A DNA stretch of 64,000 nt from Arthrobacter alpinus. GTDB taxonomy: Bacteria; Actinomycetota; Actinomycetes; Actinomycetales; Micrococcaceae. Positions 1 to 64,000 of the stretch are shown one piece after another. The stretch covers positions 248,001 to 312,000 of the forward strand of contig NZ_CP012677.1 in NCBI RefSeq assembly GCF_001294625.1, written 5' to 3'. Positions within the stretch are counted from its first letter, which is position 1. Every line of letters starts with the position of its first letter. The translations under genes were made by a program, and so were the position numbers. A model generated the notes under the pieces. That model saw only the letters and a program-made list of their open reading frames with translations. It did not search any database and was not told the origin of the DNA.

Positions 1-593
1 GCTCGGATGAAATCGGACCGGCTGGCCGATGAAGCATCGGCGATGATCTGTAGTCTGGCCCGGCCAAATCCTTCGCCCCGGCGCTCAATCGTGCCGGCCA
101 CGAGCGTCTTGCCTGCCGCACCGCGTCCGAAGGTGCCGGGGCTGCTCCCGCCGATGAAGGTCTCATCCATTTCGACCCGCCCACTGAGACTGTCACGCCC
201 GGACTGGCTCATCACCGATCGTAGTTTATGCGTCATCGTCCATGCAGTTTGGTAGCTGCCAATCTCCGGCACCCGTTGCAGGGTCAGCGCCGACACCCCC
301 TGCTTCGACGCCATCATCAGCCACGCCGCTTCAAACCAGACGGTCAACGGTGTGTGCGTGCGGTGGAATACCGTTCCCGCGACTACGCTGACACGGCGCC
401 TACAGCCAGCACACCGGTGCATGCCCGGCACAACACCCCAATCGCCGACGTCCGCACACCATGGGCAAACGAACCCATCCGGCCAACGCAGCCAGTCCAG
501 ATAGTCAACACAGTCCGCGTCCGACCGGAACCAGGCCCGCAGCTCGGGCAGCGACCCAGGAAAATCCTGGCCCTCCAATGGCGAATCCATCAT
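1..593 (-). CDS. IS1595-family (ISXO2-like) transposase, 3' part cut by window edge
   Basis: The frame is open from the start at 593 (MMDSPLEG; the second ATG is at 590) to the window edge. The N-terminal part carries a zinc-ribbon pattern (CPWC then CAGC, residues about 42-62), followed by the ISXO2-like domain with the first catalytic aspartate in EMDETFIGG. The part holding the second aspartate (TDGW in this family) lies beyond the window. No stop or frameshift is visible in the portion present, so this copy may be more intact than copy B. The product would catalyse transposition of its own element. A function as anything other than a transposase is unlikely given the terminal repeat just upstream. 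Confidence 0.8.
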   Translation of the reverse strand, partial: MMDSPLEGQDFPGSLPELRAWFRSDADCVDYLDWLRWPDGFVCPWCADVGDWGVVPGMHRCAGCRRRVSVVAGTVFHRTHTPLTVWFEAAWLMMASKQGVSALTLQRVPEIGSYQTAWTMTHKLRSVMSQSGRDSLSGRVEMDETFIGGSSPGTFGRGAAGKTLVAGTIERRGEGFGRARLQIIADASSASRSDFIR

Positions 594-651
594 GAACGAC
601 ACAATACGCGCAGCCCCAGACATCACGGCAGTTACATAGATAGCCAGTTTC
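1..651 (-). mobile_element. IS1595-type insertion sequence, copy A (left part outside window)
   Basis: This stretch matches 24921-25571 base for base without gaps; by eye there are about 15 mismatches in 651 positions. The right terminal inverted repeat is at 622-651 and reads GAAACTGGCTATCTATGTAA on the minus strand, matching both ends of the complete copy at 24448-25572. The left part lies outside the window, so its left end and any target duplication cannot be seen. It lies in the same orientation as copy B, so the two form a direct repeat about 24.9 kb apart. Confidence 0.85.
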
Positions 652-779
652 TATGATTTCTCCGTCAGACTTCCTACAGAGCCTCTTCCTGGTTTGGTTT
701 GGTGCGACTAGGCACCGACATCGAACCCCAGGAAGGGGCTTCCGCAGTTAACAACACGGCGATGCTAGAAAATAAGAGT

Positions 780-842
780 GGGCAGATCTGATGACCACCA
801 ATGTGCATTTCTGCTGGCCATTAGTGGGCATTTTTTCATGGC
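780..842. repeat. Possible IS21-type element end with short internal repeats
   Basis: Two similar units follow each other, GTGCATTTCTGCTGGCCA (about 802-820) and GGGCATTTTTTCATGGCC (about 825-842). Repeats of this kind are found at the ends of IS21-family elements. No istA or istB gene is present, so at most this is a leftover end. The match is from memory of the family pattern and is weak. The remaining stretch 652-779 shows nothing recognisable. Confidence 0.3.
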
Positions 843-844
843 CG

Positions 845-1320
845 GTAACACAAGTTCCCCCCAGGCTTTACTACTGCGTGGCACAGGACCGCGCAGTGTC
901 GAACCGGTTCATTTCCCTGCCGTCCACCCGCAACCGCACTATCGGCGCACAACTGTTCCTCCCCGGAGCCGAAGGATTCTTGCACTGGGAATCAACTTTT
1001 ACAATTCACTCCACTCCAGCGGGAGCATTGCCCCGTTCACAGACACCTGAGCGGGCAATGGCTTTCCGGGCAGAGACTCATTCTTGGTCTATCCTGCACC
1101 GGACGGGGAATTCTCCGAGTCCATCCGGTGCAAGGTGTTTGCAGAAGCCATGAATGACATGCGAGCCATGGAACTTCTGAGGACAATAGCATGTTCCGAG
1201 GAGGTAGCGCGGATAATTGATCCTGACTCCTCGATCACGCTCAGCCACTTCTCCTACGAGCCCGATCACTACCGATCGGTCATCAACCAACTAGCACTGC
1301 GATTGATGAAGTCAAATTAG
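845..1320 (+). pseudogene. Remnant of a DUF4091 / glycoside-hydrolase-type protein, C-terminal part
   Basis: Pieces in two frames join into one protein resembling the C-terminal part of DUF4091-containing glycoside hydrolases: LYYCVAQDRAVSNRFISLPS, then IGAQLFLPGAEGFLHW, then INFYNSLHSSGSIAPFTDT, then an in-frame TGA at about 1048-1050, then NGFPGRDSFLVYPAPDGEF and EAMNDMRAMELL. There is one frameshift near 990 and one nonsense codon, and the N-terminal two thirds are missing. It is therefore a dead fragment, probably of a former sugar-use gene unrelated to the catabolic genes that follow. The family call rests on remembered conserved phrases (GFLHWG-FNFYNS, DSFLVYPG, DMRALKLLE). Confidence 0.6.
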
Positions 1321-1373
1321 TGAATGCGGTGGCTCCGCAGTGACGAGGCTGCAGCCCGTCGGTGGATGAGGGA

Positions 1374-1667
1374 TTAGCCTGCGAACTGTAGAGCCGACTT
1401 GCTGACCAGAAACGGTTTGATGTGCTCGGTCGCTAGGGCCACATGTGCAGGGTGTGCTGAGTATGCGCGCCAAGACGACTCGTCATTGAACGACATCCGA
1501 AAGAAGACTGACGCGTTTCCTTCAGCAAGTCCAAGATCCGCGTGGACGTCAATTTCCTTGAGGCCTTCAATGACGCCGGACAGGGCTAGTAAGCCGTTGA
1601 CGATCGCATTTTGCTGCTCCGTCGTCGCATCGTTTGTGAGGGTCAGCATGACATTGTGGTGGATCAT
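1374..1667 (-). CDS. Dabb-domain (stress-responsive alpha/beta barrel) small protein
   Basis: A 97-residue protein beginning MIHHNVMLTLTND, with the pattern of the Dabb family (ferredoxin-like dimeric alpha/beta barrel): an opening beta strand with H-x-V-x-L-x, a central EGLKEIDVHADLGLAEG segment and the helix HPAHVALATEHIKPFL near the end. A good ribosome site (AAGGAGAACA) precedes the ATG at 1667. It is the last gene of the minus-strand group starting at 6224, 62 bases after the molybdenum subunit. Proteins of this fold act as small monooxygenases, cyclases or binding proteins; the substrate cannot be read from the sequence. Its position suggests a role in the same pathway as the hydroxylase. 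Confidence 0.75.
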   Translation of the reverse strand: MIHHNVMLTLTNDATTEQQNAIVNGLLALSGVIEGLKEIDVHADLGLAEGNASVFFRMSFNDESSWRAYSAHPAHVALATEHIKPFLVSKSALQFAG

Positions 1668-1729
1668 TGTTCTCCTTGTTTTGGGTACTTATCGAGTTCT
1701 TCAAATGAAGTTGTGGGGGAGTCTAGACG

Positions 1730-4180
1730 TCACGGAGCACTGGCGGAACCTAACCAGTTAAGGATCTTCTCCGGGGTGACGGGCACCTCGTCGATGCGCA
1801 CACCGTAGGGTGCTAACGCATCTTCGATTGCGGAAACTACCGCCGCTGGCGCGGCCATTCGGCCACCCTCACCGATACCTTTGACGCCTCGGTACGTGAA
1901 CGGTGACGGTGTTTCCAAATGGCCCAACCGAATAGCAGGTACGTCGAGGAAGGTGGGCAGAAAGTAACTTCGAAAATCAGTGTTCTGTGGTCGGGCCTGT
2001 TCATCGAATGCCAGCTCTTCGGTCAGGGCCGTGGCGATGCCCTGGACCGTGGCGCCCACCACCTGACCACGTACCGCATCAGGGTTGACAACTGTTCCGC
2101 AGTCGTGCATCACGAAGTAGTCCAGAAACGTGACGACACCGGTCTGAAGGTCTACTTCAACCACCGGAATATGAACGGTGTGGCCCACGATCGGGGCGTA
2201 ATTCCCCCAATCTGAGCCATCAGCATTCGGCATGCTGGACATTGGATGGTCGTAGGTGTGTGTGCTTTCCAGCCCACTTCGGGAGCCATCTGGCAGCCTG
2301 AGCGCTTGCCCGTTGGCTAGGCGGGCGATGGTGGCCAGTGTTGCGATGCTGTCGGGAGCACCTTGGACTGCAAAGGAGGTACGTGAGGGATCCCAGACTA
2401 GATCCGCTGGGTCGGCTTCCAACAGATTTGCGGCTAGCGGACGCATCTTTTCGATGACTTCCAGGACGGCACCGGCGACTGCTCCCGACAGCATAACCGT
2501 CATGCGGCTGGCTGATGGCCCCATGGCTGGTCCTGCCATTGAGGTGTCAAGTCGTGAGACCGAGACAGAGTCGACCGGTACTCCGAGTTCCTCGGCCACG
2601 ACAGTTGCGGCGATTGTCTCCGTTGGTGTCCCTAGGGATGGGGAATGCAGGGCTACGCGCACCGTCCCCTGCGCGTCGATGCGCACGGATGCTGACTCAG
2701 CGGCAGTGGTGTTGCGACCGGGTTCCTGATCGAACATCAGCCACAGGGCTGTGCCGGTCTGGACGCTTCGCTCTTGGCAGGAAACCAAACCGATACCGAT
2801 GGCGTGGGTCGCATCCTTGGACTCGCGCGCCTTAGCCTGACGTTCGCGCCACATGTCGTACGAGGACTCTTCTAGTGCTCGGTGGAGAGCGGTGGGATAG
2901 TCCCCAGAGTCGTATAGGTTTCCCGTCGCGGTGCGGTACGGGAATTGCTCAGGTTGCAGCAGGTTCAGTTCCCGGATTGCTACCGGAGATAGGCTCAACT
3001 CAACGGCAGCCGCGTCCACCAGACGCTCCAGCATGAAGTTGTGTGCTGCTCCGCCGAACCCTCGATAGGCCGCTTGGGGTACCTTGTTACTCAGTACTGC
3101 GGTGAAATCAAAAGCGAAGGCAGGGATGTCGTATGGACCAGTTGCTTGGGCAAGGGGCTCAGCGTTGTTGATTGGGCCCAAGATGAACGCCGAGCCGTAG
3201 TCTTCGACGATTGAGAACCGGAGCCCCAACATCTTGCCAGAACTGTCTAGGGCGAGTTCGGCGTCGTAGGAACGATCTTCACCGTGGTTGTCACCGCCCA
3301 CAAGGTTCTCGACGCGACCCTCAATATAGCGCACCGGTCTGGCGGTCAATCGTGAGAGCAGCGCACAGATCACCATTGCTCGGGGTTGCCAGAACTTGGC
3401 ACCGAAAGCACCACCGATGTCGCAGGCAATGCCTTTGATACGATGTGGTGGCAAACCCAACGTCGGTCCCAACGTCCACAGCAAAACATTGCTCTGGTGA
3501 TTGCTCCAGAAGGTCAGTTCGTCAACGCCCGGCTCCCACTGTGCGACACAGCCGAACGTTTCCAACGAAGCTCCCGTTTGCCGGGGCCATTTCAGTTTGC
3601 GCCGGACGACGTGGGCCGCATTTTTGAAGACACCAGCTGCGTCTCCAAAATCATGTTGCCGATGCATAATCAGGTTGCCTGCAATGTTTTCGTGAACGAG
3701 CGGCGCACCTGGGGCTAGTGCCGCATCTGCATCCGCTATCGGTGGCAGGTCCTCGTAGGTCACCCGTATGAGCTTGATTGCATCTTCTGCTATCGCCCGG
3801 GTCTTGGCGGCAACAGCAACGACCGGCTCGCCCACGTGGCGGACCTTGTCGGTGGCGAGGGCGTGGAGAGGGATGTCCAGTGGCGGATTGTGCATCTGGG
3901 CCATCGTGTAGATGTTCGATGTGGATTCCTGTACGTCTGCACCGGTGATAACCGCGTGCACACCCGGAAGGGCTCGCGCTTGTGTCACGTCGATGTCGAT
4001 GATTCGCGCGTGAGCTGTGAGACTTCGCAGCAACGCAACGTGTAGCATGCCAGGTAGTTGGAGGTCGGCCACGAATTTTCCACCGCCGCGCACGTGTCGT
4101 GCCGACTCGATGGTCTCGCGCGGTTGGCCAAACGCGTGCGATGGGCTTGTAGCAGGTGTGGTTGGGGCTGGTGAGCTCAT
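1730..4180 (-). CDS. Molybdenum hydroxylase (xanthine dehydrogenase family), large Mo-cofactor subunit, system 1
   Basis: An 816-residue molybdopterin-binding subunit. The ATG at 4180 is chosen because GGGAGGA lies just upstream and the gap to the small-subunit gene is 5 bases; an upstream in-frame ATG at 4273 lies inside that gene. The N-terminal a/b hammerhead domain (GRGGGKFVADL-type segment, VGEPVVAVAA near residue 100) is followed by the Mo domain with DIGGAFGAKFW, AYRGFGG (about residue 370) and KGIGEGG (about residue 768), whose Glu is the catalytic base in this family. AYRGFG rather than AYRCSFR argues against CO dehydrogenase. The enzyme would hydroxylate a carbon next to ring nitrogen or oxidise an aldehyde, using water as oxygen source. 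It completes a CoxM-CoxS-CoxL type set with the two upstream genes. Confidence 0.9.
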   Translation of the reverse strand: MSSPAPTTPATSPSHAFGQPRETIESARHVRGGGKFVADLQLPGMLHVALLRSLTAHARIIDIDVTQARALPGVHAVITGADVQESTSNIYTMAQMHNPPLDIPLHALATDKVRHVGEPVVAVAAKTRAIAEDAIKLIRVTYEDLPPIADADAALAPGAPLVHENIAGNLIMHRQHDFGDAAGVFKNAAHVVRRKLKWPRQTGASLETFGCVAQWEPGVDELTFWSNHQSNVLLWTLGPTLGLPPHRIKGIACDIGGAFGAKFWQPRAMVICALLSRLTARPVRYIEGRVENLVGGDNHGEDRSYDAELALDSSGKMLGLRFSIVEDYGSAFILGPINNAEPLAQATGPYDIPAFAFDFTAVLSNKVPQAAYRGFGGAAHNFMLERLVDAAAVELSLSPVAIRELNLLQPEQFPYRTATGNLYDSGDYPTALHRALEESSYDMWRERQAKARESKDATHAIGIGLVSCQERSVQTGTALWLMFDQEPGRNTTAAESASVRIDAQGTVRVALHSPSLGTPTETIAATVVAEELGVPVDSVSVSRLDTSMAGPAMGPSASRMTVMLSGAVAGAVLEVIEKMRPLAANLLEADPADLVWDPSRTSFAVQGAPDSIATLATIARLANGQALRLPDGSRSGLESTHTYDHPMSSMPNADGSDWGNYAPIVGHTVHIPVVEVDLQTGVVTFLDYFVMHDCGTVVNPDAVRGQVVGATVQGIATALTEELAFDEQARPQNTDFRSYFLPTFLDVPAIRLGHLETPSPFTYRGVKGIGEGGRMAAPAAVVSAIEDALAPYGVRIDEVPVTPEKILNWLGSASAP

Positions 4181-4185
4181 GGCGG

Positions 4186-4674
4186 TTATTCCTCCCGCTC
4201 TTGATCCTGTTTTATCATCGATGCAGCAAGTTGCACGGACTCGACGATCTGGTCGAATCCGGTGCACCGGCACAGGTTGCCGTGCATCCAGTCACGGATG
4301 GTCTCAGGACTTGGGTCTGGGTCATGTTCGAGCAGGGATTGGGCGGTGAGCAACATGCCCGAAGTGCAGAATCCGCATTGAAGTCCGTGTGCTTCTCGAA
4401 AAGCTCGTTGTATGGGAGCTAACACTGTTGGTGACTTGGCCAGACCTTCAATGGTGCCGATGGCATCCCCCTCGGTCTGGGTTGCGAGCACTAGACAACT
4501 ACGCTCTGGGCGGTTGTTGATCAATACCGTGCATGCACCGCACACTCCGTGCTCACAGCCAAGGCGGGTACCGGTCAATCCGCATTCCTCGCGGAGGGCA
4601 TCGGCGAGAGAAGTTCGATCCTCGACAAAGACTTCGTGGACAATACCGTTAACTTCAAGATTCACTGCTCTCAC
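4186..4674 (-). CDS. Molybdenum hydroxylase, [2Fe-2S] small subunit, system 1
   Basis: A 162-residue protein with both clusters of the family. The plant-ferredoxin-like site is LGCEHGVCGACTV with a fourth Cys in RPERSC. The helical second site is QCGFCTSGM plus LCRCTGF. It passes electrons from the molybdenum centre to the FAD subunit. The ATG overlaps the stop of the FAD-subunit gene by four bases (4671-4674), so the three subunits are translationally coupled. Length and motif order are normal for the family. No unusual residues were noted. Confidence 0.93.
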   Translation of the reverse strand: MRAVNLEVNGIVHEVFVEDRTSLADALREECGLTGTRLGCEHGVCGACTVLINNRPERSCLVLATQTEGDAIGTIEGLAKSPTVLAPIQRAFREAHGLQCGFCTSGMLLTAQSLLEHDPDPSPETIRDWMHGNLCRCTGFDQIVESVQLAASMIKQDQEREE

Positions 4675-5468
4675 GTCCCGCTCCCAACTGCTTCGTCAAA
4701 GGCTCTGCTAGCAAGTATCGGAGCGACCTGGCGTCGGTAGCCGGCCGTAGCGCGTTCGTCATCAAACGGCAACAAGCGTGTGGATAGATCTTTGAGAAGC
4801 TTGGCTCGATCGGTGCCCACCAGCAGGATTGGGGTCGGTGCTGCTCCGAAGACGACTAGTCGCAATAGTCCAGATGACTCTCGCGTTGCGACCGCCCCCA
4901 CCACTGGCCAGGTGATGTGCGTTCGCCGGACCAAATGAAATCCCGATCCAGACAGCGCATTTTTAGGAATGCGGATTCGCACGATCAGCTCGTTTGGGCT
5001 CAGGACAGTTCGGTGCTGGCCAATTTGAAGGTCCGCGGCATCAAGGGTGCGCTTTGTTGTGTCCACGAGGGCATTGAGGACAATCAGTGTGCTGGGCAAT
5101 TGAGATGTGGAGTCCGCCCAGGCAAGGCTCCCGCCCAACGTGGCACGGCTTCGGATTCCGACCGCTCCCACTGAACCGAGAACTCTTATTAAAAGGGGGG
5201 CCGTAGTGGCCACCTCAGGTGAATCGCTGATGTCCCACATTGGAACGCCAGCGCCAATCGTCAGAAATTCAACGTCTTGAGTGATTCCTCGAAGCTCTGC
5301 CAGCTTGGAGATGTCTACAAGACTGTTCTCGGACCGGTCGCCTAAGCGCAGTGCAGGAAGTAGACTTTGCCCGCCGGCAAGCACCGCTGGCACCGGCTCT
5401 GAACCGAGCATCAGCGACGCCTCCAGCAGGTTTGCTGGCCGTTGATATGACAGCGGAGCGAGCTTCAT
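4671..5468 (-). CDS. Molybdenum hydroxylase, FAD-binding medium subunit, system 1
   Basis: A 265-residue subunit of the FAD_binding_5 / CO-dehydrogenase flavoprotein type. The two flavin-contacting phrases are present: AGGQSLLPALRLGDR near residue 31 and TLGGSLAWADSTSQLP near residue 110. It would accept electrons from the iron-sulphur subunit and pass them to an external acceptor. It starts 12 bases after the maleate-isomerase-like gene and overlaps the small-subunit gene by ATGA. The length is slightly short of the usual 280-290 residues, mainly through a compact C-terminal domain. Confidence 0.9.
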   Translation of the reverse strand: MKLAPLSYQRPANLLEASLMLGSEPVPAVLAGGQSLLPALRLGDRSENSLVDISKLAELRGITQDVEFLTIGAGVPMWDISDSPEVATTAPLLIRVLGSVGAVGIRSRATLGGSLAWADSTSQLPSTLIVLNALVDTTKRTLDAADLQIGQHRTVLSPNELIVRIRIPKNALSGSGFHLVRRTHITWPVVGAVATRESSGLLRLVVFGAAPTPILLVGTDRAKLLKDLSTRLLPFDDERATAGYRRQVAPILASRAFDEAVGSGT

Positions 5469-5480
5469 GATTTACCTAGC

Positions 5481-6224
5481 CTAGTGTTCACGAAGGAGCG
5501 CCCCGTGTCCGGAAAGTTGGTCGGTGATTCCATTTTCTCGTAGCGCCAGCCACCACGTTGCAGCATTGATCGCAATCACCGGTTTGCCCAAGATCTGCTC
5601 CATTTCGTCGGCCAGCCCGACCGCCGAGAGGTTCGTTCCCACCTGGACGATGGCATCCACCCCGTCGTGATCTACCTCGTAGATGGCCTCTCGCAAAGTT
5701 TCTTTGGGTACTCGCGCAATCGAGACAGCTGTCGGACAGCGCAGCCCTTTAATTTTGGAAACGGGGTGTCCAATTTCCTCGAAGAATCGCACCACGTTTT
5801 TATCCCCCACCTCTTGGTAAGGGGAAATAACACCGATCTTTTTGGCTCCGAACAGTTCGAGTGCCTTCCGGCACGCATCGGCACCTGTGGCGACACGAAG
5901 CCCGGAAAAAGACTCGATATCTTGGGTGAACTTTATGTTGCCTTCCACACCACCCCAAAAAGTTTCTGCGCTCATCCCCATCACTAGGTAGTCAGGTTCT
6001 GCGGTCAACACTCGGGAACACGCTTGGTCAATCTCGCCACGAATCTGCCCCAGCAGCGCCTCGAAGGCCGAATCGCTGGTGATTTCTTGGTCTCTGATAT
6101 GGATCCGACCAACATGAGCCGTCACTCCAGGAACTCCCATGCGGTAATAGTCCGGCTCAACGACCGTGTTTGTTGAAGGAGCGAGAACTCCAAAAACTCC
6201 GCGCCAACCAAGTACATCCGTCAT
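5481..6224 (-). CDS. Maleate isomerase / arylmalonate decarboxylase-like protein lacking both catalytic cysteines
   Basis: A 247-residue protein of the Asp/Glu racemase-like superfamily, closest in pattern to maleate cis-trans isomerases and AMDase-type proteins: APSTNTVVEPDYYRM at the N-terminus, GVISPYQEVGDKNVVRFFEE in the middle and KPVIAINAATWWLALR near the end. In maleate isomerase two cysteines do the chemistry (YAC and SAC phrases). The matching positions here read MGMS (Ser85) and QVGT (Thr197), so neither is Cys. It may therefore not be a maleate isomerase, and could be a decarboxylase, lyase or isomerase working another way. It is the first gene of the operon carrying hydroxylase system 1, preceded by GGAAGG and two copies of the island palindrome (6261, 6401). 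Confidence 0.75.
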   Translation of the reverse strand: MTDVLGWRGVFGVLAPSTNTVVEPDYYRMGVPGVTAHVGRIHIRDQEITSDSAFEALLGQIRGEIDQACSRVLTAEPDYLVMGMSAETFWGGVEGNIKFTQDIESFSGLRVATGADACRKALELFGAKKIGVISPYQEVGDKNVVRFFEEIGHPVSKIKGLRCPTAVSIARVPKETLREAIYEVDHDGVDAIVQVGTNLSAVGLADEMEQILGKPVIAINAATWWLALRENGITDQLSGHGALLREH

Positions 6225-6260
6225 CTGGGGTGCCTTCCGTTAATGTTCATTTTGTGCTGA

Positions 6261-6270
6261 TTGTATACTA
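6261..6270. promoter_or_regulatory. Island operator 1 (TTGTATACTA)
   Basis: A near-palindromic 10-mer of the TTGYATRCAA type, 37 bases upstream of the maleate-isomerase-like gene. FadR/FCD-type GntR proteins bind short palindromes of this kind, and such a regulator is encoded at 14098-14772. The same motif recurs at 6401, 7248, 7311, 19682 and 19744. Confidence 0.6.
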
Positions 6271-6400
6271 TCTACTGCGCCATGGACGATACCCTGCCGG
6301 CCTGTGATCGCGAGTTCGATAACAAGATCGCTGGTATTCATGCTTTGTCAGTCTGTTTCTGCAGTGAATCTACCCATTTCTCGCTACCGGGTCAATAAGA

Positions 6401-6410
6401 TTGCATACAA
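6401..6410. promoter_or_regulatory. Island operator 2 (TTGCATACAA)
   Basis: Second copy ahead of the 6224-1374 operon, 140 bases upstream of operator 1, in the 209-base gap after the enoyl-CoA hydratase gene. It is base-identical to the copy at 7311. Confidence 0.55.
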
Positions 6411-6433
6411 TTCAACTCTATTTCGCGGCTGCT

Positions 6434-7216
6434 TCAGCGGGCGACGAACTTCTCCAACAGATTCTGAGCCCCAGGTGTAGCGATGGCTCGGGCGATCGTC
6501 CGGGCTTCTTCGGCACCCACCTCAGCTCTAGTGGATTCCCATCCGCCACGTATCAGGCGGCGCGTCTGTCCAAGTGCTAAATGCGGTCCAGCTGCGAGGC
6601 TCTTAGCTAAATCAAAGGCACGCTTCGTCGGCGAACCATCAGTGGCAACCTCGGCGATCAAGCCCCAGGCGAGGGCTTCATCTGCAGTCACGGCTCGATT
6701 CGTGAGGGCCATCGCCAAGGCCCTCTGCTGTCCGATGGCTCGCGGTAGAAGGTACGACGTGCCGCAGTCGGGTGTAAGTCCAACCCCGGAGTAGGCCAGC
6801 ACGAACTTGGTAGACGGATCTGCGATCACCAGATCGCAGCTGAGAATTAGTGCTATACCGGCTCCTGCCACAGCGCCCTGAACGGCCGCGACCACGGGCT
6901 TCTCTAGCTGTGCCAGTTTTCTCAGCGCCCTGTCGAGTGTTTCTGCAAGTCCTTCTAGGTAGAGTGCATGGTCGTCCGCAGCGAGCATTGAACGCAGGTC
7001 CCCGCCGGCACAGAAGCGCTTACCTGCGCCGGTGACCAAGATAGCGCGAACGGCTTCGTCGGCTGCCGCCCTGTCGATCGCCATTTCTAACGCCTGGGCT
7101 GTTGGCTGATCGATCGCATTGGACTCCTGAGGTCGGTTGAGCTCGATGTGAGCGACGGCGTCAGAGTTCTCGTATCTGATGAGATCACAGGCGGCGGTTG
7201 GATTGGTATCGGTCAT
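6434..7216 (-). CDS. Enoyl-CoA hydratase/isomerase family protein (PaaG-like)
   Basis: A crotonase-fold protein, 260 residues from the ATG at 7216 (MTDTNPTAAC); an in-frame ATG at 7279 would run through the promoter region and the operator at 7248. The CoA-binding and oxyanion phrase is KRFCAGGDL and the second is GAVAGAGIALILSCDLVIA. The active-site segment reads GLTPDCGTSYLLPRAIG, where an Asp takes the place of the hydratase Glu. That pattern is typical of PaaG-like enoyl-CoA isomerases more than of water-adding hydratases. It is transcribed away from hydroxylase system 2 and has an island operator 32 bases upstream. It is expected to act on an unsaturated acyl-CoA later in the pathway. 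Confidence 0.85.
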   Translation of the reverse strand: MTDTNPTAACDLIRYENSDAVAHIELNRPQESNAIDQPTAQALEMAIDRAAADEAVRAILVTGAGKRFCAGGDLRSMLAADDHALYLEGLAETLDRALRKLAQLEKPVVAAVQGAVAGAGIALILSCDLVIADPSTKFVLAYSGVGLTPDCGTSYLLPRAIGQQRALAMALTNRAVTADEALAWGLIAEVATDGSPTKRAFDLAKSLAAGPHLALGQTRRLIRGGWESTRAEVGAEEARTIARAIATPGAQNLLEKFVAR

Positions 7217-7247
7217 GGCGGGGGTCCCTATCTCGAAATCGGTAAGA

Positions 7248-7257
7248 TTGTATGCAG
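7248..7257. promoter_or_regulatory. Island operator 3 (TTGTATGCAG)
   Basis: Lies in the 107-base divergent promoter region between the enoyl-CoA hydratase gene (minus) and hydroxylase system 2 (plus), 32 bases from the former. It is 63 bases from operator 4, about six helical turns, so both could be touched by one regulator assembly on the same DNA face. Confidence 0.6.
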
Positions 7258-7310
7258 TATCTACCATTATGCGGACCAAAGGGCTATTGACAGACCGCTA
7301 GACGTTCTGG

Positions 7311-7320
7311 TTGCATACAA
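7311..7320. promoter_or_regulatory. Island operator 4 (TTGCATACAA)
   Basis: Ends 3 bases before the GTG start at 7324, so a bound regulator would block the start region of hydroxylase system 2. Its sequence is identical to operator 2. Confidence 0.6.
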
Positions 7321-7323
7321 TAT

Positions 7324-9729
7324 GTGACCCAGACCATAGCACCTACCCAGTCCGCCAACTACGTTGGGACATCGCAACGCAAACACAATGGAGACAAATT
7401 CCTGCGTGGTGAGATGATATACATCGACGACGTCCGGATCCCTGGAATGCACTTTGCAGGGATCGTTCGTAGCCCGCATCCGCATGCCCGGATCAAGTCG
7501 GTGGATCTGAGTAAGGCCAGTAATGCCGAGGGAGTTGTCTTTGTTCTGTCCGGAGAAGACGCGGCGAAATACACTGATCCTATCCCTCATTTTATTAGTC
7601 CAGAAGCCTTTGGTGGCAAGACTACGGATGTGCGATGCCTAGCGGTCGACAAGGTCGTGTATGTGGGTGAGCCGGTGGCTGCAGTTGTTGCGCAGACACG
7701 TCAGGACGCCGAAGCTGCTGTGGAGTTGGTGGAGGTTGAGTATGAGGTCCTCCCTTTTGTCATCGATGGCGAAGAGTCGCTGAAACCGGAAGCTCCACGC
7801 ATCTACGAGCATTGGGACGACAACAAGGTCATCAGCATTCCGTTCATTAGCGGAGATACCGAGGCCGTATTCGCCGAAGCCGAGCACATTCTGGAGGACG
7901 AACTTAAAATCCAGCGGTACTCCACCCAACCCATTGAACCGCGCGGGTACGTGGCGGTTTATGACGTACGGGAGGGGAGCTACACCTTCCATGGTGCTTG
8001 CCAGAACCCCCATCCTCTCCGCTGGGTTCTCTCACACACGCTGCGTGTTTCGGAGAACGACGTTCGCGTGATTGCGCCTACAGTGGGTGGCGCCTTCGGT
8101 TTAAAGATGCATGGGCACCCTGAAGAACCTTTGATCTGCATTCTCAGCAAGCTCAGTGGCAAGCCTGTAAAGTGGATCGAGGATAGGACCGAGACCATGC
8201 TGGTCGGAGCCCGCGAACAGATGCACCGCTTCAAGGTCTCCTTCACCTCTGCCGGCAAAATTACGGCGCTGAAGGACCACTTCATTGCCAACGTGGGTGC
8301 CTTGGGAGCCCCTCCCGGCTGGGGCATGGTCTTCCTGAGTGGCCTGGCCTTTCCCACGGGCTACAAGATCGGCGCCACCGATGTGCTGGCCACGGTGGTA
8401 GCCACCAACAAGAGTCCATGGAACGCTGCCCGGGGCTATGGCAAGGAAGCCACTGCCTTGGTCATGGAGCGCATCATCGATCTGGTGGCTCGCGAACTGC
8501 AGATGGATCCGCTGGAAGTCCGCCGCGTCAATCTCATTGAGGCCCATGAGTTTCCGTACAAGACCGCTGGCGGTCTCAACATTGATTCCGGTGACTACCA
8601 CGCCGCCTTAGACAAGGCAGTCACTATGATCGGGCTTCCTGCTCTGCGGGCAGAGCAGGAAGAACTGCGCAAAGAGAATCGCTATCTCGGTATCGGTTTT
8701 GCTTTTGAGCTCACACCGGAGTCAGGCGATATTCCCGGAACGTTGGTCGGCGGATTCGACACCTCCACAGTAAAGATGGACCCCTCCGGGAAAGTGACCG
8801 TGCTGACGGGCGTGACCACACCGGGTGGAGGAAACGACACGTCGATTTTACAGATTGTTGCGGACCAGGTCGGCATCGAGATGTCAGACGCGAGGATCAT
8901 TCAGGGCGACACTCTGCTGACGCCGTACGGATTCGGCAACTACAGCGGGCGAAGTATGGTGACCGGTGGAAATGCCGCCTACCTGGCAGCAAAGGATATT
9001 CGCGCGAAGCTGTTGGTAATCGCGTCTCGACTGCTCGAAATCGATGAGAGCGACATTGACCTACGGGGTGGTTGGGCCAGAAGTCTCAGCGATCCGAGCA
9101 AGGCGATCAAGATCTCAGAAATCGCCTACACGGTCTACACCTTGGCATTTGCTACAGCCACCGGAGTGGAGCCACCGCTGGAGTCCACGCGCGTTTACCA
9201 GCCTGACAACATTCAACACACCCCCGACGCGGAGGGGAAAATCAACATCTATCCGACCTATTCCAATGCCGTGCACGTTGCAGTGGTCGAGGTGGACGCC
9301 GAAACAGGACACGTCAAGGTCCGTCGGTTTGGCACCGTCCATGACGCAGGGACTATTATCAATCCGCGTTTCGTGGAAGGACAGATGGAAGGTGCAACCA
9401 CGATGGGAATCGGGGCTGCCTTGATGGAGCACTCGATTCACGACCCAGCAACGGGCCACCTTTCCACCAACCGTTTCAAGACTTACCTCATGCCGCGAGC
9501 CAGCGACGTTCCCATGTTTGAATCGGTGCACCAGATAACACCCAGCCCCTACACCGCGCTCGGAACCAAGGGAGCTGGGGAGGCAGGGGTAGGTGGGGCG
9601 CAAGCAGCGGTCTCCAACGCGGTGCATGACGCTTTGGCGCCACTGGGAATCACGATCCGTCAGATGCCACTGAACCCACAGAACGTTCTTCACGCCATCA
9701 CCACCCAGCGAACGGGGCAGCAAGCATGA
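7324..9729 (+). CDS. Molybdenum hydroxylase (xanthine dehydrogenase family), large Mo-cofactor subunit, system 2
   Basis: An 801-residue molybdopterin subunit starting with GTG at 7324; the ATG two bases earlier runs straight into TGA. The hammerhead domain carries VGEPVAAVVAQ (about residue 117). The Mo domain has PTVGGAFGLKMHGHPEE, then NAARGYGKEA (Arg about residue 370) where many relatives have AYRGFG, and KGAGEAGVGG (Glu about residue 753) with the catalytic base. It diverges clearly from the system 1 subunit, so the two are not a recent duplication and probably act on different intermediates. With almost no leader between operator 4 and the GTG, it may be translated from a leaderless or very short-leader message. 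FAD and iron-sulphur subunits follow with ATGA overlaps. Confidence 0.9.
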   Translation: MTQTIAPTQSANYVGTSQRKHNGDKFLRGEMIYIDDVRIPGMHFAGIVRSPHPHARIKSVDLSKASNAEGVVFVLSGEDAAKYTDPIPHFISPEAFGGKTTDVRCLAVDKVVYVGEPVAAVVAQTRQDAEAAVELVEVEYEVLPFVIDGEESLKPEAPRIYEHWDDNKVISIPFISGDTEAVFAEAEHILEDELKIQRYSTQPIEPRGYVAVYDVREGSYTFHGACQNPHPLRWVLSHTLRVSENDVRVIAPTVGGAFGLKMHGHPEEPLICILSKLSGKPVKWIEDRTETMLVGAREQMHRFKVSFTSAGKITALKDHFIANVGALGAPPGWGMVFLSGLAFPTGYKIGATDVLATVVATNKSPWNAARGYGKEATALVMERIIDLVARELQMDPLEVRRVNLIEAHEFPYKTAGGLNIDSGDYHAALDKAVTMIGLPALRAEQEELRKENRYLGIGFAFELTPESGDIPGTLVGGFDTSTVKMDPSGKVTVLTGVTTPGGGNDTSILQIVADQVGIEMSDARIIQGDTLLTPYGFGNYSGRSMVTGGNAAYLAAKDIRAKLLVIASRLLEIDESDIDLRGGWARSLSDPSKAIKISEIAYTVYTLAFATATGVEPPLESTRVYQPDNIQHTPDAEGKINIYPTYSNAVHVAVVEVDAETGHVKVRRFGTVHDAGTIINPRFVEGQMEGATTMGIGAALMEHSIHDPATGHLSTNRFKTYLMPRASDVPMFESVHQITPSPYTALGTKGAGEAGVGGAQAAVSNAVHDALAPLGITIRQMPLNPQNVLHAITTQRTGQQA

Positions 9730-10562
9730 TTGCACACCGATTCAAGTACTCACGTCCTCGCTCCGCAGAGGAGGCTGCCGCTGAATTGGCGCAGATGGAC
9801 GGGCACGAAACAGCCATTATCAGTGGTGGCACGTGGGTAGTGCCTGAAATGAGTCAGCACCTTCGAAAACCAGAACTGGTCATCGATCTGAAGTCAGCTG
9901 GACTCGCAGGCGTACGCGCCGAAGCCGATGCCGTTGTGATCGGCCCGGCTACGACATACACCCAACTGGCACAGTCCAAGCACACCCCGAATTTTCTGAA
10001 AAAGGTTGTAGTGGGAGTCACCGGTGGCTCGCAGATCCGGAACCGTGGCACGATTGGCGGTTCGGCTTGCTACGCGAACCCTGCATCAGATATCCCCGGC
10101 GCGCTGGTGACACTGAAGGCGACGCTGCATCTTCGCTCCCATGGATCCACTAGAACTGTCGAAGCTGAGGATTTCTTTCTGGATGCCAACGTAACGCGCC
10201 TAGAACCTGGCGAGATCTTGGAATCGATCAGAATCCCGTCCAAGGAAGCTGGAAACCTCTTTTCCTATGAAAAGTTCAAAACCGCCCAAGGAAGCTGGCC
10301 AATAGTCACCGTCGGTTGCATTGCCTTTGAAGAGGATGCCGCACGGCGAGTTGTCGTGGGCGGTGCCGGAGCCACTCCGTTCGTGGTGGACCTGGACGGA
10401 CAAGAGAGCGAGGAAGAAATCGCCGAGCGGGTACGTGAGGCAATGCGCCAGCCTTGGAGCGACGTCTTCGCAACCGCAGACACCCGCCGTCATATCGCGT
10501 GCGTCATGACGCAACGTGCCGTACGAGAAATTGCCGCCACCAAAAAGGGAGAACACTCATGA
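9726..10562 (+). CDS. Molybdenum hydroxylase, FAD-binding medium subunit, system 2
   Basis: A 278-residue FAD subunit, coupled to the large subunit by ATGA (9726-9729). The second flavin phrase is standard (TIGGSACYANPASDIP, about residues 113-128). The first reads SGGTWVVPEMSQH instead of the usual AGGQSLLPLM, so flavin contact at that loop may differ. The C-terminal domain (GGAGATPFVV, AMRQPWSDVFATADTRRH) is that of the CO-dehydrogenase flavoprotein family. It transfers electrons from the 2Fe-2S subunit encoded directly after it. Confidence 0.88.
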   Translation: MIAHRFKYSRPRSAEEAAAELAQMDGHETAIISGGTWVVPEMSQHLRKPELVIDLKSAGLAGVRAEADAVVIGPATTYTQLAQSKHTPNFLKKVVVGVTGGSQIRNRGTIGGSACYANPASDIPGALVTLKATLHLRSHGSTRTVEAEDFFLDANVTRLEPGEILESIRIPSKEAGNLFSYEKFKTAQGSWPIVTVGCIAFEEDAARRVVVGGAGATPFVVDLDGQESEEEIAERVREAMRQPWSDVFATADTRRHIACVMTQRAVREIAATKKGEHS

Positions 10563-11080
10563 CCAACCGGCAGCATAAACTTCCCGTGAATGTGGTTGTC
10601 AACGGCGTCAGGCACGAGGTCCACGTCGATCCACGTCTGGCGTTGGTCGACTTCTTGCGTGAAGACTTGGAGTTGACCGGTACCAATGTGGGCTGCCGTA
10701 CCGGCGATTGTGGTGCCTGCACCGTTAGTGTTGACGGAGACGTTGTCAAGTCCTGCCTATCCTTGGCGGTGAGTGCTGACGGTAGCGAGATTCGTACCAT
10801 CGAAGGTTTCGCCGGAGAAGGTGAAGAGTTGTCACCCATCCAGACGGCATTCTGGAACGAGTTCGGCTTCCAGTGCGGATACTGCCTTCCTGGGATGCTC
10901 TTCTGCACCGAAGAATTGTTGGATGAAAATCCTGACCCAAATGAAGCCGAAATTCGACACGCTATTGATGGCAATCTGTGCCGCTGCACTGGTTATCACG
11001 GAATCGTCCGGTCGGTGAAGGCCGCTGCCTCGGCCCGACCATGCGCATCGCGATGCGCTCCCGCTCCCGCTCCCGAGTGA
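10559..11080 (+). CDS. Molybdenum hydroxylase, [2Fe-2S] small subunit, system 2
   Basis: A 173-residue protein starting at the ATG that overlaps the FAD-subunit stop (ATGA, 10559-10562), behind AAAGGGAG. Cluster sites: VGCRTGDCGACTV plus VKSC, and QCGYCLPGM plus LCRCTGYHGIV. The tail after KAAASA is odd, RPCASRCAPAPAPE, encoded by GC-rich DNA with three tandem CTCCCG units. This looks like drift or extension of the original C-terminus. The three system 2 genes encode the usual Mo-FAD-FeS set in a different order (Mo, FAD, FeS) from system 1 (FAD, FeS, Mo). Confidence 0.92.
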   Translation: MTNRQHKLPVNVVVNGVRHEVHVDPRLALVDFLREDLELTGTNVGCRTGDCGACTVSVDGDVVKSCLSLAVSADGSEIRTIEGFAGEGEELSPIQTAFWNEFGFQCGYCLPGMLFCTEELLDENPDPNEAEIRHAIDGNLCRCTGYHGIVRSVKAAASARPCASRCAPAPAPE

Positions 11081-11171
11081 GTCGATACATTGTGCGTCCC
11101 AATGACGCCACGTGCTTCTTCGTGCTCACATGCGCGTCCCAATCGTGGCCACCCAAGCAGAAATGTAACTA

Positions 11172-12197
11172 ATGCGAACAGTAGTCATAGAAGCCCCAGG
11201 GAATGTCGACGACATGGTGGTCAAGGTATCACCGCGGCCTAGGCCACACGCGGGAGAGATTCTGGTACAGGTAGAAGCCGCAGGCGTCAACTTCATTGAC
11301 ATCTACCGACGCACCGGTGCTTACCCGGTGGACTATCCACACGTTCCCGGCCTTGAAGGTGCCGGCGTCGTCACTGAGCTTGGCGACGGCGTTACCGAGT
11401 TCGAGGTCGACGACCGAGTGGCGTGGGTCTGGGTGCCGGGGTCGTACGCGGAGATGCTGGTTGTTCCGGTGGAAGCGGCTTTGCGGTTGGAAAACTCCGT
11501 AGATAGCGTGACGGCGGCCGCCTGCCTTCTTCAAGGCATGACCGCTCAGTACTTGGCGGACTCAACTTTTGCGATTTCTCATGAGCACACCGTATTGGTT
11601 CATGCAGCCGCAGGTGGAGTCGGGTTGATGCTGACGCAGCTGGCTGCAGCACGAGGCGCGCGCGTCATCGGTACGGTATCCAGTGCCGAAAAGAGTGCAA
11701 TGGCGTATGCGGCAGGTGCCGAGCACGTCACCCGTTACGACTTGCTAGCCGACATAACACAGCAACTGCCCTTGCTGGTCCGTGATTTGACCGATGGCGT
11801 TGGTGTCGACGTCGTCTACGACGGAGTCGGACGAACGACGTTTGACGCATCGTTGGCATCATTGAAGCCACACGGCCTCCTCGCACTCTACGGGCAGGCA
11901 TCCGGTCCGGTTCCGCCTTTGGACTTGGGTCGCCTCAATGCCGCAGGGTCGCTGTATGTGACGCGGCCCAACTTAATGCACTTCATATCCAATCGGGGAG
12001 ATTTGGAACGCCTAAGCGCTCAGGTCATGGAATCCATCGCGAACAAGGTCATTGAAGTCCAGATTTCTCGATCATTTCCATTGGACGAGGCTCCAGCAGC
12101 ACATCGTTTTCTTGAGAGTCGACAGAGCACAGGCAAGATAGTCCTGACAATGGATCCAGTATCTTCAAATTCGTCCTGCCCAGACAGCGGAGGTTGA
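11172..12197 (+). CDS. NADPH:quinone oxidoreductase-like protein (MDR superfamily)
   Basis: A 341-residue zinc-less medium-chain dehydrogenase/reductase. The N-terminal catalytic fold has AGVNFIDIYRRTGAYPV, as in quinone oxidoreductases, and the Rossmann fold has HAAAGGVGLMLTQLA (about residues 137-151) followed by VIGTVSSAEK for NADPH. No zinc ligands of alcohol dehydrogenases are seen. No clear ribosome site precedes the ATG. The 91-base gap before it contains the phrase GCGTCCCAAT twice (11094 and 11133 areas), of unknown meaning. It probably reduces a quinone or an alpha,beta-unsaturated carbonyl in the island pathway, or handles electrons from the hydroxylases. Confidence 0.85.
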   Translation: MRTVVIEAPGNVDDMVVKVSPRPRPHAGEILVQVEAAGVNFIDIYRRTGAYPVDYPHVPGLEGAGVVTELGDGVTEFEVDDRVAWVWVPGSYAEMLVVPVEAALRLENSVDSVTAAACLLQGMTAQYLADSTFAISHEHTVLVHAAAGGVGLMLTQLAAARGARVIGTVSSAEKSAMAYAAGAEHVTRYDLLADITQQLPLLVRDLTDGVGVDVVYDGVGRTTFDASLASLKPHGLLALYGQASGPVPPLDLGRLNAAGSLYVTRPNLMHFISNRGDLERLSAQVMESIANKVIEVQISRSFPLDEAPAAHRFLESRQSTGKIVLTMDPVSSNSSCPDSGG

Positions 12198-12206
12198 ACA
12201 GAATCC

Positions 12207-12791
12207 ATGTGCCCGACTTCGATCAAGTCCTGTGCAGAGCTTACCGATAGGCCCCGGTCGACCTGGTATCCGTCAGATGACGGGCTCGCCACTATAGGCT
12301 ATCGGGTGTTGGCCATGCAGGTACCTCTGCTCGTGGAAGGCGCTCCGGGTACCGGCGGCAAGAGCGCATTGGCCAAAGCGCTCGCTCAGACGCCCGATAT
12401 CGAGTTGATCCGGTTTCCGGGCTATGAGGGGATCGACCCCAGTCACGCGATCTACGAATCGGATTTCAATCGGCATTTCCTGCATTTGGGTGCTGCGGAG
12501 ACTACGGGGGATTCCATCGCAGGACAGTGTGAAGCCCTAGGGGGAACCGAGCGCTCGACCTACGACGAACGGACCCTCCTCACCCGGCCGATCATGCAGG
12601 CTCTGCGCCAGAGCTGGGGCGTCGTTGTCGTCCTCGCCAGCCATGGCTGGGAAAGCGATGATCCGGCTCTGCTGGGAGAGCGGCTAGGGCAGAGCGGCAT
12701 CGTGGCCGCGCTGCTTCCTATCGACCCCCTACCGTCAGCCGACTCACTGTGGAGATTTGAAGATATGTTGGAGGTGCTTTCTGATGCGTGA
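12207..12791 (+). CDS. Degenerate CoxD/MoxR-like AAA ATPase fragment
   Basis: A 194-residue protein matching the N-terminal half of CoxD-type AAA+ ATPases, which help mature molybdenum hydroxylases: LLVEGAPGTGGKSALAKAL, then IRFPGYEGIDPSHAIYESDFNRH, then DERTLLTRPIMQAL. The Walker A loop has one extra Gly (GAPGTGGKS instead of GxPGxGKT). The Walker B region reads LLPIDPLP where LLIDEID is expected, and the protein stops at FEDMLEVLSDA, where full-length CoxD continues for another 100 or more residues. It may be inactive, or a regulatory remnant kept for coupling to xdhC, whose start lies 8 bases inside it. Confidence 0.65.
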   Translation: MCPTSIKSCAELTDRPRSTWYPSDDGLATIGYRVLAMQVPLLVEGAPGTGGKSALAKALAQTPDIELIRFPGYEGIDPSHAIYESDFNRHFLHLGAAETTGDSIAGQCEALGGTERSTYDERTLLTRPIMQALRQSWGVVVVLASHGWESDDPALLGERLGQSGIVAALLPIDPLPSADSLWRFEDMLEVLSDA

Positions 12792-13953
12792 TGTACTGGC
12801 CGAGCTGAAATCGGAGTGGGAGCTCGGAAATACGGCAGGATTAGCCACCGTTGTCAGGACGTACAAATCCGCTCCGCGCCTGGCCGGGGCCTCCATGCTA
12901 GTCACGCGCGATGGACGAGCCGTCGGATCGGTATCCGGCGGCTGCGTGGAAGGTGCGGTGTATGAGTTGGCCCGGGAAATGGAACACACCGGCACCGCGG
13001 TGCTGCAGCGCTACGGGGTGAGCGACGATGACGCGTTTTCTGTGGGGCTGACTTGTGGTGGGATCCTGGACATCTTTGTTGAACCGGTAAGCCCGGCAAC
13101 GTTTCCCGAGCTTGAGGCGGTCTGGGATGATATTGGCGCTGGAAGACCGGTAGCCGTGGCCACAGTTATCAGACACCCGTCGGCCGACTGGGTGGGGCGT
13201 CGGCTGGTGGTGCGCCCCGCCGACAGCGACGGCTCGCTCGGCCACGCATCCGCCGACCATGCCGTTGCCGAAGATGCGCGCGGCCTGTTGGCCGCGGGGC
13301 GCACTTCGACTCTGGGCTATGGTCCGCAAGGACAACGACGGGGCGAGGGGATGGAGATCTTTGTGGCCAGCTATGCGCCGCGACCGCGAATGCTCATCTT
13401 TGGGGCTATTGACTTTGCCGCCGCGGTTGCCAGCCAGGGATCGCTTCTGGGCTACGACGTGACCGTCTGCGATGCGCGAAACATTTTCGCCACTGCAGCC
13501 CGATTCCCTGATGCGGACCAAGTGATCGTGGACTGGCCGCACCGGTACTTGAAAGGCCAGCTCGAGGCAGGTTTGCTGGACGGGCGCACAGTGATCTGCG
13601 TGCTGACCCACGACCCAAAGTTTGATGTGCCCTTGTTGGAGATCGCCCTGCGGATCCCGGCGCTGGCCTTTGTCGGAGCCATGGGATCACGGCGTACCCA
13701 TGAGGATCGGATGGAAAGGCTGGTGCAATCGGGACTACGTGCGGAGGAACTCGCGCGGCTGAGTAGTCCAATTGGACTCGATCTGGGATCCCGTACGCCG
13801 CAGGAAACGGCAGTCTCAATTGTCGCGGAGATCATCTCAAAACAGTGGGGCGGAAGCGGCGAGCCGCTAAGTGGAATCTCCGGATCAATTCACGGTTCCT
13901 CGCACGAATCTCGAGAGCCATGGCCGAGTATCGAAATCAACTCAAAGAAATAG
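12784..13953 (+). CDS. xdhC: XdhC/CoxI-type molybdenum cofactor insertion protein
   Basis: A 389-residue protein from the ATG at 12784 (MRDVLAELK), overlapping the preceding gene by 8 bases. The N-terminal XdhC_CoxI domain has VGSVSGGCVEGAVYE (about residues 39-53) and LTCGGILDIFVEP. The C-terminal Rossmann-like domain has MLIFGAIDFAAAVA, where GAGHVA is more usual, and FVGAMGSRRTHEDRMERL. XdhC proteins bind molybdenum cofactor, promote its sulphuration and deliver it to the large subunit. The gene most likely serves both hydroxylases of the island. The last 40 residues after IISKQWGG are low-complexity and may be dispensable. Confidence 0.88.
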   Translation: MRDVLAELKSEWELGNTAGLATVVRTYKSAPRLAGASMLVTRDGRAVGSVSGGCVEGAVYELAREMEHTGTAVLQRYGVSDDDAFSVGLTCGGILDIFVEPVSPATFPELEAVWDDIGAGRPVAVATVIRHPSADWVGRRLVVRPADSDGSLGHASADHAVAEDARGLLAAGRTSTLGYGPQGQRRGEGMEIFVASYAPRPRMLIFGAIDFAAAVASQGSLLGYDVTVCDARNIFATAARFPDADQVIVDWPHRYLKGQLEAGLLDGRTVICVLTHDPKFDVPLLEIALRIPALAFVGAMGSRRTHEDRMERLVQSGLRAEELARLSSPIGLDLGSRTPQETAVSIVAEIISKQWGGSGEPLSGISGSIHGSSHESREPWPSIEINSKK

Positions 13954-14097
13954 CATCGCAAGCGACAAGATTAGTCAAACGTCTCGCAGCTTCGGCTAGC
14001 AGCCCTGGTGTTTCGTCAGTTTGCATGTGAAAAAGCTGGACTGTGGAATCGTTCCGCCTGGGGAGACGCTGTCGGTACCTGGCGACAGAAAGCAAAG

Positions 14098-14772
14098 CTA
14101 TTGGACGGAGTTCGCGGTTACTACTGCATTCCTGGCGGCCAGAATGTGAACGCGCATTACAGCCTCCGCCCATTCCCCGTCGCGGGCTTTTGCGGCCGCC
14201 ACGAGTTCGGCATGATGCTGCATGCTTCGTTTGAGTTCCTCAGGGGTGTAGCTCATGAAGGTGTGTGCCACCATTGTTGGCCGCAGGATTGCCCGCAGCG
14301 CAATGGAAAGGTGCCTGTTGCCACACAGTTCTACGAAGATGCCGTGAAATGCGCCGTTGAGAGCGCTCAGCTCGTTGTGCCGGCCGGCTCGCACAGCTTC
14401 TTCCATTTGGTTTGCCAACAGCTCAAGCCGCTCAACGTCCACATCGGTGAGGTGGGGTACTGAGAGGAGGGCGGCATGGGGTTCAAACCCAGCGCGAACG
14501 TCATAAAGGTCAGCGATGTCCCCGGCGCTAAAGGAGACAACCTGTGCTCCTTTATTGCGGCTGATCTCCACTAGGCCTTCTGCGGCCAATCTTTTGATTG
14601 CCTCGCGAATAGGAGTCCGGCTGACCCCGATGCTCTCGGCCAAGGTTTTTTCCCTAAGCCAAGCGCCGGGTGGCAGGATGCCTGAAGCCAGCATGGAGCG
14701 CAGTTGATCGTAAACGCTCTGTTCTGCGCCCTGCCCGAATTCGTAATCCGGTGTGGTCGAATCGATGTTCAT
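14098..14772 (-). CDS. GntR-family regulator, FCD subfamily
   Basis: A 224-residue regulator. The ATG at 14772 is preferred over that at 14790 because AAGGTG lies 8 bases ahead. The winged-helix part (YDQLRSMLASGILPPGAWLREKTLAESIGVSRTPIREAIKRLAAEGLV, quoted in pieces: LREKTLAESIGVSRTP then REAIKRLAAEGLVEI) is followed by an FCD domain with DLYDVRAGFEPHAA, LNGAFHGIF and MQHHAELVAAAKARDGEWA, whose His and Asp residues bind metal and acid ligands in relatives. It is convergent to xdhC and downstream of the isochorismatase gene. It is the only regulator in the island, so it is the best candidate for binding the six TTGYATRCAA-like palindromes. A half-site TTGCAT overlaps its own start region (14785-14790), which would fit autoregulation. 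Confidence 0.9.
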   Translation of the reverse strand: MNIDSTTPDYEFGQGAEQSVYDQLRSMLASGILPPGAWLREKTLAESIGVSRTPIREAIKRLAAEGLVEISRNKGAQVVSFSAGDIADLYDVRAGFEPHAALLSVPHLTDVDVERLELLANQMEEAVRAGRHNELSALNGAFHGIFVELCGNRHLSIALRAILRPTMVAHTFMSYTPEELKRSMQHHAELVAAAKARDGEWAEAVMRVHILAARNAVVTANSVQ

Positions 14773-14819
14773 GACTGTCGCACCTTGCATGTTGGACGAT
14801 GGGTTTTACTCACGGGAGG

Positions 14820-14858
14820 CAGGTGTTGCCAGATCCAGTCTAACTCTGGCAACACCTG
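14820..14858 (-). terminator. Perfect 14-bp hairpin between isochorismatase gene and gntR
   Basis: Arms CAGGTGTTGCCAGA (14820-14833) and TCTGGCAACACCTG (14845-14858) with an 11-base loop. It starts 6 bases after the end of the isochorismatase gene. There is no T-run on either side, so it may be a U-poor actinobacterial terminator or an RNA-stability hairpin that separates hyu-operon message from gntR. Confidence 0.65.
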
Positions 14859-14864
14859 CACGGT

Positions 14865-15509
14865 TTATGCCGTGTGCCCTGGCTGGGGAGTCTTTCCGTT
14901 TTCGATGTAGGCGATGATACTTTGGCTGTCCATCACTTCAGCGTACTTGGCCTGAAGGTCGTATAGAGACGCTTCATGCACGCCATCATTGCGGTCCGCC
15001 ACACCGTCGCTGACAACGAGGGGAATGAAGCCGTGTTGAATGGCATCCACAGCCGTGGCTCGGACGCAGCCGCTGGTACTGGTTCCTATAATGATGACGG
15101 TATTTATCCCCTGGGATCTAAGCGTGGAGCTAAGGCTCGTTCCGAAAAAGGCGCTGGCATATTGTTTTACTATCACGGTTTCTTCAGACAACGCCTCCAC
15201 CTCGGGCATAAGCTGACCATGTATTGTCTCGCCGATGAGGGTTTTCAGTGCAGGGATCTTTTTGACGAAAACGCCGCCGTCCAGGGCGTTTGGACCATAA
15301 CGGACGATGGTGTGTATTACCGGCACTGCTCGGCGTCTGGCTGCTGCGATGACTGCTGCCGCCACTCCCAAGCAGTCTGACGGGGGCAGGCACAAGGGGC
15401 TCTGCGGATCGAAGTAGGCCCGCATGAGATCTATCGAGATCACGGCCGGGCTGCTTCCGGGCGTCAGGGCTCCATTGAAGCCCTCGTTGAAGTCGTCCAC
15501 GGCTGTCAT
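14865..15509 (-). CDS. Isochorismatase-fold cysteine hydrolase (N-carbamoylsarcosine amidase-like)
   Basis: A 214-residue cysteine hydrolase with the family triad: Asp27 in VISIDLMRAYFD, Lys115 in TVIVKQYASAFFGT, and Cys148 in GTSTSGCVRATAVDA. The GTSTSGCVRATA phrase is the pattern of N-carbamoylsarcosine amidase and related amidohydrolases; maleamate amidohydrolase also belongs to this fold. It shares a base with the hyuB stop (TAATG at 15507-15511), so it is made with HyuA and HyuB. HyuAB plus such an amidase is the known pair that opens N-methylhydantoin and removes the carbamoyl group, which makes release of ammonia from a ring-opened amide or carbamoyl compound the likely role here. Confidence 0.82.
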   Translation of the reverse strand: MTAVDDFNEGFNGALTPGSSPAVISIDLMRAYFDPQSPLCLPPSDCLGVAAAVIAAARRRAVPVIHTIVRYGPNALDGGVFVKKIPALKTLIGETIHGQLMPEVEALSEETVIVKQYASAFFGTSLSSTLRSQGINTVIIIGTSTSGCVRATAVDAIQHGFIPLVVSDGVADRNDGVHEASLYDLQAKYAEVMDSQSIIAYIENGKTPQPGHTA

Positions 15510-17380
15510 TACACAGTCACGGGCGGCATCGGTGCCGGCAACCCGGTCTCTGCGAGGCAGTTCGCCAGCAGGGATTCCATATCACCACCACGGTTGAACA
15601 GGGGCAGCGGCTCAACACGGGTAGAGCGCAGCCGGGTCCGCAGCGCGTCCGTTGCACTGGAATCGAGTTCCCCATCTTCGTTGCACACCACACCGTTGCG
15701 CAGGGCGCCTTCGGGGGTGACGAGTCCTCGACGCACCTCCTTGCATACCAGCTCGGGATCCCGTTCCAGCGGATCTCCCCAGCCACCTCCACCCCAAGTC
15801 ACGAAATGTAGGACGTCGTTTATCCCGACGGAGATGTCGTGCACTTTGCTGGGCAGAATCTCCTTGCTGCCGTCGGCCCGGTCGATCCATTTCTTACCTC
15901 GGTCCCCGGGTTCTCCGCCCTTGACTCCCCACGGATACGTCAACCAGCGGTCATCGTGGATCGCGATGGTGCCCGGCTCCAGGAAGCGGTAGGCGACGTC
16001 GACTCCGTTCCCACCGCGGTGCAGGCCCGCACCGCCGGAATCAGCGATGGTTTCCCAGCAGTCCACCACTAATGGGTAGTAGGATTCCAGATACTCACAG
16101 GGAATGTTGACAAAGGACGGCCATAGCGAGTGCCCGTCCGGGCCATCTCCCATGGGGCGACCGGGAATGCCGCCGAAGCCGATGGAATAGAGCTGGAACC
16201 ACTCCCCTTTTCGTTCCCCACTACTATAGTTGCCGGAGTACATGAAATGGGGGGAAGAGGAGAAGCCGGCGGCGTTAAGCAGATCGGGGTTTGCCTGACC
16301 GAGCAGCCCGCCAAAGAGATCGAAGAGGCGGCCGATCCCGTGGTTTCTCCCATTCAGGGCAGCCGGGTATTGGGGCTTCCAGAACGAATTCTCGGGGATC
16401 TTTACATCCACCAGGGGATAGAAACCGTCATTCCAGAGAATTTGCGGGTCTGCCACCGTGATCATGTAGATGCCGAAGAACATGCGGATCAGATTCTCAT
16501 TGATGTAGTAGTTGATGGGCCCCTGGGCCTGGGGGCTGCTGCCGGTGAGGTCAATCAGCACCTTCTCCCCGGTCCTGGTGATCGCCATCCTCAGCTCGTA
16601 GGGACCATGACCGCGGCCGTCGTCGTCAATGTAGTCGGTGAAGGAAAGTGTTTCCCCTTCCTTGAAGACCAGGGTAAGCAGGACTTTCATGGCCCGAAAG
16701 TTGCGGTCCAAGAGTGCGTTCAGTGCCGAGGTGTACACATCGACTCCAAAGCGTGCGCACATCTCCTGGACCCGTCGTGAAGCAGTTCGGCAGGCGGCGA
16801 CGATGCCGTTGAGGTCAGCCCGGTTCCAGTCCGGTTTACGGACCTGGTTCAAAATGATCCCCAGCGACGTCTCGTCGCGTACGCCCTGCTTGTATAACTT
16901 GAACGGGGGAATGATGACGCCTTCTTCAAAGATGGTGCGGGCGTCTGTGGGCATGGAAGCCGGGGTTTTGCCGCCGACATCTGTCATGTGGCCAAATTGT
17001 GATGCCCAGCCGACGATTCGCCCTTCAAAGAAGATGGGCATGACCACCAGCCAGTCGTTGGCGTGACTGATGGCGGCTCCGCACGAATAGGGGTCTGATG
17101 TCATCAGCACATCGCCCTCTTCGATGGTGCCGCTGAAGTTTTCCAAGAAGTCCGGAATGGATAGACCAAACTGCCCGACAATCATTTTTCCGGCCGGGTC
17201 CGCGATCAACGGAAACTCGTCATGCTGTTCGCGGATTCCGGGGCTCAACGCAGTGCGAAAAAGGGTTTCATCCATTTCATAGCGGGCGCTGCGGAGTGCG
17301 TTTTCGATCAGGTCAAGGGTCACAACGTCCACGTCCACTGCATTGAGGGGTTGTGTGGCGGTTTCAATTAAAGTTGCCAT
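15509..17380 (-). CDS. hyuB: Hydantoinase B / oxoprolinase-type subunit (HyuB)
   Basis: A 623-residue HyuB-family protein, start ATG at 17380 behind AAAGGAC, 4 bases after the hyuA stop. Family features: VTLDLIENALRSARYEMDETLFRTALSP at the N-terminus (read in two parts), QFGLSIPDFLENFSG, MTSDPYSCGAAISHANDW, GHMTDVGGKTPASMPTDART, and late WGGGGWGDPLERDPELV. The metal-site phrase is SDPYSCGAAISHAND rather than the NDPYxGGTHxPD of classical HyuB, so it belongs to a variant branch also including acetone-carboxylase-like proteins. With HyuA it would carry out ATP-dependent hydrolysis (or carboxylation) of a cyclic amide, imide or ketone. Confidence 0.88.
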   Translation of the reverse strand: MATLIETATQPLNAVDVDVVTLDLIENALRSARYEMDETLFRTALSPGIREQHDEFPLIADPAGKMIVGQFGLSIPDFLENFSGTIEEGDVLMTSDPYSCGAAISHANDWLVVMPIFFEGRIVGWASQFGHMTDVGGKTPASMPTDARTIFEEGVIIPPFKLYKQGVRDETSLGIILNQVRKPDWNRADLNGIVAACRTASRRVQEMCARFGVDVYTSALNALLDRNFRAMKVLLTLVFKEGETLSFTDYIDDDGRGHGPYELRMAITRTGEKVLIDLTGSSPQAQGPINYYINENLIRMFFGIYMITVADPQILWNDGFYPLVDVKIPENSFWKPQYPAALNGRNHGIGRLFDLFGGLLGQANPDLLNAAGFSSSPHFMYSGNYSSGERKGEWFQLYSIGFGGIPGRPMGDGPDGHSLWPSFVNIPCEYLESYYPLVVDCWETIADSGGAGLHRGGNGVDVAYRFLEPGTIAIHDDRWLTYPWGVKGGEPGDRGKKWIDRADGSKEILPSKVHDISVGINDVLHFVTWGGGGWGDPLERDPELVCKEVRRGLVTPEGALRNGVVCNEDGELDSSATDALRTRLRSTRVEPLPLFNRGGDMESLLANCLAETGLPAPMPPVTV

Positions 17381-17384
17381 GGAG

Positions 17385-19463
17385 TCAGTCCTTTGTGGTT
17401 TCGGAGTCTTCAGTGGGACGGATGAGCAGGCTGCCGTGCGGGTGAACTGTCGCTGCATGACCTGGCAACACCAGGGTAGTGGAGTCCATTTCGGTGATGA
17501 CTGCGGGCCCGTTAACCACGTTCCCTGCCTTCAGTAGACCCCGATCGTAAATGACGGCCGGAACATAGTTCCCATCGACGAACAATGTGTGCTTGCTCAA
17601 TTTCGCCGGGGACGGATCGGTGCCGCCTGCCTCGAGTGTTACTGAGGCTACTTCTGGCCGTGGGCCGCTGACAGTAGCGCGGGCGGTGACAAACTCGTGC
17701 TCATTGTCCAGCAAAAAGGCGAAGAGGCGCTCGTGCTCAGTATCAAACTGGGTGCGGAGATGGTTCAGGCCATCTCCGCTAAGGAAGGTGCTTATATCCA
17801 TGGTGATGGGGATTTCGAATCCTTGACCGTGATACCTCATGTCCGCCGAATAGCTAACGGTCAAGTCGTTCTCGTCCAGACCGGCGGCCAGAAGCGATTC
17901 CCGGGCAGTCCTTTCGAGTTCTTTGAGGATGTCATAGACCAGTTGGTCGCTGAGTTCGCTAAATCGCTGGACCAGGGTTCGGGCGGATTCATCACGCAGG
18001 CTAGTGGTCGCGTCCCCGTAGGCGCACAGGACGCCCGGTGACGGCGGGATGATGACCGGCCAGGCGCCAGTCAGCTTCCCGAGAGCATTGGCGTGCAGTG
18101 GCCCCGCCCCTCCGAACGCCACCAAGGCGAAGTCGCGTGGATCAAATCCCTGTTGCGTCGATACCAGTTTAAGCGCGCCGTAAATGTTCTCGTTGACGAT
18201 GTGCAGGATGCCTTCTGCGGCACCCTCAATCCCGTCCAGTCCGATCGCTTCGGCGATGGTCTTCACGGCAGTTCCGGCAGCCTCAACGTCTAGGCCAATT
18301 TCTCCACCCGCTAGTTGGGGCAACAGATAGCCAAGGACCACGTTCGCGTCTGTAACGGTTGGTTCCATCCCGCCGCGGTCGTAGGAAGCAGGCCCGGGTG
18401 AGGCACCGGCTGATTGGGGCCCCACTCGCAGGGCCTGGGTCAGCGGGGGAACATGCGCTATGGAACCGCCACCGGCACCCACTGTTCTAACATCTACCGA
18501 GGTGGCGCGCACTGTGAGGTCACCGACAGTGGTTTCGCGCCCGATTCGCGGTGTCAAATTCTGGACAAGTGCCACGTCAGTGGACGTGCCTCCCATGTCA
18601 AAAGTCAACAAGTCGGAGAATCCCGCTTGTTCGGCGGCCCAGACGGCACCGGTCACGCCGCCGGCGGGTCCGGAAAGCAACAAGGACACAGGATTGTTCG
18701 CGGCTACTTTCCCGGAGACCAAGCCTCCGTCGCTGCGCAGGATGGACAACTGGGCATCGATCCCGGCCTCACCGAGCTTGTTCTCGAGATTGCCGACATA
18801 ACGGGATACCTGACCTTGAACATAAGCGTTCGCGACGGTGGTGATGGTGCGTTCGTACTCACGGAGTTCGGGAAGAACCACGGAGGAGCGCGAGACGGGG
18901 ATCCCGGGGAGTTCTTCAGCGGCGATCTGGGCAATGCGCGCCTCGTGGTCCCCATAAGCGTAGGAGTTGATCAGGCTGATGCTGAGCGCCTCGATGCCTT
19001 TCTTCTTGAGCTTGCGGAGCTGAGTCCTGACGTCCTCTTCGTTGAGGGGAGTGAGGACTTCGCCGTTGGTGCTCACTCGTTCAATGACCTCAACGGTGTC
19101 TTCGAGGTCGGCCAGCGGCTCAGGCTTGGGCCAAATGATCCATCCGGCCAGTCCGCCGGGAACAAACGATCGAGCGATTTGCAGCACCTGACGGAATCCC
19201 TTGGTGGTTACCAGACCAACGCGGGCCCCTTTTTTCTCTAGGATGGCGTTGGTGGCCACGGTTGTACCATGGAGGACTTCACGCACGTAGGATAGTGGAA
19301 TGTTGGCGGCGGCGCAGACCTGTTCAATGCCGTGAAGGACGCCTATGGATTGATCCTCGGGCGTGGATGAGGTTTTGAAGCGGTGAGTTTCCCCAGTCTC
19401 CTCGTTGATTAGCAGAATGTCTGTAAAGGTGCCGCCGACATCTACACCTAGTCGAAATGCCAT
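17385..19463 (-). CDS. hyuA: Hydantoinase A / oxoprolinase-type ATPase subunit (HyuA)
   Basis: A 692-residue protein from the ATG at 19463 (MAFRLGVDVGGTFTD), with GAGGAGAACTG ahead; an in-frame ATG at 19676 would add 71 non-family residues. The actin-like ATPase phrases are GVDVGGTFTDILLI, HGTTVATNAILEKKGARVGL, and DMGGTSTDVALV. The late phrases VAFGGAGPLHANAL and PGVLCAYGDATTSLRDE are standard for N-methylhydantoinase A and 5-oxoprolinase. HyuA supplies ATP hydrolysis to HyuB. A 213-base untranslated leader lies between the ATG and the two operators at 19682 and 19744. The order hyuA-hyuB-amidase forms one tight operon. Confidence 0.9.
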   Translation of the reverse strand: MAFRLGVDVGGTFTDILLINEETGETHRFKTSSTPEDQSIGVLHGIEQVCAAANIPLSYVREVLHGTTVATNAILEKKGARVGLVTTKGFRQVLQIARSFVPGGLAGWIIWPKPEPLADLEDTVEVIERVSTNGEVLTPLNEEDVRTQLRKLKKKGIEALSISLINSYAYGDHEARIAQIAAEELPGIPVSRSSVVLPELREYERTITTVANAYVQGQVSRYVGNLENKLGEAGIDAQLSILRSDGGLVSGKVAANNPVSLLLSGPAGGVTGAVWAAEQAGFSDLLTFDMGGTSTDVALVQNLTPRIGRETTVGDLTVRATSVDVRTVGAGGGSIAHVPPLTQALRVGPQSAGASPGPASYDRGGMEPTVTDANVVLGYLLPQLAGGEIGLDVEAAGTAVKTIAEAIGLDGIEGAAEGILHIVNENIYGALKLVSTQQGFDPRDFALVAFGGAGPLHANALGKLTGAWPVIIPPSPGVLCAYGDATTSLRDESARTLVQRFSELSDQLVYDILKELERTARESLLAAGLDENDLTVSYSADMRYHGQGFEIPITMDISTFLSGDGLNHLRTQFDTEHERLFAFLLDNEHEFVTARATVSGPRPEVASVTLEAGGTDPSPAKLSKHTLFVDGNYVPAVIYDRGLLKAGNVVNGPAVITEMDSTTLVLPGHAATVHPHGSLLIRPTEDSETTKD

Positions 19464-19681
19464 CAGTTCTCCTCTATATCTGTCTCTGCTCAATGCTGCG
19501 CGCTGGTGCGCCGCTGAGCTGGGCTGTAATGCAAAACGACGCCCATGCCATGCAGGGCCGACTGTGCGAACCACTTCCTCAGGTCCGGTGTCCCGTTGGA
19601 AAAATCCGCAGTGGACTGCTGTAACGCAGCTCACATAACTCAAGTTCAGGGTAAAGTCATAAAGATCAACTGTCAACCCGA

Positions 19682-19691
19682 TTGCATACTA
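19682..19691. promoter_or_regulatory. Island operator 5 (TTGCATACTA)
   Basis: In the 358-base divergent region between hyuA (minus) and the CoA-transferase gene (plus). It lies 62 bases from operator 6, nearly the same spacing as operators 3 and 4 (63 bases). The rest of this region shows only the hyuA leader. Confidence 0.6.
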
Positions 19692-19743
19692 TTTTGCCGA
19701 AATATTAAGGATTTACTTGACTAGCGACCATAATCCTGCAAAG

Positions 19744-19753
19744 TTGTATACAT
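19744..19753. promoter_or_regulatory. Island operator 6 (TTGTATACAT)
   Basis: 69 bases upstream of the CoA-transferase ATG. TTGTATACAT differs from the perfect palindrome TTGTATACAA by one base. Placement suits control of the 19822-21986 pair. Confidence 0.6.
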
Positions 19754-19821
19754 CTTTGCTGTTCACATTCAACCGTTGAACAACTTCCCCATCACCAAAG
19801 CCGTTTCCCGGGAGGGCTGCC

Positions 19822-21039
19822 ATGACCACCACCATTGAAGCGAAATCTGACTCAGGACCACTGTCGGGCCTCCGCGTTATCGAGATGGGCCAGTTGCTTG
19901 CAGGGCCCTTCTGCGGGCAAATGCTCGGCGACATGGGAGCGGATGTTGTCAAAATTGAAGATCCGACCAAGGGCGATCCGCTTCGGCAATGGGGCCGGCA
20001 ACTACCTGAGGGCCAGTCCCTCTGGTGGTCGATCGTGGGACGCAACAAACGTTCAGTTACCTTGAACCTGCGTGAACCCGAGGCGCAGGATATTGCACGA
20101 AAGCTGCTATCCACGGCCGACGTTCTTATCGAGAACTTCCGTCCAGGCACCATGGAGCGGTGGGGCATGAGCTACGAGGCTCTGGCGAAATTGAATCCGA
20201 AACTCATAATGGTGAGAGTTTCCGGGTTCGGTCAGGATGGCCCCTACTCCCAGCGAGCGGGGTACGGCGCCATCGGCGAGGCCATGGGTGGCCTCAGGTA
20301 TGTGGTGGGTGATCCTTCGATGCCGCCATCGCGCGTTGGAATCTCAATCGGGGACACCCTCGCGGCACTGTTCGCGACGATAGGGGCGTTGGCGGCCGTC
20401 CGCGAACGTGGGTCCAGCGGGCGGGGCCAGATCGTGGACTCCTCCATTTATGAGTCCGTTCTTGGAGTGATGGAATCACTGGTGCCGGAATGGCAAGTAT
20501 CCGGGTACCAGCGGGAACGCACCGGCGCAATTCTCCCCAACGTCGCCCCCAGCAACGTCTACCCCACCAAAGACGGCAAATGGGTGCTCATCGCCGCCAA
20601 CCAAGATACGGTGTTCGGGAGGCTGGCTGTTGCTATCAACCAGCCTGAACTGGCCGCCGATCCGCGCTATGCAACGCACGGTGCCCGCGGAGAACGTCAG
20701 GAGGAACTGGACGGGATCATCGGTGAATTTACATCCACGCAGCTGGCCCAGGACCTAGAAGTCTTGTTGGAGAAGCATGGAGTCCCTGCAGGTAAGATCT
20801 TCCGGCCTGTGGACATGCTCACCGATCCACAGTATTTGGCTCGAGAATCCATCATTTCCGTGGACCACCCCGTCTTGGGTCCTGTCTCAATGCAAAACGT
20901 CTTCCCGAAGCTAAGCCGTACCGCGGGCACCGTCCGGTGGCCGGGCCCGGCATTGGGGCAGCACACCGCGGAGGTTCTCTCCGGGATCGGGATCACGGAT
21001 TCTGATTTGTCGACACTGCGAGCTAGGGGCCTTGCATGA
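19822..21039 (+). CDS. Class III (CaiB/BaiF) CoA-transferase
   Basis: A 405-residue family III CoA-transferase, ATG at 19822 behind CGGGAGGG. Characteristic phrases: LSGLRVIEMGQLLAGPFCGQ, LGDMGADVVKIEDPTKGDP, WWSIVGRNKRSVTLNL, VLIENFRPGTMERWG, and GISIGDTLAALFATIGALAAV, whose Asp is the acyl-accepting residue in formyl-CoA and succinyl-CoA relatives. It would move CoA onto a carboxylic acid from the upper pathway. It is coupled by ATGA to an HMG-CoA-lyase-like gene, an arrangement used for succinate-like and branched dicarboxylic acids (itaconate, mesaconate and 3-hydroxy-3-methylglutarate routes), so the acid is probably a short dicarboxylate. Confidence 0.9.
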   Translation: MTTTIEAKSDSGPLSGLRVIEMGQLLAGPFCGQMLGDMGADVVKIEDPTKGDPLRQWGRQLPEGQSLWWSIVGRNKRSVTLNLREPEAQDIARKLLSTADVLIENFRPGTMERWGMSYEALAKLNPKLIMVRVSGFGQDGPYSQRAGYGAIGEAMGGLRYVVGDPSMPPSRVGISIGDTLAALFATIGALAAVRERGSSGRGQIVDSSIYESVLGVMESLVPEWQVSGYQRERTGAILPNVAPSNVYPTKDGKWVLIAANQDTVFGRLAVAINQPELAADPRYATHGARGERQEELDGIIGEFTSTQLAQDLEVLLEKHGVPAGKIFRPVDMLTDPQYLARESIISVDHPVLGPVSMQNVFPKLSRTAGTVRWPGPALGQHTAEVLSGIGITDSDLSTLRARGLA

Positions 21040-21986
21040 GCCTTCCACAGCTGCCGTCTTCCATTCGGCTGGTTGAAGTTGGTCTGCGCGACGGACTCCA
21101 ATCGGTTGTTGAGCCAGTGCCCACCGGGGACAAGGTGGAACTGGTTCATATGCTGATCGATGCTGGAGTGAGGGAGATAGAGGCCGTCTCTTTTGCCCAT
21201 CCCAGAGTATTGCCACAACTAGCGGATGCTAGTGAAGTCATGGCTGCGGTACCGCGTCCCCCCGGCGTTGTGTACAGGGGGTTGGCTCCCAATCTCCGCG
21301 GCGCACAGCGTGCTGCGGAATGCGGATTAGACGAGCTCGTCGTCGTCGTCTCAGCAGACAACCAGGTCAGCATGCGCAACCAAGGTATGAGCATAGATGA
21401 GGTCCTGGCGGACTTGGTTAAAATTGGTGAATTGACGCAGTCCGTCGGCACGCGTCTGGTTGTTGCCGTCGCTTGTGCATTCTTTGCGCCGGCCCGTGGA
21501 CCTGTCAGCAGGGAAGAGCGGCTCCGCGTGGTGGAAGCTGCCATTGATGCAGGTGCCAGCGGTGTGTACCTCGCCGCTACCTCAGGTGAGGAACATCCTG
21601 GTGAAATGTACGATGGCGTCGCACAAGTGTGCCGGGACTATGCCGAGTTGGACGTGGGTGTGCATCTTCACAACCGCAACGGCTTCGCTCCGGCCAACGC
21701 TCTTGCTTCCATGATGGCTGGCGCCACTTGGCTAGAGGGATCCTTCGGGGGGCTAGGGGGGGATATGTGGTTCCCTGGAGATCCCGCCGTCTTGGGCAAT
21801 GCGGCATTGGAGGATCTGATCCACCTGTGCGACGGACTTGGGATCGCAACCGGGATTGACCTTGCGAAGTACATGAAGGTCTCGGACCGGATCGCTCAAC
21901 TTACCGGGCGCCCGTCGGCATCCTTCGTTTCGCGAGGGGGTACCCGCCACGACTTAGCCACGGCCCGTTGGCCGGCAAATATTTGA
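21036..21986 (+). CDS. HMG-CoA lyase / citramalyl-CoA lyase-like DRE-TIM metallolyase
   Basis: A 316-residue TIM-barrel lyase of the HMGL-like family. The active-site arginine phrase is VEVGLRDGLQS near residue 11, EAVSFAHPRVLPQLADASEV follows in the usual place, and the metal-binding His pair is in VGVHLHNRNGFAPANA. EGSFGGLGGDMWFPGD replaces the glycine-rich active-site loop; the loop Cys of human HMG-CoA lyase (GCPYA) is not seen. It would cleave a 3-hydroxy-3-substituted acyl-CoA into two carbonyl products. It shares ATGA with the CoA-transferase gene. The enoyl-CoA hydratase at 6434 could supply its hydroxyacyl substrate. Confidence 0.88.
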   Translation: MSLPQLPSSIRLVEVGLRDGLQSVVEPVPTGDKVELVHMLIDAGVREIEAVSFAHPRVLPQLADASEVMAAVPRPPGVVYRGLAPNLRGAQRAAECGLDELVVVVSADNQVSMRNQGMSIDEVLADLVKIGELTQSVGTRLVVAVACAFFAPARGPVSREERLRVVEAAIDAGASGVYLAATSGEEHPGEMYDGVAQVCRDYAELDVGVHLHNRNGFAPANALASMMAGATWLEGSFGGLGGDMWFPGDPAVLGNAALEDLIHLCDGLGIATGIDLAKYMKVSDRIAQLTGRPSASFVSRGGTRHDLATARWPANI

Positions 21987-22167
21987 ATGTCACCACCAAA
22001 GCAACGGTGTGTTGGAATCGAAATGGCTGGCACTTCACCGTGCAGAGGCATCCGAATAAGGCAGGTGAAGGAGCGTAAATCATTGTGCGCCGGAACCCCC
22101 TGTTGTTGCCAGTGATGGCTTCCGCAGCATAACAAATACGCCCATTGAGAGCAGTGAAAGGACGGTC

Positions 22168-23628
22168 ATGGCGAAGACGCTGGCTGAAAAAGTTTGGCGT
22201 GATCACGTCGTCCGCCAGGGCGAGGGTGACGGCGATGCCGCACAGCCGGACCTTTTGTATATTGACCTTCACCTCGTGCACGAAGTCAGCTCGCCCCAGG
22301 CCTTCGAGGGTTTGCGGCTGGCCGGTCGGCCATTGCGCCGCCCGGATCTGACCATTGCCACGGAGGATCACAACACCCCCACGCTGGACATCTTCAAGCC
22401 GATCGCGGACCTTACCTCCCGCACCCAGATCCAGACGCTGCGCAACAATTGTGCCGAATTCGGTGTGCGCCTGCACTCGCTGGGCGACGCCGAACAGGGC
22501 ATCGTGCATGTGGTGGGCCCGCAGCTGGGCCTGACCCAGCCGGGTATGACGGTGGTTTGTGGAGACTCGCACACTTCAACGCACGGTGCAGTGGGCGCCC
22601 TCGCTTTTGGTATTGGCACCTCCGAGGTGGAGCACGTCATGGCCACCCAGACACTGCCGCTGAAGCCGTTCAAAACCATGGCCATCAACGTCGAGGGCAC
22701 GCTGCGCCCCGGCGTGACCTCCAAGGACGTCATCTTGGCCATCATCGCCCAGATCGGCACCGGTGGTGGCCAGGGCTACGTGCTCGAATACCGTGGATCG
22801 GCCATCCGTGCACTGTCCATGGACGCCCGCATGACCGTGTGCAACATGTCCATCGAGGCGGGCGCCCGTGCTGGGATGATCGCCCCGGACGAGATCACCT
22901 TTGCTTACCTCAAGGGCCGCGCTCATGCACCGGTGGGTGCGGACTGGGATGATGCCGTTGAGTACTGGAAGTCCCTGACAACAGAGGACGACGCCGAATT
23001 CGACGCCGAGGTGTTCCTAGACGCAAACACCCTGGAGCCCTTCGTCACCTGGGGCACCAACCCGGGGCAGGGCGTCTCCCTGAACGACGCCGTTCCGTTC
23101 CCGGAGGACTTCGGCGACGAAAACGCCAAGGCCGCCGCCGAACGGGCACTGGCCTACATGGACCTCGAAGCAGGCACCCCCATGAAGGACATCCGTGTCG
23201 ACACGGTTTTCCTGGGCTCTTGCACCAACTCCCGCATCGAGGACCTGCGCGCCGCCGCGGACATCATCCGCGGCCGCGAAAAGGACCCCAACATCCGCAT
23301 GCTGGTGGTGCCCGGATCCGCCCGCGTCCGCCTGGAAGCCGAAGCCGAGGGCCTGGACAAGGTGTTCGTCGACTTTGGTGCCGAGTGGCGTTTTGCCGGT
23401 TGCTCCATGTGCCTGGGTATGAACCCTGACCAACTGGAACCGGGGGAGCGTTGCGCCTCGACGTCCAACCGCAACTTTGAAGGCCGCCAGGGCAAGGGCG
23501 GGCGCACCCACCTGGTCTCACCCGTCGTCGCAGCCGCCACGGCTGTTCGCGGCACCCTCAGCTCGCCGTCGGACCTCTTGCCGGTGGTCGAGCCTGTCGA
23601 GACCACATCCGCCCAGACCGTAGCGTAA
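22168..23628 (+). CDS. leuC: 3-isopropylmalate dehydratase, large subunit
   Basis: A 486-residue aconitase-family protein of leucine biosynthesis, isomerising 2- and 3-isopropylmalate with LeuD. Seen: [32 protein letters not shown], and the [4Fe-4S] ligands in FLGSCTNSR (about residue 350) and [11 protein letters not shown]. It starts at 22168 behind AAAGGACGG. The third-position GC is clearly higher than in the catabolic operons before it, as expected of a resident gene. In related actinobacteria an IclR-type regulator gene usually lies upstream of leuC; here the catabolic island occupies that place. The 181-base gap ahead shows no recognisable leader peptide or riboswitch. The last 25 residues ([19 protein letters not shown]) are an extra tail. 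Confidence 0.97.
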
Positions 23629-23640
23629 GGAGCTCACACC

Positions 23641-24240
23641 ATGGACAAGTTCTCCACCCACACCGGTATTGGTGTCCCGCTGCGCCAAAGCAACGTTGAT
23701 ACCGACCAGATCATCCCGGCCGTGTACCTCAAGCGGATCACCCGTACCGGCTTCGAGGACGCCCTGTTCTCCAGCTGGCGCAAAAACCCCGAATTCATCC
23801 TCAACCAGGAGCCGTACAGCGCTGGCTCCGTGCTGGTGGCAGGCGCCGACTTCGGAACCGGTTCCTCCCGCGAGCATGCTGTTTGGGCGCTGAAAGACTA
23901 CGGCTTCAAGGCCGTGCTCTCCTCACGCTTTGCCGACATTTTCCGCGGCAACTCGGGCAAACAAGGCTTGGTGGCCGCCGAGGTGGCCCAGGACGACATT
24001 GAGCTGATCTGGAAAGTCCTGGAGAACGCTCCGGGGACGGAGGTCACTGTGGACCTGGTGGCCAAAATGGTCACGGCGGGCACTGTTGTGGCCCCGTTCC
24101 AGATTGACGACTACACCCGCTGGCGCATCCTGGAAGGCCTGGATGACATTGGCCTGACGCTGCGCGACGAACCGGCCATCACCGCGTTCGAGGCCACGCG
24201 TCCGACCTACAAGCCCACCACGCTGCCGGCGAAAAGCTAG
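23641..24240 (+). CDS. leuD: 3-isopropylmalate dehydratase, small subunit
   Basis: A 199-residue LeuD, 12 bases after leuC with AAGGAGCTC as ribosome site. Diagnostic phrases: [51 protein letters not shown] and [23 protein letters not shown]. It forms the swivel domain of isopropylmalate isomerase. It ends in undescribed DNA (24241-24447, no gene seen) that runs into IS1595 copy B, so whatever followed leuD in the ancestor has been displaced. Confidence 0.97.
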
Positions 24241-24447
24241 GTCTGTGGGGCGGTATTGGCTTGGAGATAGGGCTGTTCTGCGGCGGATTTGCCGGTTCTG
24301 CTTGGATCATTGTCGGGTATTAGCGCGGGATACTGGCTCGTTCCGCTCGATGAATTCAGATGCTGACTGTGTCCTCGGATAGAGGTATGAGTTCGTCTTT
24401 TCTTAGTTTCTGTATTTCGCTAGATCGCTGTGCTGGTGTGGAAATTG

Positions 24448-25572
24448 TGGAAACTGGCTATCCCTGTAACTGCCGTGATTATGCGGTTCGTGGGACTCGC
24501 CAGGGACGTTCGGGTGGTGTTCCGGCGAGGGTGCGTGGCAGCGCGTGGGGTGTCGGCGGCGGGACAGGGGTTTCCGTCGACTTGCGGTGGGTGATGGCCA
24601 GATTCGTAGAGGTGGTGGGTGGGCCGGCTACGGCTGACTCGAGCAGTCGGAAGAACAGCAGGCCCCTCGTGTGTGAGTTACGTCGGTTGAAGCGGAACAC
24701 TAACTCGTCCAGCTACCCCCGGAGACGCTCGGGCAGCACGCTGCCTTGGTAGGTGCCCTCAAGGACCCGTTTCGTCAGCGAGAACAAGAGGTGTACCCCC
24801 GGCAGAGACGGGTGCGCGGGCTGGCTCGAGGCTTTGACATTGTGCACCTCAATGGCGGCCGCTGCTCGTGGGTAAGGGGGGCCACCCATCCGTGATGAGT
24901 GTCGCCCCGGGGACACGTGGGCTCGGATGAAATCGGACCGGCTGGCCGATGAAGCATCGGCGATGATCTGTAGTCTGGCCCGGCCAAATCCTTCGCCCCG
25001 GCGCTCAATCGTGCCGGCCACGAGCGTCTTGCCTGCCGCACCGCGTCCGAAGGTGCCGGGGCTGCTCCCGCCGATGAAGGTCTCATCCATTTCGACCCGC
25101 CCACTGAGACTGTCACGCCCGGACTGGCTCATCACCGATCGTAGTTTATGCGTCATCGTCCAAGCACTCTGGTAGCTGCCAAGCTCCGTCACCCGTTGCA
25201 GGGTCAGCGCCGACACCCCCTGCTTCGACGCCATCATCAGCCACGCCGCTTCAAACCAGACGGTCAACGGTGTGTGCGTGCGGTGGAATACCGTTCCCGC
25301 ACCAACGCTAACCCAGCGTCCACAGCCAGCACACCGATGCATGCCCGGCACAACACCCCAATCGCCGACGTCCGCACACCATGGGCAAACGAACCCATCC
25401 GGCCAACGCAGCCAGTCCAGATAGTCAACACAGTCCGCGTCCGACCGGAACCAGGCCCGCAGCTCGGGCAGCGACCCAGGAAAATCCCGGCCCTCCAATG
25501 GCGAATCCATCATGAACGACACAATACGCGCAGCCCCAGACATCACGGCAGTTACATAGATAGCCAGTTTCT
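24448..25572 (-). mobile_element. IS1595-type insertion sequence, copy B (complete but dead)
   Basis: Both ends are visible. The left end GAAACTGGCTATCCCTGTAA (from 24450) and the right end, read on the minus strand as GAAACTGGCTATCTATGTAA (from 25571), form inverted repeats of about 30 bases with few mismatches. Length is about 1.12 kb, normal for the family. Flanks GGAAATTG (24440-24447) and GGAATTTG (25573-25580) match in 7 of 8 bases, a plausible decayed 8-bp target duplication. On the right it interrupts the end of an older IS1182-type transposase gene. Confidence 0.85.
24479..25513 (-). pseudogene. IS1595-family transposase, inactivated
   Basis: From the ATG at 25513 the frame follows the family (CPWC and CAGC zinc ribbon, EMDETFIGG) until about 24915. 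There HVSPG is followed by RHSSRMGG, while the neighbouring frame gives GATLITDGW, the segment with the second catalytic Asp. Two compensating single-base shifts therefore erase that Asp. Later VLPERLRG is followed by TAG at 24713-24715 where Tyr is expected (GYLDE), and the same frame continues LDELVFRFNRRNSHTRG to a TAA at 24479. The gene has thus lost a catalytic residue and its C-terminus. Copy A at the window start could still act on its ends. Confidence 0.8.
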
Positions 25573-26430
25573 GGAATTTGAGGAGGCTGTGGCAGCCAGC
25601 AAGCAGGCCGCATTCTCGTCCTTGTTTCTCCAGCCCGCGTGGCAGGAGATGGTTGCCTTGGCGGGTGCTTATTTGCTCGAAGACTGGTTCCACGATGGCT
25701 TTGCGGCGGGCGTAGATTTGTGTTGCCTTTCTTCTTTTTCAACTTCCAGCCCATTCGTTCGCCCAGGGTCGAGTTGGACGGGTCCTGCCCCCCAAGCGAT
25801 TCCGGGATCAGGTGTTGAGTTTCATGCGTCGGGTGGAGATAAGAAACTCGGTGGAATGGGCTGCTTCAACAGCCTTCACATGCTCAAGATTCGCTGCTGA
25901 ACAATGGCATGTATCGGCACTATACATCTTGGGCATTGTCCCTATCGTTTCCACAATGTGTTCGATCATGAGAATTAGCTGCCGGATATCGGTGGGTTTG
26001 CTGTTCAACGTGGTCGCGATGATGACCTGGTAGTCAGCTGCTATAACGGCTTGGCCGTTGTAGCAGTAATGGTAGGAACCATCCGCGGTCTTCATGATCC
26101 GCGCATGCGGGTCGGCGGAGTTCCGCTGCGAAGTGGGCTTACGCTCGGCCGTCTGAGCAGCTGCCTCACCCCCGAGTTGATGTAACTACCGTTACACTTA
26201 CGCGACTTCTCCTCAGCCAATACCTTTTGCTTGGCAGTGAGTCGGTCGTATGACATGGCCTCGTGTGGTGAGGCGTTCGCCCGGATCTTCGTCCTATCCA
26301 AAGCGATCTTGCCCACGGACGCCATCCCGGCCGCTTGGCACAATTGCAAGGCTTCCAGGAACTCGTTCCCCAACGCGGCCAAGTGTCGTTCACGGAATCT
26401 GCTAATCGTGCGGAGGTCCGGGGCGGTTCA
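25573..26430 (-). pseudogene. IS1182-type transposase remnant, frameshifted and truncated at both ends
   Basis: Pieces in several frames recall IS1182-family transposases. From high to low coordinate they are RTISRFRERHLAALGNEF, LQLCQAAGMASVGKIALD, then MKTADGSYHYCYNGQAVIAA with VGTMPKMYSADTCHC-like text (25808-26095), and VEPVFEQISTRQGNHLL then GLLAGCHSLLKFQ (25575-25693). At least three frame changes separate them. The N-terminal third is absent, and the C-terminal end is cut by IS1595 copy B at 25572. It shows that this place took more than one insertion. Confidence 0.7.
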
Positions 26431-26998
26431 TATTGAGGCACCACGTACATACGGGAGGCAACTTCCCTCGTCTTTGCTATGTTTCAGGAGGGTATCCCTG
26501 CCTACCTCTGGAGACAAGAGAGCCATTCAAACCACTCAAAGGAGCCACGAGCGGTATCGGATCCCGGCAGAATACCTTGCCTGTGTCTGGTCTTGAACTG
26601 CTGGCTGAGAAAAGCCAATTACCACCAAGGAATCATGAATGAAAGATCTGGGCCGTCGTGATCCCCGCAGTGGCCGCGCTTTCATTTTGTTTGGGCTTGG
26701 CAATGAACAGAGTCTTGCTGGATGTTGCAGCTTCATTGCTGCTGCTCATCGCCAGCGATGCCGTTATTGCCCTCGGCATCAGGGACCACCGGCGGGGTGA
26801 AAACATGGACAACACCCTTGAGGCTGTTGCTCCCATGCTGGGTGTTCGAAGGCTGTCGCGGGCCCTGCCGCGAGTGAGCCTTTAGAAGTGCGGTTGGGTG
26901 GGAGGAGCCCTTGGGGGAGGGGTCAGGCATGGTCAAAGCCTTTCCACGACTATCCAATCGAGAGGTGCAGGAGTCAAGCAAGGCCGGTACGAAAAACC
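26431..26998. other. 568-base stretch without a clear gene
   Basis: Only one open frame has protein-like composition: 26658-26885 (+, GTG start), 75 residues with two hydrophobic stretches (VAALSFCLGLAMN and VLLDVAASLLLLIASDAVIALG). It has no clear ribosome site, no recognised family and a polar, unconvincing tail, so it may be a leftover membrane-protein fragment. Nothing else was recognised. Confidence 0.3.
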
Positions 26999-28045
26999 TC
27001 AACACCCAGGGGGCTTGGTATCCGCTGGCCGCCAGTTGTCGATCTTGAGAAGGCTCGCCGCGTTACCACCGAATATCTGTTGGACGTCCTCCTCAGGCAT
27101 GCCCATTTCCCAGCAAATTCTCAACTGGTCGCTCAGGTAGCGGCGGGCGAAGCCTCTGGGGAACCAGGAGGAGTCCGATCCAAAGACAATTCGTTCCGGA
27201 CCCATGGTTTCGTAGAAACGGCGAAACAAATCCTCCAGGGTGAGCTGTTGGGCCATGTATCTGACCCATTGGTTTGATCCAGAGGTATCCACAATGACGT
27301 TGGGGCATGCCCACATTAGGAAAAGCACTTCCTGAACGTGCTGAATGCCAAAGTGGGGGATGACAAATGTGACGTCCGGAAAACGTTTGGCCGTCCGCTC
27401 AAGCGAGGCTGGATTGCTGAACGCGTTGTGGGCAATGCCGCCGGCCGAACCACAGTGGCCGAAATGAATCAGCACCGGAACCTTATATCGGGCGGCAACG
27501 TCCCAGACGGGATCGCCTGCCTCGTCGTCCATGCGTGCGGAAGCCAAGGGTGCAAAGAGCTTCAGTCCGCGTAGCCCACCCTGGGCGACGCCGTCCTCGA
27601 ATGTCTTGGCGGCACCCGGCGCAAAAGGATCGGTCATGGCTGCCATGCCAAGGAATCTGCCCGCTCCACGCTCCATCAAGGCAGTCATGGACTCGTCTCC
27701 GCCAGCAGTGACAAAAGCCGCGTACTCAATTCCATTTGTATCCAACTCTGACTTCCACCGATCTGCTTCGGCTTCCCAACCAGCGTCGGTGGAGAGGGGT
27801 TCGGGATCGGCGAAATCCCAGCTGCGCCGCCACTTCGCAGACGTCTGTGCCACGGCTTTCGCGCGGCTTGCCTGACCGGCGTCGAACCCGTCGCAAGCAT
27901 CCCTGCCTGTGGCCGAGTCCGTGCCGAATTGACCACCTGACAATGCCCGAGTGAGAGGATCGTGGGGCATACGAAAATGCAGGTGGAAGTCAACGATCGA
28001 TATGCCCTGAACAGTCGGGCGCCCATTTATCATTGCATTGTCCAT
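26999..28045 (-). CDS. Amidohydrolase 2 (ACMSD-like) family protein
   Basis: A 348-residue TIM-barrel metal hydrolase or decarboxylase. The metal site starts with IVDFHLHFRM near residue 18, continues with VPVLIHFGHCGSAGG, FVIPHFGIQHVQE and ends with IVFGSDSSWFPRG, the late Asp. This is the amidohydro-rel/ACMSD branch, which contains decarboxylases, lactonases and hydrolases. It is the last gene of a minus-strand operon (ABC importer, lyase, PfkB kinase) and begins one base after the kinase stop. An alternative start is the ATG at 28033. The true reaction is unknown, but it would act on the imported compound or the lyase product. Confidence 0.82.
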   Translation of the reverse strand: MDNAMINGRPTVQGISIVDFHLHFRMPHDPLTRALSGGQFGTDSATGRDACDGFDAGQASRAKAVAQTSAKWRRSWDFADPEPLSTDAGWEAEADRWKSELDTNGIEYAAFVTAGGDESMTALMERGAGRFLGMAAMTDPFAPGAAKTFEDGVAQGGLRGLKLFAPLASARMDDEAGDPVWDVAARYKVPVLIHFGHCGSAGGIAHNAFSNPASLERTAKRFPDVTFVIPHFGIQHVQEVLFLMWACPNVIVDTSGSNQWVRYMAQQLTLEDLFRRFYETMGPERIVFGSDSSWFPRGFARRYLSDQLRICWEMGMPEEDVQQIFGGNAASLLKIDNWRPADTKPPGC

Positions 28046-28046
28046 C

Positions 28047-28985
28047 TCAGTGCTGCACCGCCGCTGCAGGGATTCTACACAGTGCTACATCAGCCCGTTC
28101 GTCAGGAACTGTCGAGACCATCTTGGTGGCGTACTCGACGGCGGCGGACAAGGCGTGTGCCGTAGCCGCACCCCGATCCAAGGAGACTAAGAACGCGGCA
28201 TTGAACCCGTCACCTGCCCCCGTTGAATCGATCACCTGTACCGGCGCGGCCCTGTGCTCAAACCATTCCCCAAGCGGGGTGGCCACGCCGGCACCCCGGG
28301 CCCCCATTTTCACCACAACCAAGGTGTCTGTGGACATTGCAAGCTCGCGGGCCGCCCGTTCAGTATTGGCGTGTCCAGCCAAACCGTGAAGCTCATCGGC
28401 GTTTGGGAGGAAAATATCTACTTCCTTCATCGCCAGAAGCACTTCCGTGCGGGTTTCCGCCGTCCATCCTTGTGGCGGCCATCCGGTATCTAACACTGTT
28501 TGTGCCCCTGCGGCTTTCGCACGCCGGAACAGCTCTAACAGTGCAGGACCCTGCATGCCCGGCAAGAGAAAATAGCCAGCCAAAGCGAGAAATGACGATT
28601 CCAGCATTTGGTCTGTAATGTCCGAGGGGCACATGGCTGCCATGGGCCCCAAAGAGGATAGGAAGGCCCTGTCTCGGCCGGGAGCTTCCACTGCAACGGT
28701 CATTCCGCTCGCCGTTCCAGCGGTTCGCAACAGGTGCGACTCCAGACGGGGCCGGTCAAGCTCCGCCTCCAAGATCAATAGGGACGAATCGTCGCCCACC
28801 CGCGAAACTAGTTGCGTTGTTAGTTCAAGCCCGGCGCACCGCACAGCAAGGTTTCCTGCAGAGCCGCCTAACCGGATGCTAATGGAGGGGACAACTGTTT
28901 CAGTTCCCGGTGCTGGAAGCTCACGGGTGTCTGCGACGATAATGTCGAGGTTGGTGTTTCCGACGACGGTAATTCCAGCCTTCAC
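28047..28985 (-). CDS. PfkB-family (ribokinase-like) carbohydrate kinase
   Basis: A 312-residue kinase with GTG start at 28985 overlapping the lyase stop (GTGA). The N-terminal substrate lid has SIRLGGSAGNLAVRCAGL and the C-terminal signature is VIDSTGAGDGFNAAFLVSL, with the catalytic Asp and anion hole. It phosphorylates a sugar, nucleoside or sugar-like alcohol with ATP. Place in the operon after a lyase and importer suggests it traps or activates one fragment of the imported compound, for example a ribosyl- or polyol-type unit. The substrate cannot be told from sequence. Confidence 0.9.
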   Translation of the reverse strand: MKAGITVVGNTNLDIIVADTRELPAPGTETVVPSISIRLGGSAGNLAVRCAGLELTTQLVSRVGDDSSLLILEAELDRPRLESHLLRTAGTASGMTVAVEAPGRDRAFLSSLGPMAAMCPSDITDQMLESSFLALAGYFLLPGMQGPALLELFRRAKAAGAQTVLDTGWPPQGWTAETRTEVLLAMKEVDIFLPNADELHGLAGHANTERAARELAMSTDTLVVVKMGARGAGVATPLGEWFEHRAAPVQVIDSTGAGDGFNAAFLVSLDRGAATAHALSAAVEYATKMVSTVPDERADVALCRIPAAAVQH

Positions 28986-30499
28986 CAGTGACCGTCCTGG
29001 ACCGCGGCGCGGGCAGTGTGAAGCAGCCCGTCTCGGGTCTCCTCCAACAACGTCAGGCGTTCGCGAACTTTCCGCCCTAGTGCCGATGCACGATCCTGCG
29101 ATGCTGCGGCGTTCTCGCGCACGGCAGCAATACCAGGGCTTCCGATCTGGTGGCGTTGCAGGATCAGCTCGGGCTGCTGTCCGGCGCTGAGCGTCATCTC
29201 CACCAGCCCTGCTGTTGCCTTCTGGCCGGCATTCTCGAAAGCTGCGCAGACGTCGTCGCCGGTCCAGTCAGCGGGGGCATGCTGACGCACCAGCTGACCC
29301 ACAATGTCGTGGGCTGCACGCCACGGGATGCCATGGGCAGCCAAAGCCTCAGCCACGGCGGTGGTCGTGGTACCCAGGGCCACGATTTCTGCGGGATCCG
29401 GCAGTTGCCCTATTTCCAGATCCAGCAACAGGCCATCGAGCATACGCATGAATCGAACGACACGGTCCCCGGCACGCCACAGGTGCTTTTGCACATCTGT
29501 GGTGGCATTGTTCGAGTCTTCATACCAAGCCGAACCGATGTTGGCGTAGCTTGCGGCCATATCAGCGGCAGTAGCGCCCGCCATGGACACCATGTGCTCC
29601 AAAACCACGGGGTTTTTCTTCTGCGGCATGATCGATGACCCCTGTGTGTAAGGGGTGGGTGTCTGAACCCATTTGAATGTCATCCATTCCAGAAGTACCC
29701 GAGAAAAGCGGGCTCCGGTGGCTGTAATCCGAGCCTGGACAGCAGCCAAACGCATGAAGTGTTCGGCACCGGCCACAGCCTCGTAGCTGGAGGTGAAGCT
29801 GGAATCGAAGCCCGTCAGTCTGCCTACGAGATCGGAATCGATGGGCAAGTCTGTGCCGGTGAAGGCTGCGGATCCCAAGGGGGAAACGTTCAGTTCGGCG
29901 TAGATGCTGAGCATTTCCGTGGCTTGGCTGAGCATTGCCTCGGACAGGCCTGCCAGCACGTGACCGATGGTGGTGGGCTGAGCCGGACGGCGGTGGGTGA
30001 AACCGATGATGAGGCTTTCGGCATGCACGTCAGCCTGGGCGGCGGCGTCGGCAGCACATTGGATCACCAATGCTGTTTGTTCCAGAAGCTGACGGCGAAG
30101 CACCATCCGGAACACCCCGGCGTCGAGGTCGTTGCGGCTACGCGCAAGCTGCACATCAAGTTCCGACGTGGGAATGCCACATTCATGCGCCAATTGCTGT
30201 TCAAGGAAGTAGTACGGGTCCTCGACGCTGCCATCGAAGTGAAACTCCTGCTCACCATCCTGGGTCTTTTTCCATAGCGCCAACAAACCCTGCAGCAATA
30301 GCTTCCCCCGGCTCTGGGGCAAGATGTTCTGGTGCGTGAGCATGTACACGTGCGCCAGGCTGGCCTCGACCATAGCTGGGTAGATGTGCGGCGCAGCTTC
30401 CTCGAAAGCGACTCTGAGGTGGTTGTCCCAATAGATGGACAGTTCGGGGCGGTCCTTAAGCTCTGGACGTGGCATTGGCTGGTTCTGGGGCGTGCTCAT
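28982..30499 (-). CDS. Argininosuccinate-lyase-like enzyme
   Basis: A 505-residue member of the fumarase/aspartase/argininosuccinate lyase superfamily. The signature GSSIMPQKKNPVVLEHM (about residue 292) carries the catalytic Ser loop, and GFTHRRPAQPTTIGH holds the His seen in ASL as GYTHLQRAQP. QLARSRNDLDAGVFRM matches the RSRND phrase of ASL. It starts at the ATG at 30499, 44 bases inside the permease gene; a GTG three codons earlier is possible. In this operon it is unlikely to be the arginine biosynthesis enzyme. It more likely eliminates fumarate or a similar acid from an imported N-substituted compound. Confidence 0.88.
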   Translation of the reverse strand: MSTPQNQPMPRPELKDRPELSIYWDNHLRVAFEEAAPHIYPAMVEASLAHVYMLTHQNILPQSRGKLLLQGLLALWKKTQDGEQEFHFDGSVEDPYYFLEQQLAHECGIPTSELDVQLARSRNDLDAGVFRMVLRRQLLEQTALVIQCAADAAAQADVHAESLIIGFTHRRPAQPTTIGHVLAGLSEAMLSQATEMLSIYAELNVSPLGSAAFTGTDLPIDSDLVGRLTGFDSSFTSSYEAVAGAEHFMRLAAVQARITATGARFSRVLLEWMTFKWVQTPTPYTQGSSIMPQKKNPVVLEHMVSMAGATAADMAASYANIGSAWYEDSNNATTDVQKHLWRAGDRVVRFMRMLDGLLLDLEIGQLPDPAEIVALGTTTTAVAEALAAHGIPWRAAHDIVGQLVRQHAPADWTGDDVCAAFENAGQKATAGLVEMTLSAGQQPELILQRHQIGSPGIAAVRENAAASQDRASALGRKVRERLTLLEETRDGLLHTARAAVQDGHW

Positions 30500-32279
30500 G
30501 TGTGTCACCGTTTTCTTGGTTTTGCTGGAGTGCGGGGGAGAGGGCCGGCGTCATTGACAGGGAGGGGCCCATGGGCTTGAAATTGCGTACTTTCTTGATC
30601 CGTCGCGGAGTCTCCAGCCGTTGGGAAATGATCAAGACGATTAGAATGAGCAGCATTTGCAGGGTTCCGTAGGCGGCCGCTGTGCCGAATTCATTGGAGT
30701 AGATCCTGTTGTAGATCTCCACTGATAGTGGCGCGTAGCGGGCCGGGTAGATCACTACCGAGGCCACATATTCCCCGAATCCTTGGATGAAGGCCATCAG
30801 CGCGCCAGCCATGATGCCCCTAGACATCAGTGGCACAGTTACTGTCCGCAATGCCTGCCAAGGCCCTGCGCCCAAACTGCGTGCGGCTTCTTCTACAGAA
30901 GGGTCAATTTGCGCCAGTGAGGCGCTCGCAGACCGGAAAACGAGCGGCAGGAACCTCACGAAGTAGGCCGCCGGTAGGATCCACAGTGAGCCGATGAGCA
31001 CCTGGCCAAAGTTAAACGGAGTAGGGGTGGCGAAGGCTGTCACAATATTCACACCGATGACGGTGCCAGGTAGGGCCCAGGGCAGCATGACCATGATATC
31101 GAGCATGGCTTTGCCTGGGCCTTTCCACCGAGTGACAACCCATGCTGCAAGGACACCGAAAACAACACAGCCGAGCATGGCTATGAACGCCATCTGCGCG
31201 CTGACCATGATGGGACGCAAGGTCGACGGGTCGGTGAAGAGGCGGGTGAAATTCTCGAGGGTGTATTCGGGCGGGAGGATCTGGATGGTCCATGATCCAT
31301 CAACGGTGAATGACAACAAGGCGATGGTCGCCGCAGGAGCCATAAGGAATAAAACCAATAGCAAGGAACCAACTCCGGCGGCTACTTTCGGGACCATGCC
31401 GTGGAGGACCTTAACAGTTTGCGGTGTTCCCTTGGAGGAACCGCGGTGGATACGCCGATTTTCATACCAGCGCATAGCCAACAGGAACAAAATAGAGACC
31501 ACTGAGAGGGCTACCGCTTGGGCGGCTGCAACATCGTAGGCGCCGCTGGTGCGGGAAGCGACGATCTGCATGGTCAACGTCTGGACGTTGTAGAACTGTG
31601 GAGCCGTGAATGAAGCCATGGAGACCATGAACGTCAACAGCGCGCCAGAAACTAAAGCCGGGGTGAGCATGGGCAGCAAAACAGTGCGCCACATGCGGAA
31701 ACGACTGGCACCCAAGTTCAGTGCGGCCTCCTCCATCGAGGCGTCGGATCCGGCAAGAGCTGAGGTGACTGCGAGGTAGAAGTAGGGGTACATCGTCATG
31801 GTGTGGACTAGGAGCACTCCCCAAATGCCGTTGACGGAAAAATCCGCTGCGTCCACGCCGAAATAGCGGGCAAGGAAACGCGGTACGATGCCACTTTCGG
31901 CATACAGAAAGTAGAAGGAGATGGCACCGATGAGGGGCGGCAGCGCCATGGGCAGCAGTGCAAACAGACGCAGAACTTTCCGCCCAGGGAAGTCGAATCG
32001 TGAAAGTAGAACCGCCAGTCCCGTTCCTAGCAATCCAGTGGTCAGAACCGAAACCAGTGAAATGGTGATGGAGAGAATCAACGCATTTTTGGAGGCTCCC
32101 TCAAGGAATCCTGCGTAGGCGCTGCCGCCTCCCTCGGCGCTGGTGGTGGCCGTTGCGAGCATGGGAACCACGATGTACACCAACAGCACAAGAACCAGCG
32201 GCGCCGCAAGGATATAAACGAAACGGTCCGACGAGGTCAGGGAAGATCTCCGGCGGGGAACCGCCGTCGGACCGGTCAT
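30456..32279 (-). CDS. ABC importer permease, fused double unit (FbpB/PhnV type)
   Basis: A 607-residue membrane protein with about twelve transmembrane segments, made of two permease halves. Each half has its own ATPase-contact loop: EEAALNLGASRFRMWRTVLLP (split across about residues 195-215) and EEAARSLGAGPWQALRTVTVP (about 490-510). Fused permeases of this type serve iron, thiamine, aminoethylphosphonate and similar small-solute importers. ATG at 32279 overlaps the ATPase stop (ATGA). The tail after RLETPRRIKK is hydrophilic and partly encoded within the next gene start. Confidence 0.92.
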   Translation of the reverse strand: MTGPTAVPRRRSSLTSSDRFVYILAAPLVLVLLVYIVVPMLATATTSAEGGGSAYAGFLEGASKNALILSITISLVSVLTTGLLGTGLAVLLSRFDFPGRKVLRLFALLPMALPPLIGAISFYFLYAESGIVPRFLARYFGVDAADFSVNGIWGVLLVHTMTMYPYFYLAVTSALAGSDASMEEAALNLGASRFRMWRTVLLPMLTPALVSGALLTFMVSMASFTAPQFYNVQTLTMQIVASRTSGAYDVAAAQAVALSVVSILFLLAMRWYENRRIHRGSSKGTPQTVKVLHGMVPKVAAGVGSLLLVLFLMAPAATIALLSFTVDGSWTIQILPPEYTLENFTRLFTDPSTLRPIMVSAQMAFIAMLGCVVFGVLAAWVVTRWKGPGKAMLDIMVMLPWALPGTVIGVNIVTAFATPTPFNFGQVLIGSLWILPAAYFVRFLPLVFRSASASLAQIDPSVEEAARSLGAGPWQALRTVTVPLMSRGIMAGALMAFIQGFGEYVASVVIYPARYAPLSVEIYNRIYSNEFGTAAAYGTLQMLLILIVLIISQRLETPRRIKKVRNFKPMGPSLSMTPALSPALQQNQENGDTHEHAPEPANATSRA

Positions 32280-33361
32280 GGTTGGACCATCCATACGCGA
32301 TCTTGATCCGGCTGCATGGACACCAGATCCCCTGGTTCTGCCCGATTGAAAGAATCTGGAGCGGAAACCACAATCTTCATGCCCTGCCATGCGATCTCAT
32401 ACACGTTGACTGCGCCAGTGAATTCGGAGGTGAGGACTCTGCCGGTGAAATTTCCGGGTTCTTCTCGACCTTCGATGACACTGAGGCGGATGGATTCAGG
32501 CCGGAGGGAAACTGCCGCTTCCTCGCCAACAACAACCCCGGCCGAATACGTGCCATCAATGCGTGGTGCGTTCAAGATGGTGCCGTCAGCAAGTTTGATA
32601 CTGACGGTGGTTTTTTCGTGGCCAAGCACGGTACAGGGCAGCACGTTCGAGCGGCCAATGAAACGCGCCACGAATGAGGTGGCTGGCTGGCTGTAGACCT
32701 CGCGGGGAGATGCAACTTGGTGGAGCTTTCCTTCGTTCAGGACGGCCACCCTGTCACTCATAGCCATGGCTTCGGCTTGGTCATGAGTGACGTACAAGCA
32801 CGTGGTGCCGGCGGCCTGTTGGGTGGATCTGATCTCTGCGCGAGTTTCTTCACGGAGCTTCGCGTCCAAGTTGGACAGAGGCTCATCCAGAAGCAGTGCT
32901 TTGGGGCTGATGACGAGTGCACGAGCAAGTGCAACTCGCTGTTGTTGACCGCCGGAGAGCCGATCGATGCGACGGTCGCCAAATTCTTCAAGTCCTACTT
33001 GAGCAAGTGCTTGGTCGATTCGTCGCTTTTTATCCGGTTTGGTTACCTTGCGCATATTCAACCCGTAGGCCACGTTGCCACGGACGGTCATATGAGGAAA
33101 CAATGCGTAGTTTTGAAACACCATGCCCGTGTCCCGCTTATTGGGGGCCATGTTGGTGACGTCTTTGCCATCGAAGTGGATACTTCCACTGGTGGGCTGA
33201 ATGAAGCCGGCAACCATGCGCAACGTGGTGGACTTGCCGCATCCGGACGGTCCCAAAAGCGTGAAAAGCTCTCCGTCTTCGATGGTGAGGGTTAGGTCGG
33301 AGACTGAGGGCTTGGCTCCGGAGTACGTTTTGGTGATTCCGTTGAGGTAGACGCGTGTCAT
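32276..33361 (-). CDS. ABC importer ATPase (PotA/FbpC type)
   Basis: A 361-residue ATPase, ATG at 33361 (MTRVYLNG) behind TGGAG. Walker A GPSGCGKST, Q-loop FQNYALFPHM, signature LSGGQQQRVALARAL, Walker B ALLLDEPLSNLD and switch VTHDQAEAMAMSD are all intact. The C-terminal TOBE domain (about residues 240-361) carries SNVLPCTVLG and VSLRPESIRLS. It powers the fused permease encoded next. Confidence 0.95.
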   Translation of the reverse strand: MTRVYLNGITKTYSGAKPSVSDLTLTIEDGELFTLLGPSGCGKSTTLRMVAGFIQPTSGSIHFDGKDVTNMAPNKRDTGMVFQNYALFPHMTVRGNVAYGLNMRKVTKPDKKRRIDQALAQVGLEEFGDRRIDRLSGGQQQRVALARALVISPKALLLDEPLSNLDAKLREETRAEIRSTQQAAGTTCLYVTHDQAEAMAMSDRVAVLNEGKLHQVASPREVYSQPATSFVARFIGRSNVLPCTVLGHEKTTVSIKLADGTILNAPRIDGTYSAGVVVGEEAAVSLRPESIRLSVIEGREEPGNFTGRVLTSEFTGAVNVYEIAWQGMKIVVSAPDSFNRAEPGDLVSMQPDQDRVWMVQP

Positions 33362-33396
33362 GGTGTGCTCCACAGGGGGTCTGGTCGGGTACTGAC

Positions 33397-33423
33397 AGGG
33401 GCGGGCCGTGATGTCCCGCCCCT
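33397..33423 (-). terminator. GC-rich hairpin between solute-binding-protein and ATPase genes
   Basis: Arms AGGGGCGGG (33397-33405) and CCCGCCCCT (33415-33423) with a 9-base loop, in the 77-base gap after the lipoprotein gene. Hairpins here usually stop part of the message or protect its 3' end, so that the binding protein is made in excess of the membrane parts. Confidence 0.6.
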
Positions 33424-33438
33424 TAGCGTTAGCTGGTA

Positions 33439-34509
33439 CTAGCCTTGGTTCTTAATGTTCTCTGCCCAGTACTTGCTCCACTCGGGCTCGTTCTTGTTCA
33501 CACGATCCCAGTTCACATCCATTTCCTTTAGGTCCAGGTCAGCCAACCATGAGGGCTCAGATGCCAAGGAGATCGTCGGGATTTGGAAGTACTTCTCGGC
33601 AAGCTTGCTCTGCTCGTCCTGGCCAACCAAGAAGGTAAGGAAGGCATCCGCGCCGGCTGAGGAAGGGCCGCCCTTGATCTTGGCTACGCCGTCAATCAAC
33701 ATCGGAGCACCTGAAGTGGGCACCACTGGAGTGAAGGGAGCCTTCTGCTTTTCGATCTGCAACATGATGTCTTGAAGGTTCCAGGCTGTGGCCGCAGCCT
33801 CCTGACGAGTGATGCGCAGGTACAGATCGGTGGGGTTGGCGGCGTAGACCTTGGTGTTGGCATCAAGCTTACGCAGCCAGTCGTAGCCTGCCTCCGCACT
33901 TCCGGCGCCGTCGTACTTCCTGTCGATCATGGATGCATAAATGCTGCGCATGGTTCCGGAGGCGAGGACGTCGCGGATAGCGATTTTGTCCTTCATCTCT
34001 GGAGCGATCAGATCATCCCAGTCCTTCGGCGCCTGCTCGGCGGTCATCATGTCATGGTTGTAGAAAATAACTTCAGCAAGTTTCATTTCACCGACCCAGA
34101 GACCATTAGGGTCACGCTGCGCGGCGGGCACAGCGTCGATGACATCCTGGGGCGCGGGGGAGAAGACGCCTTCAGTAGCGCCCTGCTGCATTTGCTGCTG
34201 AGTGCCACCCCACCAGATATCGCCCTGCGGGTTCGCTTTCTCGGCCTTGACACGCTCCAAGGCTTCCTGCGCGCCCAGGGTTAGTAGCTGCACTTTGCCA
34301 GCATATTTAGGGTTAGCTTTTTCAAAATCGGCCACTACTTCCGTAGCTAGGCCTTTATCGCGTGCGGTGTAGATAGTCAGTGAGCCAGATTCCTTGGAGC
34401 CGGCATCGTCGCCGGAGGCTGAGGTTGAGTCGAGACCGCAGCCTGTCATGCCCAGGCTAAGTGCGAGCCCGCCGGCAAGCAACATGAATCGCAGTGGATT
34501 TTTCGTCAT
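33439..34509 (-). CDS. ABC importer solute-binding lipoprotein (family 1, Fe/phosphonate-type)
   Basis: A 356-residue lipoprotein. The signal peptide MTKNPLRFMLLAGGLALSLG ends in the lipobox MTGC with Cys24. The mature part has LTIYTARDKGLATEVVADFEK and GDIWWGGTQQQMQQG, of the kind found in ferric-ion, phosphonate and polyamine binders. No YY iron-site pair was recognised, which argues for an organic ligand. GGAGATATCA precedes the ATG. It is the first structural gene after the ROK regulator and probably the most expressed of the operon. Confidence 0.9.
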   Translation of the reverse strand: MTKNPLRFMLLAGGLALSLGMTGCGLDSTSASGDDAGSKESGSLTIYTARDKGLATEVVADFEKANPKYAGKVQLLTLGAQEALERVKAEKANPQGDIWWGGTQQQMQQGATEGVFSPAPQDVIDAVPAAQRDPNGLWVGEMKLAEVIFYNHDMMTAEQAPKDWDDLIAPEMKDKIAIRDVLASGTMRSIYASMIDRKYDGAGSAEAGYDWLRKLDANTKVYAANPTDLYLRITRQEAAATAWNLQDIMLQIEKQKAPFTPVVPTSGAPMLIDGVAKIKGGPSSAGADAFLTFLVGQDEQSKLAEKYFQIPTISLASEPSWLADLDLKEMDVNWDRVNKNEPEWSKYWAENIKNQG

Positions 34510-34571
34510 TGATATCTCCTAGTGATTTTTGTCAGGTAGTTGGTTGGAAAATGAAAAAAGTGGTGTTCTGA

Positions 34572-35726
34572 TTAGCTCGCAGCTTCGGTAAACAAGGTTT
34601 CAGGTGCCTTCAGAACTTTGGCAATGGCACCGTGCAGGATCCCGGTACTGCCAAGTTCCGCGAAGACGACGTCGGCGGAGGAGGGTGCGGATCGCTGCAC
34701 CATTTCACGCAGTTCATCACGGGCAGTTTCGCCCAAGTGCACGGCGTGACCGGAAAAGATGACACGGGAGGGGTTGACGATGCAGACGCACACGATGGCG
34801 GCAAAGGCCCAGGCTTGGAGTACTTCAGCAAGTAGCTCGGCGGCTTGTGGTTGCGAAGATTGGCACAGGGATCCAATGACGTCTTCGCTGGGCAAGCGTA
34901 GACCGTTTTGGGCGCCCAGCTTTTGGATTCCCTGGGCGTTCCAGCGGGTTTCATAATCGCCGTGTTCCCCTTGCGGCTTGGCTTGCAGACTTTGCGGCAG
35001 GAAACCAATTTCCCCTGCAGAGCGGCTGGCCCCTTCGAGGACCTCGCCGTTGGCAATGATGGTTGCACCGATACCGTCATCCACGTGGATCAACACCAAG
35101 TTATCCACGCCGTTTCCTGCGCCAGAGCAACGTTCACCTAAAGCGATCAGGTTGACATCATTTTCCACGGTTGTGGGTAGTCCCGTTTTGGCCTCAAGTT
35201 CTTCAGCCAGACGGAGGTGGGCCATCGGACCAAACGCAGGGGCCAAGGCAAGGGAACCGTCGCTGGTCACCACACCCGGGAGGGCAATGACGATGTGGAC
35301 AGGTCGGATTTGAGCCCGTCCATGCACTTCGGTGACTGATGTGGCAATGCTTTCCACCGGGTGTGTCGGATCAAAATCATGTTCCTGGAAATCCAGCCGC
35401 AGGCCGTCGAGGTCGACCAATGAGCACCAGACCCGTGAAGCGGAAAATCCAACGACTGCCACAGTCACGGAGGAGCGGTTGAGCTCAAACAAAGTCCTGC
35501 GGCGTCCTCCGGTGGATTCCTGCTGGCCCAGTTCCCGGAGGTAGCCGGCATCACTAAGGTCCTGCACAATGCCTGTCACAGTTGAGGGGCTGTAGCCGGT
35601 CAACTGTGCCAAATCGGTCCTAGCCAAGGGGCCTGACGACAGCAAAGTGCTGAAGATTGCTCCAACACGGATCCGACGCAGGGCATTTCGTCCTGTGGGA
35701 GCCGAGGGCTGTGATTTAAGTAACAT
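34572..35726 (-). CDS. ROK-family transcriptional repressor
   Basis: A 384-residue protein from the ATG at 35726 (MLLKSQPSAP). The N-terminal winged helix (LARTDLAQLTGYSPSTVTGIV) is followed by a ROK sugar-kinase-like domain with ENDVNLIALGERCSGAG and HVDDGIGATIIANGEVLEGA and SAGEIGFLP. The Cys-rich zinc loop of many ROK proteins (CxCGxxGC) is not present; the place reads GEHGDYETRWNAQG. It should therefore be a ligand sensor without that zinc site. It is the first gene of the importer operon, and a perfect 10-bp inverted repeat overlaps its own start, so autorepression is likely. The ligand may be the imported compound or its phosphorylated product. Confidence 0.9.
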   Translation of the reverse strand: MLLKSQPSAPTGRNALRRIRVGAIFSTLLSSGPLARTDLAQLTGYSPSTVTGIVQDLSDAGYLRELGQQESTGGRRRTLFELNRSSVTVAVVGFSASRVWCSLVDLDGLRLDFQEHDFDPTHPVESIATSVTEVHGRAQIRPVHIVIALPGVVTSDGSLALAPAFGPMAHLRLAEELEAKTGLPTTVENDVNLIALGERCSGAGNGVDNLVLIHVDDGIGATIIANGEVLEGASRSAGEIGFLPQSLQAKPQGEHGDYETRWNAQGIQKLGAQNGLRLPSEDVIGSLCQSSQPQAAELLAEVLQAWAFAAIVCVCIVNPSRVIFSGHAVHLGETARDELREMVQRSAPSSADVVFAELGSTGILHGAIAKVLKAPETLFTEAAS

Positions 35727-35727
35727 A

Positions 35728-35754
35728 CTTACTTTATACTTTGAATAAAGTAAG
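35728..35754. promoter_or_regulatory. Probable ROK operator over the ROK start
   Basis: Arms CTTACTTTAT (35728-35737) and ATAAAGTAAG (35745-35754) match perfectly around a 7-base centre. The element begins 1 base upstream of the ROK start codon, overlapping the ribosome site. NagC/XylR-type ROK regulators bind AT-rich palindromes of this size. Confidence 0.65.
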
Positions 35755-36219
35755 AATGCAAGTGGCGTTCGCCACATTTCCCGGGGCTCGAGTTCGATTG
35801 TCGGCTAAAGGAATCCCCGGGGCATTTGGCAGCTCGGGGACGTCGGAATCGCTCACCGTGAATTTCAGCGGTTGCGCCCGGGCTTTAAGTCATGGCTGCA
35901 GTTGGTCAACCGGGAGGCTTTATCAACAGGCTGTCAGAGAGTGCACTTTCCTCAATACTCCACCGCCCGCCAACTCTTTGGGTATCAAAGCGGACGTCGT
36001 GAATGAGCGTGAGCAACCTTTCTGGGTGGACTCCCAAGCCTTTCGCTGGGCCATGTTTATCAAGGACTCCTTACGGCAGCTGTCCACATACGGCCGATTC
36101 GTTGCGAAACCCGTAGTTACCTGATGCGAAACATCGGTATCTCGCGGTTGCGCACAACCGCTGAGGCGTGTCCTTGGGGATTCGCAATGATGGTCCAACT
36201 TGGGCTATAGACTCTGCAA
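35755..36219. other. 465-base intergenic stretch, nothing recognised
   Basis: Lies between the divergent ROK and cardiolipin-synthase-like genes and should hold the promoters of both. The only open frame (35741-36124, +) starts inside the ROK operator and has no family-like phrases. No hairpin terminator or RNA gene was seen. Confidence 0.4.
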
Positions 36220-37476
36220 ATGAACGAATCGTTGCCGGAGCCCGTAGTTGACGTCATCCGAAAGACCGTGGGCCGCTCGCTGTTGGCGTTCGCCGCAGTT
36301 CAGGGTGCAGTGATCGGGGGCCTTGTCGTCCTAGACATGGTCAAAAAGAAGGGTCGGAGCAAGCGCAAGGGCTTCCCTCACCCGGGCATTTTTGACAGGA
36401 CAGTCGCTGATACTGATATTACGACCTACACCTTTGGCGCGGACCTGTACCGTGACATGCTCCAAGCTATCCACGAAGCAAAAGACTGCATCCTGATAGA
36501 AACTTACATCTGGAAAAATGATGAAACCGGTCAACAGTTCAAGAACGCCATCAACGATGCGGCTGGGCGTGGCGTCAAGGTTTTCATCATTTACGACGGA
36601 TTCGCGAACCTGGTTGTGCCGTCCTCTTTCTTCCAGTTCCATCCGGACATCCGCGTCCACCGCTTCCCCGTGCTGCGCACCTCGATGCTCACTCAAACCC
36701 TGCGCAGCACCGGACTGGACCACCGCAAGCTCCTGATCGTGGATGGACAGATTGGTTTCGTGGGCGGCTACAACATCGGGTCCCTGTACGCCACGGAATG
36801 GCGAGACACGCATCTGCGGCTGGTGGGCCCGTCCGTCTGGGATCTGCGCCAGGCGTTCGTGAACGTCTGGAACGAAAACGCGTCCGGAACCACACCTGAA
36901 GTTCCCCACACCACACCGGAGGTTTGGGAACCGCGGATCCGTGCGGTCAACAACATTCCGGCAAACCTTGTCTACCCGATCCGCGGCGTCTACCTGGACG
37001 CAATCACCCGCGCCACCCATCACATTTATGTCACCATGGCCTACTTCATCCCGGACCAGCAAATCCTGCGGGCATTGCAGGCTGCCAGCAGGCGAGGCGT
37101 TGACGTGCGCATTATTCTTCCTAGGGATTCAAACCACGTCCTCTCCGACTGGCTCTCCCGCGGGTTTTACCGCTCCCTACTCGAGGACGGGGTGACCATA
37201 CTCCTCTACCGTGACGCGATGATTCACGCCAAAACGGCCACCATAGACGGGAGCTGGTCAACGGTGGGCAGCGCCAATATCGATAGGCTGAGCCTAACTG
37301 GGAACTATGAAATCAATCTCGAAATTCACGATGAAGGTTTCGCCTCAGATATGCAGAAGATATTCGAATTCGACAGCCGGAACTGCGAGGAACTGACGAT
37401 CGCGGAATGGCAGCAGCGTTCGCCGCTTGCCCGGTTCAGCGAAACCGTCCTGATTCCTCTCCGGCCCCTCCTCTAG
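36220..37476 (+). CDS. Cardiolipin synthase-like phospholipase D family protein
   Basis: A 418-residue protein with an N-terminal membrane helix (LLAFAAVQGAVIGGLVVLDMV, about residues 20-41) and two HKD sites: LDHRKLLIVDGQIGFVGGYN (about residues 166-186) and IHAKTATIDGSWSTVGSANID (about 336-356). Such enzymes join phosphatidylglycerol units or transfer phosphatidyl groups at the membrane. The pattern fits the bacterial cardiolipin synthase / PLD-nuclease-like group without an N-terminal PLDc_N pair of helices, so its true lipid substrate is uncertain. It is a single-gene unit, closed by the strong hairpin at 37568-37607. Confidence 0.85.
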   Translation: MNESLPEPVVDVIRKTVGRSLLAFAAVQGAVIGGLVVLDMVKKKGRSKRKGFPHPGIFDRTVADTDITTYTFGADLYRDMLQAIHEAKDCILIETYIWKNDETGQQFKNAINDAAGRGVKVFIIYDGFANLVVPSSFFQFHPDIRVHRFPVLRTSMLTQTLRSTGLDHRKLLIVDGQIGFVGGYNIGSLYATEWRDTHLRLVGPSVWDLRQAFVNVWNENASGTTPEVPHTTPEVWEPRIRAVNNIPANLVYPIRGVYLDAITRATHHIYVTMAYFIPDQQILRALQAASRRGVDVRIILPRDSNHVLSDWLSRGFYRSLLEDGVTILLYRDAMIHAKTATIDGSWSTVGSANIDRLSLTGNYEINLEIHDEGFASDMQKIFEFDSRNCEELTIAEWQQRSPLARFSETVLIPLRPLL

Positions 37477-37567
37477 GCACCGACTCATGGCCGCTGGGCT
37501 GATCGCTTTGGTCCTATACTCATCCAGTAATTGTGGATCTTCCGGCGTCGTATCTTTGGCTGAGGAC

Positions 37568-37607
37568 GCCTAAGTCCCACCCTGATATTTCAGAGTGGGA
37601 CTTAGGC
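37568..37607. terminator. Strong 13-bp hairpin between convergent genes
   Basis: Arms GCCTAAGTCCCAC (37568-37580) and GTGGGACTTAGGC (37595-37607) pair perfectly around a 14-base loop and are followed by AAATAA. It stands between the cardiolipin-synthase-like gene and the convergent small membrane gene, so it can end transcription from both sides. Confidence 0.85.
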
Positions 37608-37629
37608 AAATAACGGATAGATTGTGCGT

Positions 37630-37785
37630 CTAGACCTTGTTTCGTACCTGGCGCAGGACTGCCATCACAGCGCCTACGACCAAGAGGATGATTCCGATCC
37701 AAAGTAGAAATGCTGCAGCCTTCACTGCAATGCCGAGGACGAGAAGTACGATTCCAACAATGATAAGTGCCAATACGATTCCCAT
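37630..37785 (-). CDS. Small two-helix membrane protein (DUF6131-like)
   Basis: A 51-residue protein, MGIVLALIIVGIVLLVLG then IAVKAAAFLLWIGIILLVVG then AVMAVLRQVRNKV. Two hydrophobic helices are joined by a Lys-containing turn and end in a positively charged tail. An ATG five codons further upstream (37800) is an alternative. Very small membrane proteins with a KxxxLWxIGIILLVVG phrase are widespread in actinobacteria (DUF6131) and have no known function. GGGGA lies close to the start. It is convergent to the cardiolipin-synthase-like gene across a strong terminator. Confidence 0.65.
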   Translation of the reverse strand: MGIVLALIIVGIVLLVLGIAVKAAAFLLWIGIILLVVGAVMAVLRQVRNKV

Positions 37786-37800
37786 TTCCCCAACGTACAT

Positions 37801-38355
37801 CCATGGCTAATCAGAGGCAAGCAGAACCTGAGAATAGTTTTTATGAAAATACTTTCGAAACTCGGATGGCTGGCAAGCTGTGTTCTTCGCATGTTCGGGT
37901 GTCGCCGGCCGGGCGTGGACGAGTCTGAATAGTCCGGAGGCATTCGGGGGTTGACAATGACCGCCGTGGCTCGACCCATAGCAATGATAGCAATGAGTAG
38001 GGCTTGCCCTCCGGGCAGAGAGCAGGGTCCGGGTGGTGTGACCGGTGGGGGATGAGGAGTTGGCCGGGCATCGCATGGCGATACTTTAGTCATTGTGGGT
38101 GACGATGCTGCCTCCGCGGTCCAGGGTTCGTTGGTGGCGTCATCGTGACGGCGAGACCCGCCGTTCCGACCGGAGCGCTGCGTTATCCCAGACGGTGTCC
38201 TCAAGCTGGTTTTGTTGGTTCAGCCAGTGGCCGCCGGCTTGCCCGTTCTTGGCCGCTGCCGTTTCCGCACGAAGTGGCCCCTTCCCACCGGCGGCCATGG
38301 TAAACAATAGTCATTGGCATGAGTGTTTGGCAGAGAAGCAGGAGCGGGCGCGATA
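37801..38355. other. 555-base stretch without a recognisable gene
   Basis: Open frames on both strands here have no family-like phrases and low-complexity Pro/Arg-rich composition, as expected of non-coding high-GC DNA. It ends at insertion-sequence debris (38356-38705), so part of it may be old mobile DNA. Confidence 0.4.
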
Positions 38356-38705
38356 ATGATCGTGAACAGCACCGAGCGGGACGAGGCGGCCTTACGGGCA
38401 GGGAAAATACCTTGCCCGGCGGGCTGTTCGAACCGGCTGCGCCGTCACGGGCACGACCGCACTGGCGGCCAAGGCTGCCGGGCCGGCTCGTACAACTTCC
38501 ACCATCGACACTCAGGAATCAGCTTCCACACACCAGCAAACGGCCACTGTGGACTGGTCGGGGAAGTCGCTGCGCAACGCTCCGAAACACTCGCCGCAGC
38601 ACGGGGAAAACACCCCAACCGCTTCAACAAAACCCCGACCCTAAAATTCTTGACCTAACCGGGCCCGCCTGGATCAACCAACCCAAGGAAACACTGAAAA
38701 ACTAG
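38356..38705 (+). pseudogene. Insertion-sequence debris: DUF6431-like start joined to an IS3-type integrase end
   Basis: The frame from ATG 38356 begins MIVNSTERDEAALRAGKIPC and PAGCSNRLRRHGHDRTGG, like the N-terminal zinc-finger part of DUF6431-type transposase helpers. From about 38485 it turns into the C-terminus of an IS3-family integrase: YNFHHRHSGISFHTPANGH, then GEVAAQRSETLAAARGKHPN. Near 38650 a frameshift is needed to continue LDLTGPAWINQPKETLKN to the TAG at 38705. It is therefore a join of two different elements, both dead. Confidence 0.6.
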
Positions 38706-38804
38706 CCGCCTAACTCCCGCTGGTACCGACCGACTTGAAAAATTCCGCCACCAATGTCAGCAGTGAGCAGGGCTGCGGGTTGATCCAGCGCTAAAGATCC
38801 TGCG

Positions 38805-39425
38805 CTAAACGAGCCCGACAAGTCGTTGCGCGTACCGGACGTAGTCGTTGGCAATGGAACCCGGGGAGAGTGGACCTGCCGTGCTGAACCACTGCGAGAT
38901 GCCGGTGCACATGGTGATCAGTGCACGCGCAAGCTGGGAAGCGTCGGCCACATCGAAGGCGCCCCGTGTGGCCCCGAGCCGCAGAATGTCGATGAGCAGG
39001 TACTCCTGTCGGTCTCGCGCGGCGATGCTTCGCGCCTGCGCCTCCGGCTCCAGGCTGCGCAGCTCGGTCGAGGCGAGGAACGCCAGTTCCCTCCTGTGAG
39101 CGTGAAATAGGGCCAGGCACTGGATGTGCAGCCCCAATTGGAGCACGACGTCGTCGCCGGCCTCGGCATGCGCAGCCAGGCTCCGCCGCCAAAGATCATC
39201 CATGGCGAGGTCCATGATGGCCACGATGATCGCGTGCTTTGAAGCGAAGTGGTAGTAGAGCCCCGGCAATGACAACCCTGCGGCTCGTGCAAGGGTGCGG
39301 GTGCTTGTGCCGTGGTAACCATGTGCCACAAACGTCTTTACTGCGCAGCGCAGCAGCGGCGGCAACGAGTCCTGCTCAAAGTTACGCCAATCCATCTCGC
39401 CCATCGGCTCCGTGTCGACCTCCAT
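38805..39425 (-). CDS. TetR-family transcriptional regulator
   Basis: A 206-residue regulator, ATG at 39425 behind GGAGGGCAGCA. The helix-turn-helix is TSTRTLARAAGLSLPGLYYH (about residues 40-59), followed by FASKHAIIVAIMD. The ligand domain resembles the KstR/FadR-like group that senses acyl-CoAs. It is transcribed away from the SDR-ACAD-kinase operon, and a near-palindrome (39509-39526) lies between them. It likely represses that operon and itself until a CoA thioester of the substrate appears. Confidence 0.9.
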   Translation of the reverse strand: MEVDTEPMGEMDWRNFEQDSLPPLLRCAVKTFVAHGYHGTSTRTLARAAGLSLPGLYYHFASKHAIIVAIMDLAMDDLWRRSLAAHAEAGDDVVLQLGLHIQCLALFHAHRRELAFLASTELRSLEPEAQARSIAARDRQEYLLIDILRLGATRGAFDVADASQLARALITMCTGISQWFSTAGPLSPGSIANDYVRYAQRLVGLV

Positions 39426-39508
39426 TGCTGCCCTCCAGGTCTGCCGGATCAAATCCAGTCATGCGTCATGTGCTTGACACGCTGGGTGTGCCCGTCCAAA
39501 ATGAGTTT

Positions 39509-39526
39509 ACCGAACGATCGCTCAGT
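39509..39526. promoter_or_regulatory. Probable TetR operator
   Basis: ACCGAACGATCGCTCAGT reads 14 of 18 positions the same on the opposite strand, centred on CGATCG. Its place, 15 bases before the SDR start in the divergent region, and its CGAACGATCG type fit operators of acyl-CoA-sensing TetR proteins. Confidence 0.55.
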
Positions 39527-39540
39527 ACCGAGGATAACGG

Positions 39541-40332
39541 ATGCACATGAATCATGACAATGAAGTCAATGCTCGCCGCCTGACAGGCAAGACCGCCCTG
39601 GTTACCGGCGCCAGCCGCGGAATCGGGCTCGCCATCGCCCAGCGGCTGGTCGCCGAGGGTGCCCGGGTCGCCATTACGGCCCGCAAGGCCGATCCTCTCG
39701 CCGCGGCCGCTGCGTCCTTTCCCGCCGGAAGCGTGATCTTCGTGGCTGGCAAAAGTGATGACCCAGTTCATCGTGCCGAGGTTCTGAGCACCATAGCCGA
39801 CGAATTCGGTGGGCTTGACATCCTCGTCAACAACGCGGGGATCAACCCGGTGTACGGGCCCTTGATGGGTTTGGATCTGGATGGCGCCCGCAAAATGATC
39901 GAGGTGAATGTGCTCGGCACACTGGCTTGGATTCAAGGCGCGTACCGCCATGAACGCCTAGACTTCGCAGCGCGCAAAGGCTCGGTAATTAACATTGCTT
40001 CAGTGACCGGCTACACGCCCGCCGAAGGAATTGGAATGTACGGCATTACGAAGGCCGCCATCATCCACCTCACACGCACACTCGCCGTCGAGCTTGGTCC
40101 CGACATTCGCATCAATGCTGTTGCTCCGGCCGTCGTGAAGACCCAGTTTGCCCGCGCACTGTATGAAGGAAAGGAAAAGGATGTGGAAGCTGCTTACCCG
40201 CTCGGCCGCCTTGGCACCCCTGAGGACATCGCCGGTGCCGTCGCCTATTTCGCGTCACATGACTCCTCCTGGGTGACGGGCCAGACGTTGACCCTCGACG
40301 GCGGACTGCTCGCGGCCGGGGGCACAGCGTGA
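39541..40332 (+). CDS. Short-chain dehydrogenase/reductase
   Basis: A 263-residue classical SDR. NAD(P) loop TGASRGIGLAIAQRL (about residues 18-32), NNAGINPVYG, catalytic Ser in VINIASVTGYT, and YGITKAAIIHLTR with Tyr and Lys. The start is ATG 39541, preceded by GAGGATAACGG; another ATG is two codons on. It probably oxidises a hydroxyacyl compound or alcohol in the cluster pathway. The following acyl-CoA dehydrogenase gene overlaps its stop (GTGA). Confidence 0.92.
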   Translation: MHMNHDNEVNARRLTGKTALVTGASRGIGLAIAQRLVAEGARVAITARKADPLAAAAASFPAGSVIFVAGKSDDPVHRAEVLSTIADEFGGLDILVNNAGINPVYGPLMGLDLDGARKMIEVNVLGTLAWIQGAYRHERLDFAARKGSVINIASVTGYTPAEGIGMYGITKAAIIHLTRTLAVELGPDIRINAVAPAVVKTQFARALYEGKEKDVEAAYPLGRLGTPEDIAGAVAYFASHDSSWVTGQTLTLDGGLLAAGGTA

Positions 40333-41582
40333 GCGAGCTGCCTGCAGAGTTTGAGGACCTGCGCCTGCGTACCCGCGCATTCATCCGCACCGTCGTGGTC
40401 CCCGCCGAGCCCGCCCCCGGCGTCCGCCTCGGCGAAGAACTGCGCGCCACACTGATGGCCGCCGCCAAGGAGGCTGGCGTCTTCGCACCACATGTTCCGC
40501 GTGAATACGGTGGTCAGGGCGTGCCGATCGAGCACTGGTCGGCCATCTTCCAGGAAGCTGGCTACTCGCCGATCGGTGCGAGCGTACTGAACTGTATGGC
40601 GCCCGATGAGGGCAATATGCACATGCTCAATCTCATCGCCACTGAGGAGCAGAAGCGGCGTTACCTGGCGCCCCTCGCGGCAGGGGAGATACGTTCGTGT
40701 TTCGCCATGACCGAGCCACACCCCGGGGCCGGATCCGACCCGGCCGCCTTGCTGACCGAGGCGGTGCGTGTCAAGGGTGGTTGGTTGATAAACGGCCACA
40801 AGCGCTTCATCAGTGGTGCGGAGCTGGCCGGCTTCGTCATCGTCATGGCGCAGAACGCTGCCAGCGACGGTGTGCCGGCTGGGGCGACCATGCTGCTGGT
40901 GGACATGGATCATCCCGGTGTCAGGATTGGCGCGCAAATCCAAGCCATTGACCGAGCCATCGCAGGAGGGCACCCGCATGTGCACTTCGAGGACTGCTTT
41001 GTCACCGATGACGCCGTACTGGGTGCCCCGGGCGAGGGTTTCCGCTACGCCCAGATACGGTTGGGGCCAGCGCGCCTCACACACTGCATGCGTTGGCTGG
41101 GACTGGCTCGCCGTTCGCTGGACATTGTGCTCGACCGCACAAACGAACGTGAGATCTTCGGGCATCGGATGGCGGAGCTTGGCATCGCACAGGACATGCT
41201 CGCCCTTTCGGTGATTGACATCGAGACATCCGATGCGATCATCACCAAGACCGCGGCACTGCTGGAGACCGATCCGAAGGCCGGATCTGCCTTGTCCTCG
41301 ATTGCCAAGGTGCACTGTTCCGAGGCGATCTTTCGGGTCATTGACCGTGCGATTCAGCTTTGTGGCGGTGATGGCGTCACCGACAACCTGCCGCTGGCAG
41401 CGTTTATGAACGAGGTGCGTCCGTTCCGTATCTACGACGGCTCGAACGAGACGCACAAATGGGCGATCTCCCGCCGGGCATCCTCGCGGCGACGCAAGGA
41501 AGTCGCTGCCGGAGCAGCGCGCATGGACATTTTCGACGCGGACACGGCCTGTGTGAAAAGTGCTGGCGGGGCTCACCGATGA
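40329..41582 (+). CDS. Acyl-CoA dehydrogenase (ACAD10/11-like partner)
   Basis: A 417-residue FAD enzyme, GTG start at 40329 overlapping the SDR stop. Family phrases: FAMTEPHPGAGSDPAAL, GHKRFISGAELAGFVIVMAQ and, near the C-terminus, FRIYDGSNETHKWAISRR. It overlaps by ATGA with an APH-like kinase gene. In mammalian ACAD10/11 and bacterial levulinate-type pathways, an APH-like kinase phosphorylates a 4-hydroxyacyl-CoA and an ACAD-type protein then removes phosphate to give the enoyl-CoA. Separate but coupled genes for both parts suggest the same use here. The short tail after AAGAARMD is not family-like. Confidence 0.9.
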   Translation: MSELPAEFEDLRLRTRAFIRTVVVPAEPAPGVRLGEELRATLMAAAKEAGVFAPHVPREYGGQGVPIEHWSAIFQEAGYSPIGASVLNCMAPDEGNMHMLNLIATEEQKRRYLAPLAAGEIRSCFAMTEPHPGAGSDPAALLTEAVRVKGGWLINGHKRFISGAELAGFVIVMAQNAASDGVPAGATMLLVDMDHPGVRIGAQIQAIDRAIAGGHPHVHFEDCFVTDDAVLGAPGEGFRYAQIRLGPARLTHCMRWLGLARRSLDIVLDRTNEREIFGHRMAELGIAQDMLALSVIDIETSDAIITKTAALLETDPKAGSALSSIAKVHCSEAIFRVIDRAIQLCGGDGVTDNLPLAAFMNEVRPFRIYDGSNETHKWAISRRASSRRRKEVAAGAARMDIFDADTACVKSAGGAHR

Positions 41583-42709
41583 TTTCGACGCCGGACGGGG
41601 TAGAGGTTGTCGCAACGCGCGCGGAGGCAGCGGCCATGGCGCGTCCGCCCTTGCTGGTCCTGGAAGCGCTCACGGAGTTCCTGGATGCCGAAGACCTGGG
41701 TTCCGGGGCGATCTGCTGGCTACGGATTGGCGAGGGCCATTCGAACCTGACGTACTTGCTGCGAAGGGGTGCGCGCTCTCTGGTGCTGCGTCGGGGTCCC
41801 CGGCCCCCGCTGCCGAAGTCCACGCACGACATGGTACGCGAGTCGCGCATTCAGCGGATGGTGAAGGACGCCGGAATCGCGGTGCCGAACATCGTCGCCG
41901 TGTGCGCGGACCCTTCGGTGCTGGGTGTGCCGTTCTACGTGATGGACTATCTCGACGGTGTTGTCATCACCAGCGAAGAACCGCCGGATTTCGCCACCGT
42001 CGAACGGAGGCGTGCCACCGCGTTCGCCGCCGTCGACATGCTGGTTGCGCTGCACAGCGTCGATGTCACGCGGGGCGGGTTGGAAAACGTTGGGCGCCCC
42101 GACGGCTACTTGGAGCGCCAAGTGAGCCTGTTCTCCACTTTGTGGGACACCTCCACCCAGCGTTCGGTGCCGGAGATCAAGTCCGTCGCGGCCTGGCTTG
42201 CGTCGAACACGCCAACGAGCCAGCGCGCCTCCGTAGTGCACGGCGACTTCCGCATGGGTAATCTCATGTTTGAGCAGTCGGCCCCACCCCGGGTGCTCGC
42301 GATCTTGGACTGGGAGATGGCGACCGTTGGCGATCCGCTTGCGGACCTCGGCTACTTCCTGGCGACGTACGCAGAAAAGGGGGAGGCCTCCACGCCACTT
42401 GAACTCACCCAGGTCACCCGCTATGAGGGCTACCCCACGCGGGACGAGCTCGCTGTGCGTTACGGTGCCGCGACGGGTCTGGACCTTTCAGAACTGCGCT
42501 GGTATCAGGCCTTCGCACTGTGGAAGGCGGCTGTTTTTTGTGAGGCCATCTACACGCGCTGGCTCAACGGCGAGCGTCCTGGCGACACATTTGCGCCAAC
42601 ACTCGCCGACGGCGTGCCAGCACTTGCCGGGGCATCTGCCAGACTCATCGGAGCTGGGCTGAGAGGAACCCGGACGGATCCAGAGGCGGGTGAGCACGGG
42701 TGCAGCTAG
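41579..42709 (+). CDS. APH-like phosphotransferase (ACAD10/LvaA-type hydroxyacyl kinase candidate)
   Basis: A 376-residue protein of the aminoglycoside phosphotransferase/choline-kinase fold from the ATG at 41579. N-lobe GEGHSNLTYLLRRGARSLVLR, catalytic loop VVHGDFRMGNLMF (about residues 220-232), and metal-binding ILDWEMATVGDPLADLGYF. FALWKAAVFCEAIYTRW near the end is a phrase typical of the ACAD10-type kinases rather than antibiotic kinases. Coupling to the acyl-CoA dehydrogenase by ATGA supports phosphorylation of a hydroxyacyl-CoA. Its stop TAG shares the bases CTAG with the stop of the convergent thiolase gene. Confidence 0.87.
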   Translation: MISTPDGVEVVATRAEAAAMARPPLLVLEALTEFLDAEDLGSGAICWLRIGEGHSNLTYLLRRGARSLVLRRGPRPPLPKSTHDMVRESRIQRMVKDAGIAVPNIVAVCADPSVLGVPFYVMDYLDGVVITSEEPPDFATVERRRATAFAAVDMLVALHSVDVTRGGLENVGRPDGYLERQVSLFSTLWDTSTQRSVPEIKSVAAWLASNTPTSQRASVVHGDFRMGNLMFEQSAPPRVLAILDWEMATVGDPLADLGYFLATYAEKGEASTPLELTQVTRYEGYPTRDELAVRYGAATGLDLSELRWYQAFALWKAAVFCEAIYTRWLNGERPGDTFAPTLADGVPALAGASARLIGAGLRGTRTDPEAGEHGCS

Positions 42710-43947
42710 TCGCACCCGACCACAAAGCTTGCCACGGTGGACACACTGCCGCCAAAGTTCAAGGTGGCGACGTTCTTGGCCCCCTCAACCTGGATCTCAC
42801 CGGCCGCGCCGATCACTTGGCGGCGCGCGTCGTTGAGCATCCTCACTCCCGTTGCCCCCACCGGATGCCCGCCGGAGAGCAGCCCGCCAGAGGGGTTGAT
42901 CGGAATAGATCCCGACATCTCCATCCGGCCATCCTCGATCGCCTGCCAGGCTTTGCCCGGCTCGGTGATGCCCAGGTGATCGATTGCCATGTAGGAGCTG
43001 ATCGAGAAGCAGTCGTGAAGTTCGATGGCATCCAGGGCGTCGGGGCCCGCGATTCCGGCACGTGAGTAGCTGTCCAGGATCGCAGCCCGCAGGTGCGGGA
43101 ACAAATACTCGCTGCCAAGAGATGCGTGCAGCTTCTCGCCGAGCGCCATTGAGGAGGTTTTATGCCCCCAGCCTTTGAGCCGCGGCGGCATCTGCACGTG
43201 GCCGTGCTTCATGCGCCAGCGCTGGGCGTACTCGCGGCTGGCCAGTACCACGGCACTGGAACCATCGCTGATGCGGCCGCAGTCGCTTTTGCGCAGCGAG
43301 CCTTGAACAAGGGGATTCACCTGGTCGTCGTCTACAAATGATGCCGCCGTCTCGACCCAGTCCCGGGTCTGCGCCAGCGGGTTCCTCCGAGCGTTCGCGC
43401 GGCTGTTCTGCACCAGCCTGGACAGGTGTTCGGTGGTCATTCCGCCGTAACGGCGGGAGATTTCTTCGGCGATTCGATCGAAGGCGGCCGGCCAGGCCAG
43501 TTCCCCGAGATCTTCCCTGGCGCGCCAGCTCGCACAGCCGAGGTTTTTTGCCGCGACTGTTCCTGGCACGTTGCGCATCTGCTCCACGCCGAGCACAAGA
43601 ACGACGTCGTACAGCCCGGCTTCGATGTCGGCCATTGCACCCAAGGCTGCCATGCTTCCCGATGCGCAGGCTGCCTCGTGACGCGAGGACGGCAGCTCAC
43701 GCCACTGGTCCATCACTGCCGGGAGCATGGCGCCTAGGTGTGACTGGCCGGTGAAGATCTCGCTGGAGTGGTTGCCCACGTGCCCGCGTTGAACATCGAC
43801 GGCGTCGATCCTGGCATCGTCGATGGCGCCGACCGCGGCCTCGCGAATCAGCGAGAACACCGCATCGCCGATGCCCTCCGCGGCGAGGTTGCGCTTGAAG
43901 TCCGTCTGGGATCCGCCCAGCAGATAGACGCCTTTGGTGCTGTTCAT
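42706..43947 (-). CDS. SCP-x type thiolase
   Basis: A 413-residue thiolase-fold protein, ATG at 43947 (MNSTKGVYLL) after AAGGAG. The nucleophile is in HEAACASGSMAALGAM, the His pair in ELHDCFSISSYMA and SGGHPVGATGVRML. The second Cys of classical thiolases is absent and the end reads NVATLNFGGSVSTVASFVV. That is normal for SCP2-type (steroid-side-chain and branched acyl) thiolases. It would cleave a branched 3-oxoacyl-CoA. It is last in the minus-strand operon 46890-42706. Confidence 0.88.
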   Translation of the reverse strand: MNSTKGVYLLGGSQTDFKRNLAAEGIGDAVFSLIREAAVGAIDDARIDAVDVQRGHVGNHSSEIFTGQSHLGAMLPAVMDQWRELPSSRHEAACASGSMAALGAMADIEAGLYDVVLVLGVEQMRNVPGTVAAKNLGCASWRAREDLGELAWPAAFDRIAEEISRRYGGMTTEHLSRLVQNSRANARRNPLAQTRDWVETAASFVDDDQVNPLVQGSLRKSDCGRISDGSSAVVLASREYAQRWRMKHGHVQMPPRLKGWGHKTSSMALGEKLHASLGSEYLFPHLRAAILDSYSRAGIAGPDALDAIELHDCFSISSYMAIDHLGITEPGKAWQAIEDGRMEMSGSIPINPSGGLLSGGHPVGATGVRMLNDARRQVIGAAGEIQVEGAKNVATLNFGGSVSTVASFVVGCD

Positions 43948-43972
43948 GCTCAGTGGCTCCTTTGGATGCGGC

Positions 43973-45157
43973 TTAGGCGAAAGCTTCGATGACGATGGCT
44001 GTGGCAAGTCCGAGGGCTGCGGGAATGGTGACGAGTCCATATCCGCCGCCCTGCCTGCGGAGCTGGTCCAGGGCGTTGGCGACGAGGATGCCACCGCTGG
44101 CGCCTAGTGGGTGGCCGACGGCAATGGCGCCGCCGTTCGGGTTGACGATCTCCGCTGACACGCCTAGCTCGCGAGTCAGCAGCAGGGGTGTGACCGCGAA
44201 GGATTCGTTGACCTCAATGATCGACAAATCACGTGCTGAAAGCCCCGCCCGGGCAAGCGCTTTCAGGCTGGCGGGCACGGTGGCTTCCAAGCCCGGTGAG
44301 CGCACGGCCGCCTGGGCCCAGCCCAGCACTTGGCCACGCGGTTGTTGCTCGTGCTCCTTCGCCCACCCCGTGGAGGCGAGCACGAGGGCGGCAGCGGCGT
44401 CCGCAAACTGCGGGGCGGTGCCCACAGTGTGCCTTCCGCGGTCTGCGCCGCCGGTCAACTCGAGGCGGCGTTCGACCCGCTCCCAGAGCGGATCGTCGGC
44501 AAACAGCGGGGCAAGTGCCGCCATCGATTCCAGGGTGGTGTCGGCTCGTGCACCCTCATCGCTGGTCAAGACGACGCCGGATGGCGTGGCGACCGGGACG
44601 ATGGAATCCCACACCGGTGCCGCACTCGATCGTTGCTGCGAGCGCAACCCGTAGGCGTCCAGCTCGGCGCGGGAGATCCCGGCTCGGACTGCGGTGGCAT
44701 CGGCTGAAACGCCGATCGAGACGAAGCCGGTTTCCTCACCCACGCCCGGGTCAATCGCGAAGGATGGCTGGTCCGCCAGCATGGGTACGCGTGACATTGA
44801 TTCGACTCCAGCGACGACGATCAGCTCGGCACCGCCGGAGAGAATCTGTGCGGCGCCGGCGCTGATGGCGTCCAGGCCCGAGCAGCACAGACGCGAAACC
44901 ATGCCGGTCGGTACGGCGTCCGACCAGCCAGCTAGCATTGCCGCCACCCGGCCGACGTTTCCGCCCTGTTCCCCGACAGCCGTACTCACCCCGACGATCA
45001 CATCGTCAACTCGATGCTCGGGCAGCCCGCGCACTGTGAGTTCGCGCAGAAGCACAGACAGAAGCTGTGCCGGGGAAAGCTCGGCAAGTGTGCCGCCCCC
45101 GCGTCTAACCCGTGCTCGCGGGGTGCGTACGGCGTCGAGGATCAGGGCACCTTTCAC
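43973..45157 (-). CDS. Acetyl-CoA acyltransferase (thiolase) without the second catalytic Cys
   Basis: A 394-residue thiolase. The acyl-carrying Cys is in MVSRLCCSGLDAI (about residue 91), VNESFAVTPLLL replaces the common NEAFA, and NGGAIAVGHPLGASGG holds the His. The C-terminal phrase, CxGGGxG in normal thiolases, reads GLVTIPAALGLATAIVIE, so the Cys that activates the second substrate is missing. Activity may be hydrolytic or reduced, or the protein may work with the SCP-x-type neighbour 25 bases downstream. Its start overlaps the ligase stop (ATGA). Confidence 0.85.
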   Translation of the reverse strand: MKGALILDAVRTPRARVRRGGGTLAELSPAQLLSVLLRELTVRGLPEHRVDDVIVGVSTAVGEQGGNVGRVAAMLAGWSDAVPTGMVSRLCCSGLDAISAGAAQILSGGAELIVVAGVESMSRVPMLADQPSFAIDPGVGEETGFVSIGVSADATAVRAGISRAELDAYGLRSQQRSSAAPVWDSIVPVATPSGVVLTSDEGARADTTLESMAALAPLFADDPLWERVERRLELTGGADRGRHTVGTAPQFADAAAALVLASTGWAKEHEQQPRGQVLGWAQAAVRSPGLEATVPASLKALARAGLSARDLSIIEVNESFAVTPLLLTRELGVSAEIVNPNGGAIAVGHPLGASGGILVANALDQLRRQGGGYGLVTIPAALGLATAIVIEAFA

Positions 45158-46890
45158 GCCTGAGCCTGCGCCAATACCTTGCGCAGCTCGCGCTTGATGA
45201 CCTTGCCGACCGGGTTCCGCGGCAGCACCTCAAGCACGCGCAGGTTTTCGGGCAGCTTGTAGGAGGCGATGTGTTGCTCGCGCAGGAACGCCACGAGTTC
45301 GGGCAGGTCCAAGGTGGTGTCGGGGTGAAGCGAGACGAACGCAGCGACCTTTTCCCCCAGCATCTCATCCACGTCGCCGACGACGGCGACATCCGCCACG
45401 GCAGGGTGGCGCATGATCAGTGTCTCCAGCTCGACAGGAGCAATGTTCATGCCGCCACGGATGATGATGTCCTTGGAGCGATCGACATAGCGCACGTACT
45501 GGCTTTGGTCGCCAGCGATCTCGAAAATGTCACCGGTCTTCAGGTAGCCTTCCGCATCGAAAGGGTTGGCGAGCGTCTCCGGGTTGAGGTAACGCGCGAA
45601 CAACTGCGGACCACTGATGTGCAGCTCTCCGGGGATTCCGGGTTCGGTGATCTCCTCGCCGGTGACCAGGTCATAGATCTTCACGTCCGCCCATTCTGAG
45701 AGACCGATGGACCACTTCACGCCCTCTGCTCCGTAACGCGGGAAGTACTTTGCCCGGTCGTCGGGGTTCGGCACGTCAACATGGCTGGAGAGCAGGCCGA
45801 CACCCTCGTTGGAGCCGAAGAAGTTGATGATGGGAATGTTGAACTTCTCCTGCCAGCCCCGCACCATGGCTGGGTTGAGCGGGGCGGAGCCAGAGCCGAT
45901 CCGGGTCAGGCTGCTTAGATCGATCTTGCTCAGCAAGGCTTCGTTGTGCAGCAACATGGACAGCAGCGCCGGCGGGGCCAAGGTGTAGCTCACGCGCTCA
46001 AGGGCAATCTGGGCGAAGAAGGTGGGTGCGTCGAACGGGTGGTGTTGGACGAGCACGCAACCGGTGCGTATCCATGGCAGCAGCATTGCGCAGATGCCGG
46101 CCATGTTGATCATCGGGAACGCGTTCAAGATGACGTCGTCGGTGGTGGTCGCCGAGGCGTCCTGGCAGACCATGCTGAACACGAGCCAGTCATAGTGCGC
46201 CCGCATAACCCCCTTCGGCACGCCTTCAGTACCCGAGGTCCAGCAAATACTCACACAGTCATTGGGGTCATTTGGCGTGTTCTTCCGGTAAGTGGCGAGA
46301 TCTGCCTCGTCGGCAGCCGTGGCCAGGGTCGGGAACAGGTGGATGACCCCCTCGCTGTCAGCAGCAAGTGCGTCTCCGGCCAGACCATAGCTGAACACCT
46401 CGCGGAGGGTAGGGATTTGCTCACGCAGCCGTGCGAAGTCATCGGCCGGATGCCGTTCACCGAAAGCGCGCGCAGCAATAACCCAGTCGAACTCCGCGGC
46501 ATTGCCCATCGTGATGGCCTCGTGATCGCGGTACTGCATAGCGAGAGGAGATACTGTCGCACCCAACGTCCACGCCGCGATGAGCGCCTCTGTGAGCTCC
46601 GCACCGTTGGCCAGCTGGACACCAATGGTGTCTCCTCGCCGCACGCCAGCCTCGGCGAGACGTGCGGCGAGGGCCGTCACCTCGCTGTCGACCTCGCGCC
46701 AACTCAGGCGTCGGGCGGCACCCCCCGCAAGGGCGGCACGGTTCGCCGGGTCCAGAAGTGCGAGTGTGTCGCCACGTCGGGCGGCGGTCGCGCGGAACAT
46801 TGCGTCAATGGTCTCCGCAGTCCACTGCCCGCTGGCAAGGAGGTCGTCGACGCGGGACTGGGGGTGCAGATTCAGACGGCTGGATTGCAT
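45154..46890 (-). CDS. AMP-forming acyl-CoA ligase
   Basis: A 578-residue adenylate-forming enzyme from the ATG at 46890 (MQSSRLNLHP) after GGAAG. ATP loop CWTSGTEGVPKGVMRAHYD, KTGDIFEIAGDQSQYVRYVD, then RSKDIIIRGGMNIAPVELE and the C-terminal catalytic Lys in NPVGKVIKREL. The substrate pocket cannot be assigned; relatives activate aryl, carnitine-like or medium-chain acids. It is the first gene of the ligase-thiolase-thiolase operon. The carotenoid-oxygenase-like gene ends 73 bases upstream in the same direction. Confidence 0.9.
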   Translation of the reverse strand: MQSSRLNLHPQSRVDDLLASGQWTAETIDAMFRATAARRGDTLALLDPANRAALAGGAARRLSWREVDSEVTALAARLAEAGVRRGDTIGVQLANGAELTEALIAAWTLGATVSPLAMQYRDHEAITMGNAAEFDWVIAARAFGERHPADDFARLREQIPTLREVFSYGLAGDALAADSEGVIHLFPTLATAADEADLATYRKNTPNDPNDCVSICWTSGTEGVPKGVMRAHYDWLVFSMVCQDASATTTDDVILNAFPMINMAGICAMLLPWIRTGCVLVQHHPFDAPTFFAQIALERVSYTLAPPALLSMLLHNEALLSKIDLSSLTRIGSGSAPLNPAMVRGWQEKFNIPIINFFGSNEGVGLLSSHVDVPNPDDRAKYFPRYGAEGVKWSIGLSEWADVKIYDLVTGEEITEPGIPGELHISGPQLFARYLNPETLANPFDAEGYLKTGDIFEIAGDQSQYVRYVDRSKDIIIRGGMNIAPVELETLIMRHPAVADVAVVGDVDEMLGEKVAAFVSLHPDTTLDLPELVAFLREQHIASYKLPENLRVLEVLPRNPVGKVIKRELRKVLAQAQA

Positions 46891-46963
46891 AGGACTTCCT
46901 TGCTTAGTGGGGGTCCGCCCAACAGCATTGTCGAACGGAATCGCGAAAAGGTGAATCTGGGGT

Positions 46964-48430
46964 TTAGGAAAGCTGGTCGGCACGAATCCAGGTGGCGTGG
47001 AATCCGGCGGGGACGGACTGCGGAAGCTTGATGCGGGCCACAGGTCCGGCCGCGATGTCCTCGGCCGCGAGCACCAGGATTTCGCCCTTGCCCTCGGCCT
47101 CGTCGTTGACGAAGGTTACTAGGTAGCCGTCGCTGTCATGCTTGGAGCCGTCGCGCGGGGCGAACGGGCTCTCCGAACCCCAGCGCCCTGCGCCGAACTG
47201 GTAGCTCTCCTTCGCACCGGTCTGCGAGTCGTGGCGCACAATGCCGTCGAACAGCAGGGTCGGTTCATTCGCCAGGCTCATGTTGTAGGAGTAGCGGTGC
47301 CGTGTGCCGACGATGCGCTGGTCCATGCTGGGGAACTCGATATTCTGGTCGTCGAGCGGGCGCTCGCTGGTCTGCCCGGTCGCCAGGTCGAACTCGTAGC
47401 GGTAGAGCTGGGCGTCGAGTCGCATGTACGCGAGCATATTGCCCAGCGGGTGCTCGAAAGTGCTCTGATGCTGCGGGTTCTTCACCCGGCACACCTCCAT
47501 GATGACCTTGGAGCCTTCCTCCCACGAATTGACCACATGGTAGATGTAGCAGGGCTTGGCCTCGAACCATCGCACGTCGGCGCCTGACCCATACCGGGGG
47601 ATCACGGCAAACCGCGACACCAGGGACTTGTCGTAGAAGATGCGGTACTTGCCGTTGCGGCGTGCTTCTTGATCCTGCACCAGCGGCAAATCCATCAACA
47701 CGGTGTAGTTCGGGGTGATCGCCATGTCGTGCGGTAAACGTGGTCCGGGGGTGTCTACCTGAGCAAGGTGCGTCTGCGTGCCGTCCGCGCCGATAATCCC
47801 GTAGCGCATGTAGTCCATGTCCGGGCCATAATCGAACCAGAGCAGCTCTCCGGTGCTCTCGTCGGCTTTCGGGTGTGCCATCATGTCACCGGCGAAGGTG
47901 CCCAAGAAGTCTTGGGCACCTAGGGTCTCCAGGGAGAGCGGGTCGACGGCGTACGGGTCCCCGCACAGGTACCAGGTGGCCAGGACCTGGCCGCGATGGA
48001 AAATGACGTCGGTGTTGGCGGAATCCTTGATGCCGAGGCCGTGACCGTTGCCGAACGGGTTTGATTCCGGATTCTCCATGAGACCGGTCCACAAGGACTT
48101 GCCGGCCGCGGATTCTTCGTGGAAAGCGCGGGTACGTATCCAGCGGTTACGATAGCGCACCTTGCCGTTGTCGAAATGCACCGCATGGATCATGCCGTCG
48201 CCGTCGAACATGTGGTAGCGGCCAGGAGAGTCGAAACGCCGGTTCGGACCGTTGCGCAGGTAGACACCATTGAGGTCACGCGGTATCTCGCCAATGACCT
48301 CGAGGTCTTCCAATGACAGCTCCGTTTGTACCGGCGCATAGACCCCCAACAGGTAGGGGTTGTCGAACGAGGCGTCCGCACCCATTGCCCGGGCGACGGC
48401 GATGGGCTTCTCCGGATTGGTGATGGTCAT
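46964..48430 (-). CDS. Carotenoid/lignostilbene-type cleavage oxygenase
   Basis: A 488-residue RPE65-family iron oxygenase from the ATG at 48430 (MTITNPEKPI) behind GAGG. The blade phrases LNGVYLRNGPNRRFDS and YHMFDGDGMIHAVHF are standard, and the four iron His lie in MMAHPKADE, LPHDMAITPN, YIYHVVNSWEE and PAGFHATWIR. Members split an alkene C=C bond of carotenoids, stilbenes or phenylpropenes into aldehydes. Its upstream neighbour, an aldehyde dehydrogenase, would oxidise such an aldehyde and a ligase would then make the CoA ester. Confidence 0.92.
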   Translation of the reverse strand: MTITNPEKPIAVARAMGADASFDNPYLLGVYAPVQTELSLEDLEVIGEIPRDLNGVYLRNGPNRRFDSPGRYHMFDGDGMIHAVHFDNGKVRYRNRWIRTRAFHEESAAGKSLWTGLMENPESNPFGNGHGLGIKDSANTDVIFHRGQVLATWYLCGDPYAVDPLSLETLGAQDFLGTFAGDMMAHPKADESTGELLWFDYGPDMDYMRYGIIGADGTQTHLAQVDTPGPRLPHDMAITPNYTVLMDLPLVQDQEARRNGKYRIFYDKSLVSRFAVIPRYGSGADVRWFEAKPCYIYHVVNSWEEGSKVIMEVCRVKNPQHQSTFEHPLGNMLAYMRLDAQLYRYEFDLATGQTSERPLDDQNIEFPSMDQRIVGTRHRYSYNMSLANEPTLLFDGIVRHDSQTGAKESYQFGAGRWGSESPFAPRDGSKHDSDGYLVTFVNDEAEGKGEILVLAAEDIAAGPVARIKLPQSVPAGFHATWIRADQLS

Positions 48431-48446
48431 GTTCTGGACCTCGATT

Positions 48447-50162
48447 TCAGTCGTGTGAAGGGTGCAGTGGGCGGCGGGACTGGACGATGCGGAAGCGTCC
48501 GGCAATGAACGATTCGTCGGTAAGTGTGGCGGTGCCGGCGGGGTTGAGGCCGGAGACGTGAAAATCACTGAAAGCGGCGGAGAAGTTGATGGGCATGGCG
48601 CCGGTGACGTTGCTTGTCAGGGAAGCGCCCGCGGCAGCGAACGCTTCTTCTGCGTCGTCGATCAGGTCCTCATTGGTGGAGTACAGGAACGCGGTGATGG
48701 CCCCATGGAGGGCGGCATCCTCGGACGCGCGACGCAAGGCCGTGCGAGCATCAGGCACCCGGATAAGGAAGACAACCGGGCCGAAGCGCTCGTGTGTGAA
48801 GAGCTCCGCATCTTCGGGCCCGACCCGGACGATCAGCGGCGTGCTGGTCCGGGCCTCCGGATAGTTCGGGGCAGCCCAGCTGCGAGGAGTGCTGAGCACC
48901 TGCGCGCGGGAGCTCAACGCCTCGGTGAGCTTGCTGATCTCCTGGATCGTGCGGTCAGACTGGATGGTGCCCAGCACCGCTGCGGCACGCCGGGGGCTTT
49001 GGAGGATCGCTTCGACGGCGTCCACCAGAGCCTGTTCAACCCCCTCTGCGGTGAGTACGCCGTGGGGGGTTCCCACCCCGGACTCGGGAACGTAGATGTT
49101 CTGCGGGGCCGTGCACATCTGCGCGGAGAACAAGGTGATGGCGCTGGCAATTGCTCCGAACGCGGCGGAGGTGTCGGCGAACGAGTCCAGAACCACCGAG
49201 TTCAGGCCAGCAGTTTCGGTATATATGCGTGCCTGGCGGGCGTTCGCCTCTATCCAGGCACCGTAGCGCGGGGAACCGGTGAAGTCGACGACGCGCACCT
49301 GCGGGTCGGTGGCCAGCACCGAGGTGATCGGATCCGCGGCGGAGTCGACGGCAAGCTGCACAAGGTCAGCGTCGCAGCCAGCCTCGAGCAGGGTCTCGCG
49401 CATGATCTTCACAGCCAGCGCCATCTGCAGCACAGAGGAGGGGTGTGGTTTGACGATGACAGGGTTTCCCGCCATTAGGTTCGCGAAGATGGCCGGATAC
49501 ACGTTCCAGGCGGGGAAGCTTGCACAGGCCACGACCAGGGCAGGACCCATTGGCACGATGCGGTAGCTCTTCTGCAGTGAAATGAGCTCGGTGCCGAACA
49601 TCTGCTCCCAGGTGGCGTTGGCGGGTACCCGTGAGAGCATCTGCCAGGCGGTGGCAATGGCTTCCAGGCCCCGGTCCAACGCATTCGTGCCGCTGCCGGA
49701 CTGACCCATGCCCCGCCCCTGGCCTGTGGTGTGCATTGCAGCAAGGCCCAGCACCGGGTTCGCCGCAAACATCCGCTCAGTCATCTCGAGACAGACTCCG
49801 GCGCGCTCGCCGATGGTCCGGGCGCTCCAGCCGGTCAGTACCCCGCGTGCCCGTTCGATCAACGGGGCGGCCCCAGCTCGCGGATAGCTGACGCCGAGGG
49901 GGAGACGGGTCCACGGAGACACCTCGTCGGGCTGTGCCGTGATGGCCCCAACGTTGCCCGCGAGGTCCAGTGGAGTGTTAAGGATTGCGGAGAAGGCCGC
50001 ATCGGCATCAGCGCCTGTGGGGCCGGCCGGTTCGCGGCCGGTGAACCCGCTGAAGGCCGCCCGGGTGCTGACCGCTTGGACGGCGGCTCTCAACCGTGCC
50101 TCATGCATGACGGCGAGATGGGTAGGCGTGAACGCCAATTTTTGCTCGGGGGTGGTGGTCAT
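48447..50162 (-). CDS. PaaN-like aldehyde dehydrogenase
   Basis: A 571-residue ALDH of the PaaN type, ATG at 50162 after GAGGAG. The catalytic Cys lies in LFSAQMCTAPQNIYVPESG (about residue 346), the Glu in TETAGLNSVVLD, and the cofactor fold in NPVIVKPHPSSVLQMAL. The opening FAANPVLGLAAMHTTGQGRGM-like segment (read in parts) is typical of PaaN. No PaaABCDE or PaaG/Z ring-cleavage set is present, so it probably oxidises an aldehyde made by the adjacent carotenoid-oxygenase-like enzyme and not a phenylacetate intermediate. A 17-bp element lies 18 bases upstream of its start. Confidence 0.88.
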   Translation of the reverse strand: MTTTPEQKLAFTPTHLAVMHEARLRAAVQAVSTRAAFSGFTGREPAGPTGADADAAFSAILNTPLDLAGNVGAITAQPDEVSPWTRLPLGVSYPRAGAAPLIERARGVLTGWSARTIGERAGVCLEMTERMFAANPVLGLAAMHTTGQGRGMGQSGSGTNALDRGLEAIATAWQMLSRVPANATWEQMFGTELISLQKSYRIVPMGPALVVACASFPAWNVYPAIFANLMAGNPVIVKPHPSSVLQMALAVKIMRETLLEAGCDADLVQLAVDSAADPITSVLATDPQVRVVDFTGSPRYGAWIEANARQARIYTETAGLNSVVLDSFADTSAAFGAIASAITLFSAQMCTAPQNIYVPESGVGTPHGVLTAEGVEQALVDAVEAILQSPRRAAAVLGTIQSDRTIQEISKLTEALSSRAQVLSTPRSWAAPNYPEARTSTPLIVRVGPEDAELFTHERFGPVVFLIRVPDARTALRRASEDAALHGAITAFLYSTNEDLIDDAEEAFAAAGASLTSNVTGAMPINFSAAFSDFHVSGLNPAGTATLTDESFIAGRFRIVQSRRPLHPSHD

Positions 50163-50179
50163 TGAGAACTCCTCATTTC

Positions 50180-50196
50180 AGTACCATAAGCGAAGT
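50180..50196. promoter_or_regulatory. Cluster element, copy 1 (minus strand ACTTCGCTTATGGTACT)
   Basis: Matches the element at 51905-51921 in 15 of 17 bases, in inverse orientation, and lies directly upstream of the PaaN-like gene. Probably a binding site of a cluster regulator. Confidence 0.6.
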
Positions 50197-50238
50197 TAGG
50201 TGGATAGGCAAGGACTATTTTTACCTGTTCGGTTTATG

Positions 50239-50691
50239 TCATTTAGGCCAAAGGAGCAGCTGCGTGCAGCGAAAAAGTGCGATTCGTCCGCCGTCGTCGT
50301 CAAATACTTCCGCGTCCCACACCTGGGTACTGCGCCCGCCATGGACAAGCACCGCCACCGTGCGGACCGTCCCCGTGCGCGCGGTGCCCACATACGAGGT
50401 TTTCTGCTCCAAGGTGGTGAAGCCGGCGGCGCCGGACGGCAGTGACAGCCGGCATCCGAAGCCGGCGGCCGTGTCGGCCAAGGCCACCACGGAGGCGGCA
50501 TGCAGGTAGCCGTTGGGGGCCAGCACAGCCGGGACCACTGGCATTTCCGCCTCGATGCGCCCGTGTAAGGCACCGGTGATCTTGATGCCCAGGGTGCCAG
50601 GCAGCCTCCCGATCCCGAGCGCCGTCAGCTCGGCCGGGTCCGCTGCGCCGGGGTAAGCGGGCGTTGGGCGTGCCCCGTAATCCCTATTCAC
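50239..50691 (-). CDS. PaaI-type hotdog thioesterase
   Basis: A 150-residue hotdog-fold protein with GTG start at 50691 overlapping the thiolase stop (GTGA). The core LAPNGYLHAASVVALADTAAG (about residues 60-80; Asn and Asp/Thr in the PaaI positions) is followed by LSLPSGAAGFTTLEQKTSYVG. Such enzymes hydrolyse acyl-CoA dead ends, often aryl or branched, to release CoA. A proofreading role in the cluster is likely. Confidence 0.85.
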   Translation of the reverse strand: MNRDYGARPTPAYPGAADPAELTALGIGRLPGTLGIKITGALHGRIEAEMPVVPAVLAPNGYLHAASVVALADTAAGFGCRLSLPSGAAGFTTLEQKTSYVGTARTGTVRTVAVLVHGGRSTQVWDAEVFDDDGGRIALFRCTQLLLWPK

Positions 50692-51884
50692 TGCTCCACC
50701 TCGACGGCGACGGCGATGCCCTGCCCGACCCCTATGCACGCCGTCATGATGCCCAGGCCGCCGCCCCGTTCGCCCACGCCGTGGGCGCAATCGATCAGGG
50801 CTCGAGTGGCGGATGCCCCGAGTGGATGGCCGAGAGCTATGGCCCCGCCGTGTGGGTTGATCAGCACATGCTTGGGTGGGTCGAGTTTGGCCAGACAGGC
50901 CAGTACAACGGCAGCGAAGGCCTCGTTGATTTCCAAAACCGCGACGTCGGCCAGGGTCCGCCCAAGCTGGTGCAGGAGCTTGTTGACCGCTTCGACCGGG
51001 GCCAGGGCGAAACGGGAAGGGTCGACTCCAACGACGGCGGAGCCAACGATGCGCGCGATCGGCAAGACGCCGGATTCTGACACCCGCCTGCCCGAGACGA
51101 TCAGCGTCGCGGCGGCACCGTCGCTCAGTGGCGAGGAATTCCCCGCAGTGACCGCCCCGCCGGCGGAAAACGCGGACGCAAGCACGGACAGTGCCCAGGC
51201 GCTAGTGGTGGGGCGGATGCACTCGTCGCGAAGAATCCCGGCCGTGGGGATGACCCGGCCTGCGTGGAAGCCGGTGTTCCAGGCGGCATCGGCGAGCGTG
51301 TGGGATCGCAGTGCCCAGGCATCCTGGCCTGCACGGCCAATTCCAAGCTCCTGGGCAATCAATTCGGCCGATCGCCCCAGGGTTTCCACCCAGGGCCCGG
51401 GAAATTTCGGGTTGACCATCCGCCAGCCGAGGGCCGTCGGCACCAGTTCCAGCTGCGTCGGCAGCCGGTCGTCGATGGGGGCGATCACCTGTGGGGCGCG
51501 GCTCATCCCCTCCACGCCGCCGGCGATCACGACGTCGGCATCCCCCGCCCGGATGGCACGCGCTGCCAGCACAATGGACTCCGCGCCTGATCCGCACAGG
51601 CGATTGACGGTTGTTGCGGGTGTGGAGACCGGGAGACCGGCAAGCAGTGCCGCCATGCGGGCAACATTGCGGTTGTCTTCACCGGCACCGTTCGCGTCGC
51701 CAAGGATGACGTCATCGACGCCGGCCGCCACTAGGGTCGGATTCCGTGCCACGATCTCGCGCAGGGGAGCCGCGGCCAAGTCATCAACCCTTGTGCGGGA
51801 AAGCGACCCTCGATATCGCCCGAAGGGCGTGCGAACGCTGTCAACGAGATAAGCGTGATTCTGGTCCATGGACGTCTTTGTCAT
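50688..51884 (-). CDS. Acetyl-CoA acetyltransferase / 3-oxoadipyl-CoA-type thiolase
   Basis: A 398-residue classical thiolase with every catalytic element: VNRLCGSGAESIVLA (Cys about 97), EINEAFAAVVLA, NPHGGAIALGHPLGASATR and MTACIGVGQGIAV (second Cys). It would release acetyl-CoA or succinyl-CoA from a 3-oxoacyl-CoA. The start at 51884 has AGGT ahead. It is transcribed away from the ligase at 51926 across only 41 bases, which contain one copy of the 17-bp element. It differs from the two unusual thiolases at 42706 and 43973 by having both cysteines. Confidence 0.93.
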   Translation of the reverse strand: MTKTSMDQNHAYLVDSVRTPFGRYRGSLSRTRVDDLAAAPLREIVARNPTLVAAGVDDVILGDANGAGEDNRNVARMAALLAGLPVSTPATTVNRLCGSGAESIVLAARAIRAGDADVVIAGGVEGMSRAPQVIAPIDDRLPTQLELVPTALGWRMVNPKFPGPWVETLGRSAELIAQELGIGRAGQDAWALRSHTLADAAWNTGFHAGRVIPTAGILRDECIRPTTSAWALSVLASAFSAGGAVTAGNSSPLSDGAAATLIVSGRRVSESGVLPIARIVGSAVVGVDPSRFALAPVEAVNKLLHQLGRTLADVAVLEINEAFAAVVLACLAKLDPPKHVLINPHGGAIALGHPLGASATRALIDCAHGVGERGGGLGIMTACIGVGQGIAVAVEVEQ

Positions 51885-51904
51885 AACCGTACCTTTCGCA
51901 TCAG

Positions 51905-51921
51905 ACTTCGTTTATAGTACT
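51905..51921. promoter_or_regulatory. Cluster element, copy 2 (ACTTCGTTTATAGTACT)
   Basis: Sits in the 41-base divergent gap between the thiolase (minus) and ligase (plus) genes, 4 bases before the ligase ATG. 15 of 17 bases match the element at 50180-50196. TATAGT also resembles a minus-10 box, so promoter and operator may overlap and the messages may be nearly leaderless. Confidence 0.6.
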
Positions 51922-51925
51922 CATT

Positions 51926-53509
51926 ATGACGATGGAAACGTTAGATGGGTTTAATGTGGTCGGTGATGTGCTCGACGCAGCCGCCCAGCGCTATGGTCAT
52001 CAGACGGCGGTGCAGGATGCCACGGGCCTGCTCACCTTTACCGAACTCCGCGACCGGTCCAGGCGTCTCGCCGACGCTTTGCTTCGGAGCGGGCTCCGTC
52101 CCGGCGACCGGGTGATCGAAGCCCTCCCGAACAGCTGTGACTTGCTGGTCAGCGAAATGGCGCTGGCGCTGGCGGGTCTGGTCCGGGTGCCATTGAACCC
52201 CCGCCTTGGTACCCGGGAATGGCGTGGCATTCGTGAAGACTGCGGTGCCCGAGGCCTCATTGCAGAGGACCAACTGGCAGGTGTTGACGGCGCCCGGATC
52301 CTTGAGAGCATCTCGTGCGAGATCTCGGTGCGAACGGATGGGGGAGGCCTGGCGGCCCTGATCGAGTCCGGATCCTGCGACACGGCCCTGCCGGCCGCCG
52401 CACCGGAGGATCTGCTCGGCCTGGCCTACTCGTCGGGAACGACCGGACTGCCGAAGGGCGCGCTGCGCACCCACCGAATGCGTCTGGCCGCCACGCACGC
52501 AATGCTGCACCATGTTATTGAACCCACCGGCGTGCCCGCAGCCTATTTACACGCGGGGCCCGCCATCCACACCAGCGGCCTATTTATCTTGCCAATGCTC
52601 GCCCTGGGCGTCAGGCAGGTCATGGCGCACCATCCACAGCCCGCCGAAATCACCCGAATAGTCGTTGCCGAAGGCATCACCCACCTGGCCCTGGTACCGA
52701 GCGTCATCGACGCGCTCACATATCTGCCCACCTCCGATCGCGCCTCCTTCGCCGGGGTGCGGATGCTGGCGTATGCCGGGGCCCCCATGCGGCCGGCCCA
52801 GACCCGGCGCTGCGCCGAACTGCTAACCGATCGCCTGGTGCAGTACTACGGACTGGTCGAGGCGATCCCTCCGCTCACCGTGCTCAACATCGATGACCAC
52901 GCCCGCGGCTTGGGAGAAGAGCCGTCCCTGCTCACCTCGGCCGGCCGGGTGGTATCGGAGGCGCGGATGGAGATTCTGGCGGACGACGGCGTCGGCGAGA
53001 TTGTGGTCAGCGGTGCCATGGTGGCACCAGGGTATTGGAACGCCGCCGAACGGGCCGACCTGGGCAAGTCGTTCAGGGCTGATGCCCTACTCACGGGCGA
53101 CGTGGGCCGGATCGTGGACGGATACTTGTATCTCACCGATCGCAAGAACAACATGTTGATCAGCGGCGGATACAACATCTATCCCGCCGAAATCGAAGCA
53201 GCCGTCGAATCATGTGAGGGCCTACGCGACGTCGTTGTGGTCGGTCTCGCTGATGAGCGCTGGGGGGAGCGAATCACCTTGGCCTATACGACAAAGTCCG
53301 GGCACGATCTAAACGACGGTCAGCAAGAAGAGCTCCGTGAGCGTTTAGCGGCCCTGACCCGGCACAAGCAACCGAAGGCGTGCCATTTCATGCCCGATTT
53401 CCCTCTCGGAGCCACCGGCAAGATCGACCGGAGATCCGTCGCGGCGCGACTTGCCGCCGTCGAACTTTCCCTCCAGCCCAACTGCTCCCGAAAGGACCCT
53501 ACCCCATGA
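51926..53509 (+). CDS. AMP-forming acyl-CoA ligase (second)
   Basis: A 527-residue adenylate-forming enzyme. ATP loop LAYSSGTTGLPKGALRTHR (about residues 172-190), LTGDVGRIVDGYLYLTDRK, NNMLISGGYNIYPAEIEA and catalytic Lys in GATGKIDRRSV. It is of the fatty/aryl acid ligase type and not close to the ligase at 45154. It overlaps the nitronate monooxygenase gene (ATGA at 53506-53509). With two ligases the cluster may activate two acids, for example the two halves of a cleaved alkene. Confidence 0.92.
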   Translation: MTMETLDGFNVVGDVLDAAAQRYGHQTAVQDATGLLTFTELRDRSRRLADALLRSGLRPGDRVIEALPNSCDLLVSEMALALAGLVRVPLNPRLGTREWRGIREDCGARGLIAEDQLAGVDGARILESISCEISVRTDGGGLAALIESGSCDTALPAAAPEDLLGLAYSSGTTGLPKGALRTHRMRLAATHAMLHHVIEPTGVPAAYLHAGPAIHTSGLFILPMLALGVRQVMAHHPQPAEITRIVVAEGITHLALVPSVIDALTYLPTSDRASFAGVRMLAYAGAPMRPAQTRRCAELLTDRLVQYYGLVEAIPPLTVLNIDDHARGLGEEPSLLTSAGRVVSEARMEILADDGVGEIVVSGAMVAPGYWNAAERADLGKSFRADALLTGDVGRIVDGYLYLTDRKNNMLISGGYNIYPAEIEAAVESCEGLRDVVVVGLADERWGERITLAYTTKSGHDLNDGQQEELRERLAALTRHKQPKACHFMPDFPLGATGKIDRRSVAARLAAVELSLQPNCSRKDPTP

Positions 53510-54450
53510 CCCCCTTGGAACTACTTGAGCGCCTGCGCATCCCGGTGATGGCAGCACCGATGTTTCTGGCATCCGGGCCCGAGCTCGTCATCGCGGCGAG
53601 CCGTGCCGGCATCATCGGCTCGTTCCCCACGCCGAACTGCCGCACGGCCGAGGAGCTCGATGCGTGGCTGACCCAGATCACCACAGCACTGGGCACCGGC
53701 GCCGACGCCCAGCCCTGGGCGCTGAATCTCATTACGCACTCGACGAACACACGCCTCGGTGCCGACCTGGAAATGGTTGAGAAGCACCGCCCGCCGATCG
53801 TTATCACTGCCCTCGGCTCGCCCCGGCCCGTGGTGGAGGTGGTGCATTCCTATGGTGGGATCGTGCTCGCAGACGTTGTTTCGATGAAGCTTGCCCGCAA
53901 GGCCGCAGACGCCGGGGCCGACGGGCTCGTGTGCGTATCTTCGGGCGCGGGCGGACATACCGGCCACCTATCGCCGCTGCCGTTCATCGCCGCCGTGCGT
54001 GAGCGCTTCGATGGCCTGGTGTGTGTGGGAGGTGGCATCGCAACCGGTGCAGGTATTGCTGGCGCCGTTGCTGCCGGGGCTGATCTGGTCTATATGGGCA
54101 CGCGCTTCCTCGCCACGAAGGAGAGCATCGCCTTGGAGGGTCACAAGAAGATGGTGGTCGACAGTGAGATAGATGACCTTGTTGTCTCTGCGGCCATCAC
54201 CGGCACGCCGGCATCCTGGTTGCGTGCTTCGCTAGAAGCCGTCGGCATCGATCCCTCCGCAACGGGCGCCACCTCACGGGACTACTCCATGGAGGCGTCC
54301 AACGTTCGACGTTGGAAGGACACCTGGGCTGCAGGTCAGGGGCTCAACAGCATTGACGCGATCGAGACCACAGCGGATATTGTCGATCGCTTGGTGGCCG
54401 AGTACGGCGCTGCGTGGGATCGAGTCGACAGGATTGCCACCACCCGCTGA
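53506..54450 (+). CDS. Nitronate monooxygenase-family FMN protein
   Basis: A 314-residue TIM-barrel FMN enzyme from the ATG at 53506 (MTPLELLERL). FMN/active-site phrases: PVMAAPMFLASGPELV, CVSSGAGGHTGHLSPLPF with the catalytic His, and VCVGGGIATGAGIAGAVAAGADLVYMGTRF (in parts). True nitronate oxidation is only one activity of the family; many members are 2-oxoacyl/enoyl reductases or unknown oxidoreductases in acyl-CoA clusters. Its place after a CoA ligase and before the regulator gene fits the latter. Confidence 0.88.
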   Translation: MTPLELLERLRIPVMAAPMFLASGPELVIAASRAGIIGSFPTPNCRTAEELDAWLTQITTALGTGADAQPWALNLITHSTNTRLGADLEMVEKHRPPIVITALGSPRPVVEVVHSYGGIVLADVVSMKLARKAADAGADGLVCVSSGAGGHTGHLSPLPFIAAVRERFDGLVCVGGGIATGAGIAGAVAAGADLVYMGTRFLATKESIALEGHKKMVVDSEIDDLVVSAAITGTPASWLRASLEAVGIDPSATGATSRDYSMEASNVRRWKDTWAAGQGLNSIDAIETTADIVDRLVAEYGAAWDRVDRIATTR

Positions 54451-54463
54451 CTATACTGGCAAG

Positions 54464-55402
54464 GTGTCAGTAACTATTCCGCCCGGTGGCAGTGCAATCG
54501 GGTCAGCACTGCTCGCGCTCGGGGACCGCTGGACACTGCTGATCCTCCAGCGGGCCTTCGTTCTCCACACCCGCCGCTTTAGCGACTGGCGTGCGCAGCT
54601 AGGCGTCAGCGACTCTACGCTGGCCGCACGGCTGCGTGATCTGGTCGCCGCCGAACTCCTCGTACGCGCACCTTACGATGACAACGGCCGTACCCGCGAA
54701 GAGTATCTGCTCACGCCGCGGGCGCTGGAGCTGTACAGCCTGTTCCTGGTGATCTGGGGTTGGGAGCAGGCCTCGATGCCAGGCGCCAAAGACGCGCCGC
54801 ATCTGATCCACGATAAATGCGGGCAGTCGATTCTTCCGCACCTGGGGTGTGGTGTCTGCGGGACCGCCCCGGTCACGGCGCGCGAGACCACCGCTGAGCG
54901 CGCTGAGCATGCCGAGTTCGCGAAGATCAGTGTGCCCAGGCTGCACCGTCGCGCCCAAGAGACGGGCACCCCGACGGATGCCATTTCCTATTTCCCGCAG
55001 ACGATGGGGATTCTCGGCGACCGCTGGAGTACAGCGATCCTTGCAGCATCCTTCATTGGCATCCGGCGTTTCAACGCTTTCAAGTCGGAGCTTGGCATTG
55101 CTCCGTCGATCCTCTCGGACCGGCTGCGACGCTTCGTCGGCGTCGGCGTGCTGCACGCTCCCAATGACGCGGGCGAGTACCGCCTCACCGCCAAGGGCAT
55201 GGGCTTCTTCCCAACCTTTGCCCTCATCGTGGACTGGGCTCAGCGATGGTATGCCGCTGCGCCCAGTCGTGAGCTGACCATCCGACACACCGCCTGCGGG
55301 GCGCCGCTGCACCCAGTCCTTTTCTGCTCACTGTGTGGTGAGCTGCTAGAGCGCACCACCGTCCACTTTGAGTTCTCACCGACCACAACGCAGAGAGTCT
55401 GA
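54464..55402 (+). CDS. Tandem HxlR-type regulator with two Cys motifs
   Basis: A 312-residue protein with two HxlR winged-helix domains in one chain. The first (about residues 10-105: LLALGDRWTLLILQRAFV, FSDWRAQLGVSDSTLAARL) and the second (about 170-260: MGILGDRWSTAILAASFIG, FNAFKSELGIAPSILSDRL) are each followed by a similar Cys motif, HDKCGQSILPHLGCGVCG and HTACGAPLHPVLFCSLCG. HxlR proteins normally have one domain and act as dimers; this one is a built-in dimer. The GTG at 54464 is chosen because TATACT lies 7 bases upstream with no ribosome site, suggesting a leaderless message. TACTG and CAGTA flank the start as an inverted pair. Confidence 0.85.
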   Translation: MSVTIPPGGSAIGSALLALGDRWTLLILQRAFVLHTRRFSDWRAQLGVSDSTLAARLRDLVAAELLVRAPYDDNGRTREEYLLTPRALELYSLFLVIWGWEQASMPGAKDAPHLIHDKCGQSILPHLGCGVCGTAPVTARETTAERAEHAEFAKISVPRLHRRAQETGTPTDAISYFPQTMGILGDRWSTAILAASFIGIRRFNAFKSELGIAPSILSDRLRRFVGVGVLHAPNDAGEYRLTAKGMGFFPTFALIVDWAQRWYAAAPSRELTIRHTACGAPLHPVLFCSLCGELLERTTVHFEFSPTTTQRV

Positions 55403-56140
55403 ACCGGGCCGTCGATCTGTCCTGGATTGTGCTGGTCCTCCCCATCGCCGACCCGGCCCGGGTGCTTGGCGATGTCTTCTTCGACGGCGTCACCACCTTG
55501 CTCGACGGCGACGGACTCACCGCCATGGTCTGAACCCCGGACCAGAACTGGTGGCGGACGCACACCAGCCAGCTGGGCACGTTCTGAAGTTTGTCCAGAT
55601 TGATGTTCAATGGCACGCGGGTTACCAGCGGTGTCCTTGTCAGTGCCTTCGCCTCGTGCCTGGGCCAGAACCTACGTGAGCTCGTCGGGAGGAGAATCCC
55701 CTAAATACGAGTAGCACCACGACCATCTCCACGGTGTTCATCATCATGGGTATCCTGTTGGCCGGTGTTGGCCGGTGTTGGCCGGTGTTGGGCCGGCATG
55801 CGGCAAATGCGGCGATTGACCACTTTCGTGGTGAGAGTGGCTCGCGGGAACGATTGGGAGTGGCCTAACGCTGTTCGTGATCGAATGATGGGTGTTTCAT
55901 GGGCGATCCCCATTACAGGGTGCGGAGTCAGATTGACCTCAACCGGCTCAGGCGGCAAACATCTGAGTTTTAGTACCATGCGTTGTCATGCATCATTGCA
56001 GCCAATAAAGGTCAAAAATAGCCAACAACAAAATGGAAACGGTAATCTAGTCGACAGCTGGTCAGGGGGAGGTCCCTGGTGCCGGATCATGGTGAGGTGT
56101 CATCGTGCGTTTTGGGTGACCGGAGGATCTCCATCTCTTG
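55403..56140. other. Gene-poor stretch with a tandem 10-bp repeat
   Basis: Directly after the HxlR stop a short frame reads NRAVDLSWIVLVLPIADPA then RVLGDVFFDGVTTLLDGDG and ends at about 55533. It looks like the hydrophobic end of a lost membrane protein but is not recognised. GCCGGTGTTG is repeated three times in tandem at 55761-55790, with partial units on both sides. From about 55980 the DNA is more AT-rich and contains ATGGAAACGGTAAT (near 56033), similar to the element at 56141. No complete gene is seen. Confidence 0.4.
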
Positions 56141-56141
56141 A

Positions 56142-56197
56142 TGGAAACGATTCCGAGATGCGTACTTTCTTCAGTTACCGCGATCGCGGTAACTGAA
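56142..56197. promoter_or_regulatory. Two operator-like palindromes ahead of a truncated lipoprotein gene
   Basis: TGGAAACGATTCCG (56142-56155) has the CG-centred form of LacI-type operators. Fifteen bases on, 56170-56197 is a perfect 28-bp palindrome; its left half is TTCAGTTACCGCGA and the right half its exact complement. Both lie about 90-140 bases upstream of the lipoprotein start at 56284. They look like the control region of an importer operon whose body has been lost. Confidence 0.55.
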
Positions 56198-56283
56198 ACG
56201 GGGGTCACATTCGAAACCTCATACTCTGATTGAACCCTCCCACTCGCGGGCTCCCCACCAAGATTGTATTCAAAGGCTGCACC

Positions 56284-56517
56284 ATGATTTCCAAACGTAG
56301 TGCTATGAAGATTGGTACGCTGCTCTGTGCCGTAATGGCTCTCTCCGCCTGCGGCGGTGCATCGAACTCGAAGGGTGCCGCGGAGTCCAGCGAACCAGTC
56401 ACCGGTGGTGAGCTTGTTGTCGCGTCTCTCCCATCGATGATCGACGGGTCTGACGCCTGTGGGTCAACAGGGAGTTGTGTCATGCAATGCCCACAAAGCG
56501 TCACAGTTCGGAAATGA
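56284..56517 (+). pseudogene. Truncated ABC-importer solute-binding lipoprotein (N-terminal fragment)
   Basis: Starts MISKRSAMKIGTLLCAVMAL with lipobox SACGG, then EPVTGGELVVASLPSMID, the opening of a peptide-type (family 5) binding protein, about 55 residues. After SMID the text (GSDACGSTGSCVMQ) is foreign, and the frame ends at 56517 inside the convergent VOC gene. A full protein would have some 550 residues, so a deletion removed more than nine tenths of it, at a join near 56450. The signal peptide may still be expressed but no transporter genes follow. Confidence 0.7.
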
Positions 56518-57385
56518 TGATCTTCTTCATGGTGAGCATGCGCTGGTAGGCGCCTGGGTACTTCATCAGTTCGCCCATGTTCTGGGGCACGATCTGCCAA
56601 CTCACGCCAAAACGGTCCACCAGCCAGCCACATTGTTCGGCTTCGGGTACCTCGGAAAGTTCCTCCCACAATTTGTCGATCTCATCCTGGCTCGCGCAGG
56701 AGACTTGCAAGGAGAGCCCTGGTGTGAAGGTGAAGTGGTGATCCGTGCCGCCGTCCATGGCGGAGAACCACTGGCTGGCGAGGTGGAACTCGGCGAAGAG
56801 GATGCCACCGGAGTCTCCTGGCTTAGGTACCACCATTTCGGTGCCCGAATCCGGGAGAAGGCCGGCGTAGAGGTCGATGGCCTGCTGGGCCTGGGCCACA
56901 GGGCCGGTGAACAGGAACTGTGGAATCAGCATCGGTCGTTGGTTTCCGGCCGGGTCGGCCAGCATGAGCTGCCAGTTCACCCCCAAACGGTCCTCGACCC
57001 AGCCGTACAGCTTGCTGTGCGGGTACTCGCCCAATGCCATGCGCACCTCGCCCCCATCTGCGAAGGCTTCCCACACGCTGTGGATGCAGGTGCGCGCCTC
57101 CTCTTCGCCGCCGTCGAACATCAGCGGATCCATGTTCAGGATGAACGACAGGGCAGGCGTTGGACGGAACTCGGTCCCGGCATTAATGAGGCGGATCTGG
57201 TAGCCGCCAACGCTCACATCAACCACCAGCGGTTTCCCTGCAAAATCGCGTTGGGAGTCCGGCAAGTCCTGCCCCGGATAGGACATGGTGACCTCAGCCG
57301 ACGTTTTCGGAAGCACGGCAGAATAGAATTCGCCGGCCTCCACCGCATTGCCCTGGCACCATACGTTGGGCACGATCCGTTGCAT
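56501..57385 (-). CDS. Two-domain VOC / PhnB-like protein
   Basis: A 294-residue protein, ATG at 57385 after CGAGGAGG, made of two similar vicinal-oxygen-chelate units of the PhnB / 3-demethylubiquinone-methyltransferase-like type. Unit 1 has VPNVWCQGNAVEAGEFYSAVLP and GWVEDRLGVNWQLML. Unit 2 has LFTGPVAQAQQAIDLYAGLLP and GWLVDRFGVSWQIVP. Each ends with the same G-W-x-x-D-R-x-G-V-x-W-Q phrase. Family members bind metals or small molecules; enzymatic roles are mostly unproven. Its 3' end overlaps the truncated lipoprotein frame. Confidence 0.88.
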   Translation of the reverse strand: MQRIVPNVWCQGNAVEAGEFYSAVLPKTSAEVTMSYPGQDLPDSQRDFAGKPLVVDVSVGGYQIRLINAGTEFRPTPALSFILNMDPLMFDGGEEEARTCIHSVWEAFADGGEVRMALGEYPHSKLYGWVEDRLGVNWQLMLADPAGNQRPMLIPQFLFTGPVAQAQQAIDLYAGLLPDSGTEMVVPKPGDSGGILFAEFHLASQWFSAMDGGTDHHFTFTPGLSLQVSCASQDEIDKLWEELSEVPEAEQCGWLVDRFGVSWQIVPQNMGELMKYPGAYQRMLTMKKIIISEL

Positions 57386-57919
57386 GATTCCTCCTCGCGA
57401 ACTATTTCAGCATGGCACGATCGTCAGGCGCCATCAATAGATGACGAATCGGAAATGTGCCCGCACCGGGGATATTCCACCGTCTAGACGCACAGGCCCA
57501 CAGCCGGACGAGGTTGAACTGGACAGCGCCAGGGGAGGGGCGCCGTCGTCCGCTTCCAAAAAACGGGTGCTGGCCAGGACGAACTTACCTCTGAATACAG
57601 AGCCTGGCTCACCCAACGAGGAACAATATAGCCCAGCGTAAAAAACTGATTGACAGTTATAGGAGCATCGCGTAGGGGGTAAGCGCCTTCGTGATCGCCC
57701 GACGTTGACTCATCGTAAGCTCCATGCCTCACAGTATCCCGCCAGCAACCACCAGCAGGAACGATGCGCCGCTACCTGGACACTACCAAATGATTCTTCG
57801 ATAGCAGCTAGGCGGGCATGTTTGCTGAGTAAATGCGGAAGTTCGCTTTCCACCGTGGGGTGTCGTACCGTGAGGAATAGCCCTATCAAGCCGTTGGGGA
57901 ACGGATAAGAGGAGAAATC
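57386..57919. other. 534-base intergenic region ahead of the surface-protein locus
   Basis: No gene was recognised on either strand. Short frames have Pro/Ser/Arg-rich shadow-like composition. The right part should hold the promoter of the five-gene locus, and AGAGGAG lies just before its first ATG at 57920. No obvious operator palindrome was found. Confidence 0.4.
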
Positions 57920-58465
57920 ATGAATAAGTTGGCCAAAGGTGCTATTGCCGCGGGTGCCGCAGGAATCTTGTTGCTCGGTGGTCTCGGAACGCTGGCTTTC
58001 TGGAACGACTCAACGGCCGTCAACGGTGGGAACGTGACCACTGGAACACTGGCCCTCAGTGATGCGGTATGTGACGGCGGGTGGGTATATGCGGTCGGCA
58101 ATGCCGGAGTAGGCGCCCCGGTAGGGCTGATTGTTCCGGGCGACACGATCTCCAAGGAATGCACGTTCGCGATCACTGCAACCGGTGACAACCTGGAAGC
58201 GGACCTCGTCATCCCTGCGGAGGTAACCTTCACTAGCAGTCCCGATGCCCCCACGCTCAATGCAACGGCCTCGGCGAGTTACACGACTGCTGGCGGTGTG
58301 ACTGGCGCTACCGTAACTTCTGCCAATGACGGGGACATTGTCACAGCCACTATCAAGGTTGTGTTTCCGTTCGGGGATGCCGCCCTTGTCAATACCAACG
58401 ACACGCAAGGGATCCTATCTACCTTGGACGACATCACCGTCTCGCTCGCCCAGACGGAGTCCTGA
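57920..58465 (+). CDS. Alternate-type (SipW) signal peptide protein, camelysin/TasA-like cargo 1
   Basis: A 181-residue secreted protein. The signal MNKLAKGAIAAGAAGILLLGG leads into LGTLAFWNDSTAV, the G-T-x-A-(Y/F)-(W/F)-x-D phrase of SipW-dependent proteins, then GGNVTTGTLALSDA, the start of the beta-rich mature part. A strong ribosome site precedes it. The family includes fibre-forming TasA and camelysin of bacilli. The directly following gene encodes a signal peptidase of the SipW type. A surface or extracellular-filament role is inferred from this pairing; self-assembly is unproven. Confidence 0.85.
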   Translation: MNKLAKGAIAAGAAGILLLGGLGTLAFWNDSTAVNGGNVTTGTLALSDAVCDGGWVYAVGNAGVGAPVGLIVPGDTISKECTFAITATGDNLEADLVIPAEVTFTSSPDAPTLNATASASYTTAGGVTGATVTSANDGDIVTATIKVVFPFGDAALVNTNDTQGILSTLDDITVSLAQTES

Positions 58466-58488
58466 TCTTTCGCATCGAGCGCTGAGTA

Positions 58489-59037
58489 ATGGTTGTCCGG
58501 TCCTTACTTCGCTGGTTCGGGCAAGTTGTTGCGTGGCTGCTGATCCTTTCGGTGGCAGCGAGCGTGGCGGTGGCGGTGGTAATCCCGAGGATCACTGGCG
58601 CAACACCGTACACGATTCTTACCGGATCGATGCAGCCGGAGTTGCCTCCCGGGACCTTGGTGGTGGTGAGACCGGTTGATGCTAACAAGATCAGCATCGG
58701 CTCGGTCATCACCTACCAACTCCAATCAGGCAAGGCTACCAACGTCACCCACCGTGTAGTGGCTCAAGGCTTCGACACCAAGGGCGGACTGCGTTTTCAG
58801 ACTCAGGGAGATGCCAACAACGTTCCTGACGAGAATTGGGTCAAACCAATTCAGATCAAAGGCGAAAAGTGGTACGCAGTTCCCTACCTAGGATACGTCA
58901 ACAACATACTCATCCGAGAGGAGAGACAGATGGCGGTATACATCGCGGCTGCGCTCCTTCTCGGGTATGCGGCATTTTCGTTCATCGGAGCCATCCGAGA
59001 TCGTGGAGGTCACCGCAGAACCTCGGCCGACTCTTGA
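58489..59037 (+). CDS. SipW-type (Ser/His, ER-like) signal peptidase I
   Basis: A 182-residue membrane peptidase. An N-terminal helix (WLLILSVAASVAVAVVIP) is followed by the nucleophile phrase TILTGSMQPELPPG (Ser47), then NVTHRVVAQG with His88 in place of the Lys of ordinary bacterial signal peptidases. A second helix (MAVYIAAALLLGYAAFSFIG) is near the end. This Ser/His form is the archaeal/eukaryotic-like branch to which SipW belongs, used for special cargo. It is flanked on both sides by cargo genes. The next gene begins with TTG overlapping its TGA. Confidence 0.9.
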   Translation: MVVRSLLRWFGQVVAWLLILSVAASVAVAVVIPRITGATPYTILTGSMQPELPPGTLVVVRPVDANKISIGSVITYQLQSGKATNVTHRVVAQGFDTKGGLRFQTQGDANNVPDENWVKPIQIKGEKWYAVPYLGYVNNILIREERQMAVYIAAALLLGYAAFSFIGAIRDRGGHRRTSADS

Positions 59038-59696
59038 GGCGCCGTTTCTGGAGTGTTTTGGTGTGTACCGCGGTCCTCTTCTGCCTGGTGGCGCCAGCCG
59101 CGTACGCAGCCGATGAGTTGCATGTCAGCTGGGACGGCGACGCTTGGTCAGAGCAGTTGAGTGAACCGCTGTTCGATCCCGCACTGCGCTGGGTTCCCGG
59201 CGACTTTGAAGTAAAAGTTTTCTATATCCGCAACCATGCCAAGGGTGGAGCGACTCTCACGATAGCGGTTACCACTACCGATCGTGATCACCTTCTGCGC
59301 TATGAGGACATCAGGCTCTCGGCGCGCGTCGCTTCAGGTGATTGGGTGGATTTGGAGCGCACGGAGCAGAACTTCCGGCTAAACAATGAAGCGCTGCATG
59401 CTGGTGAGGTACGTAAAGTAGAGGTGCGCGCTCATTTTGATTCGGACTCACCGAACCGCTCTCAAAACAAAGAACTGGCACTGAATTTTCGCGTGGTTCT
59501 TTCCGATGAACAAGTCGCAACCGAAGACCCTGAGGGGCCAGGAACTAATGACGAGGAATCCACTGGGCCTCTTCCGCAGACGGGAGCGTCAGACGTCCGC
59601 TGGTCAATCATTACTGCCGGAATCGCCATGGGTGTCGGCATTGCACTCCTAGGGATGCGTAAGCGAGAGGAGACCGAACATGAGAGATCACACTGA
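59034..59696 (+). CDS. LPQTG cell-wall-anchored protein of the SipW locus
   Basis: A 220-residue protein. TTG at 59034 is proposed as start because it overlaps the peptidase stop (TTGA) and gives a proper signal: LRRRFWSVLVCTAVLFCLVA then PAAYAADE. The mature part (HVSWDGDAWSEQL, VPGDFEVKVFYIRNHAKGG) resembles the beta-sandwich cargo of the family. The end has LPQTG at about residues 180-184, then SIITAGIAMGVGIALLG and RKREE, a normal sortase signal. No sortase gene is in the window. It may tether the fibres or cargo of the locus to the wall. The ATG of the next gene lies 17 bases inside it. Confidence 0.82.
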   Translation: MRRRFWSVLVCTAVLFCLVAPAAYAADELHVSWDGDAWSEQLSEPLFDPALRWVPGDFEVKVFYIRNHAKGGATLTIAVTTTDRDHLLRYEDIRLSARVASGDWVDLERTEQNFRLNNEALHAGEVRKVEVRAHFDSDSPNRSQNKELALNFRVVLSDEQVATEDPEGPGTNDEESTGPLPQTGASDVRWSIITAGIAMGVGIALLGMRKREETEHERSH

Positions 59697-60354
59697 ACCC
59701 CGTTTTGGCGGTTTTTGGCGGGGGTTGGCCTCACGCAAGGTTCGTGCTGTGCTCTGTCTCGGAATCTTCGCCGCCCCTGCAGCCGTGGGAACCATGGCCT
59801 ACTGGACCGATGAGGCCACCATAGAGTCCGGTACGTTCACTGCAGGCACATTGGACTTGACCGTGGGCGGCGCAGTGGAGGACAGCAACTACCTCCCAGG
59901 CCCCGGCGGCACACACGAATACTCCACTTTAACCATTGCGGATCTGCTCCCTGGCGAGAGCATTGCCCGCCCGTTCATCGTACGAAATTTCGGCACCACA
60001 AGATTCATCTATAACGGGTTTGTCCACACCACGAACAACGCCCTCGCTGCATCCGGCAACGAGGGTGGACTGCAGGTCGCAATCTATGCCGGCGGCTCGC
60101 CGACCAACGCTGGCACACAAGCAGCCGGGGATCGAAGTGGCAGCTGCCCCGGCGGGGACTTGCTCAAGAACCAGGAAGTTAGCACTTCAACCAATACAGT
60201 GGAACTTGCCCCTGCGGACATTCCCCTCGCCCCGGGCGCGACGCAGACTCACTGCGTCGTAGTCCTCCTCGACTTGGTGGCACCGAACGCGCTCCAAGGA
60301 GCGCGTACCCAACTGATAGTGGAGCTGGACGCCAAACAGATGGGGGCTCCATGA
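59680..60354 (+). CDS. Alternate-type (SipW) signal peptide protein, cargo 2
   Basis: A 224-residue protein with a Tat-less, Arg-rich start (RGLASRKVRAVLCLGIFAAP), then AAVGTMAYWTDEATIESGTF and TAGTLDLTVGG, the clearest SipW/camelysin phrase in the window. The mature domain has YSTLTIADLLPGESIARPF and four Cys-free strands, then SCPGGDLL and THCVVVLLDLVAPNAL with a possible disulphide. It overlaps both neighbours (59680-59696 and ATGA at 60351-60354), so the group is co-translated. Confidence 0.87.
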   Translation: MRDHTEPRFGGFWRGLASRKVRAVLCLGIFAAPAAVGTMAYWTDEATIESGTFTAGTLDLTVGGAVEDSNYLPGPGGTHEYSTLTIADLLPGESIARPFIVRNFGTTRFIYNGFVHTTNNALAASGNEGGLQVAIYAGGSPTNAGTQAAGDRSGSCPGGDLLKNQEVSTSTNTVELAPADIPLAPGATQTHCVVVLLDLVAPNALQGARTQLIVELDAKQMGAP

Positions 60355-61817
60355 CAACGCCAGAACCGACCATTCGTAAGACGGGCCGCCGAGCGGTTGA
60401 GGTACTCCTCTGGTGCGGTGCCGGTCTTGGTAGCTTGAGCATCATTGCCGCTCTCGCTGCGGTGATCTTTGGCATTGTGCCGTTGGTGTTCACCTCGGGC
60501 TCGATGTCACCAGAAGTACCAACAGGCTCCCTCGGCCTAGCTCGTACCGTGGCTGCCAGCGACCTCCGGGTCGGGGACGTCGTCAGCGTCACCGCATCCG
60601 ACAAGACTCGGGTCACGCATCGGGTTCTCGCCGTCGAGCAACAATCGGACATCGCTGCACTGACCCTCAAGGGTGACGCCAACCCTGGACCAGACCGAGA
60701 AACGTACGCCGTCACTGAGGCAGACCAGGTTTTCTTCACTGCGCCGTACCTCGGCCGGATTATCATGATCCTCACCAGTCCATGGGGGATGTTCGTTGGC
60801 GGTCTCACTGCTGCGGCACTTCTGCTATGGGCATTCCGTCGCCAGCCGTCGGCTGGCGACGACTCGGACTCCGGCTTAGAAGACGAGACTGCGAAAAAAC
60901 CGCCGGAAGCGCCCCCCGTGAAGTCCGGCTGGCACCGCGCGCACCAAAGGAAGGTCCGGATAAGGGCGACCGTGTTAGCCGTGGGCATCCCCGCCCTCCT
61001 GCTCACCACTGTGGCCTCCGGTACTTCCGCATATTTCACCGATACCGCCGAAGTGACGACGACGGGCTTCGTCGCGCACCGGGTGCTACAGCCCGGCCCC
61101 GCCACTTGCACAGCCAACGCGAATAGCATCACCGTTGGTACGACGCCCCTAGCTGATCCTCGCTATACCTACTGGGCCCGTGTCTACACCCCAGCTGGTG
61201 TCGCGATCTCTGACTACAAACAGATGACCGGTAATCCGGCCACGGCCAGATTAAACACATCCAATTTCACGCCGCCACTTGCCCTGAGAACAACCTACAC
61301 GGTTCGTATTCACTCCAGAGTCGGGGCCCCGGGGCCCACCGGGTCATCGGGGTGGGAATCACAGGTATTCCGGCGGGCAGAGTTCAGCACGACAGGTACG
61401 ACCCTCCAATGCGGCGCGGCCATCGTGCCTCCGAACATCGTGTTCACTCAGCCGACCAATGGCTTCACCGGAACCAAGGCGCAGCTACAGGCTCGGCTCG
61501 ACCGTGATTGCGATCGAATTGTTGGGGGTATCTGCGGAACAGCAATCGACCCGAATGGAACGGTTGTGTCCGTGGAGTACATCCTTCAGCGGACCAATAT
61601 TGGCACGTATTGCTATGTCCCAGGCGGCAACCCCAACGGATACCCTGCGGGTGGGTCATGCAGATACCGGAGTGCGGAACGAAACGGGGACACGTGGACG
61701 ATCCCCGGTAACCTCTTCGGCGGACTCATAGGTTGGAACTACACGCTCACCATCAAGGCGACAGACAACCACGGAGCCGTCACGGAGAAAGCGATCGAGT
61801 TCAGGGTGACTCCCTGA
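60351..61817 (+). CDS. Fusion of SipW-type signal peptidase and a SipW-type cargo domain
   Basis: A 488-residue protein. Residues 1-165 form a signal peptidase: first helix (about 17-47), nucleophile VFTSGSMSPEVPTGS (Ser51), TRVTHRVLAVE (His90) and a second helix (about 137-163). A charged linker rich in Asp/Glu/Pro follows. Around 202-230 is a new signal-like segment, RATVLAVGIPALLLTTVASG then TSAYFTDTAEVTTTG, the same G-T-x-A-Y-F-x-D phrase as the separate cargo proteins. The rest is an extracellular part with beta-rich, fibronectin-like text (YTYWARVYTPAGV) and several Cys. It could cut itself or its partners; the family norm is separate proteins. Confidence 0.85.
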   Translation: MTTPEPTIRKTGRRAVEVLLWCGAGLGSLSIIAALAAVIFGIVPLVFTSGSMSPEVPTGSLGLARTVAASDLRVGDVVSVTASDKTRVTHRVLAVEQQSDIAALTLKGDANPGPDRETYAVTEADQVFFTAPYLGRIIMILTSPWGMFVGGLTAAALLLWAFRRQPSAGDDSDSGLEDETAKKPPEAPPVKSGWHRAHQRKVRIRATVLAVGIPALLLTTVASGTSAYFTDTAEVTTTGFVAHRVLQPGPATCTANANSITVGTTPLADPRYTYWARVYTPAGVAISDYKQMTGNPATARLNTSNFTPPLALRTTYTVRIHSRVGAPGPTGSSGWESQVFRRAEFSTTGTTLQCGAAIVPPNIVFTQPTNGFTGTKAQLQARLDRDCDRIVGGICGTAIDPNGTVVSVEYILQRTNIGTYCYVPGGNPNGYPAGGSCRYRSAERNGDTWTIPGNLFGGLIGWNYTLTIKATDNHGAVTEKAIEFRVTP

Positions 61818-61955
61818 CGCTGGCCATTCCGAGCAATCGTATGCTGAGATCCATCGCCCCTCTCTAAGTTCCGGTTCCGTACTCCCCGGGTAAAGGACGC
61901 GAACTCCTGCACATCCGGGTCGACCGGCCCAAGCTCACCTGAAGTTACGTAGGTT

Positions 61956-61997
61956 AACACAGGAAGATCCCCGGATTTCCCGGGATCTTCCTGTGTT
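61956..61997 (+). terminator. Rho-independent terminator after the surface-protein locus
   Basis: Arms AACACAGGAAGATCCC (61956-61971) and GGGATCTTCCTGTGTT (61982-61997), 16 perfect pairs with a 10-base loop and a short T-run (GTTTGT) after it, 139 bases downstream of the last gene of the locus. The rest of 61818-62285 holds no recognised gene. Confidence 0.88.
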
Positions 61998-62285
61998 TGT
62001 GCTTGGGTGTCTGGCTACTTCCGGGTGCAGACGCAGGGTCTCAGCCATGACCCGTGCGAGTGTGGCCCGTCTTGCCTCAACATGCGTGAGCGGGGCATCA
62101 GCGTTCAGGTCACGCAGTTCCTCAGAAATTGTGGCCTGCGACTGCTACGACTCCTGTGCCGAGTAGCTCCAGATCGAAGTAGAGCATGCTGTGATCGCAA
62201 AGGAAGCCATCGATGCCAGTTCCACAGCGACAGCAACTCCGAACATGCGTGACGCGCTTCTCCGGCCCATCTGCGATGAGACGAC

Positions 62286-62460
62286 CTAGGCGCCGCTGAC
62301 AAACTCAGCCTGCCCTCCGCCGTACAACACGTCAATGTTGTACACATTGCCGCGGGCGGGCAGAACCACCGAGCAGGTAAAGCCGTCGTACGTACTTCCC
62401 GAGTACGCTGAAAAGCACAGATAACCGACAGGAGTGCGGGAAGGCCCAACCAACTTTGAG
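62286..62460 (-). pseudogene. C-terminal fragment of a secreted protein
   Basis: The frame reading RTPVGYLCFSAYSGSTYDGF then TCSVVLPARGNVYNIDVLYG and GGQAEFVSGA ends at the TAG at 62286-62288. Two cysteines and strand-like alternation suggest the end of an exported domain. It loses sense upstream where it meets the start of the AlkD-like pseudogene on the other strand. The family is not recognised. Confidence 0.35.
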
Positions 62461-63127
62461 CAGCACGACGGCGGCGCAGGTGTTGGCCGAGCTGGCTACC
62501 CTGGAAGACCCGAGGGCCCGCGCCATCAATGAGCGGCACGGCGACGACCACGGGGTGAACCTGGGCAAACTGCGCGCCATTGCGAAGCGGCTGAAGATGC
62601 AGCAGGAGATTGCCCGGGAACTGTGGGCCAGCGGCGACACCGCGGTACGGTTGGTGGCACTGCTGATCCGCCGCCCCAAGGACTTCGGCCGCGATGAGCT
62701 GGACGCCATGTTGCGTCAGGCCCGTCCCCAAAATACACGACTGGTTGGTTAACTACGTGCTGAAGAAGAGCCCGCATGCCCAGGAGCTGCGGGTGGCCTG
62801 GTTCACGGATCCGGACCCCGTGGTGGCCAGTGCCGCGTGGGCGCTGACAAGTGAACAGGTGGTTACGAATCCCGAAGGCCTAGACTTGCCGGGGCTGCTG
62901 GAGATCATCGAGGTACAGATGAAGGACGCCCCGGACCGCCTGCAATGGGCCATGAACAACTGCCCGGCCCCGATCGGGATCGAGCACCTCGAGCTCAGGA
63001 CCAGGCTCTGAGCATCGGGGAACGCCTGGAAGTCCTCAGGGACTACCCGACGCCGCCGAACTGCACCTCGCCGTTCGCACCCATCTGGATCACCGAGATG
63101 GTCCGGCGGAAGGGCGGGGCAAGCTAA
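62456..63127 (+). pseudogene. DNA alkylation repair (AlkD-like) protein, two frameshifts
   Basis: Three frames join into one HEAT-repeat protein: VLAELATLEDPRARAINERH and NLGKLRAIAKRL (from TTG 62456), then after a shift near 62733 KIHDWLVNYVLKKSPHAQEL and VAWFTDPDPVVASAAWALTS, then after a shift near 63005 LSIGERLEVLRDYPTPPNC and FAPIWITEMVRRKGG. This matches AlkD-like glycosylases, about 225 residues in full. Each break is a single base, so either the gene is freshly dead or the assembly has errors. Its intact form would excise alkylated purines from DNA. Confidence 0.7.
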
Positions 63128-63139
63128 GCGAACCGCCAG

Positions 63140-63322
63140 GTGGAGTTCTTGGCAGCCCCCTACACGCTGGTTGTCATGGCCGGAATCGCTTTCTCACAAC
63201 TTGCCCTGGTCGCCGTCTGGGTGTTCAGTCCATGGACCAGCGTGATGCTCGCCGTGGGCAGGGTCACGGTCTCCGGCACGGCATTCGTGCGCCTCATGCT
63301 GGTCCTGATGTACTGCGCCTAA
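63140..63322 (+). CDS. Small hydrophobic protein of unknown role
   Basis: A 60-residue frame with a GTG start, MEFLAAPYTLVVMAGIAFSQ then LALVAVWVFSPWTSVML and a second hydrophobic end VRLMLVLMYCA. It could be a two-helix membrane protein or a leftover piece of a larger one. No ribosome site is clear and no family is recognised. Its neighbours on both sides are pseudogenes, so a relic is at least as likely. Confidence 0.3.
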   Translation: MEFLAAPYTLVVMAGIAFSQLALVAVWVFSPWTSVMLAVGRVTVSGTAFVRLMLVLMYCA

Positions 63323-63328
63323 CCTTGC

Positions 63329-64000
63329 CTAGAGCAGTCCGAGCTGCGCAAAAGCCGCAGCCATGCCCGCCCGGCTCGGCGGTGGCGCCGTGCGGTCGAT
63401 CCCCAGAAACGCGATAGCAACGGCCACGCCGTCGGCCTTGCTGATGCCGCGCTGGAACAGTTCCCCGGAGTGCATACCCTCGGTTGCCATCGAATTGGCG
63501 ACGACGTCGATGTCCGGCCCGATCTCGCAGGCCAGGGCGGCGAGGGGAATCGGGGACTCGAAGACGGATGCCTTGGCGAAGCGCGGAAGCAACTTCCCCA
63601 GGGTGCGCAGCGGTCCCAGAATGCTTGAGGAGCCGCTCTGGTGTCTATCCGGTGACTCCTTGAAGTGTGCCTCGACGATGACACGCAGGCGATCCTGCGC
63701 GGCCGGGGGCGCATGGAGTTATTCCTGCGCCTCAAGGATGTACACGGCATGGTGGACGTTAAGGGCCGGCACGGTCCTGGCCGCCAGGTCTGCGGGGAAG
63801 CGGCGGTCAAGGAGGACTTCACCGGCCACCTCTACCTAGGCGCCAGCACTGGCGATTAGGCCGTCAAAGCCCGCCTCGAGGATGTGCTCGGGGAGCATCG
63901 ACACTGGCCGGCCGGTGCACAAGAAGACTTTGTGGCCGGCAGCACGTGCCGACCGGACAGCCCGTACATGGGCATCCGGGACAACCCCGTAGTCGGCGTA
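63329..64000 (-). pseudogene. HAD-family (IIB/Cof-type) phosphatase with two nonsense codons, N-terminus outside window
   Basis: One frame runs from the window edge to the stop at 63329: YADYGVVPDAHVRAVRSARA, AGHKVFLCTGRPVSMLPEHI, EAGFDGLIASAGA, then TAG at 63836-63838 where Tyr is usual (GAYVE), then GEVLLDRRFPADLAARTV and VYILEAQE, then TAA at 63719-63721, then LRVIVEAHFKESPD and, near the end, ISKADGVAVAIAFLGIDR. CTGRP and the SKADGVA phrase are typical of Cof-type HAD phosphatases. Two stops in otherwise good coding text mean a recently broken gene. Confidence 0.75.

Follow-up and report, generated by a model that had tools for sequence, protein, structure and literature searches.

The fused gene and its operon

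The window analysed here is a 64,000-nucleotide stretch of Arthrobacter alpinus DNA. Five genes on its forward strand form the operon listed in Table 1, and the last of them joins, in this order, a SipW-type signal peptidase, a linker, a third membrane segment that bears a SipW-type cut site, an FnIII-like domain and an Ig-like domain.

Table 1. Genes of the operon and parts of the fused protein, in window positions.
Feature	Position	Strand	Basis
SipW-exported protein 1, 181 aa	57920..58465	+	TIGR04089 159.2 bits (cut-off 60); TIGR04088 27.3 (cut-off 19)
Separate SipW-type signal peptidase, 182 aa	58489..59037	+	TIGR02228 86.7 bits (cut-off 51.85)
LPQTG-ended surface protein	59034..59696	+	Sequence; Pfam Gram_pos_anchor 17.4 bits, under cut-off 20
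SipW-exported protein 2, TasA/camelysin-related, 224 aa	59680..60354	+	TIGR04088 31.4 bits; Pfam Peptidase_M73 27.3 (cut-off 22.5)
Fused signal peptidase-cargo protein, 488 aa	60351..61817	+	One uninterrupted frame
Membrane helix 1, residues 8-40	60372..60470	+	AF2 model
Ser51, catalytic by homology	60501..60503	+	Invariant in alignments of 22 and 49
His90, catalytic by homology	60618..60620	+	Invariant in alignments of 22 and 49
Membrane helix 2, residues 144-161	60780..60833	+	AF2 model
Linker, residues 162-197, expected cytoplasmic	60834..60941	+	dN/dS, pLDDT, charge
Third membrane segment, putative cargo signal, residues 198-222	60942..61016	+	Hydropathy, AF2 model, profile
SipW-type cut motif T225-S-A227↓Y-F229-T-D231	61023..61043	+	Predicted cut between 61031 and 61032
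Predicted new N-terminus with donor-strand-like segment, residues 228-242	61032..61076	+	Mature-only profile
FnIII-like domain, residues 244-354	61080..61412	+	Fold in predicted model
Ig-like domain, residues 357-488	61419..61814	+	Fold in predicted model

The original prediction of a Ser51/His90 peptidase with two membrane helices was borne out: TIGR02228 matched residues 31-144 at 62 bits, over its cut-off of 51.85, and both helices are present in the AF2 model. With the Bacillus SipW equivalog NF046067 the protein scored 50.3 bits, under the cut-off of 190. Ser51 lies within SGSMSP (49-54), His90 within THRV (89-92), and GDAN is found at 108. This S, H and GDxN set is kept in 117 of 120 listed homologues, which were gathered without requiring those residues; the ORF finder used for the 70-protein alignment described below did demand them, so catalytic conservation in that alignment is partly circular. 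To our knowledge, the chains of known ER-type signal peptidases (SEC11, archaeal TIGR02228) stop shortly behind the peptidase, whereas the fused protein carries a substrate-type signal and further domains in the same chain.

Behind the peptidase, pLDDT falls below 50 at residues 177-196 of the AF2 model. A third hydrophobic segment follows, at 204-222 by hydropathy and as a helix at 198-217 in the model, where it has low confidence and no reliable placement; net positive charge precedes this segment in 67 of 70 fused proteins. Comparison with the orthologue in the same-genus genome G001, a single genome pair read as plain ratios, gave dN/dS values of 0.17 for the peptidase, 0.89 for the linker (residues 166-203), 0.14 for the third segment and site, and 0.30 and 0.16 for the two cargo domains. 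By these ratios the linker appears to drift while the frame, the signal and the cargo appear to be maintained. A frameshift or misassembly joining two genes, or absence of the join from relatives, had been named as observations that would speak against a fusion. Full-length relatives at 81, 79, 64 and 61% identity over 100% of the query, together with the same five genes in the same order in G001, make frameshift and misassembly unlikely, and the join is present in those relatives.

The separate peptidase of the operon falls inside a set of 68 separate peptidases on the tree described below. A profile of 28 orthologues of exported protein 2 matched TasA (5of1 and 8aur, E 1e-4) over profile positions 56-108 only, in the N-terminal part, and also matched AbpX of archaeal bundling pili (9sj2, E 0.004). 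We know of no fused peptidase in those pili. The LPQTG protein, which lies between the separate peptidase and exported protein 2 and has an ordinary-looking Sec signal, probably starts at a TTG overlapping the stop of the preceding gene; its sequence suggests a sortase-held wall partner. No tRNA gene was found at 50000-64000 and no promoter-like site at 57500-62300. The latter interval holds 8 terminator-like sites where 3.7 are expected, none of which was used as evidence.

The same genome has a second SipW operon at 674500-681500. It encodes a separate peptidase, two exported proteins bearing TIGR04088 signals, a 291-aa protein whose C-terminal part holds a membrane segment, and a free 336-aa protein that bears a signal and the stretch TAIANWNQ. 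This is the same kind of gene set minus the fusion, and the 336-aa protein gave no sequence match to the cargo.

The junction and its predicted cut site

After a hydrophobic segment with positive charge before it, the window protein reads T-x-A↓x-[FW]-x-D, which by likeness is a SipW-dependent signal. The SipW site of TasA, called predicted in PMC10269814, spans P3-P4' as TWA-AFND with an aromatic P2'. The register at the junction equals that of TasA, and a cut would therefore be expected after A227 (PMC10269814).

The second SipW-type signal, placed behind a linker in the original prediction, was recovered by profile. The public model TIGR04088 is weak here, scoring 14.5 bits at residues 215-238 under its cut-off of 19 and, at E 0.1, matching only 4 of the 49 relatives aligned. 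A second profile, made from 149 SipW-type signals in like operons that were picked by motif pattern from source loci that include the window, gave its best match to the window protein at 209-243 (17.6 bits, i-E 1e-5). At E up to 10 it matched 22 of 70 fused proteins, with the best match always within 5 residues of the junction and within 1 residue in 16 of them; the other 48 had no match, and two shuffled controls reached at most 2.1 bits.

Conservation was read from 70 aligned proteins, comprising 68 fused ORFs of 80 loci, the window protein and that of G001, all chosen regardless of the motif; L022 and the same-genus loci L015-L020 were left out. A227 (P1) is present in 70 of 70, D231 (P4') in 62, T225 in 59 and F or W at 229 (P2') in 49; in columns 205-224 the most frequent residue never exceeds 32 of 70. 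F and W are absent from P2' in 21 proteins, or in 18 if Tyr is counted as aromatic. Together with the profile matches and shuffles, this column conservation rules out a chance cut motif. The sites of the left-out same-genus loci are more decayed than the 70 aligned: the fused proteins of L015, L017 and L020 have TQAAW with no Asp, and those of L018 (STRAAM) and L019 (STEAAM) have neither the aromatic residue nor the Asp.

One alternative is that the cargo is never cut and serves as a platform, tethered to the membrane, for holding filament bases on the cell surface. No other anchor was seen in the chain, and both the 21 proteins lacking F or W at P2' and the five same-genus relatives lacking the P4' Asp would fit such a role. 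We nevertheless consider it quite improbable: the invariant P1 alanine, the P4' Asp and the dN/dS of 0.14 exceed what a plain anchor would need, and cargo proteins that exist separately in split relatives often retain T-x-A at the same place.

In a group of Gordonia, Tomitella and Rhodococcus loci, split and fused (L042, L046, L059, L063, L050 and L058), the P2' aromatic is gone while T-x-A and D are kept (TMANPTD, TLAAGQD), which suggests an altered cutting enzyme or specificity.

Relatives, split forms and history of the join

A search for the same join elsewhere had been proposed, and fused genes were found in other genomes. Among the 120 matches listed of 125 in the protein search, 116 show, behind the peptidase box, two membrane segments and a tail of at least 60 residues, and 102 carry A-x-[FW]-x-D within residues 151-280. 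A scan of named genomes, taking the best 80 of 130 relatives, gave 64 loci with at least one fused gene, 15 split or tail-less loci and one (L066) running off a contig end; the scan was seeded with fused-protein patterns, and its counts give no prevalence. Genera with fused genes include Nocardioides, Rhodococcus, Aeromicrobium, Cryobacterium, Frigoribacterium, Curtobacterium and Arthrobacter. Within the genus of the window, 8 of 23 genomes (G000, G001, G002, G005, G011, G012, G014 and G016) have a match extending past the peptidase into the tail, and close orthologues are present in G000 and G001 only. A phylum-wide draw matched the peptidase half in 51 of 246 genomes, and most listed frames were short. 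The fusion is real and a member of a conserved family; it seems to be frequent in some families and infrequent over the phylum as a whole. The relatives in the protein search and the named-genome scan rule out a one-off oddity. A plasmid origin was also rejected; the 9 plasmid records that matched cover 20-30% of the query.

Split loci encode a peptidase of about 200 residues and, behind it, often with overlapping gene ends, a protein that has a membrane segment at its N-terminus. ORFs downstream of short peptidases match fused tails in 14 of 16 cases (E at most 2e-6, the strongest 2.6e-74), so the cargo occurs as a stand-alone protein too, with an N-terminal membrane segment of its own. The downstream proteins of L103 and L104 give no such match, and L104, one of the 15 split loci, has no matching cargo.

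A quick tree of 168 peptidase domains, with few columns and rooted by separate SipW, parted separate SipW from the fused/split type (SH-aLRT 87); 6 rows fell on the side where they were not expected. Five rows first called separate were relabelled after the tree was seen and before fissions were counted: L066 as fused, and L070, L071, L083 and L100 as split, these four on the peptidase alone. With those labels the fused/split clade has fused as its root state and six changes to split, and we infer that the fused form is ancestral in the clade and that fission was repeated. The expectation that peptidase and substrate are normally separate thus fails for this subfamily, where, in the scanned loci, fusion is usual as well as apparently ancestral.

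Long SipW-like peptidases with a third segment and tail also occur outside the main clade. L122, L146, L149 and L150 form a divergent clade (support 99) with junctions such as HAAFSGT and HSAFAGT, and L180, a distant genome within the phylum, encodes a 473-aa peptidase whose junction reads SYAVFTDSKS, perhaps an independent fusion. The join may therefore have arisen more than once.

The cargo, the cutting enzyme and a possible filament initiator

The part after the predicted cut, residues 228-488, agrees with the extracellular domain of about 260 residues proposed originally. Its predicted mature start is YFTDTAEVTTTGF, and the family consensus AFTDTATATSGTFTA is near the exported neighbours' AWSDTATATGGTFTSGTLDL. 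A profile restricted to the mature part was placed at the junction in 32 of 70 fused proteins, compared with 0-4 of 70 in each of 20 shuffles, at low scores (best 9.2 bits; one shuffle reached 6.7 bits). The residues after the cut thus seem to resemble those of the exported neighbours and may form a donor-like segment. In TasA fibres N-terminal residues 28-38 are the donor strand, and TapA, a complete Ig fold, donates its N-terminus to start the fibre (PMC9674648, PMC10151520).

The tapA-sipW-tasA operon of Bacillus subtilis is alike in having a SipW-type peptidase and a TasA-related exported protein (PMC10151520, PMC9674648). Its minor partner TapA combines a complete Ig-type fold with an N-terminal donor segment, with which the FnIII-like and Ig-like folds of the predicted model and the statistical donor-like segment may be compared here. 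The B. subtilis peptidase and minor partner are separate proteins, and the tapA stop and the sipW start overlap (PMC10151520, PMC9674648); in the window the peptidase and the cargo are one chain, and the window operon has an additional separate SipW and an LPQTG protein. The donor-like N-terminus, the TapA precedent and the TasA-matching operon protein together lead us to read the cargo as a putative TapA-like initiator or cap.

Neither TIGR04089 nor Pfam M73 matched the fused protein or its cargo at E up to 1. Against solved chains the cargo gave 8 matches at E up to 1, TapA not among them, in a set that may not contain TapA. Tails vary in length and domain content, with FnIII/Ig here and Big_13 and LamG in other homologues, and some are Thr/Pro-rich, which can inflate similarity scores. 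FnIII and Ig folds are common, and with this variation they would suit a freed adhesin, or another secreted protein with no part in filament assembly, its operon position reflecting co-export only. We hold this to be rather unlikely, given the donor-like N-terminal segment and a SipW-exported gene directly upstream in 70 of 84 fused or split loci.

Which enzyme would cut is a separate matter. A separate SipW lies within 4.5 kb in 65 of the 84 loci, so the fused enzyme need not be the cutter. Among the remaining 19, at least four (L058, L072, L077 and L093) have a second family match nearby that the pattern missed. The operon's separate SipW could then cut the cargo, leaving other substrates to the fused peptidase and giving the fusion no role beyond fixing stoichiometry and place. 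The apparent repeated fission, which suggests that the join is dispensable, also fits, but we judge this arrangement unlikely, in view of Cryobacterium ruanii. In this draft assembly, which may be incomplete, no TIGR02228 match other than the fused enzyme (55.1 bits) exceeds the cut-off, the second one scoring 24.3, and both TIGR04088 preproteins of the genome are encoded directly upstream of it. A sole above-cut-off enzyme with adjacent preproteins argues that fused enzymes are active and may serve other substrates too.

The explanation we favour, at about an even chance, is that a membrane peptidase bears its own cargo and probably releases it by cutting, and that this cargo would start or cap a TasA-like filament as TapA does. 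The N-terminal half would be a SipW-type peptidase with two membrane helices and its Ser/His site outside, and the flexible cytoplasmic linker would lead to the third membrane segment, acting as the export signal of the C-terminal half. Cutting after A227 would most likely fall to the fused peptidase, either in cis or through a neighbouring copy, and the operon's separate SipW may help. Release would give the FnIII-Ig protein a new N-terminus resembling a TasA-type donor strand. Its own domains being complete, the freed protein would initiate or cap a filament of the two other exported proteins, as TapA does in Bacillus subtilis. The peptidase would remain in the membrane and may also process those two proteins.

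Of the functions first proposed, release of its own cargo combined with a minor filament subunit fits best, given the constrained site, the separate cargo in split relatives and a predicted new N-terminus that resembles that of TasA-type subunits; staying uncut is disfavoured. The decayed same-genus sites, and a junction no more constrained than the peptidase, weaken the favoured explanation. More tentatively, the protein could be a self-maturing peptidase: one substrate per chain would be cut in cis and one filament initiator delivered beside the enzyme, after which the tail-free enzyme would process the bulk subunits assembling there. If so, the fusion would set the number and place of filaments.

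Among the matches listed from open-access titles and abstract openings, we found no signal peptidase fused to its substrate and no TasA-type operon of Actinomycetota, which is weak evidence of absence, subscription papers and preprints lying mostly outside. Relatives with a source name in the protein search are annotated as signal peptidase or hypothetical protein. Such annotation hides the surface half, possibly a TasA-like filament initiator in Actinomycetota. If the enzyme does cut itself, it would offer, within one natural chain, an ER-type signal peptidase together with its substrate, a help in learning how these enzymes see aromatic P2' sites, and filament initiation would be tied to export at one spot.
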